64,000 bases of DNA, from NCBI GenBank assembly GCA_027575765.1, contig JANBPT010000005.1:1-64000 (forward strand). The letters run 5' to 3'. This document shows, piece after piece, positions 1 through 64,000 of this stretch (its first letter is position 1; the number at the start of each line of letters is the position of its first letter). This DNA comes from Tieghemiomyces parasiticus (taxonomy: Eukaryota > Kickxellomycota > Dimargaritomycetes > Dimargaritales > Dimargaritaceae). Made by a program: the position numbers and the translations under genes. The notes below the pieces were generated by a model. It saw nothing but the letters and a program-made list of their open reading frames with translations. It had not been told where the DNA came from and made no database searches.

Positions 1-6
1 CCTCTT

Positions 7-349
7 CCAGCCTTTATCAGGTAGTGATAAAGGCTGGCTTAATCTTAGGTATTGGAGGTGATTGAGTTGTGGACGACAATCCACAACATTTTGTGAAGCC
101 AAGCATGGCTTATCCCTTTGAGGAGCTGGAATAGGCCGCGCCTATACAACCATCAAAAGAAACAAAAGAAAAGAGACCGGGCAATCTCTGGGAGAGGCCT
201 GGAAGAGACGGGGGCCAGCCAGGCCCTCCACCAATTAGCATTAATCCTTTATTATAGTCATAGTATAAAAGCCGGGCCCAAGTATGCAACACAGGGCCCG
301 GCAGCTTATTTCCTGATTTCTGTCCCATAGTGCCATTCATTGGCACTAT
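7..349. repeat. cluster of short perfect inverted repeats
   Basis: Five separate perfect inverted repeats lie in 343 bases. Arms 7-19/25-37 are 13 bp with a 5-nt loop. Arms 66-73/80-87 are 8 bp. Arms 96-101/106-111 are 6 bp. Arms 271-279/294-302 are 9 bp, all G/C. Arms 327-335/341-349 are 9 bp. Similar hairpins occur further on, for example 1283-1292/1301-1310 (10 bp) and 1521-1527/1551-1557 (7 bp). The structure is directly visible; its role is unknown. Hairpin-rich miniature elements or relics of a foldback element are possible. Confidence 0.7.
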
Positions 350-1274
350 CCCATTAGTAAAGTATATTAATAATATTCTCCTAAGCTTGCTTGTTGGTAA
401 CCATTCATAGATTTTATTTAAGATTTTCTCTGTCAATAGTTAACCTATCAAACTTTGCGTTACAAATTTAGATACCACCACTCCAACTGCATATCCCTGA
501 ACTCAGCACTCCATCCTGGAGGTTCTTTTGAAAGCAGGATCGGCTCTCCAATATTGGTCAGCTTTACATTCTGTTGTGTGCTACCCATCTAAAGCCCCTA
601 AGGTGTAAAGCTTTGACGAAAAATAAAATAAAAAGGAAAAGTAGCACAATTTTATAGAAACAGTAAAAGGTTGGTAAAAGCTGTCATTTATTCATAGGGC
701 CCAACTTTGGCCTGTTATATACTAGCTATTGGACGTCAAACTGATATCTGGTTATTACAAGGACAATGTTGTAGGGTAAAACTACCCAAGAGGAAACTTT
801 GGGTTTAATGAGCACGAATTTACTGAAATAAAGTGATTACTAGAAACGTTATAAAAATGAATTGGGAGTTGCGGGGTAAGCCATTGTTTATTGTGTAGTG
901 ACCCAGAGGGTTTTTATACAGAATGACGTCCAGCATCTTTCACCGAGGCTACAGGTTGAGTAAGGTGAACCCAAGGACAATAGGGCAAGGCAGGGCCGGT
1001 GCCAGCACAAATATCAAGGCAGGTGTGCGACTCCCGGATCAACGAGAAGAATTGTGAGGGAAGTGGAGCCCTAAAAAGATAGAGGCGGGGGTGCCCGTCA
1101 AAGTAGAGGATGCCATCCAATTAATCAGGAAGGGTGGCGTGGCTATAAAGGGTTATTGGATATAGGACTGGATTAGGGGAAAAATGGAGGCACAACCAGA
1201 GACCACAACTGATTGGATCAGTGGTTTACAGCACAACAGACAATAAACTTTCATATTAATGATCAAAGGAAGCC

Positions 1275-1404
1275 ATTATTATTAATGTGGTGATTGAAAC
1301 CACCACATTAGATTATCCCAGGGTAAAGTCCAAGTCTACTATTTCAAAACCATAAATTCTGTGATAGTAGAAAAGCCTTTTGGTTTTGGTATTGGACTTG
1401 GGCC
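1275..1404 (-). repeat. dispersed repeat, copy 1 (inverted relative to 57 kb)
   Basis: Read on the minus strand, this segment aligns by eye with 57052-57178 on the plus strand. Both start with GGCCCAAGTCCAAT, carry AATAGTAGACTTG and ACTTTACC in the middle, and end with AATCACCACA followed by an AT-rich tail. Similarity is roughly three quarters, with small indels, and fades outside. It contains the 10-bp hairpin at 1283-1310. It is probably a piece of an old interspersed element. Confidence 0.65.
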
Positions 1405-2829
1405 TAATATCAGCACTCATGCCTTCAATATTCACCCGCCTTTTTTATGCTGTGTTCTTTGTATACTTCTCCTTACGTTGTTCCACACGATTGCTGCTTT
1501 GAAACGCCACATTATGATAGTGGCCAGGAGAAATAAACAATACCTGTCCACTGGCCATCTCAATAGAACACTAGACTACCATATAGCTTCTCTTTATATA
1601 GGATTCTGACTCCATTGCTTTACAGTGCACCACGGTAACTATTGCCCTTTTTATATTTGGACAGGCAATACAAAACAAGGGATGTTAGCCAAGAAGAACC
1701 ATGTGATATAGAAAGCTAGGCCACAAAGATTGCACAATAAGTGAAGGAAGGGGTTTTGAGGGTACATGTAGAGTTAACTTGGGTACATAGTGCAATATAT
1801 TCATGCTGTAATGAGGTGTAATACTAGCTAGTAACAAAAAAGAAAAAGAACCAGGTGGTAATATTATATATACCAGTGCCTAATGTGGTCGCCTAAAGAC
1901 GACCTTACCTCATGCGCCAGGCAGCAGCCACCCACGACGCCACCACACACCAGAACCGCCCCTCAAGCAATCAACAGAGCAATAACCACCGTCACCCAAC
2001 CCCCCTCAACCCCCCAGAACAACCCTTACAAACGACACTCGATGTATTTTCACACTTCCCTACATTACACGACTTTCTACACTAGCACGTACCGACAGGG
2101 CCAAGTTACAGGCCGGTACCATATATAAGGCCCCTAATCGGAGCACAATTAACGATATCATCAATCTCCCTACTCCTAATTTACTTACTTGCGGCTTAAT
2201 CTGCCGCACCTACGTAGCCCAACGGACCATTGGTATACCTCAGGAGGCATGAGTCCATTGAGAGGGTTCAGAACTGGTACCGGTGGAGGTGCCTGTGGTG
2301 TTGTGGTATACACGGGTGATAATACGATATAAATTTAAAGGGCTATATGGCAGAGTCTCCTGTTGTAATGAGGTAACCGGTGGATGGAGATTATGTATCC
2401 AGTCCGGTCTAGACATTTACAGTTAACGCAAGGCGATATCAGCAAGAAGACATCATGGAGAACGCTAATTAAAGACACGGCGTGAAGGAGACAAACGGAC
2501 CGTGCAATGTGATGTCATAGATAAAGGCCAAGATCAAAAAATTAAAATGAAGCGAGAGGACGACTTTGATGAACTCAGCTTATCGTTCTCGTGCCAAATT
2601 CGAGCGAGAGGTAGCGACTCCGTCTGTGGTCATAGGCGACTATCCCGATGACTGACGACGATCATTCCGATCACAGGGGGTAACTTTCCTAGAATCACCA
2701 GATTGATGCTGATATCAGCTAGGGAATAGCCAGCGTGTTGGCTGAACTTGGTTTAATTTCGAAAAAATAATAATGGGGTTATTTAACTGGCCAATGTACG
2801 CTGGAAGTATTATACAGGGAAAGGTATCG

Positions 2830-2865
2830 AATCAAGAATGTCTTGATTGTAAAAAAAAAAAAAAA
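2830..2865. repeat. 8-bp hairpin followed by A15 tract
   Basis: Perfect arms AATCAAGA (2830-2837) and TCTTGATT (2841-2848) flank a 3-nt loop, and 15 consecutive A follow at 2851-2865. On the plus strand this looks like the A-tailed end of a retroposed sequence. On the minus strand it is a T15 run about 120 bases past the stop of the gene at 2985, where it could act in 3' end formation. The structure is certain; the role is not. Confidence 0.5.
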
Positions 2866-2984
2866 GCAAGAGGGGAATGTGGTTGGTCCCATTGGGAGTG
2901 TAGAATGAACACATCAAACGAAAGCTAGGTGCGCTACTCATAATGAAAAAGGGCGGTGCTAGATAATTCGAAAACATAATACGC

Positions 2985-3437
2985 TCACATGGCGACCTGC
3001 GGGGTCATGGAAAGCTTGATGGTCACGTTGCGACTGCGCTCGTCGATCAGGTCGTCAAAGGAGATACGTCCAACCTGTTTAACTGGAGTGAAGAAGGGAC
3101 TCCCGGCGACCGAGATAATTTTCGTAGGGGTAAAGACATGGGATCCGTCGGTTGGGTCGGCGGTCAGGCTAGCTGGAGACTGGAACTGGCGCGGCAGGGA
3201 AAGGGTGTGGAGATCAGAGGTGGTCGATGCGGAGACAGCATTACGGCGCGTCCGAGGAAAGGTTGAGAGGCTGGCGGCCTCGCTGGCGTACGAAGAATGC
3301 GATTCGAGCGAGGAAGAAGTGCTATAGGGAAGGACGGATCCGCCACGCTTGCTTGACTGGGGCTTGCGCGCGAGGAGACGGGCGAGAAAGTGCGACCTCT
3401 TGTTCTCGGTGGCAGGATAGGTTGTGATTTGAGCCAT
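2985..3437 (-). CDS. hypothetical Ser-rich protein, 150 aa
   Basis: Single-exon frame of 150 residues starting at the ATG at 3437 (A at -3, G at +4). The frame stays open further upstream but without an ATG, so this start is preferred. Third positions are C/G-rich, as in the clear housekeeping genes, which argues that it is real. The first 30 residues are basic. The middle (about 30-100) is rich in Ser/Thr and low in complexity, so probably disordered. The last 35 residues look folded, with the segments TPTKII, SPFFTPVKQVGRISFDD and RSRNVTIKL. There is no signal peptide or membrane segment. I do not recognise the family. The conserved-looking C-terminal end and SP/TP sites suggest a phosphorylated regulatory or adaptor protein, but that is inference. 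Nearest neighbours are gene-free DNA on both sides. Confidence 0.7.
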   Translation of the reverse strand: MAQITTYPATENKRSHFLARLLARKPQSSKRGGSVLPYSTSSSLESHSSYASEAASLSTFPRTRRNAVSASTTSDLHTLSLPRQFQSPASLTADPTDGSHVFTPTKIISVAGSPFFTPVKQVGRISFDDLIDERSRNVTIKLSMTPQVAM

Positions 3438-6400
3438 TATACTGACGGGGAGGATGAGGAGGAGGGGGTGGTGAACGTAGTTGACGGGTAACACTGATGG
3501 ATGCTGCCTTGACCAAGGTCAGGAAAGTAGACGTTGCCTGTAAAAATGGGAGTGAAGGCGAGGCAAACTAAATGTGGACCTTAGGAGCTACCAGCGTTGT
3601 ATGACAAATTGGGAAACAGTCTAGAAACAGAAGGGGTCTAGCTCGATTGAAGTGACAGCGGTATGGACAACAAAGTAAAACGTGATCTAATAGATGCAGA
3701 TGCAGGAAGGGGAGGGGCGGCTAAATCATGACTAGTGGACAGAGAGCGAAAGGTAGAGTACGATAGGGATGTAGCGCAAGCTAAAGTGAGGGGCCGATGG
3801 TTATTTATATCGCTAAAGGAGCTACGCAAAGGAGATGGCAGTATAGAAGATTGAGGTACCGATATCGCGTGACTCTCAGATAACCGGGTGAGTGGACGGA
3901 GCCAGCGCGGGTTTAATCGGTTGGGCGGCCCTACAGAGAAGAGCGATGAGAGCAGTGACTGCCAGAACGATACCGCTGGTGAATAAGTGGCGAGGGGGGT
4001 AGTAACGAAAACGCGGCTGCCGCGTGATAGTGGATTAGGGCCAGGGACGCAGGGGAACGCGGGATATTGAATGGCGGGGCGGACTGGGGCGGGCCAGGGA
4101 CCGATTGCAGTGAAGAACAGCCAGGAGCGCCGCGAACGGGTACGAAGTGTGGGTGCGGGGCGCGTTCAATGTGTGGACAACCAGCCACGGTGAGCCGGTT
4201 CGCAGTCGAGATAATTCGAGTGCTAGGAATATGTGTACGAGGGGAACTGAAGCGCCGCGTGGTAGGCTGGGAAGATGAATGGATGCAGGAGGGTAGGATC
4301 GGGGGGGAGTGGCCAATTCTAACGGGGCAAAGTAGTTTGGTCGGGACAGGCTCCGGCGGGGATCAGTGTGAAAAAGCCGTTGGTAGAAAATGAGAAGTAG
4401 CAACGGTGGCGGAGTGATCAGACAAGATGGACAGGTACTCAGAGTGGGCAGCTATGAAAGTAGGAAGGTGTGGTTGTTACGACCCAGTGAAAGGAGGACA
4501 GGTTGAGTATTATATAGCTGGCCGCCATTCCCATCGAGCAGCCATATGAATGATCCACGCGCTGTGAGCCGCATGGCAGGAGGGTAGGGGTAAATGAAAG
4601 GCCAAGAGAAACCACTTAATACCGCTTAATAGGATGCACTTCCACCGCTCTCATTAGGCCCCTTGGCCACACATACACCCTGTTCGGGTGGACCGAACGG
4701 CCTCTCGTCTGCACGTATTTTTATTATTTCTCCCTGCCGCCGCCGGGCCCCTCAATACGCCCCTTGACGTGATATTTACCTGCTGACCTCCTTCTCCTCT
4801 ATTTTTTTTTTTGAGCGGACCCTGTTTTGGGGACCCGATCCACCGGAATTCGCGCTTTCCTTCGCGTCCTTCTCGTCGGCCCACCGGTCGCCATTCTTAC
4901 GCTAGGGTCTGATCACCACTTTTACGCCCGGGCTTTTTGAAGGGCTATAGGTTATCTACAACAGCTATGCTGACACTATGCAGTGCCGCGAATATGACAT
5001 CGCCAATGCCCAAAGTCGCAGTGAAAGCGCAGGTGTGACGCAGACACGAAAAGGAGGACACCGACCACCAGCTTCGCTCTACCGGAGTTGCATGGAGAGA
5101 CAGGACCGGGATGCGCACTTACAACCCAAGCTGGGCGTCCATGACATTGCTAACTAGCCGGTTGGGCAAGTGGGGCCACTGTCGTGCCGTTAATCCGGGG
5201 GTAAGACGCCAGCTTTATCAGTGACGATTACTTCCGTGGCACGGCGGGTCATGTGTCGCCAATCGTGTCAGCGTGACATCCTATACCGATGGCTAGTGTT
5301 CATTTTTATCATCGTCGAGTCATCTCGGCGAGTGGCTTCACTTGAGAGCATAATTCGTGAATGACGCGGCGCCTGCATTCTTATTATGAAGGTCGTCCCC
5401 CTGTTATTTTCGGGCTGAACGGCCGCGGCATGCGGCCCGCGGTCGTGCCGCTTGTCCTCGCATCGGTGGTGAAGGATGGTCGGCTTGGAGGGGAGGCCTT
5501 TCGGTTACGGACAAGCCGCCTACGACTTAATCATGTATCTGTTTTTTTACATCGGCACATTGTTTACAGGTCCAGGTCTCACTAGAAAAGATCCTGTATA
5601 GCGCAAGGCTATAATGCGACGGGTGTAGATTCGACAGCTCCTCGTTTGAACCAAGTAGTACCAGCTGGTCAAGACTTGGCATCTCGGGTGCAACAGAACA
5701 AGTGGGAAAGAACTGTAGGCCGTGCGAAAGCGCATCGGCACTTGTAGAACACAACTCAAACGGCAAAAGATTCAAAACTAGCCGCTGAACAGCAGTTTAT
5801 ACACCTTACCGCACTACGGTTGAGGAAAAAGGTAGTTCACAACGAGTATTCCGCTTGCCCTAGTCCCGCAAGGCTACAGCCGTCGGTAGGCTGGCAGTGC
5901 GTCTAAGGCTACGCACTCAAACACTATTGTCCATCACTGCCTGGAGTTGTGTTTTTCACGCTCTGCCTAGCTCAAACTTATCTTGATATTTGGCTGTCCA
6001 GCATGGCCCGGTACGACCGTGCCCAGAACCGCGCACAATGAATAGGCTAGACTCCCCTTTATTAGGTGCCCGCATGAGCTTTGCACTCGCAACCCCCTGG
6101 CTGGTCCGGAAAGCATAACTACGTGACCCTTCTTTGAGGAGCCTCCATCACCAGCCACACCAGAATAGGGACAGGCCCCATGCCGGTACGTCAGGATAGA
6201 GGGTAACGGCAACCGACTAAAAATTAAGCCAGCTCACCGTAAACCAAGTGAAGAATATTGCTGCCAGTCCATTGGAAATGGTGAAGGTGGGACCTCCAAC
6301 CAACTAGGGGCAATCTGAAAATAGCCCGCTGGATGGTTCGTATAGGCCATCCTATAATTCGACGTTGTTCAATCGCTGGTCCCTGCTCTACCCCGCACCC

Positions 6401-8300
6401 CTGAATTAGCTCCAATATAGCCATTGAGAGTTATAACTAGCTTCATTGCCCCTGGCCCCTAGGCGGTTAAGGGGCTCGCTTTTTGTTCGAGTTTTAGTTT
6501 TGTGGACTGTCCAAACTACTCTTTAGGTTTACCTACCGAGGTACAGTCTTCCTATCAGTATGCGCAGGAAGGCGCTTTGGCTCACCAAGCCCATGTTACC
6601 AACTGCATTTATGCGCATACCTCATTGCCTGTCACAAAGTAATACCGCCAGCTATACCTCTTTTTATAAAGACCTAAACCGTGAGCCTGTCATCATTCAA
6701 GTTGGCTCGGTCCGAACAATTGGACTGTTAATGTGCCACATGGATAATAAAAGAGCAGAAATATGCTCTGGTCGAACATCGCGTGGCCTATGTCCTCATG
6801 ACGACAATGTAGATTGCCAAGTGTCGAGTACTGTTGGTTAGATATGCCCTACGCCGCGTATCTTTGCCTGTAATGCTTCGTTAAAGTTTCCATAACTTCT
6901 ACGCTGGAGAAGCCGACGTCGAGTGACATAGCGGAACATTGGAGATCTCTAGCTCTGGTACCATACCGGGGTCCTGATAGCAACGGAGATGATAAACCAA
7001 ATGGGATGGCACATTCTAGAATTGAATATTTCTCACAGCACCGACTTATTATTTATAATCTGCACTGCGTTGAAGGTCTTAAGCCTCAGTTCACCACCTT
7101 TCTAGCATCTGTGGAAATCTAGAAGCTCATGACCGCAGACGGCGGCTAAGAACCCTGAAAGCCACGACATCGGTACACCAGAAGTACGTCTACCCCCACC
7201 CCCTATCGTTAACCACTAGTCAGCCTAGACAACCCATAGATATTCACCAAGTCACCATGACTCCATCGACGACCCAATCAACCTAGAGGCCCAGCGGAAA
7301 AGCCCAACATCCACCGGCTATATAAAGCCAACAAAACTGTCTAATATGTTCTACTTTCACTTTTATCGATCTTGCACTCGATGCTTAGAAACTGGCCCGC
7401 AGGTCTCTGCCTACCTCATGAACCATTTTAAGTTTAAGCTGGCATTGATGAGCCGCCTAATCCCACAGAAAAAGAATCAGAGGACCCACTCCCAATGCTA
7501 ATCTGGGCTTTCCAACTGCCAGCAGCCTCCCTTGCAACCGCTTATACCAAGTAGGGCGGCGGTCGGTATTCTGCCAAGAAAGACTGGATGGATAAACCTA
7601 AGTAAATTTATGATTATCTTTACTGAGTAGTGAAAAAAAAATAATTACGGATGGCTACAACGAGCCGTCTTAGTAGGCCGGGGTCTTTGGGGTATCGCGA
7701 GTGTCAGCTGCCGTTTCCTGTTCTCCCGAGGGAGTTGGGGATTCCTCCATGGTGTCCAGCTGCAGGGTTACCTTGTCTGGGCAACCACTAAGATCGCAGT
7801 GTGGAGGACTCTCCTCTCAATTCGGCGACACCCTTATGGTCGGCTCACAGTGAGGGTGGATATGACGGCTTCCCTGTTTTACTGTAGCACCTAGTGACGC
7901 CCAATCAGACGTATTTTTAGACCCCAGCCACCCTAGAGATGCCAATAGATCCCTAGACCATTAGCTACGGACCAGCACTACACCTCTATAGGAAGCAAAG
8001 CCTAGGCAGGAGGGAATATGAACATCGCCCTCTTTCTTTCTGCTAGCGCCGCCTCGGCCGTGCCGCGGCGTAAATGTGTGACCGGCTCTTCACAGACGGA
8101 AGATTCGCTAGAAACGATTGTCCACCCTCACCAATAATATGTGTTAGAGGTGGCGGCGCCAGCGTAGTCCAGCCGCGCAGCACCGTCAGGCCGCTGAGAG
8201 CTTACAGGGGAATAATAACGGTCGTGAAGTCATATGGGCGAAGCTTGTATTACCGAGCATTCCAGACTCTCCATTCCTTGGTTAACATCGTCGCACAATC

Positions 8301-8342
8301 AAGAGAGAGAAGGTGAGGAAGAGGAAGAGGGAGAGAGAGAGG
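8301..8342 (+). repeat. purine (GA/GGA) tract
   Basis: 42 bases of almost pure AG/GGA repeats with a single pyrimidine interruption, about 275 bases upstream of the secreted-protein gene at 8618. Such tracts are common promoter-proximal microsatellites; no specific function is shown. Confidence 0.75.
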
Positions 8343-8456
8343 TAATATACGTGGCGGGACCAGGAGACGACACGCCTGTCAACTGCAAGCTGACTTTTAT
8401 ATAGGAGCTATTATACACGCCGCACTGCTCCTATGCCTATCATTGGACTGTTCTCC

Positions 8457-8467
8457 TATATATAAAG
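8457..8467 (+). promoter_or_regulatory. TATA-like element of the gene at 8618
   Basis: TATATATAAAG lies 161 bases before the ATG of the secreted acidic protein. Comparable elements precede the two F-box-like secreted genes, while the PRP17 and GSK3 upstream regions show none that I can see. This is sequence resemblance only. Confidence 0.4.
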
Positions 8468-8617
8468 TATTCATTCGCGCCTCACCAAAGAAAAAAAAAA
8501 GCTCACCATTCAACTTCACATCTTTCTCTCGCACACTTTGTAGTCCCGACTTTTTCAAGCGTTCCTCTTCTTTGCGATCCTTAACACGATCACTCACCTC
8601 CGTGCCCCATCACCACC

Positions 8618-9782
8618 ATGAAATTCCACCATCTTATCCCCGTGCAGGCCGCTTTCTTCCTGGCCGTCCGTGCTATGCCTATGGAGCACGCTAGTGCCAC
8701 TCCTACTGATGTGGACCGCATCGTAAGTGATAAACATACATCACCCTGTCTTGGTACTCGAACTAGGGAGTGATTATTATAGTATTGCAACCTGTGTCTG
8801 GTACGCGGCATTAATATATGAAACTTTCAATCTTCCTCGTACTGGCTAATGTAAATAGACGATGAACTTCCTCGCCCAGCTGTACGCCAAACGTGCTACG
8901 GACTTCGTACCGCAACCGGCGGAGTTTGAGTTGTCATTAATGGCCTCGCACCGGGAGTCCTCCATCATGTGTGCTAGACTTCAGACACTAAAGGATGACG
9001 ACTCGGACAACGAAAGCGTCCCAGATACAGATAGTGACGATGAAGGCAGCGCCAATGACAGTGAGGATGAGGAAGAGCCGAACCGTCGTGGTCAGATCCT
9101 TTTCGAAGGCAACTACGAGTTCCCTAACATTCCTGCCCTGCGCAGTACGATCCAGAACTTCGTCACGCCACTGATTCTACGCCACCTTTACGACAACCAG
9201 CGTAAGCAGATTAAAGAGTTGGCTAGCCGCGTCAACAATAAGGATCGCAAATACCTAGATTTTGCGTCTCTTTTCTCGGAAGAAAAAATCGGGGGAAGGC
9301 TACAGCGGGTGATGGAAAAGGCTCTCGCCGACTTCCATGTAGTAGAGGTCAAAGGAGATTGCCTCATCGACGCCGCCAGCTCAGCAACGGGCAGCACACC
9401 TCGCTTAGTCAACAATCTCATCAAGGCCGCGGCCTCTGGTAATCAGTGGGAGCTTATGACCAATATTATTGCACATACCACGACCCAAAAACTACTGAGG
9501 GATGATCTACAGCTGGTGGTGCCTCCCACAGATCTGGCGATGATGCACGACTCGGAAGCTGCATTTACGGTCTATTACTTGTACCAGCGGGACGGCACCG
9601 TTGACGAGAAGAAAATTCGCGACCAGCTATCTCTCTCCCAGGACCAGAAAGTGACAGCCTTCCTTGATAATTTTGTAGGGTATGTCTTATATTACCTGTA
9701 CGACCAAACCCGTGACGCCCTTTCACATAACGGTGATTGGGACGCTCTCAATCAGTTTACCTCTAGCCTTAACTTTGCATAG
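8618..9782 (+). CDS. secreted acidic alpha-helical protein, 342 aa, unknown function
   Basis: Two exons, 8618-8722 and 8859-9782, with a 136-nt intron (GTAAGT donor, GGCTAAT branch-like site, AATAG acceptor) in phase 0. The ATG follows CACCACC, a good start context. Residues 1-20 or so form a signal peptide: basic start, then a hydrophobic core around VQAAFFLAVRA. Residues about 70-115 are a highly acidic Asp/Ser/Glu linker (DSDNESVPDTDSDDEG and onward). The remaining 220 residues are predicted helical and without cysteine pairs. I recognise no family. The design (signal peptide on a short first exon, phase-0 intron, long helical second exon, acidic linker) resembles the two secreted F-box-like genes at 29.7 and 37.7 kb, but no F-box-like motif is visible. 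A secreted or cell-surface fast-evolving protein is the best description; an effector role would be speculation. Confidence 0.8.
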
Positions 9783-12700
9783 GAGATGCTCCTCCTGGCA
9801 GCACCGGCCTTTAGTCACTGTTTTCTATTGACTATTGCCACACTTTCACTTTCCTTAAATTAAATTTGCTCCACTGAAAAGCAGCTTCACTAGACATGAC
9901 CTTTATACTTGGTGTAGTTTATGCCCAAACGGCCCAGTGGCCCTCTGACCCGGGGAAACGTTTCTCAGCCATGCCAATTTCCGGCACATAATTAATACAC
10001 CGCCTTTCAGTGTCCCTTGTCCTGTCTAGAATATCCTCCAAAACACTATTCCACCATACCACGGTACCTAAAAGTGACAGGGCATGTCACACCTCATAAA
10101 GCACGCCGCATTGTAGAACTTGCTGAGAGTTCGGGCTACCAGGCTGAGGAGCTGCTGACGGCAAAAGCTTTAGAAAGCAGTGCAGCAAAGAGATGGGACG
10201 GGTCTGCCACCATAATTACTCTCACTCTGCCGTCCCAACACGGTGGCACCGACAGGGACAGTCTACTGCAGAGTGCTAGTTAGACCACCCGATATTACCA
10301 CATTTTAAGTTATTGGACTACTCATACCCATTACGTATAAGGAACGAGCAATTCCATAAAAGGCCCATAACTTTCCTTCCCACTGTCATGTCCGTTTCGT
10401 GGCCAAGGTAATGGCTGCTATGGGTGAACTTCTAACCAACACGCTGATTTAGGCGCCTTTCTCATATAGAACTGCCCCCCGATCAGGAACCGGCACACCT
10501 GTGGTTATGCAAGCAGGATGACGATTTCATTATGCTGAGCAGTATTTGGGAACTCTGACCGGAGTGGCCTTGGTTAGTCAGCTGGTGGATAGTTTAGGGG
10601 CAATTATTACCAAGGCTGCCTACCATTCTCCCTCATTAGTTCTTCATAAGGAACTCTATTGGCCATAATGGGTTGGATGAAGAGAGCACCTATGCCTCTA
10701 CTCAGCGTTGGTTCTCCTCGCCCATCTACCTCGTTTAGTATCCTAGCCGGCCTCCTCTGTAATGGCAGCATGGTGACGTATTGGTGTCCCGACTCCATTA
10801 GGCTCTGTAGGCTCCCAAGCAGGGTAGGGCCTGCAACCTTCCGCCACCGGGACACGTACCTAGACCCAGCCAAGAGATTCCAGAAGTCGAATTACATCGC
10901 TTAATAGTCCACTGGACTTGCTGCCCTGTAAATAAAACTTGGAGATGGCTAACCTCACCGAATCGAGCTTCACCGGGTCATATAAATGGACAATGTACGG
11001 ATTTCTAGTACACGCCACATCAGTCTGCCGTACATATCACCATTACCTAACTACAACCCGTCACCTCCCTCTCTCACCACCCTCTATTAACATTGCCACT
11101 GCCACCACTATGCAGTCCCACACCACAACCACCACCTACGCCATCCCGCAGGCCGGCACTACCAATCCGAATGCCATGGGCACCGGGGTTTTCCCGCCTG
11201 CCGCACCACTGTGACGGCCAATTAATAGCCCGCGGCCACCAGCCTCATGGACAACGCTGCCACCACCCACACTGCTGCCTCCCCCAGGTCAGGTGGGCGG
11301 ACTCGCCCTGAAAGTCAAGGGCGGCATGACTAACATAATCAGTACCGTCGTGGGTAGCACCCACCTAAAGGTGCGCTGAATAGAAAACAAGCGGGACGGC
11401 CAGATTTGCCGCGAGGCCACCAAGAATGGGTAATCGTCAAGTAGTCACCAACGGTATGCCGTATACCTAGGCCGGTATGGTCTACAGCGGCCCCGTCCGC
11501 AACACCACTGCCAATGCCAAGGTGGGCGCCACGTTTCCTGCCAACCAGCGAACCCCGGGGCGGAACTTGCGCTGTACTTCCCGGTGTACATCGGTTTGTA
11601 TACTTTTTCTAGTATGTATTATATGGTCAATCCTATTTACCGAGTTCCCCTATGCTGTCCAATGTCGCAGCCATTAATAGCGACCAGCAAAGGTGTAAAG
11701 ATTGAATGCTGCCTTCTCACTGACTATGATCGTTCCTTGCTTCCCGTATAAACTCCCTATATCTAGTCAAGCCGGTCGCTTAATATGTAGTGCGAGGGTT
11801 GCAGTTGACGTCTCAGAGTTTAACCTCATCTATAGAGCCTAGCCCTTTCGGGTTTGGTAAGCCACCTCTTAAACCTCTTGGCTTCGGCTAGACCACTTTT
11901 TGCAGTCCAGCCTATATGTTTCCCATTTGTCACGATGCTGAAATCCATGCGCCTTAACCCCAGCCTGGCCTTGATTTCTGAGCCCAACACACACGCAGGT
12001 CCCTGTTGGCCATTAGTGTTTTCAAGCCTGGGGAGATAAGGAAATCTGTTCTGAACACACTGTCACCTTATGCCTTTCCTCATATGTAACCTCCTGCGCA
12101 ACAACTTGGTACGCAACGTTGTCAACCGCTCACCTTCTCCCCCTCCCCCTACAGCCTCGCCAACCTCGGAAACGCGATAGAAAATCTCATGTGGTAAACT
12201 GTGTAGAGCCCAGTGGATATTTGCTGGACCCCATACCCGCTAATGACGCAATCAAAGTCTACCTTTACGATTCACCCACCGTCTATGACCAGCCGCTAGG
12301 ATTGGTTTCTCCGACCAGGTACGCTAAGGCCAGCTGGGGGTGAAATATCATCAGGCTTCGCCTTAAGTAGTGATATGCTTGCCTTGGCTCCAGATTAGAT
12401 ATCTCTTGCCAAGCTGCTCAACCTGTTGGTCATTACTTTACTCGTGAAACTAATCGAGTGAAGCTGGCCCAAAATAAAAAGCATTGTAATTGATCACGCT
12501 TGTAAGTGTACCCATCAAAAAAATCAATGTGTTCGAGAGGGCGGCGTGGGTTGGAAAAGTCAAGTTGGCAGGGTGTCATTCCCGCCTTAGAAATACAGGC
12601 ACTGGCCATTACGCGGAAAGGCGGGGCATATTTGACGGGCCAGAGGGGGCTAGTGCGCGATGCGCCTGCCCCGCCTCGCGACGATGCACCACGTTGCCAT

Positions 12701-12894
12701 CCCCCTCATTCATCGGCAACACGCTCCCTTTTACGACCCACAACACGTCCTTCCGCACCATCCTTAGAGCCTATTTGAATCCTTACTGTCCCTTCGTGAA
12801 ACTTTTCGCCTTTATTTTTTAGACCGTCAACAATCGCCCAGAGCCTGCCATTACCACATCCAAGTTCTGACCGTCATTTACCCAACCTTACGCC
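9783..12894. other. 3.1-kb decayed region between secreted gene and PRP17
   Basis: No intact gene. There are protein-like fragments without starts or coherent splice sites. One is a plus-strand stretch at about 10050-10280 with HKARRIVELAESSGYQAEEL; another is the possible CsbD-like relic at 11110-11552. An AATAAA occurs near 10931. The last few hundred bases before 12895 are the likely PRP17 promoter, which is pyrimidine-rich and has no TATA box that I can see. Confidence 0.5.
11110..11552 (+). pseudogene. possible CsbD-like stress-protein pseudogene
   Basis: From 11284 the frame reads GLALKVKGGMTNIISTVVGS, then a stop (TGA 11377-11379), then ENKRDGQICREATKNG and another stop (TAA 11431-11433). 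In a shifted frame from 11474 it reads GMVYSGPVRNTTANAKVGA. This resembles the repeated CsbD-like unit of fungal proteins: a glycine-rich helix with a VKG...GN/GS turn, then an E..K..G.....A helix, with a G-M-V start to the second unit. An upstream frame from the ATG at 11110 (Thr/Pro-rich) could be the former N-terminus. Two in-frame stops and a frameshift mark it as broken. The match is from memory of the family pattern and could be chance. Confidence 0.35.
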
Positions 12895-14631
12895 ATGAGC
12901 CAAGACCAACCATCGAGAGTTGACCCGTCAAAGACTGCGACCCCAACGTCGACTTCGGCTAAACCAGCGCCTCAGCCGACGGCTGTAGTCCGACCACCCT
13001 TCACTTTCAATCCGGCCCCCTTGCCGACATGGATCACAACTTTGACTCCCTTCAGCGCCCCGAAGCCGTCGGCCGCGGTGGAGCCCTACGCCCCCGTGGT
13101 CGGGCCAGCCAACCCGCAACGATCGAACGCGCTAGCTCAGTACGACCTCAAGCCTAACGTTTTGACGGGCCACGTCAACCGGGACACCTTCTCGGAATTC
13201 ACCTTCCGGCAAGAGGAGCGCCAATTCCGGCGAACGGGTGTCGCCCACGACCCGAGTCTTATCGGTAACGACGCGGCCGGGATTCCAAGTGCCGCCGACC
13301 AGTTGGTTCACGCCCATCACCGCCTGACCAACGCCAACACGGCCGCCGCGACCGCGGAGCTGGAAGGGCTGAGCGACCGAGCACGTGGAGAGGCCAAAAA
13401 GAAAGCGCGACTGCCTAAAGGCGACCCCGGCGTGTTTGAAGGCGAGGACGCGTACCGGGGACCCTGGGCCGGCTACCGACACGAAACGATCGGTCAGAAG
13501 GTGGGGCTGACTACGGAACAAACAACGGGGGCCGCCGTCGAGAGCGCACCCAGCCAGGCCGTCGGAAAGCGAACCAAGGTGATTCAGCCCGGCGAGGAAA
13601 CCTCCGTGTTCCACGGCAAGGAGGAGCGGGATTACCAAGGTCGCACCTACATACACGTGCCCACGGATCTGGACCACCTCAAGCTCACAGGCCCGCCGGG
13701 CGAGCAGGTCTGCTACGTTCCCAAACGGTTGGTGCACACTTGGTCGGGCCATGGCAAGGGAGTATCCGCCATCCGCTTCTTCCCCAACTCGGGTCACCTC
13801 CTCCTCTCCTCCAGTATGGACGGCCGGGTCAAGTTGTGGGACGTTTACCACCAGCGGCGCTGCCTGCGGACCTTCGTGGGCCACAACAAGGCTGTGCGTG
13901 ACATAACGTTTTCCAACGACGGTCGGCGGTTCCTGAGTGCCGGTTACGACCGTTACATCAAACTGTGGGACACGGAGACGGGTCAGTGCCTGAGCTCCTT
14001 CGCCGTCGGCGCAGTTCCCTATTGCGTCACGTTCCACCCGGATGACGATAAGCAGAATGTGTTCTTGGCCGGATGTTCCAACAAAAAGATCATGCAGTAC
14101 GACACGGACACGGGTGCCGCGGTCCAGGAGTACAATCAGCACGTAGATGCCGTCAACACCGTCACCTTCGTGGACCAGGGCCGACGATTCGTGAGCACGT
14201 CGGACGACAAGTCCATGCGGGTCTGGGAGTACGGCATTCCCATCGTCATTAAACTCCTGGCCGAGCCCGATATGCACTCGTTGCCCGCCGTCACGCTGAG
14301 CCCGAACCACAAGCACCTGGCCTGCCAGTCCCTCGACAACCGCATCGTGATCTTCCAGGCCGGTGAAAAGGTCAGATTGAACCCCAAAAAGTCCTTCACG
14401 GGTCACCTGGTGGCTGGGTACGCCTGTCAGCCCAACTTTTCACCCGACGGCCGCTTCGTACTATCGGGCGACGCAGAAGGATACCTGTGGTTCTGGCAGT
14501 GGAAGTCGGGTCGCCGGATCGAAAAAATTAAGGCCCACGACGACGTGGTCATCGGATGCGCTTGGCATCCCCAGGAGACATCCAAAGTGGCGACCTGCAG
14601 TTGGGACGGGCTCATCAAGTACTGGGACTAG
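12895..14631 (+). CDS. PRP17: pre-mRNA processing factor PRP17/CDC40 (WD40)
   Basis: Intronless 578-residue frame; the ATG at 12895 begins a run of strong coding bias. The N-terminal 280 residues are Pro/Ala-rich at first. They then carry the conserved PRP17 linker: NALAQYDLKPNVLTGHV, the FEGEDAYRGPWAGY block and FHGKEERDYQGRTYIHVP. From about residue 284 to the end there are seven WD40 repeats, starting with GHGKGVSAIRFFPNSGHLLL and ending with CSWDGLIKYWD. This is the full length and order of the family. PRP17 is a nuclear splicing factor of the NTC-associated group that acts around the second catalytic step; its yeast name CDC40 reflects cell-cycle defects in mutants. Function here is by homology. 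A long antisense frame (13132-14406) is a codon-bias shadow. Confidence 0.95.
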   Translation: MSQDQPSRVDPSKTATPTSTSAKPAPQPTAVVRPPFTFNPAPLPTWITTLTPFSAPKPSAAVEPYAPVVGPANPQRSNALAQYDLKPNVLTGHVNRDTFSEFTFRQEERQFRRTGVAHDPSLIGNDAAGIPSAADQLVHAHHRLTNANTAAATAELEGLSDRARGEAKKKARLPKGDPGVFEGEDAYRGPWAGYRHETIGQKVGLTTEQTTGAAVESAPSQAVGKRTKVIQPGEETSVFHGKEERDYQGRTYIHVPTDLDHLKLTGPPGEQVCYVPKRLVHTWSGHGKGVSAIRFFPNSGHLLLSSSMDGRVKLWDVYHQRRCLRTFVGHNKAVRDITFSNDGRRFLSAGYDRYIKLWDTETGQCLSSFAVGAVPYCVTFHPDDDKQNVFLAGCSNKKIMQYDTDTGAAVQEYNQHVDAVNTVTFVDQGRRFVSTSDDKSMRVWEYGIPIVIKLLAEPDMHSLPAVTLSPNHKHLACQSLDNRIVIFQAGEKVRLNPKKSFTGHLVAGYACQPNFSPDGRFVLSGDAEGYLWFWQWKSGRRIEKIKAHDDVVIGCAWHPQETSKVATCSWDGLIKYWD

Positions 14632-17600
14632 ATGTCAGGTTCGGCCGCTCTCTCTCTCTCTCTCGCTCTCCCTTCGGTTTCTCGGAAAAAGTCCGAGAGG
14701 AGGGGGAGGTCGTTTCCCTCGTCTAATATAAAGTAAAGAATTGCACAAATTAACTTCAAAAATGTTTCTTACTCGACGTTCATTACCTCCCATAAGCGGC
14801 TTATCGGTCAGCCCGGCGGTGACCGAGCCGGGGTTGGTGTCATTATCCCAATGGAGTAAGTGCGACATTGCGTCACAAGGGGGGACTGCGGACTTCAAAC
14901 CCCCCTGAAGAAGTTTGCCTCAGATTACCAGTGCCATTGCCTTAGCGCCTGGCTCGAGCAATTTGTACAAACTATGCACCAAGTGAATTGCCTGTGGTAG
15001 GGTAGGAGAGCCGCAAAGCCAAGTGTCTTAGAAGTGTATTATCCGGTAGAGTATTATGAAAATCGTTGGCGGGGCGCCAAGCGGCCTGCGGCTTTAGCCT
15101 TGTAGGTGAGTTGGCCAATGAGAGTGTGGACGTGTCAAGGTGCGACTACCACGATAACCAACTTGATTCCTCGGTTACTACGTAGGGCGAGGGCCTCCAT
15201 AGCGAGGCACTGCTACTCCAATTATAGCAGCTGGTATGTCACAGGAAAATCGATGCAAAGTGGTCTCTATGGATTGAAATAGCAAAAAGGAGCAGGACCC
15301 AGCAGGTGGTATCGGTAATGCGGCCAGGGGCAGAAAGGGGCCGCAGGTGATCAAGGCGGGGAGTTCACCTTCAGAATCCACGTCAGGCACCCGCTGTCCC
15401 AATATCTCCCGGCTTTCCGAGGCCGTGGCGAGGCATGGCTGGCCGGCAGCGTTTTGCTTTCATTATTAGAGAAAAACCGGGCGGAATCAGATGGCCAACC
15501 TCAGCAGCCTGGGTCAGTACTAAACTGATGTGCCAAATTAGGCGCCATCCTGGATCGGCTTCAGGATGACCAGTAGACTCCTCAGGGAACGCTGACCCAC
15601 ATCAGGTCATATGGTAGACGTGACGAAGTGGCAGGGGTGGCGGTGGGTTCAGCTCGATTGCCATACAGCGAAAGCCACTAGGCAGGTTGATTGATGGGAT
15701 AGGTGACCGCACCTCTAGTCACTGGGTCACAGCGGTGGTCCGTGGCCAGGGGCAAGTGCTCACCTCCCACCCCAGCCCACTGTCGCGTGCAGCAGCTTAG
15801 GCCGAGTGAAGGGGCGCGGGTGTTGCGATTGGCGTCCATTACGCCCGATGATCCCCTGGCTTTGTGGCACAGGTTATCCTGAATGCTCGGCAGCGGTCAT
15901 GGTGAATTAGCCGCTGCCCGCCCACCCGATGGCAGAGAGCCGATATCCCAAGCTACAGGCCCACCAAGTCGGACTGAATACACGAAGGGAGGGAGAAGCA
16001 GACGGCGAGGTCCGTAGGAATGCCCCTGCGCCGGTAGAGCGCTGGGAGCTGGGGCCTTGCCAGCCTACCTTTCGAGGCGAATGTGGCGCGGCGTGGTGAC
16101 ACACCGCCCGACCCTTGGGGGCGGCGATGACACCGGGTCAGAGGTTGGTAAGGGGGCGCGAAGGGGACTCTGCCCCAACCGCAGGTCAGGCGGTTGCCTA
16201 GCCGCGAGGCCGCTAGGTGGGTAGGGAAGGGGGGGTGGTCAGGTGATGCGCTCTAATGCCGGGCTACCCGACGACGTCGTCGCCCGATGGCCCTCCCACG
16301 GCAAGGAATGGCAGTCTATGAAGGTGCTGCTCCGTCCTGGCCCATGGGCCGCCGACTCCTGGGCCTAGGCATCGGCGGCGACGGACATGACACTAACGGG
16401 GGAGAATACAGCTAAATTTCTGTTCAGAACCTCGGTCCGGCACGGGCTTTCGTGCTGGATACGATGCGGAAGGCCCCTTCCTAGTGTAGCTGGGTAGGCA
16501 TCGTCTGCAGGTCGACGGTACCAGCGATCCCCAACCGATCGACGGGCACTGCTGGCGCGGTGGGCGCGGGAGGTCTAATAAGCGCCACTGCGGTAGGGCG
16601 ATGGCCGAGGGTGACAGGCACTGGAACCTGTAAATCCCACCTCCAATAGCCCAGGGCTCTGCTCTGTTCCAGCACCACCGTAGAAGCAGTAGACTGATGG
16701 CAGTGACCGGACGGAGAGAGAGACCCCGTCCGGGTGCCCCAGGAGGCACCAGCAGTCGTCGAACCGGGTCCATCGTCCACGGAGCGTGGCGTGCACCGTC
16801 GGGCTTCTGGACCACCAGGTTGTCCAGTGCCGCAGCGGCAATCCTGGGACTGAACAAGGCCCCGGCTGCTGGTCGTCCGCCCCACCTGGCGAGGCCCGGC
16901 TCTCCCACCTCCCTGTGGCCCACTAGAGCGGCCCGACCAACGGAAGGAGCCCCCCCCGCCCCTCGATAAACCCCGTGCCCACGCCGCATTCCCTTCTATG
17001 TGTCGCGAAGAGGTGGGCGAGTCGGCCACGGTACATACACAGGGTGCCGCAGTCGGTGGCGCCTACCCGGTGTTCTGGCCTCGGCCGCTCGCTTCCCCTT
17101 TATACGCTGGATAAATGCGGCGGGGGGGTAGAACAGCCAGGGCGAGGCTAGCAATAGGCAGCTAGGCTACCTAAACAAGCAGGCCATGTGTGGCCGAATA
17201 TTACCTACTGCATTGGGCCTTTTTCTCGCCCTTGCGTCACCCCCTCCCTGTCGACCCGATTTCCCAGTGCATGCAGGCCGGGGCTCAGGACAGATTGGCA
17301 GTAGAGAGGGAAGGAAATTCCAGGGTCCAGTATAAATATTCGCGCACCGCCCCTCACACCCATGTACTGCCTGTATTTCAGATCCTGCCCCCAGCCAATA
17401 CTATCTGCCTACTACCATTCTATCCCACTGTTGTCTTGTACTCCTAACTAATTCGTTTTGTACCTGGCTCTAGCCACTTGCTCTCGTACGTGCGTTACCG
17501 TAGCGACCATTCCTGCCACTTGTACCATACCATTCCAGGTTGGATTTCTCAGTAGGTAAGCCTGTCAGGCTGAGCCGTTAAGAAGCCACCTGCCCCAGTG

Positions 17601-20600
17601 GCCTAGTCAGGGCTGAGCCACCCGACTCGGCGCTCTACAGCCGCGAGGGAGAGCCGGGGGTTTAAAATGCTGTGCCTGTTTACATGGTGCTGCTCATGTG
17701 GGGGCTGGTAGCAATACAGGCGGGGAGGGAGAGCAGACAGCAGATCTCTTCGCCTTCTTGCCCCAACCGGCCGGTCCAGGGCTTCAAAGCCACATTTCCC
17801 CCCCCCCTCGGGCTTGCCCCAACAGTTTTCGTGCATATATGGAGGCCATCGGGTAGGCCTCTCCCTCCCCCTTGAGCACTTTCTTGCTACTACGTGTCCT
17901 TGCCCATGGCCCCCACTGCCGCACTACACGCGGGCTTCCCCCGTCTCCCCTTCTCCACCATTACCTCTGGAATGTAGGCGCCTCCCCTCTCCGTGGACTG
18001 ACCCGTGTGCTAGGTGGGGGACGAAGGAGGGGTGCGGTGCCGGTGTGGAAAAATACGTGTATTGGCCCTAGAATGAGAGGAAATTGCACCAGTCAACTGA
18101 TGGCACGGCTTAGTGTACTAACCTCCTCACCGTGTCTCTTCGTTCCTTGGCTTTATGATGGATTCGGTCACTCCTTAAATTGGTCGTACCCGCATCTCGA
18201 CCCCGGCACAACCTTTACTGTCGCAGCCTTTCCTCTCTCTTTCCCCTATCACGCCCGACGCCCATACGTCTCAGCAGCCCCCTCCTTCCCCCGCTGCACT
18301 GCCGTGGTCCCGTGGTCCAACAGCGAACCAAAGGATTGTCGCCCAGCTGGTAAGCCCAAGCGTGGTCCACGTTTAGACCCCTTCCCACCTGCCACCCGCC
18401 ATCGAGGGTGTAAGCACGGGAGAGCCTTTCCTGAGGGACCAGGCTATCGGACAGCCCTCTCGCCTCTCCTGCCTTCGACCGAGGTCGTCCCTTACCCTTC
18501 TCCTGTCCCACCTCCACTCTGGAATTCTACCGACCACTTTGCAATCCCGACCCACCTTGGTGCCATTCTAACCTCACGTCTACCATCCACGGCATCCTAA
18601 CGGTTGTTCCATCGCGGCCGACCAATCCCGAACCAGGCATTTTTGGTGACGTCGGCTAGTCCATCGATCTAGATCGCCAATCGCTCGAAGCCATTGCTAT
18701 ACTCTATAGGTAAGTCTTGGATCTCGTTAGGTGTGGCAGGGGGCTCCACAGAGACTTGCGGCCCGTCGGGAACGATACTCCGATGTCTGGTCGTCTCCGT
18801 TGGCCTTCATACTCCGACATATTTCCTAGTTTGTGCCGGTTAGGGCTGCTGTGTGGTAGAGGGTAGGGGTCGGGAGGGGGCAGAGCGCTGGCCCTGGTTA
18901 CGGCGCGAGGGTGGAAAAGCGGACACTCCTTTGGGCGACCGGACCTAGCACTCGCCTCCGTGGGAATCTAGCCAGTGTGGAGGCGTCGGATAACGAGCAG
19001 GGGGGGGTGTGGTGATTCGGCAGGGGGGAGGTGGGGTCAGACCGCTGTGATCGTGGAGGAGGGGTATCTGTGAGGTTACTCGGAGACTAAATGGTCCCAG
19101 GGAAACATATCCCGGCGGTGCGAGTGTCTGCTCCCCATGTCATGCCCTTCTTCGAGACCTTACTGTGTAGAGTTCCACTCTCCCCCAGCCCGCCCCACAG
19201 GCCAATCGCCGAAAGGGTGTGGGACAGCGCACCCTCCGTCTTGATGCTGTCCTTCCCTGAACTGAGTGAGGTTGACCCTGGATGGCGTCGAATGAGTACG
19301 GGAAAGAAGAGGCCCTGTCCGATCCGCTACAGCAAAGGAAGAGGAGGGACAGGGTGGGGTACCGTTTCACTGTTGACAAATCCACCGGCGGTCCTTCCGT
19401 TTGAGCGGAGTGGGACATTCCCGACCATGGGCTCTACCCTGCGGCCACTTCCACGTACTTGTGATGCCCTCTGGTGCGTGTCAGGCAGGCTGGCACGGCT
19501 CCTTACCCTTCCACCGCTCTATACCCCGCAGCAGATAATTTAGAACTCGTAGCATCAAGATGGTGGGGGGGGGAGATTGTCGCTTCCCCGTTACATTACA
19601 GCATCGATCGGCATTATCGTACCTGAGGTCTGGGAGCCTCGCCACCCCTAGCTTTCCATTTTCATACCCCCCCTTCCTCCTGCCCAATGGGCCCTGATGG
19701 GAGTGGCGTAGCAGGTGCTTATAGTAGGTTGCGGTGCGGCGAAGAGGAGGTGTTGGATGGTGCTCCGCCGGGGACAAGGTGGAGCTAGCCAGTATCCCCA
19801 GACATTCCCCTCCCCCTTCAGAGCTTCCGTCGTGGCGCCGGTCTGTGCGGGCAATTAGGAGCCGAGTACGGCGACCTAGCGCGTTTTAGGTGGGCGAGAG
19901 GAGGGAGTGTCGCGCGTGCCTTGACCTAGGATCGTTTCAATGTCGTCCAGGTTGGCCATGGGTGACAACCCTCCTGGTGGGGAGGGTGAGGCAGTGGTTG
20001 GTGGGTCGGTGACGATGGCAGTTGGTGGCTGGCAGGTCCACGGTGTAGAGGTCAGGGCGCGCGGCCTTCGTGTCATAGCAACAGGCAACCTCTATTCCCT
20101 CACGCCTTCTTCCGTTCTGTTACCTCCCCCCTTCCACCGCCTAGCCACACTCTCTCTCCACCCAAGTGCCCCTCGCGTTATTGCGAATTCATACGGATCG
20201 GTGCCCCATCCTCCTTCTTCCATCACTCGCTCCTACTTCTATAACCCGTGGCCACGCGGCGGTTTCTTACGTCGCCTCCCACCCACCCACTCCGTCTCCC
20301 CCCAAAGCCCCGCTGACCACCGGCCCTAGCTGACCCCAGCATCTTTAACCCTCTCATCGCGCGCACCCCAGTTGCACCGTGCTCACCCATCTCGTACATC
20401 TTTTACTCTTTTCCCATCCCCATCACCTTTATCTCATCGCCCGTGTGGCAATTCGCTTGTTCCGATCCGTGTTCCGGCTCCCATCCGCCTTCCACCGCCC
20501 GCGTTTCTCTTTCTCCAGCTTAATCTCAGCTCTTCACATATTCCTTCTGACAAGGTACTTAACCAGAGCTACACACGCGACCATGTACGCCACCAGTCTC

Positions 20601-21390
20601 TGGTAGGACGTTTTATTTCTGGCATCCTTCGTGCAACGGGGTAGAAGGGAGGATGTAGTATTGACTGATAGGCTCTGGGGCCCGGCCTCCGCGCTTTCTC
20701 TCTCTCTCGCTCCTAGCTCACATCCCTGGATCCTTGCGCTGGCATAGTAGCCACCAGGATCGGCGCATCTGCTATCCCCCTACCCACATCGACCAGGCTC
20801 CCTGGAAAGAAGCGGCGGCCGGGACTCATGTGGCCACGCGGTCCCTGCTCTCACAACACAGCACCTTCCACTGGTATTATTATCGGTGTACGTATACTAA
20901 GTAATATTCTGTTTTTATTTCCCACCCTGCCACGGCTACCCTCGTTGCCCACCTCCCGCCAGCTCAATCCCCGACACTCCGCGGATAACGATCCTCCCGA
21001 CCCCCCAAGCCTCATTCTCTGGTAGGAATATCCTGGTAAGCAACTCTCTTCATTTTTGAGGCTATCGTATTTAGTTCAGCGCCAACAGGATGCCCGGGAA
21101 ACTCCTCCCCCCATCCGCGGACTGCCGGTTAGCTCAATCGCCGCTAGGTGTCATCAGACTCTCTTTACCATAGCACCCCCCTCCAGTCTGTAGAAGAGCA
21201 GGTGCAAGGTAGTCTGATGGAGGGCCGCCCATCCGAACCCCAGCGCCGACCGTGCCCCTCCCCTGTAACGGTGGATTGTACAGTACCTAACTTGACGTGT
21301 CTCCCAACCTCTGCCCCTGCTCAATTTAATGTACCCCTCAGTAGCAGCCCGACCCCGTATCTACCCTTCTTTTTTTCAACATAGCCGACC
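14632..21390. other. 6.8-kb GC-rich gene desert
   Basis: Begins with a CT microsatellite (14648-14664) just after the PRP17 stop. The remainder is unusually GC-rich non-coding DNA with repeated C or G homopolymers, for example near 17800, 19010 and 19562, and long pyrimidine-rich stretches at 20.1-21.4 kb that probably include the GSK3 promoter and leader. Frames of up to 240 codons exist (17872-18600 plus, 16393-16989 minus). They overlap frames on both strands, lack family motifs, and mostly lack ATG starts. I support no gene here. Confidence 0.55.
14648..14664 (+). repeat. CT dinucleotide microsatellite
   Basis: 17 bases of uninterrupted CT repeat, with further CT units to 14672, 16 bases past the PRP17 stop codon, so probably within its 3' UTR. 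Confidence 0.85.
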
Positions 21391-22721
21391 ATGAACGGAA
21401 TTCGTAGCCTTGGTAAGTGCCGCCATGTCCCTGCCTGATACGCTTATCCTTATGCAAGCCTTTGGAGAGATTTACTGCCAAGGACCTGACAGTTGCGGCG
21501 CCGTGATCCACCCCTTCTGCCCTTCAGCTGTGCTAATGACTGGCTCCTCTATTGCTAATTCCTCCGTATCGTTTCCTCTCAGGCGACCTTGACTCCAGCC
21601 GGACCCTCACGGTCACGGCGTGCGACGCTCGGACCGGCCAGAACTTTGAGCTCTCCTACACCAACTGCCGCAACGTTGGTAACGGCTCCTTCGGTGTTGT
21701 GTACCAGGCCCAGTTGGTACCCAGCGGCGAGCAAGTCGCCATCAAGAAGGTACTGCAGGACCGTCGCTTCAAGAACCGCGAGCTGGCCGTGATGAAGGAG
21801 GTCCGTCACTTCAATGTGGTGGAGCTTAAGGCCTACTTCTACGCCCAGGGTGATAACCAGGATGATGTGTACCTGAATCTGGTACTGGAGTACGTCCCGG
21901 AGACGGTTTATCGCGTAACCCGCCAGTACGCCCGGCTAAGACAGTCCGTGCCCATCTTCCAGGTCAAGCTGTACATGTACCAGCTGTTCCGCTCCCTGGC
22001 CTACATCCACTCCACGGGTATCTGCCACCGCGACATCAAGCCGCAGAACCTGCTGCTCAACCCGGCCACCGGCGTGCTCAAGCTGTGCGATTTCGGTAGC
22101 GCCAAGGTGCTCGTGGCGGGCGAGCCCAACGTGTCATACATCTGCTCCCGCTACTACCGGGCACCGGAGCTAATATTCGGGGCCACCAACTACACCACTA
22201 GCATCGACATTTGGTCGGCGGGCTGCGTGATGGCTGAGCTCATTCTGGGCCAGCCTCTCTTCCCCGGCGAGAGCGGAATCGACCAGCTGGTCGAGATCAT
22301 TAAGGTGCTGGGCACACCCACCCGGGAACAGATCCGCAGTATGAACCCCAACTACCAGGACCACCGTTTCCCGCACATCCGGCCCCACCCCTTCTCGCGT
22401 GTGTTCCGCAACCGTGCCCCGGCAGAGGCCCTGACGCTGCTGACTAGCCTGCTCGACTACACGCCTACCGAGCGCCTGAGCGCCGTGGAGGCCATGGTAC
22501 ACCCCTTCTTTGACGAGCTACGCACCCCGGGGCTCACCATGAGCAACGGCGGGGCTCTTCCCCAGCTGTTTGACTTTTCCGTTGCCGAGCTCTCGGTCCG
22601 GCCCGACCTCAAGCACAAGCTGGTGCCTCCGCATGCCGAGGCTGAGCTGGCCGCCCGGGGTATTAATCTCGAGTCGTTCGTTCCTACTCCGGCCACCCAG
22701 AGCCGGCCCGCTCTCGACTAA
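21391..22721 (+). CDS. glycogen synthase kinase 3 family Ser/Thr kinase, 386 aa
   Basis: Two exons. A 22-nt first exon (21391-21412) carries the ATG and seven codons; the second exon is 21583-22721. The 170-nt intron has GTAAGT, a GCTAATT branch-like site and CTCTCAG, in phase 1. The joined start reads [13 protein letters not shown]. Kinase landmarks in order are the P-loop GNGSFGVV (40-47), VAIKK with the ATP lysine at 62, catalytic HRDIKPQN (about 156), DFGSAK (177) and activation loop [14 protein letters not shown]. Tyr193 corresponds to the activating tyrosine of GSK3. The arginine/lysine set needed for primed substrates lies within the conserved core. Length and motifs fit GSK3/Skp1/Rim11-type kinases, cytosolic and nuclear regulators of metabolism, cell cycle and differentiation. 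The start rests on the splice model: without it, the long exon has no suitable ATG ahead of the conserved region. Confidence 0.95.
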
Positions 22722-23547
22722 GGTGGGGCCGGCCACACCGTCAGCCTCTCCCCACCGATGACGCCAGGCGGCTAGCTCCTCTCTGCTTGCTTCGCGCCTG
22801 GTGCCCAGCTTTGTCAGCCAGGGATTGCCCAGTTTTCGGCACATTTTGCGTAAGGGGTGACCTTCTTCCTCGGAGTTTCAACCGCAAGAGACCCTTAGCT
22901 GCGCATCAGCTTCGGCTCACTTTATCCACTGTGGTGCACGACTGCTTCCCTAACTGCCAATCAACGATGTCTCCTTTGCGCGCCTTTCCTTTTCTATTAT
23001 TTTCAGCTCTCACCCCCCCCCTCCACCCTTTCGTTCTTTTCGATCTTTAGTCCGCTTCATATCCACCTATTCTAACCCCTGTCTATCTTTCGTTCGTGCT
23101 TCCCTCGGGCTTGTTCTTCAACCAATTTATCTCCCGTGTTTCTGCTCAGTCCGTGCCTGACTCTCTTCCCTCTCTGTGATCTAATACTATTATATACAAC
23201 ATATCCATTTGAGGAGTGTCAAGGTTAGTAACGTGGTGAGCTGCTTACCAATACGAAGCGTGTGTCCCCCCTCTCTCCCCTCCAGTCCATCCAAAGGTTA
23301 TACGTACCATGCAGGGCAGGCCATTGAAGTTGAGTCAGAGCCGTGGTGTCGCCTCGGTCCAATACAGCGGTGGAATGTAAGGCTCCAGTGTTGACCTCTA
23401 CTGCACCTGAGCCACCCATTGCCCCTCAACTGCACCCCGTACGCTGTTTGTCGTCCGTCACCATCCACTGATGTCGCAAAATCAAGGCCCAACCTAGCTG
23501 TGCCCATTTCGACCCATCCTGTACCTCCCGTCGGGCCCTACCGAAGG
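22722..23547. other. spacer between GSK3 and METTL23-like genes
   Basis: Pyrimidine-rich, no gene. It holds the GSK3 3' end, a C-run near 23017, and the presumed promoter of the methyltransferase gene. A frame open from 23419 into exon 1 of the next gene has no ATG before 23548. Confidence 0.5.
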
Positions 23548-25115
23548 ATGCCAATGGCATATACAATCGCCACAGCCACCACCACTCGGCGCTACCACTT
23601 CCATCGAAATGCCTCGGGTACATGTGTGACCGTCCAGATCCGGGAGGTAGGAATTGCAAATAATAATAGTAATCACAATAAGCAGGCTTCCGTTCAGTTT
23701 CGAGGCCATCACTAGGCAAGATAGTGCACCTCCTCCCTCCAATCCACCTCGGTCCGGTTGAGAGACTTGACACCCCCGTAGACAGTGAGTGTATTGATTT
23801 TAAGACGGTCTGGTTAACCTAGTTTGCACAATGTGTCTGGGGGAGGGGAGGGGCTAAGTCTAACTTAGCCACCTTTCTCCGCCAGTCAATGTGCGTAGCC
23901 ACTTCATTATGCTCCCTAGGACTAACGGAACCAGACTTGTCCCGATTAACTTCCATTGGATGTGTCAGGTACTAGACCCTACATTCGGCTGTTTTGTGTG
24001 GCCGTCGGCGATCCTCCTAGCCTGGTACTTGTACACGCATCCAGAGTTGGTACGCAACCAACGTGTTATTGAGGTAGGGGTATATTTTGCTTTGGATAAA
24101 CGTATAATTTCGGTCCGCCAGCTGGTAGTGTGCAGAGCGAAGCGCTCCCCCTCCTCCTCCTCCCCTCTATAATTAATAGACTGGTATACATGTACCCATC
24201 TCATCCTTGCGACTTCAATCTATGGTAGCTGGGCGCCGGGACCGCGCTGCCGGGCCTCGTCAGCGCCCGCCTGAGAGCCCGTACCGTAACCCTGACGGAC
24301 CAGGCTGATCCACCCCAAATTCTTGCCAACTGCCAGCAGAATGTCGCGTTGAACCCGGGCGCCGAGAATCCCGCCGTCGTGGTCGAACCACTGCCGTGGG
24401 GCGACTACACCTCCGCAACCTTGCAACGGCTGGCCCGCGAACCGCCGGACCTGATGATCGGTGCCGACTGCCTGTACGATGCCGCCGGTAGGTGCCAGAC
24501 CCCCCCCCCCCGGAGTGGGGCTACTTATGACGGCCTGAAGTTTGGTATTAAACTGCCCGTGGTCCCGTGGCTGTCTAACGATGTATACTATTCTTTTCTT
24601 TTTCCCCCTTCCCCTCCCCCTTCTCTCTCCCTCCCTCCCTTTAGAATTCGAGAACCTGATCAGTACAGTGGCCTACCTGCTGGACCACCGGCCCGAGGCG
24701 CGCTTTCTCACCGTCTACCAGAACCGGAGGTAAGCAGCCTGACCATCGCCAACTAGCAGTTCCCTCTTAGCCTGGTGTGCTAGTTCGCGCTCTAGCGACC
24801 CAGCTACGCATTAGCCCTTACCGTTCATCGACTCTAACCTTGTCATTGCGCAACCCCCCCCCCCCTGCGGAACCACTTTATAATAGCGGCAAACGTAATA
24901 TAACTCACCTGCTCGAGCGTTGGGGACTCCAAGCGAGACATGTCGCGGTAGGTGAGCCCGCCAATCCTGGGGCTTGTCCCTCGTCGATGGCAGATGGTGT
25001 GCCGGAGATGTGCGCTGACTACGTTACAGATGACCACATGATTACTGCAGATACCATCGAGGCTACCGCCGACGGGCTGTGCCTCTACGAAATTCGAAAG
25101 CGGACCATTGACTGA
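23548..25115 (+). CDS. METTL23-like methyltransferase (family 16), 258 aa, five exons
   Basis: Exons are 23548-23646, 23969-24073, 24229-24487, 24645-24729 and 24887-25115; introns are 322, 155, 157 and 157 nt. Phases fit at every junction and the joined length is a multiple of three. The product follows METTL23 from end to end. It has an N-terminal strand (YHFHRNAS...VTVQIRE), then VLDPTFGCFVWPSAILLAWY, SAM motif I VIELGAGTALPGL spanning exons 2-3, and the acidic PPDLMIGADCLYDAAEFENL spanning exons 3-4. FLTVYQNRSGKRNITHLLER spans exons 4-5, and the C-terminal strand is GLCLYEI. Human METTL23 has been reported to methylate histone H3 arginine; the fungal substrate is unknown. Three donors are GTAGG. 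The start at 23548 has A at -3; a second in-frame ATG is two codons on. Individually the exons look like noise, so automatic callers could miss or split this gene. Confidence 0.85.
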
Positions 25116-25709
25116 CGTCTTAACCGCTATCCAGAGCAACCAGGGTAACCCCCCCCCCCCCCCATCAATACACACAGCGTCAATAATTTCTAGTTGGTCA
25201 CAAATAATAGGTGTTGAGCGTTAGTGGCGCGGGCTCAAGGTACGGAGCGCTCGCAACAGTTATCCGTAGCGACGGGTGGTTGCGTTGGGAAGTGGGCTCC
25301 CACAATGAACTCCGATTCGATGGGCTGTGAGCCGTACCCCTCCCCCCGCCCCCACCCCGAGCCCCACACCACTCCCACGCCCAGACCCAGCTTTCTTCCG
25401 ACAGCCCCCTCCCCCATCACACCAAAATGCCAAACGTAAACTTTTGGCACACCTGCCCGGCCTTACCGTTGCCACGGGTCTCGGGCCGAACGCCGTGCGC
25501 AGGTACTTGTCAGTGGCCGCCCTTCTACAATTCACACTGACTACCTCCCCGTCCCCATCGCCTTGTAATTAGTTTAGCCAAAGTCCCCGACCCTGCCGTT
25601 CTATGGTCCTCAGCACGAGGTTCCTCGTCCCTACGCATCCTCCGACTCACTGCCTTGGCCGAATTTTGCTCTTGACCACTCTTCTTCCGCTCGCCCTCAT
25701 CCTTGCGCG
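25116..25709. other. spacer with C15 tract
   Basis: 594 bases between the methyltransferase and Rim20-type genes. It contains a run of 15 C at 25149-25163 and Pro/C-rich low-complexity sequence (25335-25425). No gene supported. The last part is the Rim20 promoter. Confidence 0.55.
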
Positions 25710-28695
25710 ATGGCGTCCCCACCGCCCTCTCCGGAAGAGGCCACCAACCTGTTTAGTCTGCCGTTCAAGCAAGCGCTCGACCACACATCCCTCCGTGCCA
25801 AGCTGACCGACTGCATCGTACATGTCTATGGTGAGCCTGTGCAGCCCTACCTGGCGGACCTCCACGTTCTGGATGACCTACGAGGCCAGTGTCGGACCGT
25901 GGTTGAGGTCGGACCTGAACTGGCCCCGCGGCTCCAGCGGTACTATGCGCAGCTGACCCAGGTGAGCCGCAGGTTTCCTGCCGATGTGTGCGGGAAGCCT
26001 GGCCTGTCGTGGCGCGACGGGTTCCCCGAGGTCGCCGACCGACCGGTAGCGGCACCGGGCCTGTCCTACGACCGGGCCGCGACCCTCTTCAATCTCGCCG
26101 CGGTGTACAGCGCTCTGGCCCTTCGCGAAGATCGGCTGGTCGCTACAGGTCTCAAGCGGGCCTGCCATTACTATCAGCAGGCGGCCGGGGTCTTGGACCA
26201 CCTCCAGTCCCGGGTGGTGAGCGAGTGGACGTCCGGGGCCGACCCGACGGAAGCGGTCGATTTCCAACCGGGGGTACTCACCGTCCTGCGTCTCACTATG
26301 TTGGCACAGGCCCAGGAGTGTTTCTGGCAAAAGGCCGTGTCCGACCGGCTCAAGGATAGTCTCGTGGCCAAACTCGCTAGAGAGACGGCCGCCCTCTACA
26401 CCCATGCCCGCGATGCCCTACACGCGTCGGCCGTCCGTTCGCATTTTCCGGCTGCCTGGGAGGTCCAACTCACCGTCAAGGCCGCCCACTTCGAAGGAGT
26501 TACCCAGTACCGCGCGGCCTGTGATTGCATGGCCGCCAACCGGTTTGGCGAGGAAATCAGCCGGCTCCGGTGGGCCCTCGCCCGGGCCCAGCGTGCGGCC
26601 ACTATCGCCCTGCCCGTCCCGCCAACCGACCCAGCCCTTGCCCAGCTCTCCCGGGTCCGTGCCGAACACCGTACCATCGCCCACACCTTGGCCGACCTAG
26701 CTTCCCTACAGCGGGTCCTAGCGTCCAACCTGCAGCGCGCCGAAAAAGACAATGACGTTATCTACCTCGATCTGGTTCCACCCTTTGACCAGTTACCCGT
26801 GATACCCGCCGCGTCCATGGTGAAGCCGTTGCCACCTGCGGAGGTGACTGACCCTTACACCCACCTCGGCGCCCGGTCGCCGCTGGGCCCACCGCTATTG
26901 GCTGGTCTTCTGCCATTTGCCGTCCACCAGGCCGTCAGCGTCTACTACGATCGGAAACAACAATTCGTCAACGAGCGCATCGTGGAACCCCTCGAAGTTC
27001 TGGCAGCCCAATACCAGAGGTGCGTGGCTGGACCTACACCGGGCATGTCCATACGGTACCATTGTAATCGAGGCTAGACCATGATAAGCATGATGATCTA
27101 ACCCCTTGTCAACGCTTACCGCTTATGCAACCCCCCCCTCCCCCTTCCTCCCCTAAACAGCACGCTCGATTCGCTGCGTATCCCCGAGACCCTCGAGTGC
27201 CTCACGCCCCGGGAGGCCATACCACCGTCCATCCAGGGTGCGGTGCGGACGGTTCAGTCCCAGGGCGGCTGTGGAGCCGTCGAGCAGCTTTACCAGCGGG
27301 CCGGGCACCTGGGCGGAGAGTGCGAGTCATTACTTTCCTCGGTACGTGTTTGGCGATTAAGGTGGTATCTAGTATTATTATTATTATCCAATGCCGCCTG
27401 GTGCCATGCGTTTGCTAACCCCGTCGGTGCATTAATAACGGCCCCGTTACCTTTGGCGCCCAAGCCAAAACAAAGGCATATGCATCTGGTCAACCATTCT
27501 AATCCTTATGTTTTAATCCGGCTCACCCTTCGCCTACCTCGCTTCCCTCATTTTATTTAATCCGACGGTTTAGATTGCGAAAATGGTCCACGATAACCCG
27601 CCACCCGCCCTGTCCGTACCTGGCCAGTTCCTTTCCACTGCCGATACTAGCCCGCATGCCCAATGGCGGAGTAACCTCGATGAGTACCAGCGGTCCCTAG
27701 CCGAGGCTAAGCGTAACCACTTGGTCACCGAGAAGCGGCTGGCGAGTTGGGTACCGTTCTTTCGCGTGCTTGGTGGCGCCCAGGTATGTGGAACGCATCT
27801 TTTCGAGTTACCGCTCTCCCTTTTGGCAAAAGTCGCATCGTCATGGAATGCCTGCCTATGGGCAGCGACAGTGGCCTGCGCTCATTCGTCCTCTGCCCGT
27901 CACTAATGTTTTACTTAAACTTGCAACCCCTCTCCCGTTCCCGTTCCCTTGCGTGCTTGCCTCAACCCTCAGTCCCAGATCATTGCCGCCTTGCCTTCCT
28001 TGCAAGGGCTACAGCTTTCGGAAGAGGAGCACCAGCTTCTGCATCGCCTCGCTCAGGCCCGTGATGAGGCCGACCAGATGGCCAAACAGTGGCAGTCAAT
28101 CGTTGACGAGGCACGAGTGGCTTGTTCTCAAGACGATATTGGTACGTTAATTATGCCCTAGTCAACCCCATACCCGGCGTAGCCGCTGTGCCACTCGCAG
28201 GCTGTACCCCTCTACCGTTTATCCTAACCTAGCTCGCACTGCCTTACCCCGATTCGGGATGCCGACTCTCACCCCGATCTTTTAGGTCCGGCACTTTCAA
28301 ACGCCGTTCCGTTCTCATCGGGTGCCATGACAGGTCACGTCGCCTCTGAAAACGGTCACCAGTTTGAAGAAATATTCACCGAACAACTCACACGTTACGA
28401 TCCCTACGTGAAACGGATCGAGCAGGCCCGCGCTGAATTCACCGCCATGATGGAAACTCTGGCCTCTCTAGGCCGGGCGGTCAGCGACGTCAAGCACCGT
28501 CACCCGGAATCCGCCGCACGGGACAAAGCGTGCGCCAACCTCAAAACGGCCGGTCTAAAGTATCAAGAGCTCATCGATTCTGGACGCTATAGTATTCAAT
28601 TTTATGAAACCCTTACGCGCAACGCTGAGCAGCTGCGCGATCAGGTACGGGACGGGTTAGTGGCCGGTGGTGGACGGCGGGTCCGCTGGGCCTGA
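25710..28695 (+). CDS. BRO1-domain protein of Rim20/PalA type, 759 aa
   Basis: Five exons: 25710-27019, 27161-27341, 27574-27783, 27973-28141 and 28286-28695, with introns of 141, 232, 189 and 144 nt and consistent phases. BRO1 domain covers about residues 10-385: FSLPFKQ start, YDRAATLFNLAAVYSALA, GLKRACHYYQQAAGVLDHL, LAQAQECFWQKA and the family signature AEKDNDVIYLDLVP. The V-shaped coiled domain follows (about 390-740), beginning YQSTLDSLRIPETLE and ending KYQELIDSGRYSIQFYETL. The protein stops soon after, without the Pro-rich tail of animal ALIX or yeast Bro1, so Rim20/PalA is the better match. Rim20 binds ESCRT-III and YPxL motifs in the Rim101/PacC regulator and scaffolds its processing in ambient-pH signalling. 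That role is by homology. An additional 3' exon is not excluded. Confidence 0.88.
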
Positions 28696-29661
28696 GCTAT
28701 AGCGCCGGGATTGTACTGTGATATCACAGGTTACATTGTTACACGACAGTAAAAAGGGAGTAGAGGAACCTTGTAAACCCTCCCCCCCCCCCGATTTGTT
28801 TTTTTCTCCATGGCTTTGAATAGCTGCGAGTGGAAAAAAAGATGCTGGTCGAGACCGACCAGACGATATATATTGGTCCCATAAACCACCTTGTTTCGGA
28901 CCTGTAAGCACCTGATGGATGAAGACCATCATGATGAGTTTATGGGCCAAGGGCGCTACGTACAGGCAATACTTGAGGAGAGCGAAGCACTGCTAACAGA
29001 GCATTTCCCCTCTGGTGTGTTCACTCCTGGTATCGCTCGTAAAGTTCCTAATAAATTGCAATCACCAATCTGTGTCTCTCGTCAAGCCCCTCGGTGCCTG
29101 TACCGCACTGGGCCACACCCCATGCCCACATGTTCCGTATCCCCGATATGTGCGGATGCGACATACTATGGTATTCCTACCAACGGCACATAGGGGGCCA
29201 ATCCACGCTGGTGTGGCGGTCCCACAAGTATAACCGATGTGGTCGTACTGGCGTCGCCACACGTCACAAGTCAAACGCCATGAAATCTCTGCCGGCCACC
29301 CCCACCCCAATGTAGATATCGGACCGTCGGCCAGGCGACTGAAGCGCGGTGGTCGTTGCCGTTTTGTTGGGTAGGTCGGGGTTCCGTTGTGTCGCATGGT
29401 CCTCCTTTCGGTCACTCATCGCAAGGCTGACTACAATTATGACCATCATCGACCCCCTCCCCCCTCCTCCCTATCAGCTCGCGTGGATATACTCTCGCGC
29501 TCCCTCCTCCCGGTCCACCTTCATATTACATATATAAATCAACTTGATAAAAATTATCCGGCTGGAAGCATCACATTTTCTTTCGTGTCGACACATCTGC
29601 GCTTCGACCCTTCCTCCTCCCTCCCCCGCTTGTCTGAGAACCCTAAATTTTTGTTTGCATC
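28696..29661. other. spacer with a protein-like fragment
   Basis: 966 bases. A C-run (near 28783-28793) and T-run follow the Rim20 stop. At 28915-29193 a short plus-strand frame reads MDEDHHDEFMGQGRYVQAIL and LEESEALLTEHFPSG before becoming unconvincing. It could be a gene relic or a small exon; I do not call it a gene. The last 140 bases contain the promoter of the F-box-like gene. Confidence 0.45.
29531..29539 (+). promoter_or_regulatory. TATA-like element of the F-box-like gene at 29662
   Basis: TATATAAAT, 131 bases before the ATG, preceded by a C/T-rich stretch. Resembles elements at similar distance ahead of the two other secreted-protein genes. Confidence 0.4.
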
Positions 29662-31214
29662 ATGCAAGCCGTTCATTTCGCGGGTCTTTGCCTAGCTACC
29701 TTGGCAGTTGCGTTAGGGTTACCAGGCGCTTCCGGAACCTCACTTGAACACGTTCCCTACGATGTACTACCAGCTATTTTGAAACACTGCACGCTGACGG
29801 ATCTCCGCCAATGCCTACTCACTAGCAAGGCTATCCGCATAGCCACCCGAACCACGCGTGAATTCAAAGTGGTAAAGGTAGGTGTTCCGTTGCCAAAGAT
29901 GGCTTTTGTAGAGTGCAGTTTGACGACCCTTGGCTCCCATTGTGCCATTAGGTGCTTGTCTCTTTATTGGTCGCCATAACTCGTCCCCTGCTTTACAGCT
30001 ACCTCGTACCAGCCCCAGTGCCACCCGACTCTCTTATTAAGAACTAAATAGATATATACATATATCCAACCTTTTTTCCTCGCTCGCAGCAACTTGACGA
30101 TTACCGAAACAAAATCCTTGCCTGCGAGTCATTTTTGACCGGGTCGTCCACCCTCACGCGCCAAGGTGAGCCGGTACCTGAGGAGGAGAAGCAGTGCGCT
30201 GAGGTCAAACCCGCCTACTTTCCTTTCCTACGCAACCTGTTCTACCGGAATTCCATCGAAGCGCGCCTGACGGCCTTTTCCATCTCGTCGCTCGGCACTA
30301 TCACCCCCCGGCGGTTGCGCCGCACCCCGGCGAACCTTATTGGGGAACCGCCGGAAACCGTTGAAGTCGAACCCGTCAGCGACGAAATAGCCGCCGACCA
30401 CTACCGTCGCCACTTCTTGCTGGACTTAGGACACCAGAATATAGAGTTTGCGGATCAGCTGGCGGCGTTCCGCCCGGCTCTCCGCGACATCAATGCCGCC
30501 ATGTTTCCTCGTCTCCTTCAGGTTGGATTGGCCCCACCCGCTCGTTCCACGTTAGACCCCATCATGTACGCCCTGGCCAGCGGCCACGACCGATTCCTGG
30601 CCGCCCTGACGCGGTTCGTGGCGCTTGAGCCTACCAAACACGACCTGCAGTACCAGCTCCACCGGGAGATACCGGAATCGCACTACAGCATGGCCAAGGA
30701 GCTGTTCTTCTTGCACGAGGAGCGTGTCATGAGCAATGCTTTGCTGGCGGGAATGCGGAACAGTCCCGAGGGGCAGGAACGCTGGCAGGAATCGCTTCCC
30801 AATGAGTTGGCCAGTCACCTCAGCGTGGCGGTAGCCACCGGGCTGGCCGGTCTAGGTCACTTTGATGAGCTACGACGGTACCTAGCGGCCATCGACAATG
30901 TTCTCTACCAGGATAGACTCACCCTCACGAGTAGAAATCGATTGGTACCGGTCGTCATCGGGGCGGCAGCGGCGATGAACCAAGTAAAGATTCTCCAGCA
31001 TTACACAGCTCTCATGCAGCCTATTGCCGTCCGAGTACTCCAGGAGACCCTGCTCAAGAAGGGACTCGTTTTAGCCGCCGCGCGACTAGTCGAGGCGGAG
31101 AAGTGGGCCCATCACAGCGCCGCCATGGTCGACTTAACGATGATAGCCAAAAACCAGCTGGTTTTCTACAACGATGACCAGCAGCTGTTCTATTTGAGCT
31201 ACGGGCCCTTATAA
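29662..31214 (+). CDS. secreted F-box-like protein, 446 aa
   Basis: Two exons, 29662-29877 and 30090-31214, with a 212-nt intron (GTAGGT donor, CTCGCAG acceptor) in phase 0. Residues 1-25 are a textbook signal peptide: hydrophobic LATLAVALGL, then small residues GASG as cleavage site. An F-box-like segment follows at once (about 27-65): LEHVPYDVLPAILKHCTL, then TDLRQCLLTSKAIRIATRTT. This matches the usual pattern of LP..vl..I......DL..C...SK.ir. The rest is about 370 residues of helical sequence without recognisable repeats, containing runs such as ALASGHDRFLAALTRFVALE. The gene at 37.7 kb (minus strand) has the same architecture and the same intron position. Classical F-box proteins work inside the cell in SCF ubiquitin ligases, so a secretion signal is odd. 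Function unknown. F-box assignment is from pattern only. Confidence 0.85.
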
Positions 31215-32179
31215 CGGGCAATCTAGGTCATCTAGGAACCTGACACCTGCTACGCTGAACAAGTGTATTGGCTTAGCTAGGGGGGTGGCCTTGTTGTATC
31301 ACCGCTTTTTTTTATTTTTATTTTTTTGGTGTTTGTTCTGAAATAAAGTTAAGAACACTCCCATTCCTAATGTCGTGTCAATGCGCCACAGGCTGACCAT
31401 GTAACATCCAAGAGCTTGATGTCAGCCAGACTGCCCATCGGCCGAGAGGAATTTTCCGCAGCGACAACAAAGGCCGATCATGAATTGTGGCCTTGGCGGT
31501 CGCAGTTATGGATTGTGCCAGGGGACCGGCTAGAGAAGCTCCTTCCTCCGTGATGGCACCTGAGGACGGTGGAAGGCAAAGGAGACCTAGTCTTGCTGAC
31601 TTCTTTGGGGGGGGAGGCTGGTCACCCCTTGCATTGGGAAGAGAAGGTGCAGTACTAGAGTAATGCCATGCTGTGCAGTCCAGCCCGCTTGAGGGCCAAA
31701 TGGTAGCGCTGGGGCTGTGGATTAAATGGGGCGGGGAAGGAACAAAAATGGGTATCCCGTGACTGCCCGCCCCCCTTCTCCTGACCACCAGTGTCGCTCC
31801 TCTATTCCTCTCACCTTTGTAAGCCAACATTAGCCCAACGTGGAGTGGTCGACTGGCCCGCCTTTGAGCGGGTTAATATCTTTAAGGGCCTGTGCTGCTC
31901 AAGGCCAGGTTACGTGGTGGAAGTTTCTGTCTACAACATAGGCAAACTCTGGTTGTCCTTGTTAGCACCCACCACCTCCCCTGCCGAGGTCTTAGTCGCT
32001 TGCCGCTTATCCCGTTCGCCTGCAACCGACCACGAACCCGTCGGCCTCATATTCCCTGCTGCATTCCCATTCCCATTGCTACTCCAGAGTCACAACTGCT
32101 GCCGCCCGCTATAGCTTACAACGGCCACCGTACGGTGTTCAACCTTTCCGACGATACTTCTCCGTACCGACAGGACTCC
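31215..32179. other. spacer with poly(A) signal and T-rich tract
   Basis: T-rich run at 31304-31327, then AATAAA at 31342-31347, about 130 bases after the F-box-like stop, a plausible 3' end signal. The minus-strand frame at 31378-31830 starts with ATG but has no coding bias or motif and is not called. The last few hundred bases are the PQ-loop gene promoter. Confidence 0.5.
31342..31347 (+). terminator. AATAAA polyadenylation signal of the F-box-like gene
   Basis: Canonical hexamer 128 bases downstream of the stop codon at 31214, following a T-rich stretch; position suits the 3' end of the upstream transcript. Confidence 0.5.
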
Positions 32180-33327
32180 ATGGCTGAGCAATGCGTTCAG
32201 CCGCCCCATCACGCCTACCATACCTGCCTAGGAGTGGTGCTGTGTCTGGGCACCTTCGTATCGTACTTACCTCAGGTATGTGCAGAGCACTGGGCTTGAA
32301 AGACGGGTATCTATGGCAGCATCCCGACCCGTCGTCGGTCCCCTCCCCCCGCACCTAACCTCGTACACACCGCTCTAGATAACCTTGTCACCTCCTTCTC
32401 TTTCCTCGCCCACCCGCCCGCAGTGCGTCAAGATCGTGTCGCGCCGGTCAAGTGAGGGATACAGCCCCTACTTCCTTCTCCTGGGCACGGTATCAGGGTT
32501 CGGCAAGGTCAACAACATCATTCTCCTACAGCTGGGCGCTTTCCTCTGCTGTCCCACCTGGGGCGTCGGATCCTGTCTAATCAACACCTTGGGTACCTGG
32601 CAGATCTTCATCCAGTGGTCTGCGTTCTTCGCCGTCTTTGTCCTGTACTACTTATATTTTCCGGGCCACCTAAAGGATGTCCCGTCTGTCGCGGCGAACA
32701 ATCTGATCCAGGTATCGCCCGAATGGGCCGCTGCCCGCGTCGTGGGACTCGTCGTGGTCTGCCTAATGACCGTGACCACAGCGGTTAGTGTGGCAGTGGT
32801 CACCAGCTATGGGCCACAGGCGTGGGTCGTGCGGTCCTGGGCGGGGGCCCTGGGTATCGCTTCGTTGGCCATTGCCTGTTTGCAGTACGTCCCACAGATA
32901 TGGAAAACGTGGCACCGCAGGGTAAGTAGTTCCGGTAGAAGGATCTATACACCACAGCAAACGCAATTTCCCTGTGGTGACCGCCGATCGGTAACTGACG
33001 TCCAGCAATTATCACCACTCCCAACTTCACCATCCCCATCAATTATTTTAGTCCGTCGGCGCGCTTAGCATCCCCGCCATGTTGCTACAGACCCCAGGAG
33101 GGTACCTGTTTGCCTACTCCATCTACGTGCGACCCGGGGCCAACTGGACATCGTGGATCTCGTACGTGTTAGCGGCATCGCTCCAGGGAGTGCTTCTGGT
33201 ACTGTGTATTGCCTGGAACTACCGCGACCGACGGCGAGAGACCGCAGTACTGGACGGCCATCGCTCGGCAGAGCAACGTTCGGCCGCGACCGAACGTAGC
33301 ACCCTTCTCACTTCCGATAGGCCCTGA
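32180..33327 (+). CDS. PQ-loop repeat membrane protein, 289 aa
   Basis: Three exons, 32180-32275, 32424-32921 and 33052-33327; introns of 148 and 130 nt, both in phase 0. The start at 32180 is the first ATG in the frame. Seven hydrophobic segments are expected, with two PQ-loops. The first is FVSYLPQCVKIVSRRSSEGY, crossing the first splice junction. The second is CLQYVPQIWKTWHRR and RSVGALSIPAMLLQ, crossing the second. The tail (about 255-289) is hydrophilic and charged, and may carry a dileucine-type sorting signal (STLLTS). PQ-loop proteins include cystinosin and vacuolar cationic amino acid exporters (YPQ family) as well as receptor-like members. Substrate cannot be told from sequence; a vacuolar or Golgi membrane transporter is likely. 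It is followed on the same strand by an MFS transporter gene. Confidence 0.88.
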
Positions 33328-34001
33328 TTCATCTTGCGTGCGACTGTCGCTGCGGGCTTGCGGCCCTTGTTTAACAGCACTTACGGGTTGGATGGGTATA
33401 CCAAGGCAGTCCGGTATTTCTATTGTGTCGTAACCTATGAAAGTGAGACTCCATTCCGATTGGTTTTCGCGAGGATGAATGGAAGCATATTGTCAACTAT
33501 CCTTGTCACCCTGCGTACACACTTGAATATATTGGCTTTGTGGCCTGGGCCCGAATTTATCCGACCTGCCAGATTAATAGGGCAACGCAAGTAGCAGGTA
33601 CCCGCGGTTGCAGCATCCTACGATCCACGGGCAACCCCCTGCGGAACAACTTCAAGAAATCCCGCGCCGCGTCATTTACGGAGGAACAACCATAGCGGCG
33701 TGGCCTCGGGATTACGCACCCAGGCCCCCTTCCGTTCGTTGTTCCTCCGTACTCGAGACTGGCTTCCGCTGGCCATCGGCCATTGACCGAGAATAGGGTG
33801 CCGGTATGGTCCTTCTCGTTGAAACTGCTAGACCATCTTGGTTATCTATCCTACGAGCTGAGGTCGCTACTATCAGATAACACGTCCACGGTGCGTCTTC
33901 AACCCGCAGATTCCCCTCGCCCTGTACGTCTCTTCTCCATCCCCTTTTCACCGAGCTCCGACATTGAAGCCCCCCTCTCTCTCCTACTTTTCGACATCAG
34001 T
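33328..34001. other. spacer before the MFS gene
   Basis: 674 bases with no gene. The frame of the MFS gene is open back to 33783 but has no ATG before 34002. The bases ending at 34000 (CATCAG) look like an acceptor, so a 5' UTR intron is possible. Confidence 0.45.
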
Positions 34002-35522
34002 ATGGGCCAGCACTCGAGTCCCGGCGCCGGGCCTTCGGGCGCGGTCAGGTCTCGCCTCATCCGCCACATCTTCATCGCCCTCCTCCTGGACATCCTAGCC
34101 TTCACCACTATCCTGCCCATTCTCCCGCGCCTGCTTCAGGCCTACCAAGACGATGGCGGCAGCCCCGTCCTGGCGTGGTTCATCGGGTCAGTCAATGGGT
34201 TTAAGGCCTACCTGACGGGCCAGCCCGCACGGGCCGAGGCTGACACGGTACTGGTGGGCGGACTCCTGGGCTCCCTATTTTCGCTGCTCCAGTTCCTCGT
34301 TGCCCCGGCCATTGGTCGGCTAGCCGACCGCTTCGGCCGCCGGCCGGTCCTGCTATTCTGTCTCGCCGGCAATATCCTCGCCAGCGTCGTCTGGCTCGGG
34401 TCTCGCCGCTTCGAAATGTTCCTGGTGGCCCGTGTTCTGGCCGGACTGAGCGAAGGGAACGTCCAACTATCGCATGCCATGATTGCCGATATCACCCCAC
34501 CCGCCGGTCGGTCTCGCGGGATGGCCTGGGTCGGTATCGCCTTCGCGACGGGCTTCACGTTGGGCCCACCCCTGGGCGCCTACTTTGCGTCGTTGGACCC
34601 TACCGGCCCCGCCGGCGCTCAGGCCTGGTTTGGATCTGCTGCACCCCGGATGGCTCCGTATCCGCTCGCGGCGGTGTTCACCCTCGTCCTGCTCGGCCTA
34701 GAATTCCTCTACATTTATGCCTACATTCCCGAAACGATCGGGCTGGGCGACCACACCAAGGCCGATACAACCTCGGCTACTGTCCCGGCGTCGGTGACCC
34801 CGTCGGCCACCCCGAGCGCTGAGACAGCCGCTGCCATTGACGTTGCCACCGAGTCACGGATCCGGGACCTCGAGTACATCCACTTGCTCTACCTGTTCGC
34901 TTTCTCGGGTATGGAGTTCACTCTACCGTTCCTGACATTCGAAAAGTTCCGATTCACCCACATGCAGCAGGGCCAGTTCCTCGGTCTAATCGGGATCCTT
35001 TCCACTATATTCCAGGGCGCGGTTGTCCGGCGGGTGGCCCACCGCTGGGGCGAAAAAACCATGGTCAGTCTTGGTATGCTCACGTGTGCCCTCGGTTTCG
35101 TCACAATTGCCTTCGGGGCGGAGCCATCCGCGGCGGTGGCTGCCGGCCATCAGTCCGCCGGTCTACCCTGGGGACTTTACCTGGCCGCCGTGTGTTTAGC
35201 CATCACCTCGGCCACCGTGGTCAACTGCATGACGGCACTAGTGTCCATCCTGTGCAGCGGCGGTAACCGCGTCGCGGGTGTGGACCTGGATACGGCTGAG
35301 ACCGACGCCGCTTGGAATGCCCGTAAGGGTCAGGTCCTGGGTGATTTTCGCTCCTTGGGCCAACTGGGCCGCGCCTCGGGGCCTGTGGTGGCCTGTACTA
35401 TCTACTGGCTGAAAGGGTCGGCCTTCGCCTACGCCGTTGGAAGCGTCTACATCGCCGCCGTCCTCATGGGGTTCCATTTCAAGATCCAGCAGCCCCAATA
35501 CGCCAAACCTAAAACGCAGTAA
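34002..35522 (+). CDS. MFS transporter of MFSD10/TETRAN type, 506 aa
   Basis: Single exon from the ATG at 34002; the open upstream extension is Ser/Pro-rich and lacks an ATG. About twelve membrane segments. The first is IFIALLLDILAFTTILPILP. The MFS motif A loop reads GRLADRFGRRPVLL. Next are GLSEGNVQLSHAMIADITPP and FATGFTLGPPLGAYF, and after a Thr/Ala/Ser-rich central loop comes YLFAFSGMEFTLPFLTF. The last half ends with GDFRSLGQLGRASGPVVACT and YWLKGSAFAYAVG. These pieces match vertebrate MFSD10 (TETRAN, an organic-anion exporter) segment by segment, so this is probably its fungal orthologue. The substrate in fungi is unknown. It is convergent with the secreted F-box-like gene ending at 35844. 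Confidence 0.9.
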   Translation: MGQHSSPGAGPSGAVRSRLIRHIFIALLLDILAFTTILPILPRLLQAYQDDGGSPVLAWFIGSVNGFKAYLTGQPARAEADTVLVGGLLGSLFSLLQFLVAPAIGRLADRFGRRPVLLFCLAGNILASVVWLGSRRFEMFLVARVLAGLSEGNVQLSHAMIADITPPAGRSRGMAWVGIAFATGFTLGPPLGAYFASLDPTGPAGAQAWFGSAAPRMAPYPLAAVFTLVLLGLEFLYIYAYIPETIGLGDHTKADTTSATVPASVTPSATPSAETAAAIDVATESRIRDLEYIHLLYLFAFSGMEFTLPFLTFEKFRFTHMQQGQFLGLIGILSTIFQGAVVRRVAHRWGEKTMVSLGMLTCALGFVTIAFGAEPSAAVAAGHQSAGLPWGLYLAAVCLAITSATVVNCMTALVSILCSGGNRVAGVDLDTAETDAAWNARKGQVLGDFRSLGQLGRASGPVVACTIYWLKGSAFAYAVGSVYIAAVLMGFHFKIQQPQYAKPKTQ

Positions 35523-35843
35523 TCTCAGACGCCTACTTAGTCTGATTTTTTGTATATCGGTAAGACCACTGCCTCTTCGTGGGATGAGGTCGAAATAACC
35601 ATGTTGAAATACTTTAACTTCACACCATATATATATAATTAGTACGTGGTAACGAGTTTATCTGCGGTAGTTGGCTATCTCCAAAAGAAAAATAAGGTCA
35701 TTACAAAAGAGAAAATATGGGTAGTTTAGAAGCCAAAAACGATACTGAGATTTGTAGGCTCTAAAAATGGTACATCATGGTGCCTCCTTGAGACACGAAG
35801 CATAATAATACCGCCTTATCTGACACTTGTCCTGTGGCCCCAT
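35523..35843. other. convergent 3' spacer
   Basis: 321 AT-rich bases between two converging stops, with a short TATATATATA tract near 35628. It should contain both polyadenylation regions; no gene. Confidence 0.6.
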
Positions 35844-37712
35844 CTAGCGGCGCGGTTGGCCCCTATTCAATGAAGGCGACTTGTTATACCTCCAGGTTTC
35901 CTTGCGCGTCTGGCGAGTCAACCTGCTCGTCAACAGCTGCTGATTTCTAGACAGCCTGTTGCTAACCAATGGATAGGACGCCTGGCCAACCTGAATGAGC
36001 GTGGGGGCGTACACAAATTGCATGAATCCGCCCTGGTTATCCAGATACACGTTGGCCGGGAAGTATTCGTCAGGAAACAAACGGGAATCCGTACCCCTAG
36101 TGGACTGCTCCGTCAATGATTGATGACACCGGTCGCCAGTCAGATCCGATACCAAAAAGTCGTACCCGGCAGAACACCAGTTCCTGACTAGAAGCTGCCA
36201 AACACCTTCGGATTTAGTCCCGTTGATGTCTACCAAATTTCTATCACGTCGGATCCACTCGGCCAGGCCAGACACGCGCAGCGCCTGCTCAAAATATTTC
36301 AAGCCGTCGTGATCTTGGTTACGCACTGCGAGCATGATGACCCAGTTGAGGTGGCCATAGATGAACCGGGAGGCCCTCTCAAGATTGTGGGCCCCCACGA
36401 GTACGGGGCGCACGGCATTGAGAATATCCAGGACGGCGTCACTGCGACCTGCGTGGTAGAGTCGCCAGGTGACCCCCGCCAGCAGGGTGTGGGCCGCACC
36501 AGCGATGGGATTGAGCCGATGGGCCATTTTCAAAACGTGCTGTATCTGGTGCAAGCTGTTGAAGAGGCCCGGTTCTGGAATACCTGGACTGAATAGCGGA
36601 TGGAAGGTCTTCATCAGACGGCGGAGATCCGGCGCGAGGTCCGACTGGTCACTGAGGAGGTGCTTGTAAATGGCGCTGGTCACGTATTCGTCGAAAAACA
36701 TGCAGAACAGGGTTTGGAGCGTCGCCGTCGGGAGGTACTTGGCAGCGGCGACGAGTGGGTAGTTCAGTGCGAGTTGATTTTCATGGAGGGCATCCAAATC
36801 CAATAGCTGGAATTTATCCATGGCGAGGAACGGGTTGCCGATGTTCTCTCGGGTGAAGGTCTGGAAGGTGTCCATACTGGCAGGGGTTTGACCTTCCGCT
36901 TTATCATCAGGCCAGTGCCTCCACGTTGCGTCGAGGATATAAGAAACTAGTTCAGTGCGGGCCAGGGTGAGCCACACATCTGCCACGTTGTTGATGTCGA
37001 GCGGCTTGATACCGGCCTGGAGGGCGGGGTAGGGTATGCCTACACCGTTATCTTCCTCAGCCTCGGAATCCTCGTCGTCAGAATAATCCCCATCGGTGCC
37101 AGCGTCGGCTCGGGCAAGGTCAGCTCCTGGCGCTTCGGGACTCGTAATGACCGGGAATGGATTCAGTTGGCCGTGGACGTTGAGCTTTTGGCCTTTAATT
37201 TCCTGCGGCAAGGGTGCTGGATACCAAGTAGCGTATTTCCTGGCAAAATCCTCAGCGGTACGTGCGTTCTGGTAGGCGACTCAAAGTGATAACGTTGGTA
37301 AAAGTAAGTTAGTACTGTATGTGTTTGAAGGCGGCCGATTACGAGGCGAGTAGCCTTCGAGTAGAACAATGGTCTAGATGTGATGCAAACAGGTTCGGAG
37401 AGATTGGACGACGAAGGAAAAAAAAACAGGGGGGCCATTGTGGGCCGGATTTTCAAAAAATAATTCTAGGAAACATACCCACAATGCTCTGGATGATTGA
37501 GTGGCCTGGCGGATGCCCCAACTAGTAGCCGAAAAATAGTCCTTATCGCGGCTGTCTAAATACCCGGAGATCAAACTGACCAACTCCGCCGGGAGCCGCT
37601 GCAGGCCCGTAGCTGGGGCTGTATTGTACTGGGGTATATTGGCGGTCACAGGGGTATGCAGACACAGGGTAGCGGTGGCTATCGCTGCCGTTACAGTGTA
37701 AACATAACGCAT
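35844..37712 (-). CDS. secreted F-box-like protein, 552 aa
   Basis: Two exons read on the minus strand: 37712-37479 and 37268-35844. The intron is 210 nt (GTATGT donor, CTACCAG acceptor) in phase 0. Residues 1-24 form a signal peptide (VYTVTAAIATATLCL, then TPVTA). An F-box-like motif follows: LQRLPAELVSLISGYLDSRD, then YFSATSWGIRQATQSS, ending at the exon boundary exactly as in the gene at 29662. Exon 2 begins NARTAEDFARKYATWYPAP. It has an acidic linker (DYSDDEDSEAEEDNG, about residues 140-155), then about 330 residues of helical sequence, for example AAHTLLAGVTWRLYHAGRS. The C-terminus is basic. The F-box-like sequence is closer to the consensus here than in its paralogue. No known enzyme domain seen. 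Partner and destination are unknown. Confidence 0.85.
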
Positions 37713-37797
37713 GGTGCCGATAGTAACGGGCTATTTGTGGATCGTTGTCGAGTTGTCGCACAGCACAGTCGGTTCGGTTAGATTGAGGTGGGTCACG

Positions 37798-37809
37798 TAT
37801 ATATATACA
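37798..37809 (-). promoter_or_regulatory. TATA-like element of the F-box-like gene at 37712
   Basis: Alternating TATATATATA run about 90 bases upstream of the minus-strand ATG. Third secreted-protein gene in this window with such an element. Evidence is resemblance only. Confidence 0.35.
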
Positions 37810-38315
37810 CGTCGGAAATACTGATAAGGATCGAAAGAAAAATGAGTCAAGTTAGTCCCCAGAGGTTAGAATAGTGGGCGTGATATGTGAAGACGAGCCA
37901 TACGGTATTATATATATATATACAATATGTATAGTACGATAAAGACCTCCATTTCTGTCCTCGTTCTTCCCGTCTTCCTCGTTATTCGAATGCAAGGAAA
38001 AGTCACACCGATTGGCACTTCCAATCGCCTCCCTATACTTGGATGCACAGGGCTGCTGTCCATTAGACAAAAGGACCGACGAGTACGGAGGCAATACAAG
38101 CGAGTGAGGGGAGAGTCAAGCGAGGATGGTTATGGTAGAAATAAGTGATGGCCAACACACCAGGCCCCCCTCCTTTTCTCACATCCACCTACCAACCTGT
38201 GTATCCTTATGCAGGTCGTTGGACACGAGGATTAATGGGAAGAAGAGAGATGGCCAAGCACTGGGAAGGTATGGTCGTTCAGGTGGAACGTTTACAGTGT
38301 AAAAGGAAGAACTGG

Positions 38316-38589
38316 CTATAGCAACATGACCGTCGCCCCAACTTGGTTGATAGCTTGAGACAAAGCAGCGGCGGTAGTGTAACAACTCAAGGACTGAATA
38401 TTATTCCGCTTGATGACAAAAATAGCCTGCATCAAGTGGATAGGTCGCAGAATATAAGCTGCATCCTCGGGTTGGCAAGCGGATGGTTCTGAAAATCGAC
38501 AGTTAGATATTGTTTTTGCTTGATAAAGAGAATGTCTAGCACACCGAAAGCTAAAACCTCCTAAGGAAGCTAGGGTCACCTTAAAGTAC
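38316..38589 (-). other. exon-like minus-strand fragment, unassigned
   Basis: A 101-nt candidate intron (38589-38489, GTACTT...TTTTCAG) joins an upstream open frame to a 57-codon terminal segment ending in TAG at 38318-38316. The peptide is well balanced, with pieces such as IHLMQAIFVIKRNNIQSL and LSQAINQVGATVML. There is no ATG that clearly starts it and no family recognised, so it is noted as a possible partial gene or relic. Confidence 0.25.
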
Positions 38590-39320
38590 CTGGGGAGCTC
38601 CGCTCTCCTCCTCCACCCATCCGCGCACAGCAGACATAATGCATTTCAGCGAGTAGACGAGCCTGTTGAACAGAGGCCTGAGCTGTCCCTGTTAATCGAC
38701 GACCTCGGTAGTGAACCGATTGGTTCCAACCGCCAGATGTCACTGCTCGGTAAGATACAGCAAGAGGGAATAGCCGGTCAGTCCATGGAGATGGTCATAT
38801 ATTGGGTACGGCAGTATACGTGTGCTTACGCGGTTGCGAATTCCGGGTCAACTCTCAGCTGGCGCCCCAATGGCAGAGTGACGGGGCAGTGGTCATATCC
38901 GACATCTCTGCCCGGTGTGTCAGTGAGCATGCTTGGTGTTGAGGGTTAGTGATCCTCATGCCACAGGTAAAATTACCGGCTGGCGAAGAGTAGTAGGGAC
39001 CCAACGCCTGGAACCAGCGCTGGCGGGTGTGACGCGGTTACTGACAGAGAGGTGACAGAGTCACTCTTCCTTGTCAGCACTCTGACAGATTCCACTGGCC
39101 TATATTTTCTGATTGGATTTCGGCCGTCAAAGGGCACGGTATGTTTATACAGCCCCAGGGATGATATTTCAGGGTACGTGATCGAAATACAGTGGTGTGC
39201 GATTGGACAGCGCCAAACTGGCGCTAAACTACAATGCTTACAACGTGTAAATGTCAGGAGAGGGCCCCTGGTGATTGAATTGAAATAAAAAATATATCTG
39301 CCTAACGCACAGTAAAGAGT

Positions 39321-39984
39321 TTAAGCCTTATCCATATCCTCGCTGTCGTCGCTGTCGTAGCTGCCGTCCGTCTCCGAGCCAGTCAGGTCGTCGCCGTCAT
39401 CGTCCTCGCTGGCTCCGGCCTCGTCTTCCCGCTTGGCGATGTTCAGGATTGTCCCGCGCCGCGTCTCGGCCTCCCGCCGTAGGTTCTCGACTACGCTATG
39501 GTCGCCTTTAATGCACTGGTGGTACATGCGCAAGATGAATTTACCCAACTGGGACCGGAGCCGAGGGGGGCGGACAGCGACATGATTGGAAAGGTGTAGT
39601 CGGCCGCAGTTAGCTCACCAAATCTCACTCTAGCATCTCGGCCCAAGTTGATGGCCTTGTATATGGCTGGCGCCGCATCAACCATACCCGCGTCTACGGC
39701 GAGGGACTTACCGCGTATACGCTATCGTCGTCGACGGTAACGTTGAACTCGTCCTGCAGAATTTGTAGCATTACGCTCTCCAGGTCCTCGGCACCAAGCT
39801 TGCTACCCTCCTTGCCGACGTACTGGACCAGGGTATCGATAAACCACTGCTGCTTCTCTCTTGATTCCGGGCCTCCCCATTCCTCGTCCACGGCCGACTT
39901 GAGGACGGGCCAGTTCTGGAGCACGATGATCAGGCCCTCGGTGAAGGCCTCCTGGTTGGGATGAGGGGCGACTGGTGTGGCCAT
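39321..39984 (-). CDS. TSR2: pre-rRNA processing protein TSR2, 166 aa
   Basis: Two exons on the minus strand, 39984-39712 and 39548-39321; intron 163 nt (GTAAGT donor, TCCCAG acceptor) in phase 0. The family core is present in order. It has FTEGLIIVLQNWPVLKSAV, then the diagnostic EEWGGPES, then WFIDTLVQYV, EDLESVMLQILQDEFNVTV and, on exon 2, GKFILRMYHQCIKGDHSVV. The C-terminal third is strongly acidic (SEDDDGDDLTGSETDGSYDS), as in other TSR2 proteins. TSR2 is a chaperone (escortin) that takes ribosomal protein eS26 from its importin and delivers it to pre-40S particles in the nucleus. Length is typical. The function is assigned by homology with good confidence. Confidence 0.93.
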
Positions 39985-41112
39985 GGCGTTCTTTCACTGA
40001 GCGGGAAAAAGACTTTCAAGTAGGCGATGGTGGATTCGATTGGGCGGATGAAAATGTACAGCGTAGAGGGGATGCAGGGTAGTTGGCCATGGGTCCAGTG
40101 AGGTAAAGATGCGCTTAGGCGGCAGATTAGCGCCAACGGCACCTCCCAAGAGCCCGGCGCTCTAGTGGGCGAAAAAAGAAAAGAAAAAACTGAAACCAGA
40201 CGTCATTGCTAGCGCATTGGCCCCGCAGTAGTAATAGCGGAGTGTTGCAGTGCATTAGCCGTCTCGCTAACCTCCTTTAACCCCTACCAAATACGCTGAC
40301 CCAGCACCATGTGTCTGCCGCTTTCGGAAAGTGTGTCAGCTGCTTAAGTGCTCCACGGCAGCTCGGGACGCCTCCATGTCACAGCGGAACTGGGCTCGAC
40401 CTGCCGAAATAGCATTGGCCTGAACCGCCGACGGTCGCACCCCTGGCCGCCTCTCAAACATACTCGGGGTCATGACTTCCTGCCATTACTCCGAACTTGG
40501 CCAGCTACCCTTCATACCACAGCCAAGTACGGCCCCCCTCTTACCCAACGGCACATGGGAGCATGGCTTGGGGGTGCCGTGACAGGAGGCGGGTATGACG
40601 CGAGGCGAGGAACCTACCCCCCACTGAGGTATAACCTGCGGCCAGTCTAGAAAACTGGTGGCGCAGGCTTATAAAAGCGTACCCAGGCCACCCACCGCAA
40701 CGGCAGTTAAACGAGCCCCTCCTGGTCACCTAGTCGTTTACACCTACACGTTTAACACCCATTCGCCAGACGCGCTGCCCTGTGACATCATTGTAGCCCT
40801 ACCGTGTTAGCGTCGCTACCCCGCAGTTCTCCCCCCCGCTAGCGGTCAACTAACACGCCATCCCCGCGTACCCACGTCCCCTACCCGCCAAGCCTCCCAC
40901 TGCTTCGCCGCCCCTTCATCGCGCGTGTACCGTATGCTAGCACGCCCCTCCGACTTACCAGGCCCGCAGCATAGTCGCTCAGTCACCTGCCAACCCCCTT
41001 TGCCTCACCCGCTGCCTACCACCCTCCCCTCTGGCCGCTGCCCTGCTCTCCTCCCTGCCACTCCTTCACCCAATCCCGCTCGGTATACTTGCCCATTACA
41101 CCACTCTTTGAC
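39985..41112. other. divergent promoter region
   Basis: 1.1 kb between TSR2 (minus) and the orphan gene at 41113 (plus). An A-rich tract lies near 40172-40188 and a long pyrimidine-rich stretch at 40830-41110 leads into the orphan's start. No gene supported; frames in the 40.35-40.65 kb part have no motif. Confidence 0.5.
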
Positions 41113-42162
41113 ATGCTTCGACTGCCCTTCCGCCCTCTCACTTACTACATACTTTTCGTCAGCGCCGCCGCACTAACCCTCTCCTCCGCCATGTCCGCCG
41201 AAGACAACACGGTCCAAGTCCTCCTTCAGAAGGGCCTCCAGCCAACCTTTGCCGGCCCGCGCAACGAGTAAGCATATCGAGGGCCAGCTTACGCCGTCTA
41301 CCTATTGCCCGGGTCCCCTGCCTCGGGTACCCGAAGCTGCACTACGCCTCGAATGCTCACCCCCTGCCCCTAACGGCCACCAACCTCCCCATACACCCCA
41401 TCCCAGGTACACCCTCATCCTCGACGGCACTACCGACGAGGCCACCCTCCGCTATGCCAAGTTTGACCCCAGCACCTTGCCACCCAAGGTGGTGGCCGAG
41501 TCGGAACGCACCCTGAAGGGGTAAGTACGGGTGCCACTAGGGCATTTGTGACGGACTTTCCCCTTTTTGGCCAATATCTCCGTCGGCTGGCCACCCTATT
41601 AACCCCCGTCGATTCTCAACTTCGGCCCGCTCGCCTCCACTTCGTAGCGAGGAGCTGACTAGTTTTCTGGACAAGGTCAAGGAACTCCAAGACCTTCCCA
41701 GCCAGCCCCCGTCCGTCACCCACGATGCGTACGGCCACGACGTGGCTGTTATCACTCGCTTTCCCGGCGGTCAAGTCTGGAGAAATGGTAAGTGATGGTC
41801 GGCCTGTACTGGCTGCCAGTCCCTAGTATGGCGCTGAACCATGAAATAAGTATCTGACGTGCTATATCCAATAGGCTTCGGTTGCTCACACAGCAGTTTG
41901 GTATGACCTTCATCCAACGTGTACCTGCCCTCCCTAACCTCCAACTCTTTCGGCCTGCCGCTTCTTCCAATCTACGTTTCTGTTTCAAGGCCCCGCCCAG
42001 GGCTGTGCTGTACCTTATGACGGAGATGATGACGATGAAGGTGCCGGTGCGCAATCGGCCCAGGCTAGCTTCTCCCTGGAGTCTCACCAGACGGATCGGT
42101 TTAAGTCTATCACCGACTCCCTCCACCAGACAGCCCAAGAGCTCCTGCCCAATCTCGAGTAG
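41113..42162 (+). CDS. secretory-pathway orphan protein, 193 aa, four exons
   Basis: Exons 41113-41267, 41407-41520, 41648-41787 and 41990-42162; introns 139, 127 and 202 nt, with GTAAGC/GTAAGT donors and phases that fit. The first 27 residues contain a hydrophobic core (YYILFVSAAALTLSSA), so a signal peptide or anchor is likely; a second ATG (residue 27) would give a cytosolic form. After it come VQVLLQKGLQPTFAGPRNE, YTLILDGTTDEATLRYAKFD, a charged helix EELTSFLDKVKEL and a compact segment HDVAVITRFPGGQVWRNG. An acidic stretch (DGDDDDEG) and a final helix follow. I do not recognise it. It has features of a small ER-lumenal or secreted protein. The last intron could instead include a small exon, but the direct splice keeps the frame open to the stop. 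Confidence 0.7.
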
Positions 42163-42576
42163 ACACCCACCCTGCACGGCAGTCACCTTCTCTACTACCA
42201 CGCTGGCTTTTTCGCCAGCTTCTGTATACCTTGTAACTTAACGATTAAATCAGCATCGATCGTGCTTTATGGATAGTCGAACAGGCCGATAGCTATTCAT
42301 GGTAATAAAGAAAACATCGATATTCTTGGCCGCTTTAAGATGAGGCGAGCCCTACGTGTTAGGGGAGCGATGGTCGCATGCAGTGGGGATAAAATATTGA
42401 CATGGTTGAGGTTACTGATAAAGTATTGTACCGAGGTTCAACCACTCAATGATAAACTTATTGGTTCAGTTGAGATACGACACGGGTACGAAGAAACCAA
42501 TCACAAATTCAGGCAAGCCAGGTAAAACGGATGCCACAAAAGACTGGCCCAAGTTCTAGATAAAAGGCCCTCCCTC
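42163..42576. other. spacer between orphan gene and tRNA
   Basis: About 410 bases, AT-rich, no coding signal seen; includes the 3' end of the orphan gene. Confidence 0.5.
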
Positions 42577-42584
42577 AAAAAAAA
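42577..42584 (-). terminator. RNA polymerase III T-run terminator of tRNA-His
   Basis: Eight A on the plus strand, so TTTTTTTT on the transcribed sense, starting directly after the tRNA discriminator base. This is the normal pol III stop signal. Confidence 0.85.
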
Positions 42585-42655
42585 TGCCATTGGCTGGAAT
42601 CGAACCAGCGTCAGCGCGGCCACAACGCGACGTACTGCCACTATACTACAATGGC
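42585..42655 (-). tRNA. tRNA-His (anticodon GTG)
   Basis: 71-nt cloverleaf on the minus strand without intron. The acceptor stem GCCATTG/CAATGGC is 7 perfect pairs with discriminator A. The D arm is GTAT...GTAC. The anticodon loop TTGTGGC has GTG. The anticodon stem is 4 of 5 pairs, with a T/C mismatch at the top. The T arm GCTGG-TTCGATT-CCAGC is perfect and includes the internal B box GGTTCGATTCC. As in other eukaryotes the extra 5' G (G-1) is not encoded (the base before is A on the sense strand) and would be added after transcription. No CCA is encoded. T8 terminator follows. Confidence 0.95.
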
Positions 42656-43759
42656 TCACATTTTATGATGCGGGCGGTACGTGTAAGCTGCTTAAAGACA
42701 AGGAAAAATCATATGACAACGTTTTGAAGTATTATGACAGCGAGCGAGCAGACATTTGAGTAGAAATATATGATTAAGTCGATTGGCGTGCGCGCGCAGA
42801 CAGTTTGAAGGTTTAAACTTTTAGTGCAGACAGCACTAGATCAGTAATCGAGATAGAACTGAAGTTTATTGTTCAAGCGTTAGTTTACGCAAATATAATA
42901 GTTTAGAAATAATCAAAGTGGTTATAATCGGTTATGTAGCGTTGACTCAGGATGACTTTCTGTTAACAATGGTGTGGACTTGGCGACGGGTCCGTCGTAA
43001 GTGATAAAGTCGTTGTAGTCCTAATACAGACCCGATTTTAGAATAGGCGGTGGTTGATAAAAGAGTCGTGATATATAGTAGTGGTTGTGTGGGCCAGGTC
43101 ACAACATTTTTGGGGAATTTATGCGTATATAAATAAATAGACATTAGAGTTACAAGACTTCCAAGGGTTAGATCTTGTTAATGCAATGACCGACAGTATA
43201 TTTTAATGCCTGCCCTAATAACTTGGCCAGTCATTTTGATGGATAGCCTATTTTTTTATTTAGTCCCCAAAGTATAAGTTTCACGATCTGACATGTTTGA
43301 TACCAGCCCCATTGATTAGGCATAATGCACAATGGAATTCCTTACTTACATAGTCGATGAGACCTCTATGGAATCTAGAGCCAAGCGACTTATCACCTTT
43401 TATCATCCTGTTCAGAGTTAGCTGCATTAGTTACTGCTACTTTATCTTGCCACTAAGAAGACCAAACTGATGACCACTTACAGTACGGGCTTCTGCCCGA
43501 CGCTGCGTGACAGACCCCATTCTACCGGCTTCTGACTACAACGGCAGGGCTCGTCCCACCCACCGCTACACGCACGAGTTCCCTGTTCGTTAGACCAGCA
43601 CAAGCTACCAATCCCCACGTTAGCCGATTCGCATAGATAAACTGTCCTCATAACACAATCACTTTCAAATGTACTATTCGCACGATGTGCAGTCGTTTGA
43701 TTTCTTGTGACCCCCAACACGACTAGTACTTTATAGATACTTTTTTTTTGTCAGCTGCC
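42656..43759. other. AT-rich intergenic region upstream of AIF
   Basis: 1.1 kb of low-GC sequence between the tRNA and the AIF-type gene. No coding frame is convincing. The 3' end is a T-run followed by GTCAG (43741-43754), which looks like a splice acceptor six bases before the ATG, suggesting an intron in the 5' UTR. Confidence 0.5.
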
Positions 43760-45972
43760 ATGGCCTCATTCCTTCGAGCCGCTACTGTCAGGGCTCAACC
43801 CTCGTTAGCTCGCGTCAGTCGATCGAGTCTGCTCACCCAAGCCCATCGTCACACACCTCACCCTACGCTATCCCGACGGAAATACGCAGCTTCTGCCCAC
43901 GGTGACCATGGCCACGCAGATCGGCCCCAGGGGACTTACGACCAGGGTGAACAGGTCGCCGCCTTCACCTCTTTCCTCGTCTTCGGCGGTATCATGACCT
44001 ACCTCCTGTGGAAGCCCGGAAATTTACCGGGACATAGCATCTACAAGCTCGACGCGGTCAACCCTCTGGACAAGACGAATGCCACTGCCAGTGGGTCCCT
44101 CGATGCAGCCAACGAAGCTACTGAGTCACCCGCCGACCAGACCACCACTCCCGACGAGGCCCCTGAGGCCAAACCCGCTGTCACGGGTACCGGGGCGGAT
44201 GAGGTCACCAACGCCGTCGAGATTGTACGACCTCTAGGCACCTTTTATAAGTACGTGATCATTGGTGGCGGAACCGCGGCCTTCCACGCCCTTAAGGCCA
44301 TCAAGCAGACTGACCCACAGGCGGATGTGCTAGTGATCGGAGCCGAACCGCTACCGCCCTACAGCCGACCGCAGTTGAGCAAGGAAATGTGGGGGTCCAA
44401 GCAACGCAAGGCCCTCAAGTTCGATAATTGGGCGGGCGACGAAACTTCCGTATTTTACAAGGACGCGAGTGCCTACGCGGTAGTGCACGCGGATCCGACC
44501 GCCGCGCCTGAAGGGGACCATCTCGTGTTTAAGACCCCGGCCGACCGCCGTAAGCCCCTACTGCTGCTTAAACACCGTGCTACAGCCCTCGATGTGGATA
44601 AGGCCCAGGTGACGCTGGACAGCGGCCGGGTCATCCAGTACGGTAAGGTGCTGCTGGCCACGGGCGGTACCCCACGCCGATTGGCGGCCACCATCGACCT
44701 GCCCGACCATCTCCGTCCTCACGTCACCACCTTCCGCACCCTCGAGGACTTCCAGCGCCTGGACGCCCTCACCGACACCCGCAAGCACGTAGTGATCGTG
44801 GGCGGGGGCCTGCTGGGTTCGGAACTGGCCTGTGCCTTGACTGCAAAATTCAAGGCTGTCGGACGAGACGGGGGTCACGTTACCCAGGTGTGTCGCTCTG
44901 AGGACGGCGTCCTGGCCGATGTGCTCCCGACGTATCTGGTGCGGTGGACGACCGACCAGCTGCGAGACTATGGGGTCGAGGTTTTGAAGCGTAAGGACGT
45001 GGTGAGCATCACTGAGGCCGCCACCTTCAAGGAAGGGTCGGCACCACAGCTGGCCATCGAGTTCAAGGATGGCGCCGTTGTCGAAGCTGATCACCTCGTA
45101 CAGGCCGTGGGTATCGAGCCCAACGTCGAACTGGCCCGTGCCGCTGGACTAGAAATTGACCCTGTGCATGGCGGTATCGTCGTAAACGCTGAACTCGAGG
45201 CCCGTCGCAACGTTTTCGTTGCCGGTGACGCCGCATCCTACTACGACATGCTCTTGGGCCGCCGGCGTGAAGAGCACTACGATCAGTAAGTGGCGCAATG
45301 CGACGGCAGATGCCAAACCTTCGACAGTGGCACGGACCGGGCCTACAAGTAGGATTCCAATAGACTGGCTGGTAGACCAGCTTACCGGTTTAATGCACTC
45401 ACTCTTACATCGTCTGCCCCTCTCCTTAACTGCTTTGTTCACAATCTCCGTCCCCTGGCCCTCTCTTCACTCTCAGCGCTGCCCAAACCGGTCACCTGGC
45501 CGGCAAGAATATGTGCGGCGAGACGAGTCCCTACGTTTACCAGCCCGCCTTCTGGAGTGACTTGGGTCCCAAAATCTCTTTCGACTCGGTGGGCAAGGTG
45601 GACCCGAAACTCCCGACGGCCAGCGTATGGGCCCAGGACTCCCCGATAGGGCCCACAGAAGGTGAGGCTGTCGCTGCTGGTACCGCATCCGCCCCGACTA
45701 CCACCACCACTACAATGGCCCAGACGACGGCCGCCGCAACCCAATCGGGCCCCACACGGTACGAGCACGGTCTCGTCTATTACCTGGATAACAATAAGAT
45801 CGTCGGGATGGTCACCTGGAACCTGCCTGGCCGCGTCGAACTGGCCCGTCAGGTGGTGCTTCGGGGCGAGTTTCAGTACAAGCACATCCAGGGCCTGACC
45901 CGTATGTTCAATATCCACCGGCTGGACATGAAGCCCGAAGCCAAGGAGGTGAAGGAAGTAGAGGGTCAGTAA
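43760..45972 (+). CDS. apoptosis-inducing factor-like mitochondrial NADH/FAD oxidoreductase, 673 aa
   Basis: Two exons, 43760-45285 and 45477-45972, intron 191 nt in phase 2. The ATG at 43760 opens an Arg/Ser/Ala-rich mitochondrial presequence (about 1-45). A membrane segment follows (FTSFLVFGGIMTYLLW, about 70), then a low-complexity linker (about 105-150). The FAD-binding motif is YVIIGGGTAAFHALK (about 164), with PPYSRPQLSKEMW after it. The NAD(P)H-binding motif is HVVIVGGGLLGSELA (about 342), and VFVAGDAASYYD is the second flavin contact. The C-terminal AIF domain begins REEHYDHAA across the splice and continues with YQPAFWSDLGPKISF and LFNIH-like RMFNIHR. A Thr/Ala insert (about residues 577-592) interrupts it. 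The whole matches animal AIFM1 better than bacterial reductases. AIF sits in the inner membrane facing the intermembrane space, supports respiratory-chain biogenesis and can promote cell death on release. Confidence 0.93.
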
Positions 45973-46550
45973 CGACGCTCATCAGCGGACTAATCGAGTA
46001 GTGTTACGATATCAATGAAGCTACATATCACTGGATACCTGCTCAGTGCTGATATAGCACATGGGGTGCCTGTAATCAAAAGGTCTGGGTCAAGTGTGGT
46101 TTGAGGGAGGAGGGCAAACGCGGCCGCGGCCATCGTGTGGTAGGACCTGGCAAGTCGCCAATTAACCCAGTGGCACCCCGGGGCGGGGCGGCCAGTTACA
46201 GTTAGAGATATGGGTCGGCAGAAAATCGGTCCCCTGAGGCTGGGGCGCCGCTCTTCGATGGTGGCAGGCAGGATATCAAGTCACGTGTACTCGGCAAACC
46301 ACTGTAAGGGACTGCCATACTCCGCCGAGGTGAAAGAGGAAGGTGGTCAGGGTGACCACGGCTCCGCCAACGCTAACCTGGCTGGGCCAGGTCCGCTCAT
46401 CCGGTTCAGTACCCACTTGTTGCCCTACGTCCGACGGCGTCACTTGAGTTCTGACCAGGCCCTTCCGCAATCGAACCACCCTTACCATTTCCCATTCGTA
46501 CTCTACCCTGAACTGCCACTCCCGCTCCGCCACATCCCTTCCTCCCACCG
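45973..46550. other. spacer between AIF and UGGT genes
   Basis: 578 bases, no gene; the last 100 bases are pyrimidine-rich and form the likely UGGT promoter/leader. Confidence 0.5.
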
Positions 46551-49500
46551 ATGCCTCCGCTCCGGCGCATTACCGTCGGAGCACTGGGGCTCTGGCTACT
46601 GGCGGCGGTTGCCAGCCCCGCTCTGGCCTCCCCGCCCGTCCGGACCATCCTCAAGGCCAGTTTTCCGGCGCCGCCCTTAGCCCTGGAACTGGCTGAGTAC
46701 GTCGCGTCCGAAAACCGTACTGCCTACTTGCCCCTACTGGCATACCTGACCGCCCCGGCCCAGCTTGCCCTGGCTGACGAGCCCCTGTACGAGCGCGCCC
46801 TCGCCTTCATTCGGAAGGAGCGTATGCTGCCGCATGCCACGTCCACCGCTGTGATGTCCTGGGGTGTGGCGTTACACGTGGCGGCTCCTGCCGTGGAAAT
46901 GTTTTACCAGTACTACCGCGAAACCGTCGTCCCTGAACTTATCACCGTCAACCCAGCGTTCGATCCGACCTGTCCCGTATGGACTGCGTACAACGAACGC
47001 CAGTACTGTCAGCTGGCCGATCTCCGTCAGGCCCTGGGCTTTCCCGCGACCACCACGGCTATTGACCTCGCCGCCGACTTTGCTCAGCTCGACCTGGGGT
47101 TCAGTATCCAGGCCATCCCGCGGCGGTTCCCCTTCGACCACGTCTACCCGATCCGTGCCGCGGGGTCAGGTACGGTGTCCACGGGGGTCACATTTGTACT
47201 CTACGGCGACGCGACCGATTCGACCTTCCATCCCACTCTCATCTTTTTGCACACGCTCGTTGATCACGTCCGGGGGGTGCTGATCATCCGCCCCCGGCCT
47301 CCGGTTACGGACCATCGTCCAGATCTGAACCTCACCGGCTACGGCGTCAGCCTCAGCATCAAGAGTACCGAGTACAAGGTTACCGATGACCGTTCTGGCG
47401 AGGCTGCCTCGGTCGACGACGATGCCGACATCGCAGACCTGGGGACCGCAGAGGCTGCGGACGATATCCTAACTGAGCTGGAGACAGCCATACCTCAGGT
47501 CACCCCGCTGACTAAGGATGAAGTAGCCGGCTTGGCCGTACAGGCCGCTGATTACATTCGGAACCATATGGATCCGCTGCTAGCTCTCACCCGATTGACC
47601 CATAACTTTCCTAAGTACGCCCACCCGCTGGCGCAGCGCACTCAATCCCCCAAGCTCCATGCGACGGTCAAGGCCCTCCTGCGCCACCGGCTCGAACCCG
47701 GCCTCTGGCTGAATGGAGTCCCACTTCGTCACAATCCCATGCGCCCGTTGAATGCCTTCAGCCTGCACGAGGCCCAGCGCGCCGAGCTCCGTACTGTTCG
47801 CGCCTTACTCGCCCTACCACTGGACCTAGCTCAGGTCCATGCCTTCCTTACTGCCCCCACTCTGGCTACCCCCCAGAAAGTTCCCACCCAGCACCTGTGG
47901 CAGCAGGAACCCACGATTGAACCCACGACCAGCGCCCTCCTGGCGAGCCGCCAGGACCCTTACGCCGCCGCCCTGGCCGCCGGTACCCAAGTCTACGACG
48001 TGAGGGATAGTGAACTAGCCAAACCCGTCGTGGCGTGGTGGAACGACCTGGAGCGCGATCCGGCCTACGCTAGCTGGCCTAAACTTGAATTGTTCCTCCG
48101 TCCGGTGTACCCGGGGCAATTACGGGCGATGAGCAAGAACCTGTGCTCCGTGCTTTTCGCCGTTGACCTGTCGACAGCTGCCGGGCTGGAGACGGTCGCA
48201 GAAGACGTGATAGCCAATGTTGATCGCCACATTCCCCTCCGGTTCGGTGTTCTGCCGCTAGTTAGCCCCGAGGGCGACACGGACGCCCCCGCTGATACCA
48301 TGGCCCGCCTGTTTTACTATGTGATGGCCAATTACCCGCGGTCCCAGGCGGCCGAGTTGCTGATTACCATTCAGCGTAAGATCCGCCGCAATCCTTCGGC
48401 CGACGTGGTCACCCTGGTCCGGGCGGCGTTCCAAGATTTCGCCACGACCTACCCAACGGGTGACACAATTCCAAACTTCGATTCTGTTGCGGGGCCCCGG
48501 AGCCCCTACCATTCTTACCTGGCTGTCACTCGGGACCTCCAGAACCGCCTGGGGATCACACCCGCCGAGGGAGTCTTTTTTATTAACGGTCGCTACTTTG
48601 ATCTAGCGGACGGGTTCCGCAACCGCGTGATGGCGGTGTACCAAAGTGACAGCGAAATCCTGGCCCTGGCGTACTTCAGCGGTCAAATCGACGACAGCAC
48701 TGATCTGTACGCCTATTTCCTGACCCGCCCGGGCGTACTCCGCACCCGTAGCCCCTGGGTTTTCCCCACGGCCGTCCACCCGCTGGTCGTGGCCAATCTG
48801 CTACGCGACCTCCCACACCCACCTCCGCCAGCCCTGTGGACCTCTGCAATTCCCTACTTCTATCCGCTCGGCCCCCGTGTCCCGACCCTGGCACTGCGGC
48901 CCTGGATCTCTGTATGGATTGTGGGTGACCTCCGCACACCGGCCGTCCGCCAGGATCTCGTGGCCGCCCTACGCTACGCCGCGTCCGATCCGGCGGTGCG
49001 TGTTGCTTGGTTGCCTAACCCTTCGGTGGCCGCGGCCTGGACCACGGACGATATGGAGGTTGTGGCTCTCGCTCGGACGATTGCCCGCGCGGCCGCTGTT
49101 CTCCGGGACCTCTACGAGCCCCAAGCCTTCGGCCTTCGCCCCGGGGAGACTATCCCGCCAGCCATTTTGGAGCATTGGCCGACCGTGGTCGAGTGCGTCC
49201 TGGTCCACGCGACCGCAGCGGACGACGCTTCGGTCGTGACCTGTCTATCCACAACCTTTACCGATAAAGTGCTGACCGAACTTCTCACTTTGTCGCATAC
49301 GCTGACCACCGCGGCTTCCCCAGAGAACTGGTCCGAATTGGCCCGTGCGGCTGGTCACGCTTTGGAACTAGACGACACCGCCCGTGCCCTGGTGGTCAAC
49401 GGCCGCGTCATCACAGGCTTTACTGACGTCACCCGGTTAACCGTCGAAGAATTGGGCCTCTTGGTGAGCTATGAGATTGGCGAACGAATCGGTCCAGTAG

Positions 49501-51473
49501 TCACTACCTTGGACGGGCTTCAGCGGCTCGGGGACGCCCAGGACACAGCCGCCCTGGTGGAACACGCCAAGCGCGCAGACATGGTCCTCCTGGCTGGCGC
49601 CGTATACTACAGCAGCACGGCCTCTACCGTCACAGACGGCGGCCCGGACGAGCCCACCGGCCGGCAGGACCCCACCGCGCCGTTCGCCGGTAACGCCCTA
49701 ACCTTCACCCACGGTGACTGGGACCAAGCCTGGCTGCGGTTTACAGCGGTGATCGATCCCGTCAGTGAGAGCGCTCAGCTGTGGAGTGCCCTTCTCCACT
49801 CGGCCGCTGGACTGCCCTTCACGGCCGTACGCGTCACGCTACTCCCAGAACTGATCCACGATGAGCTCCCGCTAACCCGCTTCTATCGCTACGTGGGGCC
49901 CGTGCACCCGGTTCTGAACCCGCGCGCCGCGGCCCCGGCCGCTATCTTCAGCCGCCTGCCTACCGAACCACTCTATACGCTGGCCATGGACACCCCGTCT
50001 GCTTGGATGGTCACACCCGTAGCCTGTGCCTACGATCTGGACAACCTGCAGCTGTCCGCACTCACCACCCCGACTGCCCTCCGCGAAGGCGTGCGTAGCG
50101 AGTTCGTCCTCAAGCACATCATGGTGGAGGGACACTGCCAGGACCTCACGACTGGGTACCCACCCCGTGGTCTCCAGTTGGTCCTCGGCACCCCCGCCGC
50201 CCCGGCTCACACGGGTACCATCGTCATGGCCAACTACGGCTATTTCCAGTTCTTGGCCGCCCCTGGTGTCTGGCAGCTAGGGCTGCGCCCTGGCCGCTCT
50301 GCCGAGCTATTCGCCTTAGAAACCGTGGGCCACGCCGGGTGGACTCCCGGTGCGGTCGCTGACGTCCGCTCGGAGATTCTTCTCAACTCTTTCCAAGGTA
50401 CCACTGTGCGGCCCCGTGTACGCCGCCGTCCCGGCCGTGAGGCCGATGACCTCCTGGCTAGTGCGGGCACGGACGATACCGACGGGACGGGCGACAGCTG
50501 GCTTCAATCGGCTGTCAGCTGGGTGGACAACCGGCTTCCCCTACCAGCATGGCTACCCGGGGTCCAACTGGCCGCACGCCGCCGTCGAACCGTCCATGTC
50601 TTCTCGGTGGCATCCGGCCACCTGTACGAACGCTTCTTGGCCATCATGATCCTCAGTGTCCTGCGCCACACGCAGAACCCGGTCAAGTTCTGGTTCATTG
50701 AGAACTTCATGTCACCATCCTTCAAGTCGTTCCTGCCCGCCCTGGCAGCCCGCTATGGGTTCGCGTACCAGCTTGTCACGTACCAGTGGCCTTACTGGCT
50801 TCGCGCACAACGCGAAAAGCAACGCATCATCTGGGGGTACAAGATTTTGTTTTTGGATGTCCTCTTCCCGCTCGACCTCGACCGGGTAATCTTTGTCGAT
50901 GCCGACCAAATCGTGCGTACCGACCTGGCAGATTTGGCCGCCCTCGACCTGCAAGGTGCCCCGTACGGATACACGCCCTTCTGCGACAACCGGCCCGAAA
51001 TGGACCGGTTCCGGTTCTGGAAGGATGGCTGGTGGGCCCAACACCTCGCCGGACGACCCTATCATATCAGCGCGCTGTACGTCGTGGACCTCCGCCGGTT
51101 TCGTCAGCTGGCCGCCGGTGACCGACTCCGTCAGCAGTACCAGGGTCTCAGCGCCGACCCCAACAGCCTCGCCAATCTCGACCAGGATCTGCCCAACCAC
51201 CTCCAGCACCTCGTCCCCATTTTCTCGCTCCCGCAGGAATGGCTCTGGTGCGAGACCTGGTGTAGCAACGAGTCCCTCGGTCGTGCCAAGACGATCGATC
51301 TGTGCAATAACCCGCTCACCAAGGAGCCCAAACTGGAGCGTGCGGTCCGGCTGCTCCCCGAATGGCAGACCTACGACAGCGAGGTGGCCCGCCTTCGCGC
51401 GGAGGTCGCCCAGGCTGCTGCCACCGCCACCGCCACCACACTTATCTCCGGTGCAACACACGATGAACTGTAG
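46551..51473 (+). CDS. UDP-glucose:glycoprotein glucosyltransferase (ER folding sensor), 1640 aa
   Basis: One uninterrupted frame of 1640 residues. Signal peptide at 1-26 (GLWLLAAVASPALA). The large N-terminal half (about 30-1330) holds the thioredoxin-like and beta-sandwich regions that sense misfolded glycoproteins; recognisable spots are DRHIPLRFGVLPLV and FFINGRYFDLADGF. The catalytic GT24 domain runs from about 1348 (VHVFSVASGHLYERFL) through FVDADQIVRTDL with the Asp-x-Asp metal site near 1450, then YGYTPFCDNRPEMDRFRFWK and NLDQDLPNHLQH. It ends with WLWCETWCSN. The final four residues are HDEL, the ER retention signal. The enzyme adds one glucose to Man-rich glycans of unfolded glycoproteins so that calnexin rebinds them. 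Length is normal for the family. The lack of introns over 4.9 kb is striking beside the spliced neighbours. It is convergent with the DHTKD1-type gene, 268 bases away. Confidence 0.95.
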   Translation: MPPLRRITVGALGLWLLAAVASPALASPPVRTILKASFPAPPLALELAEYVASENRTAYLPLLAYLTAPAQLALADEPLYERALAFIRKERMLPHATSTAVMSWGVALHVAAPAVEMFYQYYRETVVPELITVNPAFDPTCPVWTAYNERQYCQLADLRQALGFPATTTAIDLAADFAQLDLGFSIQAIPRRFPFDHVYPIRAAGSGTVSTGVTFVLYGDATDSTFHPTLIFLHTLVDHVRGVLIIRPRPPVTDHRPDLNLTGYGVSLSIKSTEYKVTDDRSGEAASVDDDADIADLGTAEAADDILTELETAIPQVTPLTKDEVAGLAVQAADYIRNHMDPLLALTRLTHNFPKYAHPLAQRTQSPKLHATVKALLRHRLEPGLWLNGVPLRHNPMRPLNAFSLHEAQRAELRTVRALLALPLDLAQVHAFLTAPTLATPQKVPTQHLWQQEPTIEPTTSALLASRQDPYAAALAAGTQVYDVRDSELAKPVVAWWNDLERDPAYASWPKLELFLRPVYPGQLRAMSKNLCSVLFAVDLSTAAGLETVAEDVIANVDRHIPLRFGVLPLVSPEGDTDAPADTMARLFYYVMANYPRSQAAELLITIQRKIRRNPSADVVTLVRAAFQDFATTYPTGDTIPNFDSVAGPRSPYHSYLAVTRDLQNRLGITPAEGVFFINGRYFDLADGFRNRVMAVYQSDSEILALAYFSGQIDDSTDLYAYFLTRPGVLRTRSPWVFPTAVHPLVVANLLRDLPHPPPPALWTSAIPYFYPLGPRVPTLALRPWISVWIVGDLRTPAVRQDLVAALRYAASDPAVRVAWLPNPSVAAAWTTDDMEVVALARTIARAAAVLRDLYEPQAFGLRPGETIPPAILEHWPTVVECVLVHATAADDASVVTCLSTTFTDKVLTELLTLSHTLTTAASPENWSELARAAGHALELDDTARALVVNGRVITGFTDVTRLTVEELGLLVSYEIGERIGPVVTTLDGLQRLGDAQDTAALVEHAKRADMVLLAGAVYYSSTASTVTDGGPDEPTGRQDPTAPFAGNALTFTHGDWDQAWLRFTAVIDPVSESAQLWSALLHSAAGLPFTAVRVTLLPELIHDELPLTRFYRYVGPVHPVLNPRAAAPAAIFSRLPTEPLYTLAMDTPSAWMVTPVACAYDLDNLQLSALTTPTALREGVRSEFVLKHIMVEGHCQDLTTGYPPRGLQLVLGTPAAPAHTGTIVMANYGYFQFLAAPGVWQLGLRPGRSAELFALETVGHAGWTPGAVADVRSEILLNSFQGTTVRPRVRRRPGREADDLLASAGTDDTDGTGDSWLQSAVSWVDNRLPLPAWLPGVQLAARRRRTVHVFSVASGHLYERFLAIMILSVLRHTQNPVKFWFIENFMSPSFKSFLPALAARYGFAYQLVTYQWPYWLRAQREKQRIIWGYKILFLDVLFPLDLDRVIFVDADQIVRTDLADLAALDLQGAPYGYTPFCDNRPEMDRFRFWKDGWWAQHLAGRPYHISALYVVDLRRFRQLAAGDRLRQQYQGLSADPNSLANLDQDLPNHLQHLVPIFSLPQEWLWCETWCSNESLGRAKTIDLCNNPLTKEPKLERAVRLLPEWQTYDSEVARLRAEVAQAAATATATTLISGATHDEL

Positions 51474-51741
51474 CGCAGCAGAGGGTAAGGTCCTCGCCCA
51501 CTTGCGTTACTCCAACACTGCCCATTATATCATTTTTACCTATCTCAAGGTGATCGTACCGTTTAGACGTTGAATGTAGAAGAAACTATTTAATGTGGTA
51601 TCACGCCGTAGTAAATAAGTCCGGCTAAGAGTGGGATAGTGAAAACGATCGCTTTATGTGTAAAAAAAACCCCAAGGGGGATGGAAGCGGGGCCGCTGTT
51701 CAGCACCGAACGACCATGTTGTAACAAATATACTTCAATGC

Positions 51742-54700
51742 TTATTCGAAAGCCTGGCGGATCAGCTTGACCTGCTCCTCACGGTAGACGGACGCGATAC
51801 CGGTCACACAGGCGGCAAGCGGGGGACGGCCAACGTAGCGCAGATGGGTACCAGCGGGCAGCAATGCTTGGAGACGCGGGAGGGCGAACGCATAAGCCCC
51901 GGCATTCTCGGTCTCCTCTTGGCACCACGTAAACTCTTGGGCATTGGGGAACCGTGTCAGTTCGGCGCGGAGCTGATCCCGCGGGAACGGACAGAGTTCC
52001 TCCAGGCGGACTAGCGCCACGGTGTCTTCCTGGCCCACCTCGGCACGGCGCTTGACCAGGTCGTAATACAGGCGGCCCGAAACGAACACGATGCGGCACA
52101 CATCGGCCGGGTCCCGGGACGCCATGAAGCGCGGATCCGAGAGGACGGGCTGGAAACGGGTATTGGGGACCAGATCGTCGAGGCTGGATACAGCCAGGGG
52201 CGATTTGAGCAAGGTTTTCGGGGTGGCAATGATGAGCGGTTTGCGGTAGTTACGCTTGAGTTGGCGCCGCAGCACATGGAAGTACTGAGCTGGCGTGGTA
52301 CAGTTGACCACGTGGAGGTTTGGGTTGAGCCGGCCCTGGTGGCCCTCGGCCAGTGCGTAGGATTCGCCGGCCCCCGCGGTCACGTCAAAGTGGATGGGGT
52401 CGTTGCTGAGCTGCAGGAAACGCTCCAAGCGGCACGACGAGTGCTCCGGGCCCGTTCCGTCGTAGCCGTGCGGAAGGAGCATCACTAGGCCAGTCTGCCG
52501 CAGCCACTTGGTGTTGCCGCTGGCGATGAAGGTGTCGACAATGACCTGGGCCGTATTGTAGAAATCGCCGTACTGGGCCTCCCACATGACCAGGTTGTGC
52601 GGGTTCTCTAGGGACATGCCGTACTCAAATCCTAGGACGGCCAGTTCGCTCAGGTGACTGTTGGCCACCTCGAGGCGGCCAGGTTTCGCGACCTGCGGGT
52701 CGCCGTCCGCCTGATGGTTGATGGGGATATAGACCCGCTCAGTGTCTTGGCACACTAACATGGCGTGACGTTGGCTGAAGGTACCCCGGCCTACGTCCTG
52801 GCCGCTGAGACGTACGTTGTGGCCCTCGCGCAGCAGGGAGCCGATGGCCAGCATCTCGGCGGTGGCCCAGTCCAGTCGAGTACCCTCAACCAGCTTGTTG
52901 AGACGCGCGGTGACGTGGTACTTGAGCAGGCGCGGGTGGACCGTCATGCCGGCCGGGTAGGTGACGGAGGCCTTGCCGATGGCTCGGAGGATGTCACCGT
53001 CGACCCCTGTGGTGGCGGGTTCCTCGATGCCGTGCGGGACTGTCAGCCCGGCCCACTTTCCTTTGAGAACCACCGGAGGCGGGACGTAGTTGGCGGCGGC
53101 GCGGAGGTGCTCGGATAGCTTGGCAAAATAGTCGTCGCGGAACGCGCTGATGGACGCTGGCGTAACGACCGGGTGGGGCTCGGCCAGCAGCTTGCGCTCA
53201 TATAACTGAGGGACACTGGTGCGAGCCCGGATAGTGCGGTACATTTGGGGCTGAGTGAAGGCTGGCTCGTCCAGTTCGTTGTGACCCCACTGGCGGAAGG
53301 TCAGGAGGTCCAGAATGACATCCTTCTTGAACACGGCGCGGTAGCGTAGGGCGAGCAGTGCGGCACGCGCCACCTCCTCGGGATGGTCCCCGTTAACGTG
53401 GATCAGTGGGGCGTTGACCATCTTGCCAATGTCTGAGGTGTACAAGGTGGACCGAGCGTTGAGGGCTGGGGTGGTGTACCCGAGCTGGTTGTTGACGATG
53501 AGATGCACAGACCCACCTGAGGTGAAGTGCGGGAGGTTGGACAGGCCCAGACCTTCCATGACCACTCCCTGGCCCGTCCAAGCCGCGTCGCCGTGGAGCT
53601 GGAGGCACAGGACTCGGTCGCCCAATTGGCACCCGGCGTCTTCGTCGCCCAACGCGGCAAACCGGTCCATCTGCTTAGCGCGGGCCTTGCCCATAGCCAC
53701 GGGGTTCACAGCCTCCAGGTGTGACGGGTTGGGTAGCATAGTGACATGTAACGGCCGACCGGTGCCGTAGTCTAGGTCGGGGGTGTGGGTGAGGTGAGAT
53801 AGGACGTCGCCCGTGGCAGGTAGACCCGCCGGGAACTCCGAGTTGCCCTGAACTTTATGAAAGAGGACGGTGGGCGACATTTGCAGGAGATCAGTCAGGA
53901 GGTTGAGGCGGCCGCGGTGGGCCATGCACATCACCACCTGCTCCACCCCTCGGGCACTGCTGGCGTCGAACAACTGGTCGAGAGCCACCATCATGGACTC
54001 AGCACCTTCCAGGCCGTAGCGCTTGACTTGACCGAACTTCTTTTGCATGAAGTGATCAAACACTTCAGAGCGGGCCAGTAACTCGAACACACGGCGCTTC
54101 TGATCAGGCTGGAAGGGTTCGCGGTGGAACGACTCGGCCATGTGGGCCAGCCAGCGACGCTCAGCCGAATCGGGGATGTGGTTGAACTCGAAGGCCATCT
54201 GGGCACAGTAGACCCGGCGGAGGTGGTCGAGGATGGTTTCCAGGGAGGCCTCGGCCAGTGGTTCCGTCGTTTCCGGACCGCGGTTGATGTGCACGATCCC
54301 GAGAAGGGGGAAAACAGCGCTGGGGTCCTGTAGACCGTAGCGGGCAGGCTCCAGCTCAGGGACATAACTGCCGCCGGGCGTGGGTAGCAGAGACGGATGA
54401 GGGTAGAGGTGAGTGGGTTAGGTATTGTGGTAGGTGGGACAGTAGGGAACTTACACAGCGAGTGAGGAAGTGCCAATTATCATTCTGGAATCCACTATTT
54501 TCCGCGGGACCAACAGCCGGTGGCCTCGGGCCCTCGCTAGAGCTGGTATTCTTTGATTGGAACCACTTACGCGTGGTGGGCCATGCCGAGCGGGTCCAGA
54601 TCCGCCGCCTTGTGACCGTGGTCCCGGAAGGCCGCAACCAAGCGTACCAGTTGTGAGTGCTCGATACGGTTAGCAATTTCGGCCTCGGTGACTGTGAGGA

Positions 54701-55120
54701 AGGGAAGGTGTAATGTATCGCCAGCAGCAACGTGGCGTGGGTAATAGGCGGGGTGTGATGATCAGATAGATCCAGTAAGGCGGGTCCAAGGGGTGAGTAG
54801 GCGGGTCAAGCCCGCCGCTGGGCAAGAGCGGTTGGAGGGGTGAGATAACAAAGGTGGACCCCGCGTCACCGGTGGTTTGGTAACTTACAGTCGGTGAGCT
54901 GGCTAGGCTCGGGACGACGGTAGCCGTGGGCGCCTTCGTCGTGATAGGCCCGGTGCGGGGCGGTCAGGGTCGGGAGACGCTGGGCCCGGCCGGCCCAGGC
55001 CGGTCCGCTGGCCCCGCCCTTGGTAAGCAGCGGACGGGGTGCCCTGGCCGACGAGAGGGCGCCCGGGAGTCGCCCCGGTCGGATGGTGCGAAGCGAACAG
55101 AGAACCCGAGGGATTGGCAT
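51742..55120 (-). CDS. 2-oxoadipate dehydrogenase E1 (DHTKD1 type), 992 aa
   Basis: Three exons on the minus strand: 55120-54889, 54691-54571 and 54367-51742. Introns are 197 and 203 nt, and phases 1 and 2 fit. Exon 1 starts with an Arg-rich mitochondrial presequence, then HRAYHDEGAHGYRRPEP. Exon 2 adds HSQLVRLVAAFRDHGHKAAD, the E1 N-terminal helix. The main exon carries FDHFMQKKFGQVKRYGLEG, MCMAHRGRLNLLTDLLQ and the thiamine-diphosphate site LHGDAAWTGQG. VHLIVNNQLGYTTP, RQWGHNELDEPAF, VRLSGQDVGRGTFSQRH and HGYDGTGPEHSSCRLERF follow. The QWGHNELDEP and NNQLGYTTP forms are those of DHTKD1 rather than of 2-oxoglutarate dehydrogenase. The enzyme decarboxylates 2-oxoadipate to glutaryl-CoA with E2/E3 partners in lysine and tryptophan breakdown in the mitochondrial matrix. 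Longer than the human protein (about 919) mostly by small loops and presequence. Confidence 0.93.
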
Positions 55121-58100
55121 AGCAGGTAGATGAGGAAAAGGAGGCGCGATGAAGGGAGCTCAGGGATGAGAGTTGAGGTCGTAGCGACCGTTCGAAGCGA
55201 AAGTGGGGGAGGAGGATGGTTGTTAGAGTGGAGGCGACGTGAGAGGGGGGGTAAGTCGGGGTCGGGTACCGAGTCTTGGAGAAAAGAGAGCGGAGTTAAA
55301 GGACAGGCGGTCGTCCGGGGCGGTGGGCTGAAGTACCGGAAACGGTCTCGGTTGTGACTGGCGTTGGACCTGGCGGGCGGAGTAGCGGTTATCGGGGCGG
55401 CAAGGAGGATGGCCCAACCACTCTGAAACGATGCAGGCAGGTGCCAGGAGGACGGGGGTCATATGTGACGGCTCTTTCTTGTGATGAGCAGAGTAGCCCA
55501 CAGTGCGTAGGCGGGGGGAAGGGTGGGGCCATGGGAGAGTGCGGGATTGGTTGGCGCCAGTGACTGGTTGACTTGTAACCAACGTGGGAGCCCAGGTCAA
55601 GACCCCTAGCCACAGCAACACAGGTACTGCCCATCTCGAATGCGAGACTCCATCAATCGTTCGCGGTGGCTGCACCGGTCACGTCCTTTGGGCTGAATGG
55701 TTCTCTTCGTAATTTCTACGATGGTGCTGGACCGCACGATTAAGTCGTGCGGTGGTGACTCGTTATTTCCCACCTGGCCTAGGTCATGGTCATGGGGAGT
55801 GACTGTCACGCCGACATTCCAAGACAACGGGAGTGTACCCGCCAGAGTCATGGAATGGTAAAGTGTGCCTGCTTGCCTACACCTTCTGATATGACTGCAT
55901 TGCGTCGTGACTAATAATTTTTCAAAGAAGGCCGTTGAACCCTACCACCACTGGATTCAATCCAGGAGGGCCTGAGCTAATGAGCGTTTCTGGCCGCTGA
56001 TGGTTCACTGTCTCTACCTGGGTACGCCTTGAGTTTCGCGGATTCAAACGAAGGGATGGGGGAGGGGAAGGTGTCTCCCAGCGCCACTCTGACTGTAGCT
56101 GGTTGGCTTACTTGTCCTGTCACGCTGGACAGGGAGATCTGAGCATAGGAATGTGCCAATGTGGTATATTAAGGCGCCCCATCATTCGAAACATATAAAT
56201 AGATATATTTTTTCAAAAGAGGACTATTGCCAACCCCTGCCAAGGAGAGGGGGGCAGTGACCATAGTGTGAAGTTGGTGTTCTAATATGCAATTATGGAT
56301 ATGTAATGTATTCTCTTAGCAATGGCAAGAGGCCATTGGTGGCCAAACGTTTCGAGAAACAACCCTTCTCTATAAAGCCTGGGCCTTTCCCCGCCATCAT
56401 TTACTTACCATGGCCAGTTGGGGCTAACTCAAATAGCGGCCATTTCGCCCACGAATTCTCACCTACTTCTCCACATTGACAGCTTCCTAAACCAAGCAAA
56501 TACTGTTTCCGCATCGCCATGTACCTCCAATAAGTCACAGATGGCAATGAATGGTAGAGTATTCACTGGTTCCCTGCATCTGTTTCCAATTCCCATACTA
56601 CATCTATGTGGCCAAACTGCCCCAATCTAGCAGATCAGGCAAGAACATCTGTGTTTGGGTTGGCAAGTGCAAATCATTGCTTGATTATGGCTGCCTTGCA
56701 ATCTTCTTGCCTGTACCATCTACACAAGGGAGTTGTGTAACAATAATACAAGAAGATATGCTTTGGCTTAACTATGCTTGTATCCTGAACAGGCCTGCTG
56801 GGCCTACCAATTAACATGATATCTCTCAACTCTATCTTAATGAGGAAGCCAGTGACCTTCCCCTTGTGCTGACAAATTTTATCCCCTTCATCCAATAAGA
56901 AACTGGCAAGTGGCATATTGTGTGTCCAGGGAAACGCGCTGGTGTTTCCTACTAAGTAAGGCTGGTCCTACCTATGTTGGAATGCCTTAATTAGCCTCCT
57001 TGTTAATTTGGCAAGTGGCAAAACAGGTAATGGCTGCTGAGCTGAAATTGGGCCCAAGTCCAATCCCATTTCACAAAGGCTGTTCTATTATCATAGAATT
57101 ACTGGCTCAGCAATAGTAGACTTGAACTTTACCTTAGGATAATGTGGTAGTTCCCAATCACCACACTTGTTATATAATATTCACAGTGTTTAGGAATTAT
57201 TGGTGGCTGTAGCCACCACTGGGGGCAGCCTTTGGAATCATAGGGTTGGGGTCATGGTCCGGTTTAGGGATGGAGTTGGCTGTAGGGGTGATTGCCCCTG
57301 CTACTTCATCCTTTGCTGGGATTGATGGCATGTGGTTGCAGTATCATCCCATTCTCCACCCCTTTTTCTTGAGCCCTGTCTAGAGCGCAGGCCACCATCC
57401 ATTTCAGGATGATGGGTATGCCATAATCCACCTGCTTGGTATGCTCTTGGTTCTCCCCCCTCTCCACTTGCTGGCTGATACTAAACCCCCGTTACCAGAC
57501 TCAATTGGCATACCAACCTACACTTACCCCAGCCTCCACTTTCACCAACTCAGATGTCCAGGCCAATTACCCCTATGTAGCCAGACTCTACTAGTCAGCT
57601 ATCCCAGCCTCTGGTACCTGCCAAGCTATAACCTCTGCCCTCCAAAAGTTGGCATTGTCAACTGCGACCAGTGCTACCCGCTGGACTGGCCATTGTAATT
57701 GCCCACGCCTTGTGTGCTTCCTCCTCCCCCACCTAGCTGCCTCATCAGTCCAGCGGCTCCTAGAGGCTTTAACTAGCACCCACCTCCAGTACCAACAATG
57801 TGCGATTCCCCTCACTGACACACATGCGGCTATCAGCGCCTCCATCCCCCTCCCAGCTCTAGGCTCTACGGCGCCCCCAATGGCTACTACACTGTGACGA
57901 ACATCCGAGATGGGGCAGACAAGGGGGCCCAGGTGGCGTAGCAAGTAGGCAAAGGGTGCAGAAAAAGTGCGTTTTACCAATATATCTATCTATTTCGCGC
58001 CCGTCTTCTCTTTCTTAACTGCGCTCTGCGCCTGTCTATTTATATACTCAGCTTGGATCGGATTTCAAATATAAACTCACTACAGGTGGGGGAAGGGGGT

Positions 58101-58869
58101 GCTGTAGACCCCCAAATTGCGGGGGGGGGAAGCCTAACTTGTGGGGTTCTTCTGGGTTGTCGTCCCCATAGCCTATTGGCTGTATTCCAATTGGAAGGTT
58201 CAATCGGGTAAGTGTCACAGATTTGCCCTGCCCTAACAACAAGGGGGGAAGCACGTGGTTCTCACTGAGGTGCACCTCTCTGCCTTTCTTATTAGACCGG
58301 GCCTGCTTCTCTCCCATTATAATACAAGTGGCCCTTCTTGATCGGCGCACCCAATCGCCTGATAAATCCTTCCTCCAGGCTCTGGCCCGAGTGATTGACA
58401 CTATTATGTGTGAACTTCGTAACCGCCGCAGCTATTAGCGCTGCCCAACGGACAACCCCGACCTCTCCCAGTACCGCCGAGTCTGCACCATACCCAACCA
58501 CTGTGATTTCGTTGACTTCTTTCTCTGCCCCTCTTGGGGCCTCCTTTTTCTACACCTTTTAGACATAGTTGCCGCTATGCTGAGTGTCACATACAAGGCA
58601 CATTACACAAACCCATCCTCCTCCTACTCCCCCCTTGGTACTCTTACCTTTTTGTTGCCCGCATTAGTAACCGGATACCCTCCCCACTTGGTTGACTATC
58701 CCTTCTCTTGCATGCCGCCTCACCTGTGCGCTTCTGCCGATACATACTCCTCTAGTCTCTTTATCCCTCTACCTTTTCCTTATTATCTAGCCACTCCTAT
58801 CCACTGCTTATGGCCCACCTACCGTAACAAGCTGCTCCCCAATTTCACCCTGTGCTTCCCGGTGCCACC
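55121..58869. other. 3.7-kb repeat-rich, gene-free region
   Basis: GC-rich at first (to about 55.6 kb, the DHTKD1 promoter), then AT-rich with hairpins: arms 55731-55739/55745-55753 (9 bp), 55951-55957/55959-55965 (7 bp) and 57201-57208/57211-57218 (8 bp). The dispersed repeat copy 2 lies at 57052-57178. Short frames at 56.4-56.9 kb on both strands look like decayed element coding but show no family motif. From about 58 kb the sequence turns pyrimidine-rich and leads to the Zn2Cys6 gene. Confidence 0.5.
57052..57178 (+). repeat. dispersed repeat, copy 2
   Basis: Plus-strand counterpart of 1404-1275 minus. Shared blocks are GGCCCAAGTCCAAT, AAAGGCT, AATAGTAGACTTG, ACTTTACC, GGATAAT and AATCACCACA in the same order. 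The two copies lie at opposite ends of the window in opposite orientation. A further imperfect palindrome (AATGTGGT...ATCACCACA) lies in the right part of both. Confidence 0.65.
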
Positions 58870-61188
58870 ATGGGCGAGTTCGCGGTACTGACTTTTAAAG
58901 TCGAGGCCTCGTCAGGAAATACCCTCTACACCAAGCAACCCATTTACAAGCGCCGGGCCTGCGATCGTTGCGTGACTCGGAAAATTGGCTGTGATGGCAA
59001 GCAACCCTGCTCCAAGTGTCACCTTGCTAACCGGCCCCAGTGCACCTACGGAAGCATCACCCGTCAGGCCCCAAAGCGCCGCGACCAGGGCTCAGGTCCG
59101 TCTACTCAAACCACCGCCCCAAGCTGCACTGAATTTGCTCCTGCAGTGCCCCTGTTAGCTCAAATTAATGCCCTAGCCACGAGTACCGAGCCCATATCTA
59201 ATAACCCTCCACCCGCCTGCAGGCCTCCCAGCTGGTCTGGGCCTTCGGCGCTACCCCTTACTGAGCCAACCGTCCTGATGACTCGTGCGCCGCTCCCTGC
59301 GTCGCTACCCTTGCCGCCGCCACATCTCACCACTGCATGTCCGCCCCCTGTCACTCTCCACCAGGCCCTGCCGCCCTTGGTCAGCTCAGAAGTCCCTGTC
59401 CCGCCTACCCTGCCCTCTCTCCACCAGATTGTACCCCACACTACTGCAGGGACTCGGCCTCTATCACCCTTGATCACTATGGCTCATTCCCTGTCCCAGT
59501 CCCGGCTGTCCCTGGCCACCATTGGCCAAACCTACCAAAACCCAGCGCTAGATACTTCTGAATCAGCCCCGCCCATACTCTCCTGGGAACATATACAGAC
59601 CTTTCTCTCTGGTATCCCTGTCGCGACCTTCAAGTCTCAGTTCATCAACATGGCCCACCAGATCACCCGCCTCCTCAAGTCTGCCGAAGACGTTATCTAC
59701 AACCCCGTCATTGTGTACAGCCTCATTGCCGTTTATGTCAACCAGCAGGTGCGCATCTACCAGCACTGCTATCTCCAGCGCCTGTACCGCAAACTCCGCC
59801 GCCATGAACTGTCCCCCCTGGTCCTCAACTTCCTGCTCGCTTACGGTGCCGCCATTGCCACAGAGTCCCATCGTGACATGGCCACCCGCCGGGCCATTGC
59901 CAAGGTGTACCTGGACCGTGTCAAGATGGGACTGGAGCAGGAGGTTGCCCACCCCACTCTGGGTACTCCTCACCTTATCTCCCAAATTGGCACCCTCCAT
60001 TCCGTAGTTCAGGAGAATGAAGGGTTTAGCTACTACATTACCAAAGGTAAAGGACTCATGATGGAGCATCACTTTCACCTGGTGGACTCACCAGTGCCTA
60101 CCCACCATCCCCTGTCCGGTCACCTCCCCAACCACTCTTACCCGTTCACTAGTCAACAGGCCCCGCAGGAGACTGCCCTGGCCCAGGAGTTTAAGCGGCG
60201 CACTTTTTGGGAAATCTACACCCTGGACAACCAGGTCAATGCCATGCTGGGTCTCCCCAGTTCCCTGTCGGCCACCCAGGTCACTGTCCAGCCCATCCAA
60301 GACGCTCTGCTCCCCACTCTTTTTGAGCTGCCCCCGGAGGAGGACATATACCCTGCTCTCATCCCTGGGATCCGACACTCCCTCTGCGGCTACCCATCCT
60401 TAATTGAGCTGGCCCTCCTCATGGGCCAGGTGGCTGACTTGCGTGCCCAGAGGGACCTAGCGCCCACCACCCCTTCTTCCCATGACTCCCGACTGTTCAT
60501 GGCCTACCTGGATCTGGGAGACCAGCACCAAGCCCTGGCACCCCGCCTCTTGGCTGAATACCCCCTCCCCGCTTATCTGCCCACCCCTGCCCTGGTCCAG
60601 AGCTACCCGGCCTACTATAGCAGTCTCTACACGGTCCACGCCTCCTTCTACGCAGCGGGCATCCTGCTCACCATTCAGAACTGGAACCACGGGGCCAGGG
60701 CTTTCCGTCCTAACCACCATCCCACCCTCTATACCAGAGGTTTGGACCTGGCCCGCCAGTTTGATGCCCTCATCATGCCGGTCCTAAAGATACTGCCATT
60801 CCACTACCATACCAATGTGTTTGGGGGCACCGCCTACCTCATGGGCTACGTTTTTTCACAGTCCCTGATCCCACCTCCCTCTCCCCCCACCTTCTCTGCA
60901 CCTTCTGCATTCACTCCCACTTCGGCCAACACCAGGGCGGCCCCGCTCGGCATACCTTGGGATCCCGCTGCCCACCTGGCAACCCGCCAGTTGGTCCATA
61001 GGTACCTCCGCTACCTTGAGGGCCTGGCCCAGCACATATCCTACGTCCAAGCCTATGTCACCCTCCTGTCAAGGAACCTAGCCGAGGCCGAGGCGAGCTA
61101 CCGTCGCTTCCTCCAGCCCCTACCAGTAGTAAATGGCCCAGCTGTTGTCGCCATTGGACCCCATGCTGGAAAACGCATTTGCCATTAA
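58870..61188 (+). CDS. Zn2Cys6 fungal transcription factor, 772 aa
   Basis: Single exon. The ATG at 58870 sits in GCCACCATGG, an ideal start; the frame before it has no ATG. The binuclear zinc cluster is at residues 31-58: C-x2-C-x6-C-x5-C-x2-C-x7-C, starting RRACDRCVTRKIGCDG. A Pro/Thr/Ser-rich, probably disordered linker follows (about 65-215). The middle-homology region of fungal regulators starts near 230 (FLSGIPVATFKSQFINMAHQ) and runs through YLDRVKMGLEQEV and EFKRRTFWEIYTLDNQVNAM, the last being the usual R-R-x-F/W-W....D signature. The C-terminus has a Pro/Ser/Thr loop (about 680-705). It will be a nuclear DNA-binding regulator, probably binding CGG-type sites; target genes cannot be inferred. 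It is flanked by repeat-rich AT DNA on both sides rather than by a metabolic cluster. Confidence 0.92.
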   Translation: MGEFAVLTFKVEASSGNTLYTKQPIYKRRACDRCVTRKIGCDGKQPCSKCHLANRPQCTYGSITRQAPKRRDQGSGPSTQTTAPSCTEFAPAVPLLAQINALATSTEPISNNPPPACRPPSWSGPSALPLTEPTVLMTRAPLPASLPLPPPHLTTACPPPVTLHQALPPLVSSEVPVPPTLPSLHQIVPHTTAGTRPLSPLITMAHSLSQSRLSLATIGQTYQNPALDTSESAPPILSWEHIQTFLSGIPVATFKSQFINMAHQITRLLKSAEDVIYNPVIVYSLIAVYVNQQVRIYQHCYLQRLYRKLRRHELSPLVLNFLLAYGAAIATESHRDMATRRAIAKVYLDRVKMGLEQEVAHPTLGTPHLISQIGTLHSVVQENEGFSYYITKGKGLMMEHHFHLVDSPVPTHHPLSGHLPNHSYPFTSQQAPQETALAQEFKRRTFWEIYTLDNQVNAMLGLPSSLSATQVTVQPIQDALLPTLFELPPEEDIYPALIPGIRHSLCGYPSLIELALLMGQVADLRAQRDLAPTTPSSHDSRLFMAYLDLGDQHQALAPRLLAEYPLPAYLPTPALVQSYPAYYSSLYTVHASFYAAGILLTIQNWNHGARAFRPNHHPTLYTRGLDLARQFDALIMPVLKILPFHYHTNVFGGTAYLMGYVFSQSLIPPPSPPTFSAPSAFTPTSANTRAAPLGIPWDPAAHLATRQLVHRYLRYLEGLAQHISYVQAYVTLLSRNLAEAEASYRRFLQPLPVVNGPAVVAIGPHAGKRICH

Positions 61189-62353
61189 CTTTTTGTTTGT
61201 CCTGTTTACCATGTTTCATAGCTATTGTGGCTCATCATAATACACTCTCCTTGCATTTGGATCAGATACTAGTGCATACTGTCTCAGTACTCCCTGCGCT
61301 CCACGATTTAAAGCCGAGCTATAAAATCAGAATGACAGAAAGCCAACGTCGATGCCACACGCTTTCTCATCGGGACCACGCTATATATCCGAGCTGATGA
61401 ATGCCACTCGTAAATGTCTTTGTATTAGCGTAGACAGCTGTAACATGGTTTGGTAGGACATATAGCATAATGGTGCACAAATGATGCGGGTTGAGATGAT
61501 GCCAATCATGGCCTACATGGAGTTGGAGTTTGAAAAAGTAAATAAGCACGTTTTGCAAAGGGACTGAGCAGTCCGCCATTCGAAGCACAAGGGATCCTGT
61601 GATCGTATTGTAAGTACCGTGGGTCTGCATCGGCGAAGCCCTGTGGCCCAGGCGATTTTGTGTTGGTAGGGTCAATAATGATTATTCAGCGGAGCACAAA
61701 TGGCAGATCTACTCGCAGATATAAATATATACCAGATATACCCGACCAAGCATGACCTTCGTGAAAAGTAACAGGTCAGGTCAACAAGGCATATGGAGTC
61801 AAGCCATACACAAACGGTTGGGTTATGCATTCGGTAGGGAAGTTACAGGAAGGCCAACTTATTTTAAAAAAAAGGCAATTATGTAGGCGGTTGCGAAGAA
61901 CACAACGCGCTCAGGGCCAACTGTGGTTAACAATTGAAGCGAATTCGGCTGCGGTATCTTAAAAGGCCTCCTACTACTGCGATATATCAATGTGACGGGT
62001 GTTCTATTGAAATGCCATCCGTCAAGTAACAGCCACGAGCAATAAGCGATATCATCTGGTTCAACCATACAATAGACTGCTCCTAAGACGGATGCGTAGA
62101 TCGAAAATGGTGCACAGGCACTACAAATTATTAGGGAATTATAAAGGTGGGAAGAGTTGGAACAATGGAGCCAAGTATAAATGCGGCCACTTGTTATGAG
62201 CTGGGAAGGGGGAAGGGATTACAGGGGGGGAGGAAGTAAATAAAAAAGAGGTGCCTACGAAAAACCAGTGTGGGTAGTTTGGACGTACCTGTGAAGAGAG
62301 ACACGGGGGGAAATTAATGTGTAATAGTACAGGAAGTGCGAGGGCACAACCGT
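61189..62353. other. AT-rich spacer between TF and PX gene
   Basis: 1.17 kb, low GC, no coding frame that I can support. A TATAAATATATA tract lies near 61720 and an A-run at 61863-61873. The region must contain the 3' ends of both flanking, converging genes. Confidence 0.5.
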
Positions 62354-64000
62354 TTACAAGGCCTGGGTACCGTGATTCGTAGGTAATGTGACGGGCTCTA
62401 ATCCTTGCAACTCGGGAAACAGGTGGAGGACCACCTCATCAAGGATATGGTATACGAGGTTTTCGTTGAGGTAGGGGTTCTGCAGTAGATTGAACAGCCG
62501 GCTGGCCCCGCGGCAGGCGTTGCGCCGACCCACCATATTACCCACCAGGCTGGGGACAAAGAAGAGCCATTTAGCGGCGGCGGTGGAGCGTGCCTCAAAC
62601 TTTGCCGCGTCACTTCGCGGGGCCGGGGGGGTGAAGGGCGCCGCATTGTCAGGCCAGAAGGTGCGGTGCAGGATGCCGAGGTAGTTGACCAGAGGGCCCT
62701 GGCCCAAGACGCCGTCAAGAGCGTCGCGGAGGCGGCGCTCGATAGTGCCACCTAGTACATTGCGCAGAAGAAGGGTGATGGCCCGCTTGCGGAGCCAGTT
62801 GCTTCGTTCTTTCAACTCGAAGATCTCCAGGACGAGATCGCACAACGGATCGGTAAACGAGGTCGCCCCCGTTGCGGAGGCACCGGCCGGGGCGGTTACA
62901 GAGCCAGTGGGGAGGGTGACGGACGAATCGGCTAGGCTGGCCACTTCCCGGCCCAGCTGCTGACTGACCAGATCCAGCATGAATGGCCCGCCGAGGATGT
63001 CGGCCAGGCCGTCGGCGATGGTCTGCTGGATGGGCGGGAGAAAGCCAGCCGGGTCTCGAACGACGGAGGCGGGTAGTGGTGCCGGGGAAAAGGTCAGGGA
63101 TGGGGCGGACGGCCGGCCAGGCGTAGACGGGGACTGGAGTAGCAGGGGTTTTTTCGGTATGGCCAAATTTTGGAGGGGTGTTTCGGTGGGGTCAACTGTG
63201 ACCCGTTGTTCCCGCCGGCGCGGTCGGCGCGGTGAGGACGTGCTTCCGCTGCGGTGGCGTGCATGCTTAAATGTCCCCGAGCCAGACCGGTGCCGGGTCC
63301 CTGTAGTGCCTGCGCGGGGCCGGGCACGGGTCATAGCAGGCATGGGACTGTCCGTGCGGAGTGACCCCCTGGAGCCCGGTGAGCTGCCGCTGGCGGTACA
63401 CGGACGTGCGGTGGGAGCTGTGCCCAGGTCTAGCTCCGGCTGCTGTTGAGACAAGAACCGACGGAGCTCATAGCTGTGACACACTTCCTCATGGCGGGTG
63501 ACGTTTTGGAGGTAGCGTTCCAGTGCTTCGCGGCGGCTTTCTACGTGGGCTGGCCAAGAACGGCCCTTGCGGGTGCCCGATCCTCCGGTAGCGCCCGGAC
63601 CCAGCGGCCAGATCTGGGTCAGGGTCGGTAGGTGGTGCTTGCGCGGGAAATCGTAGGTGCGCACAACCGGGAACCGCTGGCGGAGCTGCTGGTGCAGGGC
63701 CGAGAACTCGCGGTAACGGCGGGCCACTATCCAACCAGTGTCGTAGTCACCATCGGAGGCCATCTGCTGCACCTCAATCAGGTAGAGCGTGTAGGCCGTG
63801 ACAGCCAGATCGTCCGTGTCAGCCTCCGTCTCCGGGGTGGTGCAAGGTAGGCCACCGCCCGGTTCCCCGTCGGTGGCGGACCGGGCCCGAGCAAACCCGC
63901 GGGTACAGCTCGGAATGGCTATCCGCGTACTCCCCGGCACGATAACATTCTCGGCGGCCTGTCGTTCATACTGTTGCTTCTGGTAAGCCAGTAGCTGGAT
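62354..64000 (-). CDS. PX-domain sorting nexin (Mdm1/SNX13-25 type), C-terminal part
   Basis: Minus-strand frame open from the stop at 62354 to the window edge, so the N-terminus is missing; 548 residues are visible. The first visible residues (IQLLAYQKQQYERQAAENVI) fit the helix before the PX domain. PX domain, about residues 20-165: YTLYLIEVQQM, WIVARRYREFSALHQQLR with the phosphoinositide-binding RRYxEF, and VVRTYDFPRKH. A Gly/Ser insert follows, then ESRREALERYLQNVTRHEEV and ELRRFLSQQ. A long basic Ser/Arg/Pro-rich linker follows (about 185-310). The nexin-C domain ends the protein: DLVLEIFELKERSNWLRKRA and LGGTIERRLRDALDG. Members carry PXA and RGS domains upstream and sit at ER-vacuole contacts (yeast Mdm1). 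The missing part should lie beyond position 64000. Confidence 0.88.
   Translation of the reverse strand: MQLLAYQKQQYERQAAENVIVPGSTRIAIPSCTRGFARARSATDGEPGGGLPCTTPETEADTDDLAVTAYTLYLIEVQQMASDGDYDTGWIVARRYREFSALHQQLRQRFPVVRTYDFPRKHHLPTLTQIWPLGPGATGGSGTRKGRSWPAHVESRREALERYLQNVTRHEEVCHSYELRRFLSQQQPELDLGTAPTARPCTASGSSPGSRGSLRTDSPMPAMTRARPRAGTTGTRHRSGSGTFKHARHRSGSTSSPRRPRRREQRVTVDPTETPLQNLAIPKKPLLLQSPSTPGRPSAPSLTFSPAPLPASVVRDPAGFLPPIQQTIADGLADILGGPFMLDLVSQQLGREVASLADSSVTLPTGSVTAPAGASATGATSFTDPLCDLVLEIFELKERSNWLRKRAITLLLRNVLGGTIERRLRDALDGVLGQGPLVNYLGILHRTFWPDNAAPFTPPAPRSDAAKFEARSTAAAKWLFFVPSLVGNMVGRRNACRGASRLFNLLQNPYLNENLVYHILDEVVLHLFPELQGLEPVTLPTNHGTQAL

Follow-up and report, generated by a model that had tools for sequence, protein, structure and literature searches.

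Genes A and B lie in inverted orientation in the 64,000-nucleotide stretch of DNA analysed here (the window), from Tieghemiomyces parasiticus, a fungus of the order Dimargaritales. Both carry a first exon in which a signal-peptide-like start is followed by an F-box-like segment, and this exon recurs in a large family across the genome. We judge the chances to be about even that both genes are members of a family of secreted F-box effectors using host Skp1, like the SSGP-71 family of the Hessian fly, which is large and salivary. F-box proteins normally act in the cytosol or nucleus, and SCF hijacking is known from bacteria and from a gall insect on plants. The account of the Dimargaritales in PMC10386755 describes the formation of haustoria and hosts that belong mostly to the Mucoromycota.

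In spliced translation, gene A (446 aa, ATG at 29662) and gene B (552 aa, minus strand) each consist of two exons (Table 1). Their layout agreed with the original prediction: the two stand in inverted orientation 4.6 kb from each other, a PQ-loop gene and an MFS gene occupying the interval, and their phase-0 introns of 212 nt (A) and 210 nt (B) fall at the same place. The donor of gene A sits shortly 3' of the F-box, as it does in relatives.

Table 1. Positions of the features of genes A and B in the window, with the basis of each assignment.
Feature	Positions	Strand	Basis or remark
Gene A exon 1	29662-29877	+	Haplotype copy on C707, structure identical
Gene A intron	29878-30089	+	212 nt, phase 0, GT..AG
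Gene A exon 2, C-terminal domain, family I	30090-31214	+	Iterated HMM
Gene A putative signal peptide, ~residues 1-24	29662..29733	+	Hydrophobic/small-residue N-terminal pattern; cleavage site is an estimate
Gene A F-box, residues 29-63	29746..29850	+	PF00646 profile, below cut-off
Gene B exon 1	37479..37712	-	Haplotype copy on C817
Gene B intron	37269..37478	-	210 nt, phase 0
Gene B exon 2, family III domain	35844..37268	-	blastp to C465 exon 2
Gene B putative signal peptide, ~residues 1-24	37641..37712	-	N-terminal pattern; cleavage site is an estimate
Gene B F-box-like segment, residues 37-74	37491..37604	-	Family F-box HMM; Pfam under cut-off

The original claim for both genes was an N-terminal signal peptide with an F-box-like segment behind it, and both elements were recovered. 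Signal peptides were called by a rough rule of our own rather than by SignalP (a hydrophobic stretch with small residues at -3/-1), and both N-termini passed it. Exon 1 of gene A alone matched PF00646 with 19.4 bits (E 9.5e-4), just under the 20.5-bit cut-off, and the whole protein matched with E=0.015; in the genome search the same site was also matched by PF12937 (18.6 bits, under cut-off). The segment of gene B gave E 0.04-0.09 with the Pfam F-box, and a SusD-like match to the same exon, which we judged to be chance, scored about equally. Against an HMM of 27 relatives from which B was excluded, the gene B segment reached 24.7 bits, and none of the 1813 scored shuffles (2000 made) scored as high. 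A and B were the only strong matches to the family F-box HMM in the six-frame window, A itself being part of that HMM, and the third-best ORF reached 5.6 bits.

Across the family, profile searches likewise recovered F-box similarity, with relatives above the Pfam cut-offs. Among members with a signal peptide, C465 (31.0 bits), C813 (26.0 bits) and C448 (21.8 bits) exceeded the PF00646 cut-off of 20.5, and C588 (28.5 bits) exceeded the PF12937 cut-off of 24.3; the latter was also exceeded by C1290, C321 and C694 in the genome search. From the 83 PF12937 matches of that search, 20 stretches were chosen for their short open frames. When 35 exon 1s were compared with 24736 Pfam families, F-box families were the sole matches at E<=0.01. 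An AlphaFold model of exon 1 placed helices at 36-42, 45-54 and 56-71 with low confidence (pLDDT 51).

The rough rule was passed by 32 of these 35 exon 1s, as against 8 of 127 other first-ATG ORFs of the window (>=60 aa), one of which encodes the ER enzyme UGGT. When residues 2-30 were shuffled, 679 of 1750 N-termini still passed, and composition therefore carries part of the signal. By this rule, the family N-termini resemble those of classically secreted proteins. The shuffling result would suit the view that the hydrophobic N-termini or the F-box arose by chance or through faulty annotation, as would the position of A and B, taken alone, under the Pfam cut-offs, and two of the three public gene models found, P0001, which starts inside exon 2, and P0003, which is partial. 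We consider this view very improbable and already largely refuted: the same succession of signal peptide, F-box-like motif and phase-0 donor was present in 45 of 65 exon-1 stretches, exon 1s pass the rough rule more often than the other ORFs, the signal-peptide codons are under selection (see below), and the first exon and splice of public model P0002 match our earlier model of its relative C1039. Signal peptide and F-box were also found together in 8 of 10 further places and in L008.

The 35-row set leaves aside C488, C496, C176, C756 and C1109 (F-box exon, no readable signal peptide, although C756 nonetheless passes the rough rule), C853/C822 and C680 (F-box not visible), C783 and its allele (neither element found), and C652, C642 and the second C680 stretch L082 (5' end open or cut). 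Also outside it are C1083 (not family), C441 and C543:108124 (not resolved), C1285, C1283, C1062 and C236 (no recognisable feature in the sequence retrieved), and second copies that we regarded as allelic or closely related; a few of the 35 rows may nevertheless be alleles.

Selection was estimated from pooled haplotype pairs. Codons 1-22, which cover the signal peptide, gave dN/dS 0.41 without any indel in 16 pairs, one of which (C81/C909) may represent paralogues rather than alleles; a Fisher test of synonymous versus nonsynonymous changes gave p 0.0014 on rounded counts. Upstream of the ATG, the 16 pairs contained 71 gap columns, including 29 from C704, whose second stretch starts too late; without C704, 42 gap columns remained in 15 pairs. 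Selection on codons 1-22 speaks for translation from the upstream ATG through the hydrophobic segment. Neither result named with the original prediction as refuting it, RNA evidence for a start beyond that segment or profile searches without F-box similarity, was encountered. For exon 2, dN/dS was 0.34 (0.26-0.44) in 13 pairs. Judged by these haplotype comparisons, the family evolves fast.

Some members would fit a different location. The proteins might act inside the fungus itself, the N-terminus being a signal that works poorly or conditionally, or else anchoring the protein in a membrane, and the F-box serving the parasite's own SCF. C488, C496, C176, C756 and C1109, which share the gene structure without a readable signal peptide, speak for this, as does C783, which has no recognised exon 1 and evolves slowly (dN/dS 0.04). 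However, most exon 1s have signal-peptide-like starts that are under selection, and 21 of 29 exon 2s lack a TM-like segment, 8 having one. We regard an intracellular role as rather improbable. When 23 family-I exon 2s were placed in a tree, the four rows without a signal peptide required two changes, on long branches, a pattern that fits gain and loss alike.

It is also conceivable, though in our estimate unlikely, that the proteins are secreted while their F-box-derived helices have lost Skp1 binding and cap a secreted helical domain at its N-terminus, the domain acting extracellularly or at the haustorial interface. The wide variation of F-box scores speaks for such a cap: PF00646 matched 19 of the 35 exon 1s at E<=0.01 and left 16 unmatched, and P0002 had no Pfam F-box even at E<=1. 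Constraint on exon 1 beyond codon 22 is weak (dN/dS 0.67), weaker than on either the signal peptide or exon 2, and C853 and C680 have retained the signal peptide without a recognisable F-box. On the other hand, several members keep an F-box above the Pfam cut-off although family-I exon 2s are just 20-27% identical to that of A, and an LPxE(L/I/V)-like core recurs among members.

The two genes had originally been called paralogous. This was borne out for exon 1 and the intron position, which are common to both, and not for exon 2, where no homology between A and B was detected (blastp E 1.8; hhalign P 0.22). Neither an iterated HMM nor a C-terminal motif matrix joined exon 2 of B to family I; it matched exon 2 of C465 in a two-sequence comparison (blastp E 3e-5). 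Because exon-2 homology is undetectable, A and B are not recent duplicates. A C-terminal resemblance between the two exon 2s, noticed by eye, was dropped, since 1182 of 5000 shuffles gave an equally high score.

Genome-wide searches revealed a larger family than first noted. The expectation of a locally expanded family was supported as regards expansion, which is genome-wide, and was not supported as regards a local cluster, the members being spread over many contigs. By hand tally, with both haplotypes counted, there were 89 match places in three exon-2 families (I, 53; II, 26; III, 10), 6 of the 10 family III places being weak (E 9e-4 to 0.043). Not counted were exon-1 rows, further pieces of a gene already represented, two fragments (C585:24043 and C602:6500), and C954, C1029, C678:12844 and C421. 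In the iterated HMM, 23 of 29 sampled exon 2s joined family I. The second-exon domains had no convincing Pfam match. Exon 2 of A was modelled by AlphaFold as mostly helical with low confidence (pLDDT 41), its best PDB profile matches (ankyrin, E 0.27; DARPin, E 0.35) were not significant, and cysteine and glycosylation-sequon counts were uninformative.

In a protein search with A, 7995 candidates were scored and not one reached E<=10, and there were three protein-search hits in all, each from T. parasiticus; these searches were word-limited, and lineage restriction is no better supported than they allow. As far as these comparisons reach, the family appears large, fast-evolving and lineage-restricted in a parasite, parasitism being taken from the description of the order. 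An expanded, fast-evolving family in an order of haustorial mycoparasites is consistent with effectors delivered into a host.

If the proteins are such effectors, we infer four steps: secretion, host-cell entry, Skp1 binding and target recruitment. The signal peptide would export the protein from the parasite, and the F-box, a short spacer after the cleavage site, would dock onto the host fungus's Skp1. Through its helical second-exon domain, the protein would capture a host target and present it to the host SCF ubiquitin ligase; alternatively, this domain might block the host's own SCF adaptors. The genome contains one ordinary Skp1 gene, the copy read of which lacks a signal peptide; hence no home-made secreted partner was seen. 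Against the effector reading stand the scores of A and B under the Pfam cut-offs, the missing Pfam F-box of P0002, and one batch of 13 exon 1s counted as positive, five of which reached only 7.0-9.5 bits with the family F-box HMM; so do the members lacking a readable signal peptide or a recognisable F-box, the weak constraint on exon 1 past codon 22 and the low confidence of the single-exon AlphaFold models. In its fullest form, to which we give somewhat less than even odds, this reading has dozens of secreted F-box adaptors entering host hyphae and plugging into the host Skp1-cullin ligase. Such inter-fungal ubiquitin hijacking would have originated when a signal peptide was placed before cytosolic F-box genes and the first exon was joined to several unrelated-looking second-exon domains. 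If true, SCF hijacking would extend to fungus-on-fungus parasitism. The family would also be a candidate effector repertoire for the Dimargaritales, for which the accounts of the group consulted describe none.

SSGP-71 and RipG7 provide a precedent for F-box effectors. As described in PMC4617103, SSGP-71 effectors of Mayetiola destructor typically carry their F-box at the N-terminus, ahead of a repeat domain, with the F-box missing from one member or more, and they interact with host Skp proteins; Ralstonia RipG/GALA effectors combine an N-terminal F-box with a repeat domain, and RipG7 interacts with host SKP1-like proteins. On that description, the T. parasiticus family resembles SSGP-71 in its N-terminal F-box and in having F-box-less members. 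SSGP-71, however, belongs to an insect on cereals and carries leucine-rich repeats, whereas the present second exons, from a fungus of a mycoparasitic order, lack a convincing Pfam match. The N-terminal F-box is likewise shared with RipG/GALA, but those are bacterial type III effectors with LRRs, in contrast to the eukaryotic secretory-route signal peptide here. Another early-diverging fungus, Choanephora cucurbitarum, also has a lineage-specific F-box expansion, an orphan PF12937 family of 31 members, the text on which does not state secretion (PMC5238444).

Conventional F-box genes of the same genome (PF00646/PF12937, long open frames) share the F-box family by profile. In seven inspected loci (L001-L007, two of them allele pairs) the F-box was not immediately preceded by a signal peptide; L008, inspected beside them, proved to be a family member. 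In the conventional loci the open frame runs on past the F-box, unlike in the secreted-type family. Two conventional F-box gene pairs also evolved more slowly, with dN/dS of 0.06 and 0.12 compared with the value for family exon 2 given above.

Genes A and B, two window genes that each carry a signal-peptide-like start and an F-box-like stretch in exon 1, have their introns shortly 3' of that stretch. The genome assembly that we searched (46.5 Mb, 1363 contigs) seems to contain both haplotypes, because many matches occurred as contig pairs. Gene A gave 38 matches in it, and gene B gave four, namely B itself and its second haplotype with two exons each. With A, B and relatives as queries, a hand tally counting haplotypes separately reached 89 distinct places (53 + 26 + 10) in three exon-2 families (I, A-type; II, C1039/C694; III, B/C465); six of the last ten places were weak matches.

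Positions of genes A and B and of a slowly evolving family-I second exon
Feature	Location	Strand	Details
Gene A	29662-31214	+	two exons, phase-0 intron of 212 nt, 446 aa
Gene B	37712-35844	-	two exons, phase-0 intron of 210 nt, 552 aa
Slow family-I exon 2	C783:27218-28279, C410:109391-110452		L015, L016; haplotype dN/dS 0.04

The original prediction was of a local expanded family; the expansion was borne out but lies spread over many contigs, a signal peptide and an F-box-like motif both being found in 45 of 65 exon-1 stretches (alleles counted). In the first set, 22 of 27 loci had both features upstream, the exceptions being L015, L016, L025, L030 and L035. Among 20 stretches chosen from 83 PF12937 matches, ten had both, six had an F-box exon with no readable signal peptide, and four were cut, unresolved or non-family; where the exon was present (16 stretches), the donor lay 38-45 residues beyond the point at which the profile match begins. 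The third set yielded both in 13 of 18 (five scoring only 7.0-9.5 bits with our own F-box HMM), a signal peptide alone in one and nothing in four. Both features were also present at eight of ten further places, one of which (L064) had no clear donor, and at L008.

An F-box exon with a phase-0 donor and no readable signal peptide was observed at L077 (C488), L081 (C496), L084 (C176), L088 (C756) and L035 (C1109); these loci may reflect either gain or loss of the signal peptide. Conversely, L025 (C853; allele L030, C822) and L121 (C680) kept the signal peptide with no F-box seen, like one SSGP-71 effector reported in PMC4617103.

Our rough signal-peptide rule (a hydrophobic stretch with small residues at -3/-1) was passed by 32 of 35 exon 1s; of the 127 other ORFs in the window, 8 passed it (Fisher p 6e-23). 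Shuffled N-termini also passed in 679 of 1750 cases, so composition accounts for part of this signal, and the C756 exon, judged to lack a signal peptide, nonetheless passed. Selection on codons 1-22 is the stronger evidence for a signal peptide: across 16 haplotype pairs, dS was 0.101 and dN 0.042 with zero indels (synonymous/nonsynonymous contrast, p 0.0014). For the rest of exon 1, dN/dS was 0.67 (p 0.012).

The predicted F-box similarity held in Pfam searches for several relatives, which exceeded the curated cut-offs, and fell short of them for A and B. Exon 1 of A alone scored 19.4 bits against a cut-off of 20.5, and B gave E 0.04-0.09. Against a profile of 27 relatives excluding B, however, B scored 24.7 bits, topping all 1813 scored shuffles. 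At E<=0.01, 35 exon 1s matched PF00646 in 19 cases, PF12937 in 13 and F-box_4 also in two, and no non-F-box Pfam family. Signal-peptide members above the curated cut-offs were C465 (31.0 bits), C588 (28.5), C813 (26.0) and C448 (21.8).

Protein searches returned three matches, all from T. parasiticus (IWQ60_ numbers). The first exon and splice of the public model P0002 matched the C1039 model that we had made beforehand, and P0003 is a partial model. P0002 had no Pfam match whatever at E<=1; its motif, in family II, is therefore F-box-like at best. P0001 (IWQ60_009135) starts within exon 2, and its annotation lacks the signal-peptide and F-box exon visible upstream (L083).

An HMM built from 12 A-type second exons recruited 23 of 29 sampled exon 2s, including four whose exon 1 has no readable signal peptide. 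C1039 and C694 formed a second family (E 1e-44; 30 genome matches), and exon 2 of B paired with C465 (E 3e-5, a two-sequence comparison). C652 sat at the edge of family I, with an E of 0.001 that became 0.0097, close to what the best shuffle reached, and C1076 grouped with none of the other sampled exon 2s. Pfam offered no account of the A-type domain: it gave three matches, each to a single member, of which the best was to Rsm22 (E 0.0041). Separate profile matches of the domain, to an ankyrin and to a DARPin, were not significant. The AlphaFold model of A exon 2 was mostly helical (pLDDT 41). Pooled exon-2 dN/dS over 13 pairs was 0.34 (0.26-0.44); two conventional F-box gene pairs gave 0.06 and 0.12. 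The slow C783/C410 pair, upstream of which no signal-peptide/F-box exon was recognised, is perhaps of a cytosolic ancestor type.

Signal peptide, F-box and helical domain, in that order, are the SCF-adaptor arrangement plus an export signal. T. parasiticus belongs to the Dimargaritales (Kickxellomycotina), which form haustoria and mostly attack Mucoromycota, according to a review (PMC10386755). Its Skp1 is one ordinary gene on two contigs, with a fragment on a third, and the copy read (C114) starts without a signal peptide. An exported F-box would thus need Skp1 outside the parasite, that is, the host's. The main alternative is that the proteins are secreted with the F-box fold reduced to a cap. 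The need for outside Skp1 favours secreted effectors working through host Skp1, to which we give an even chance; the whole chain that would lead from secretion to target degradation is one that we infer.

F-box effectors as such are already known, from Hessian fly (SSGP-71) and Ralstonia (RipG/GALA), as described in PMC4617103. No fungal or Dimargaritales counterpart was described in the titles and abstract openings found, among which subscription journals were thinly covered; the search took in parts of PMC10386755, PMC6784888, PMC5238444 and PMC11997596.

A PQ-loop gene and an MFS transporter gene separate A from B, and a fungal-type Zn2Cys6 regulator sits farther away. The window also holds a UDP-glucose:glycoprotein glucosyltransferase gene (46512-51473, +). 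Translated from the first ATG, its product begins with a segment resembling a signal peptide, which makes it a handy positive control for the rough rule.
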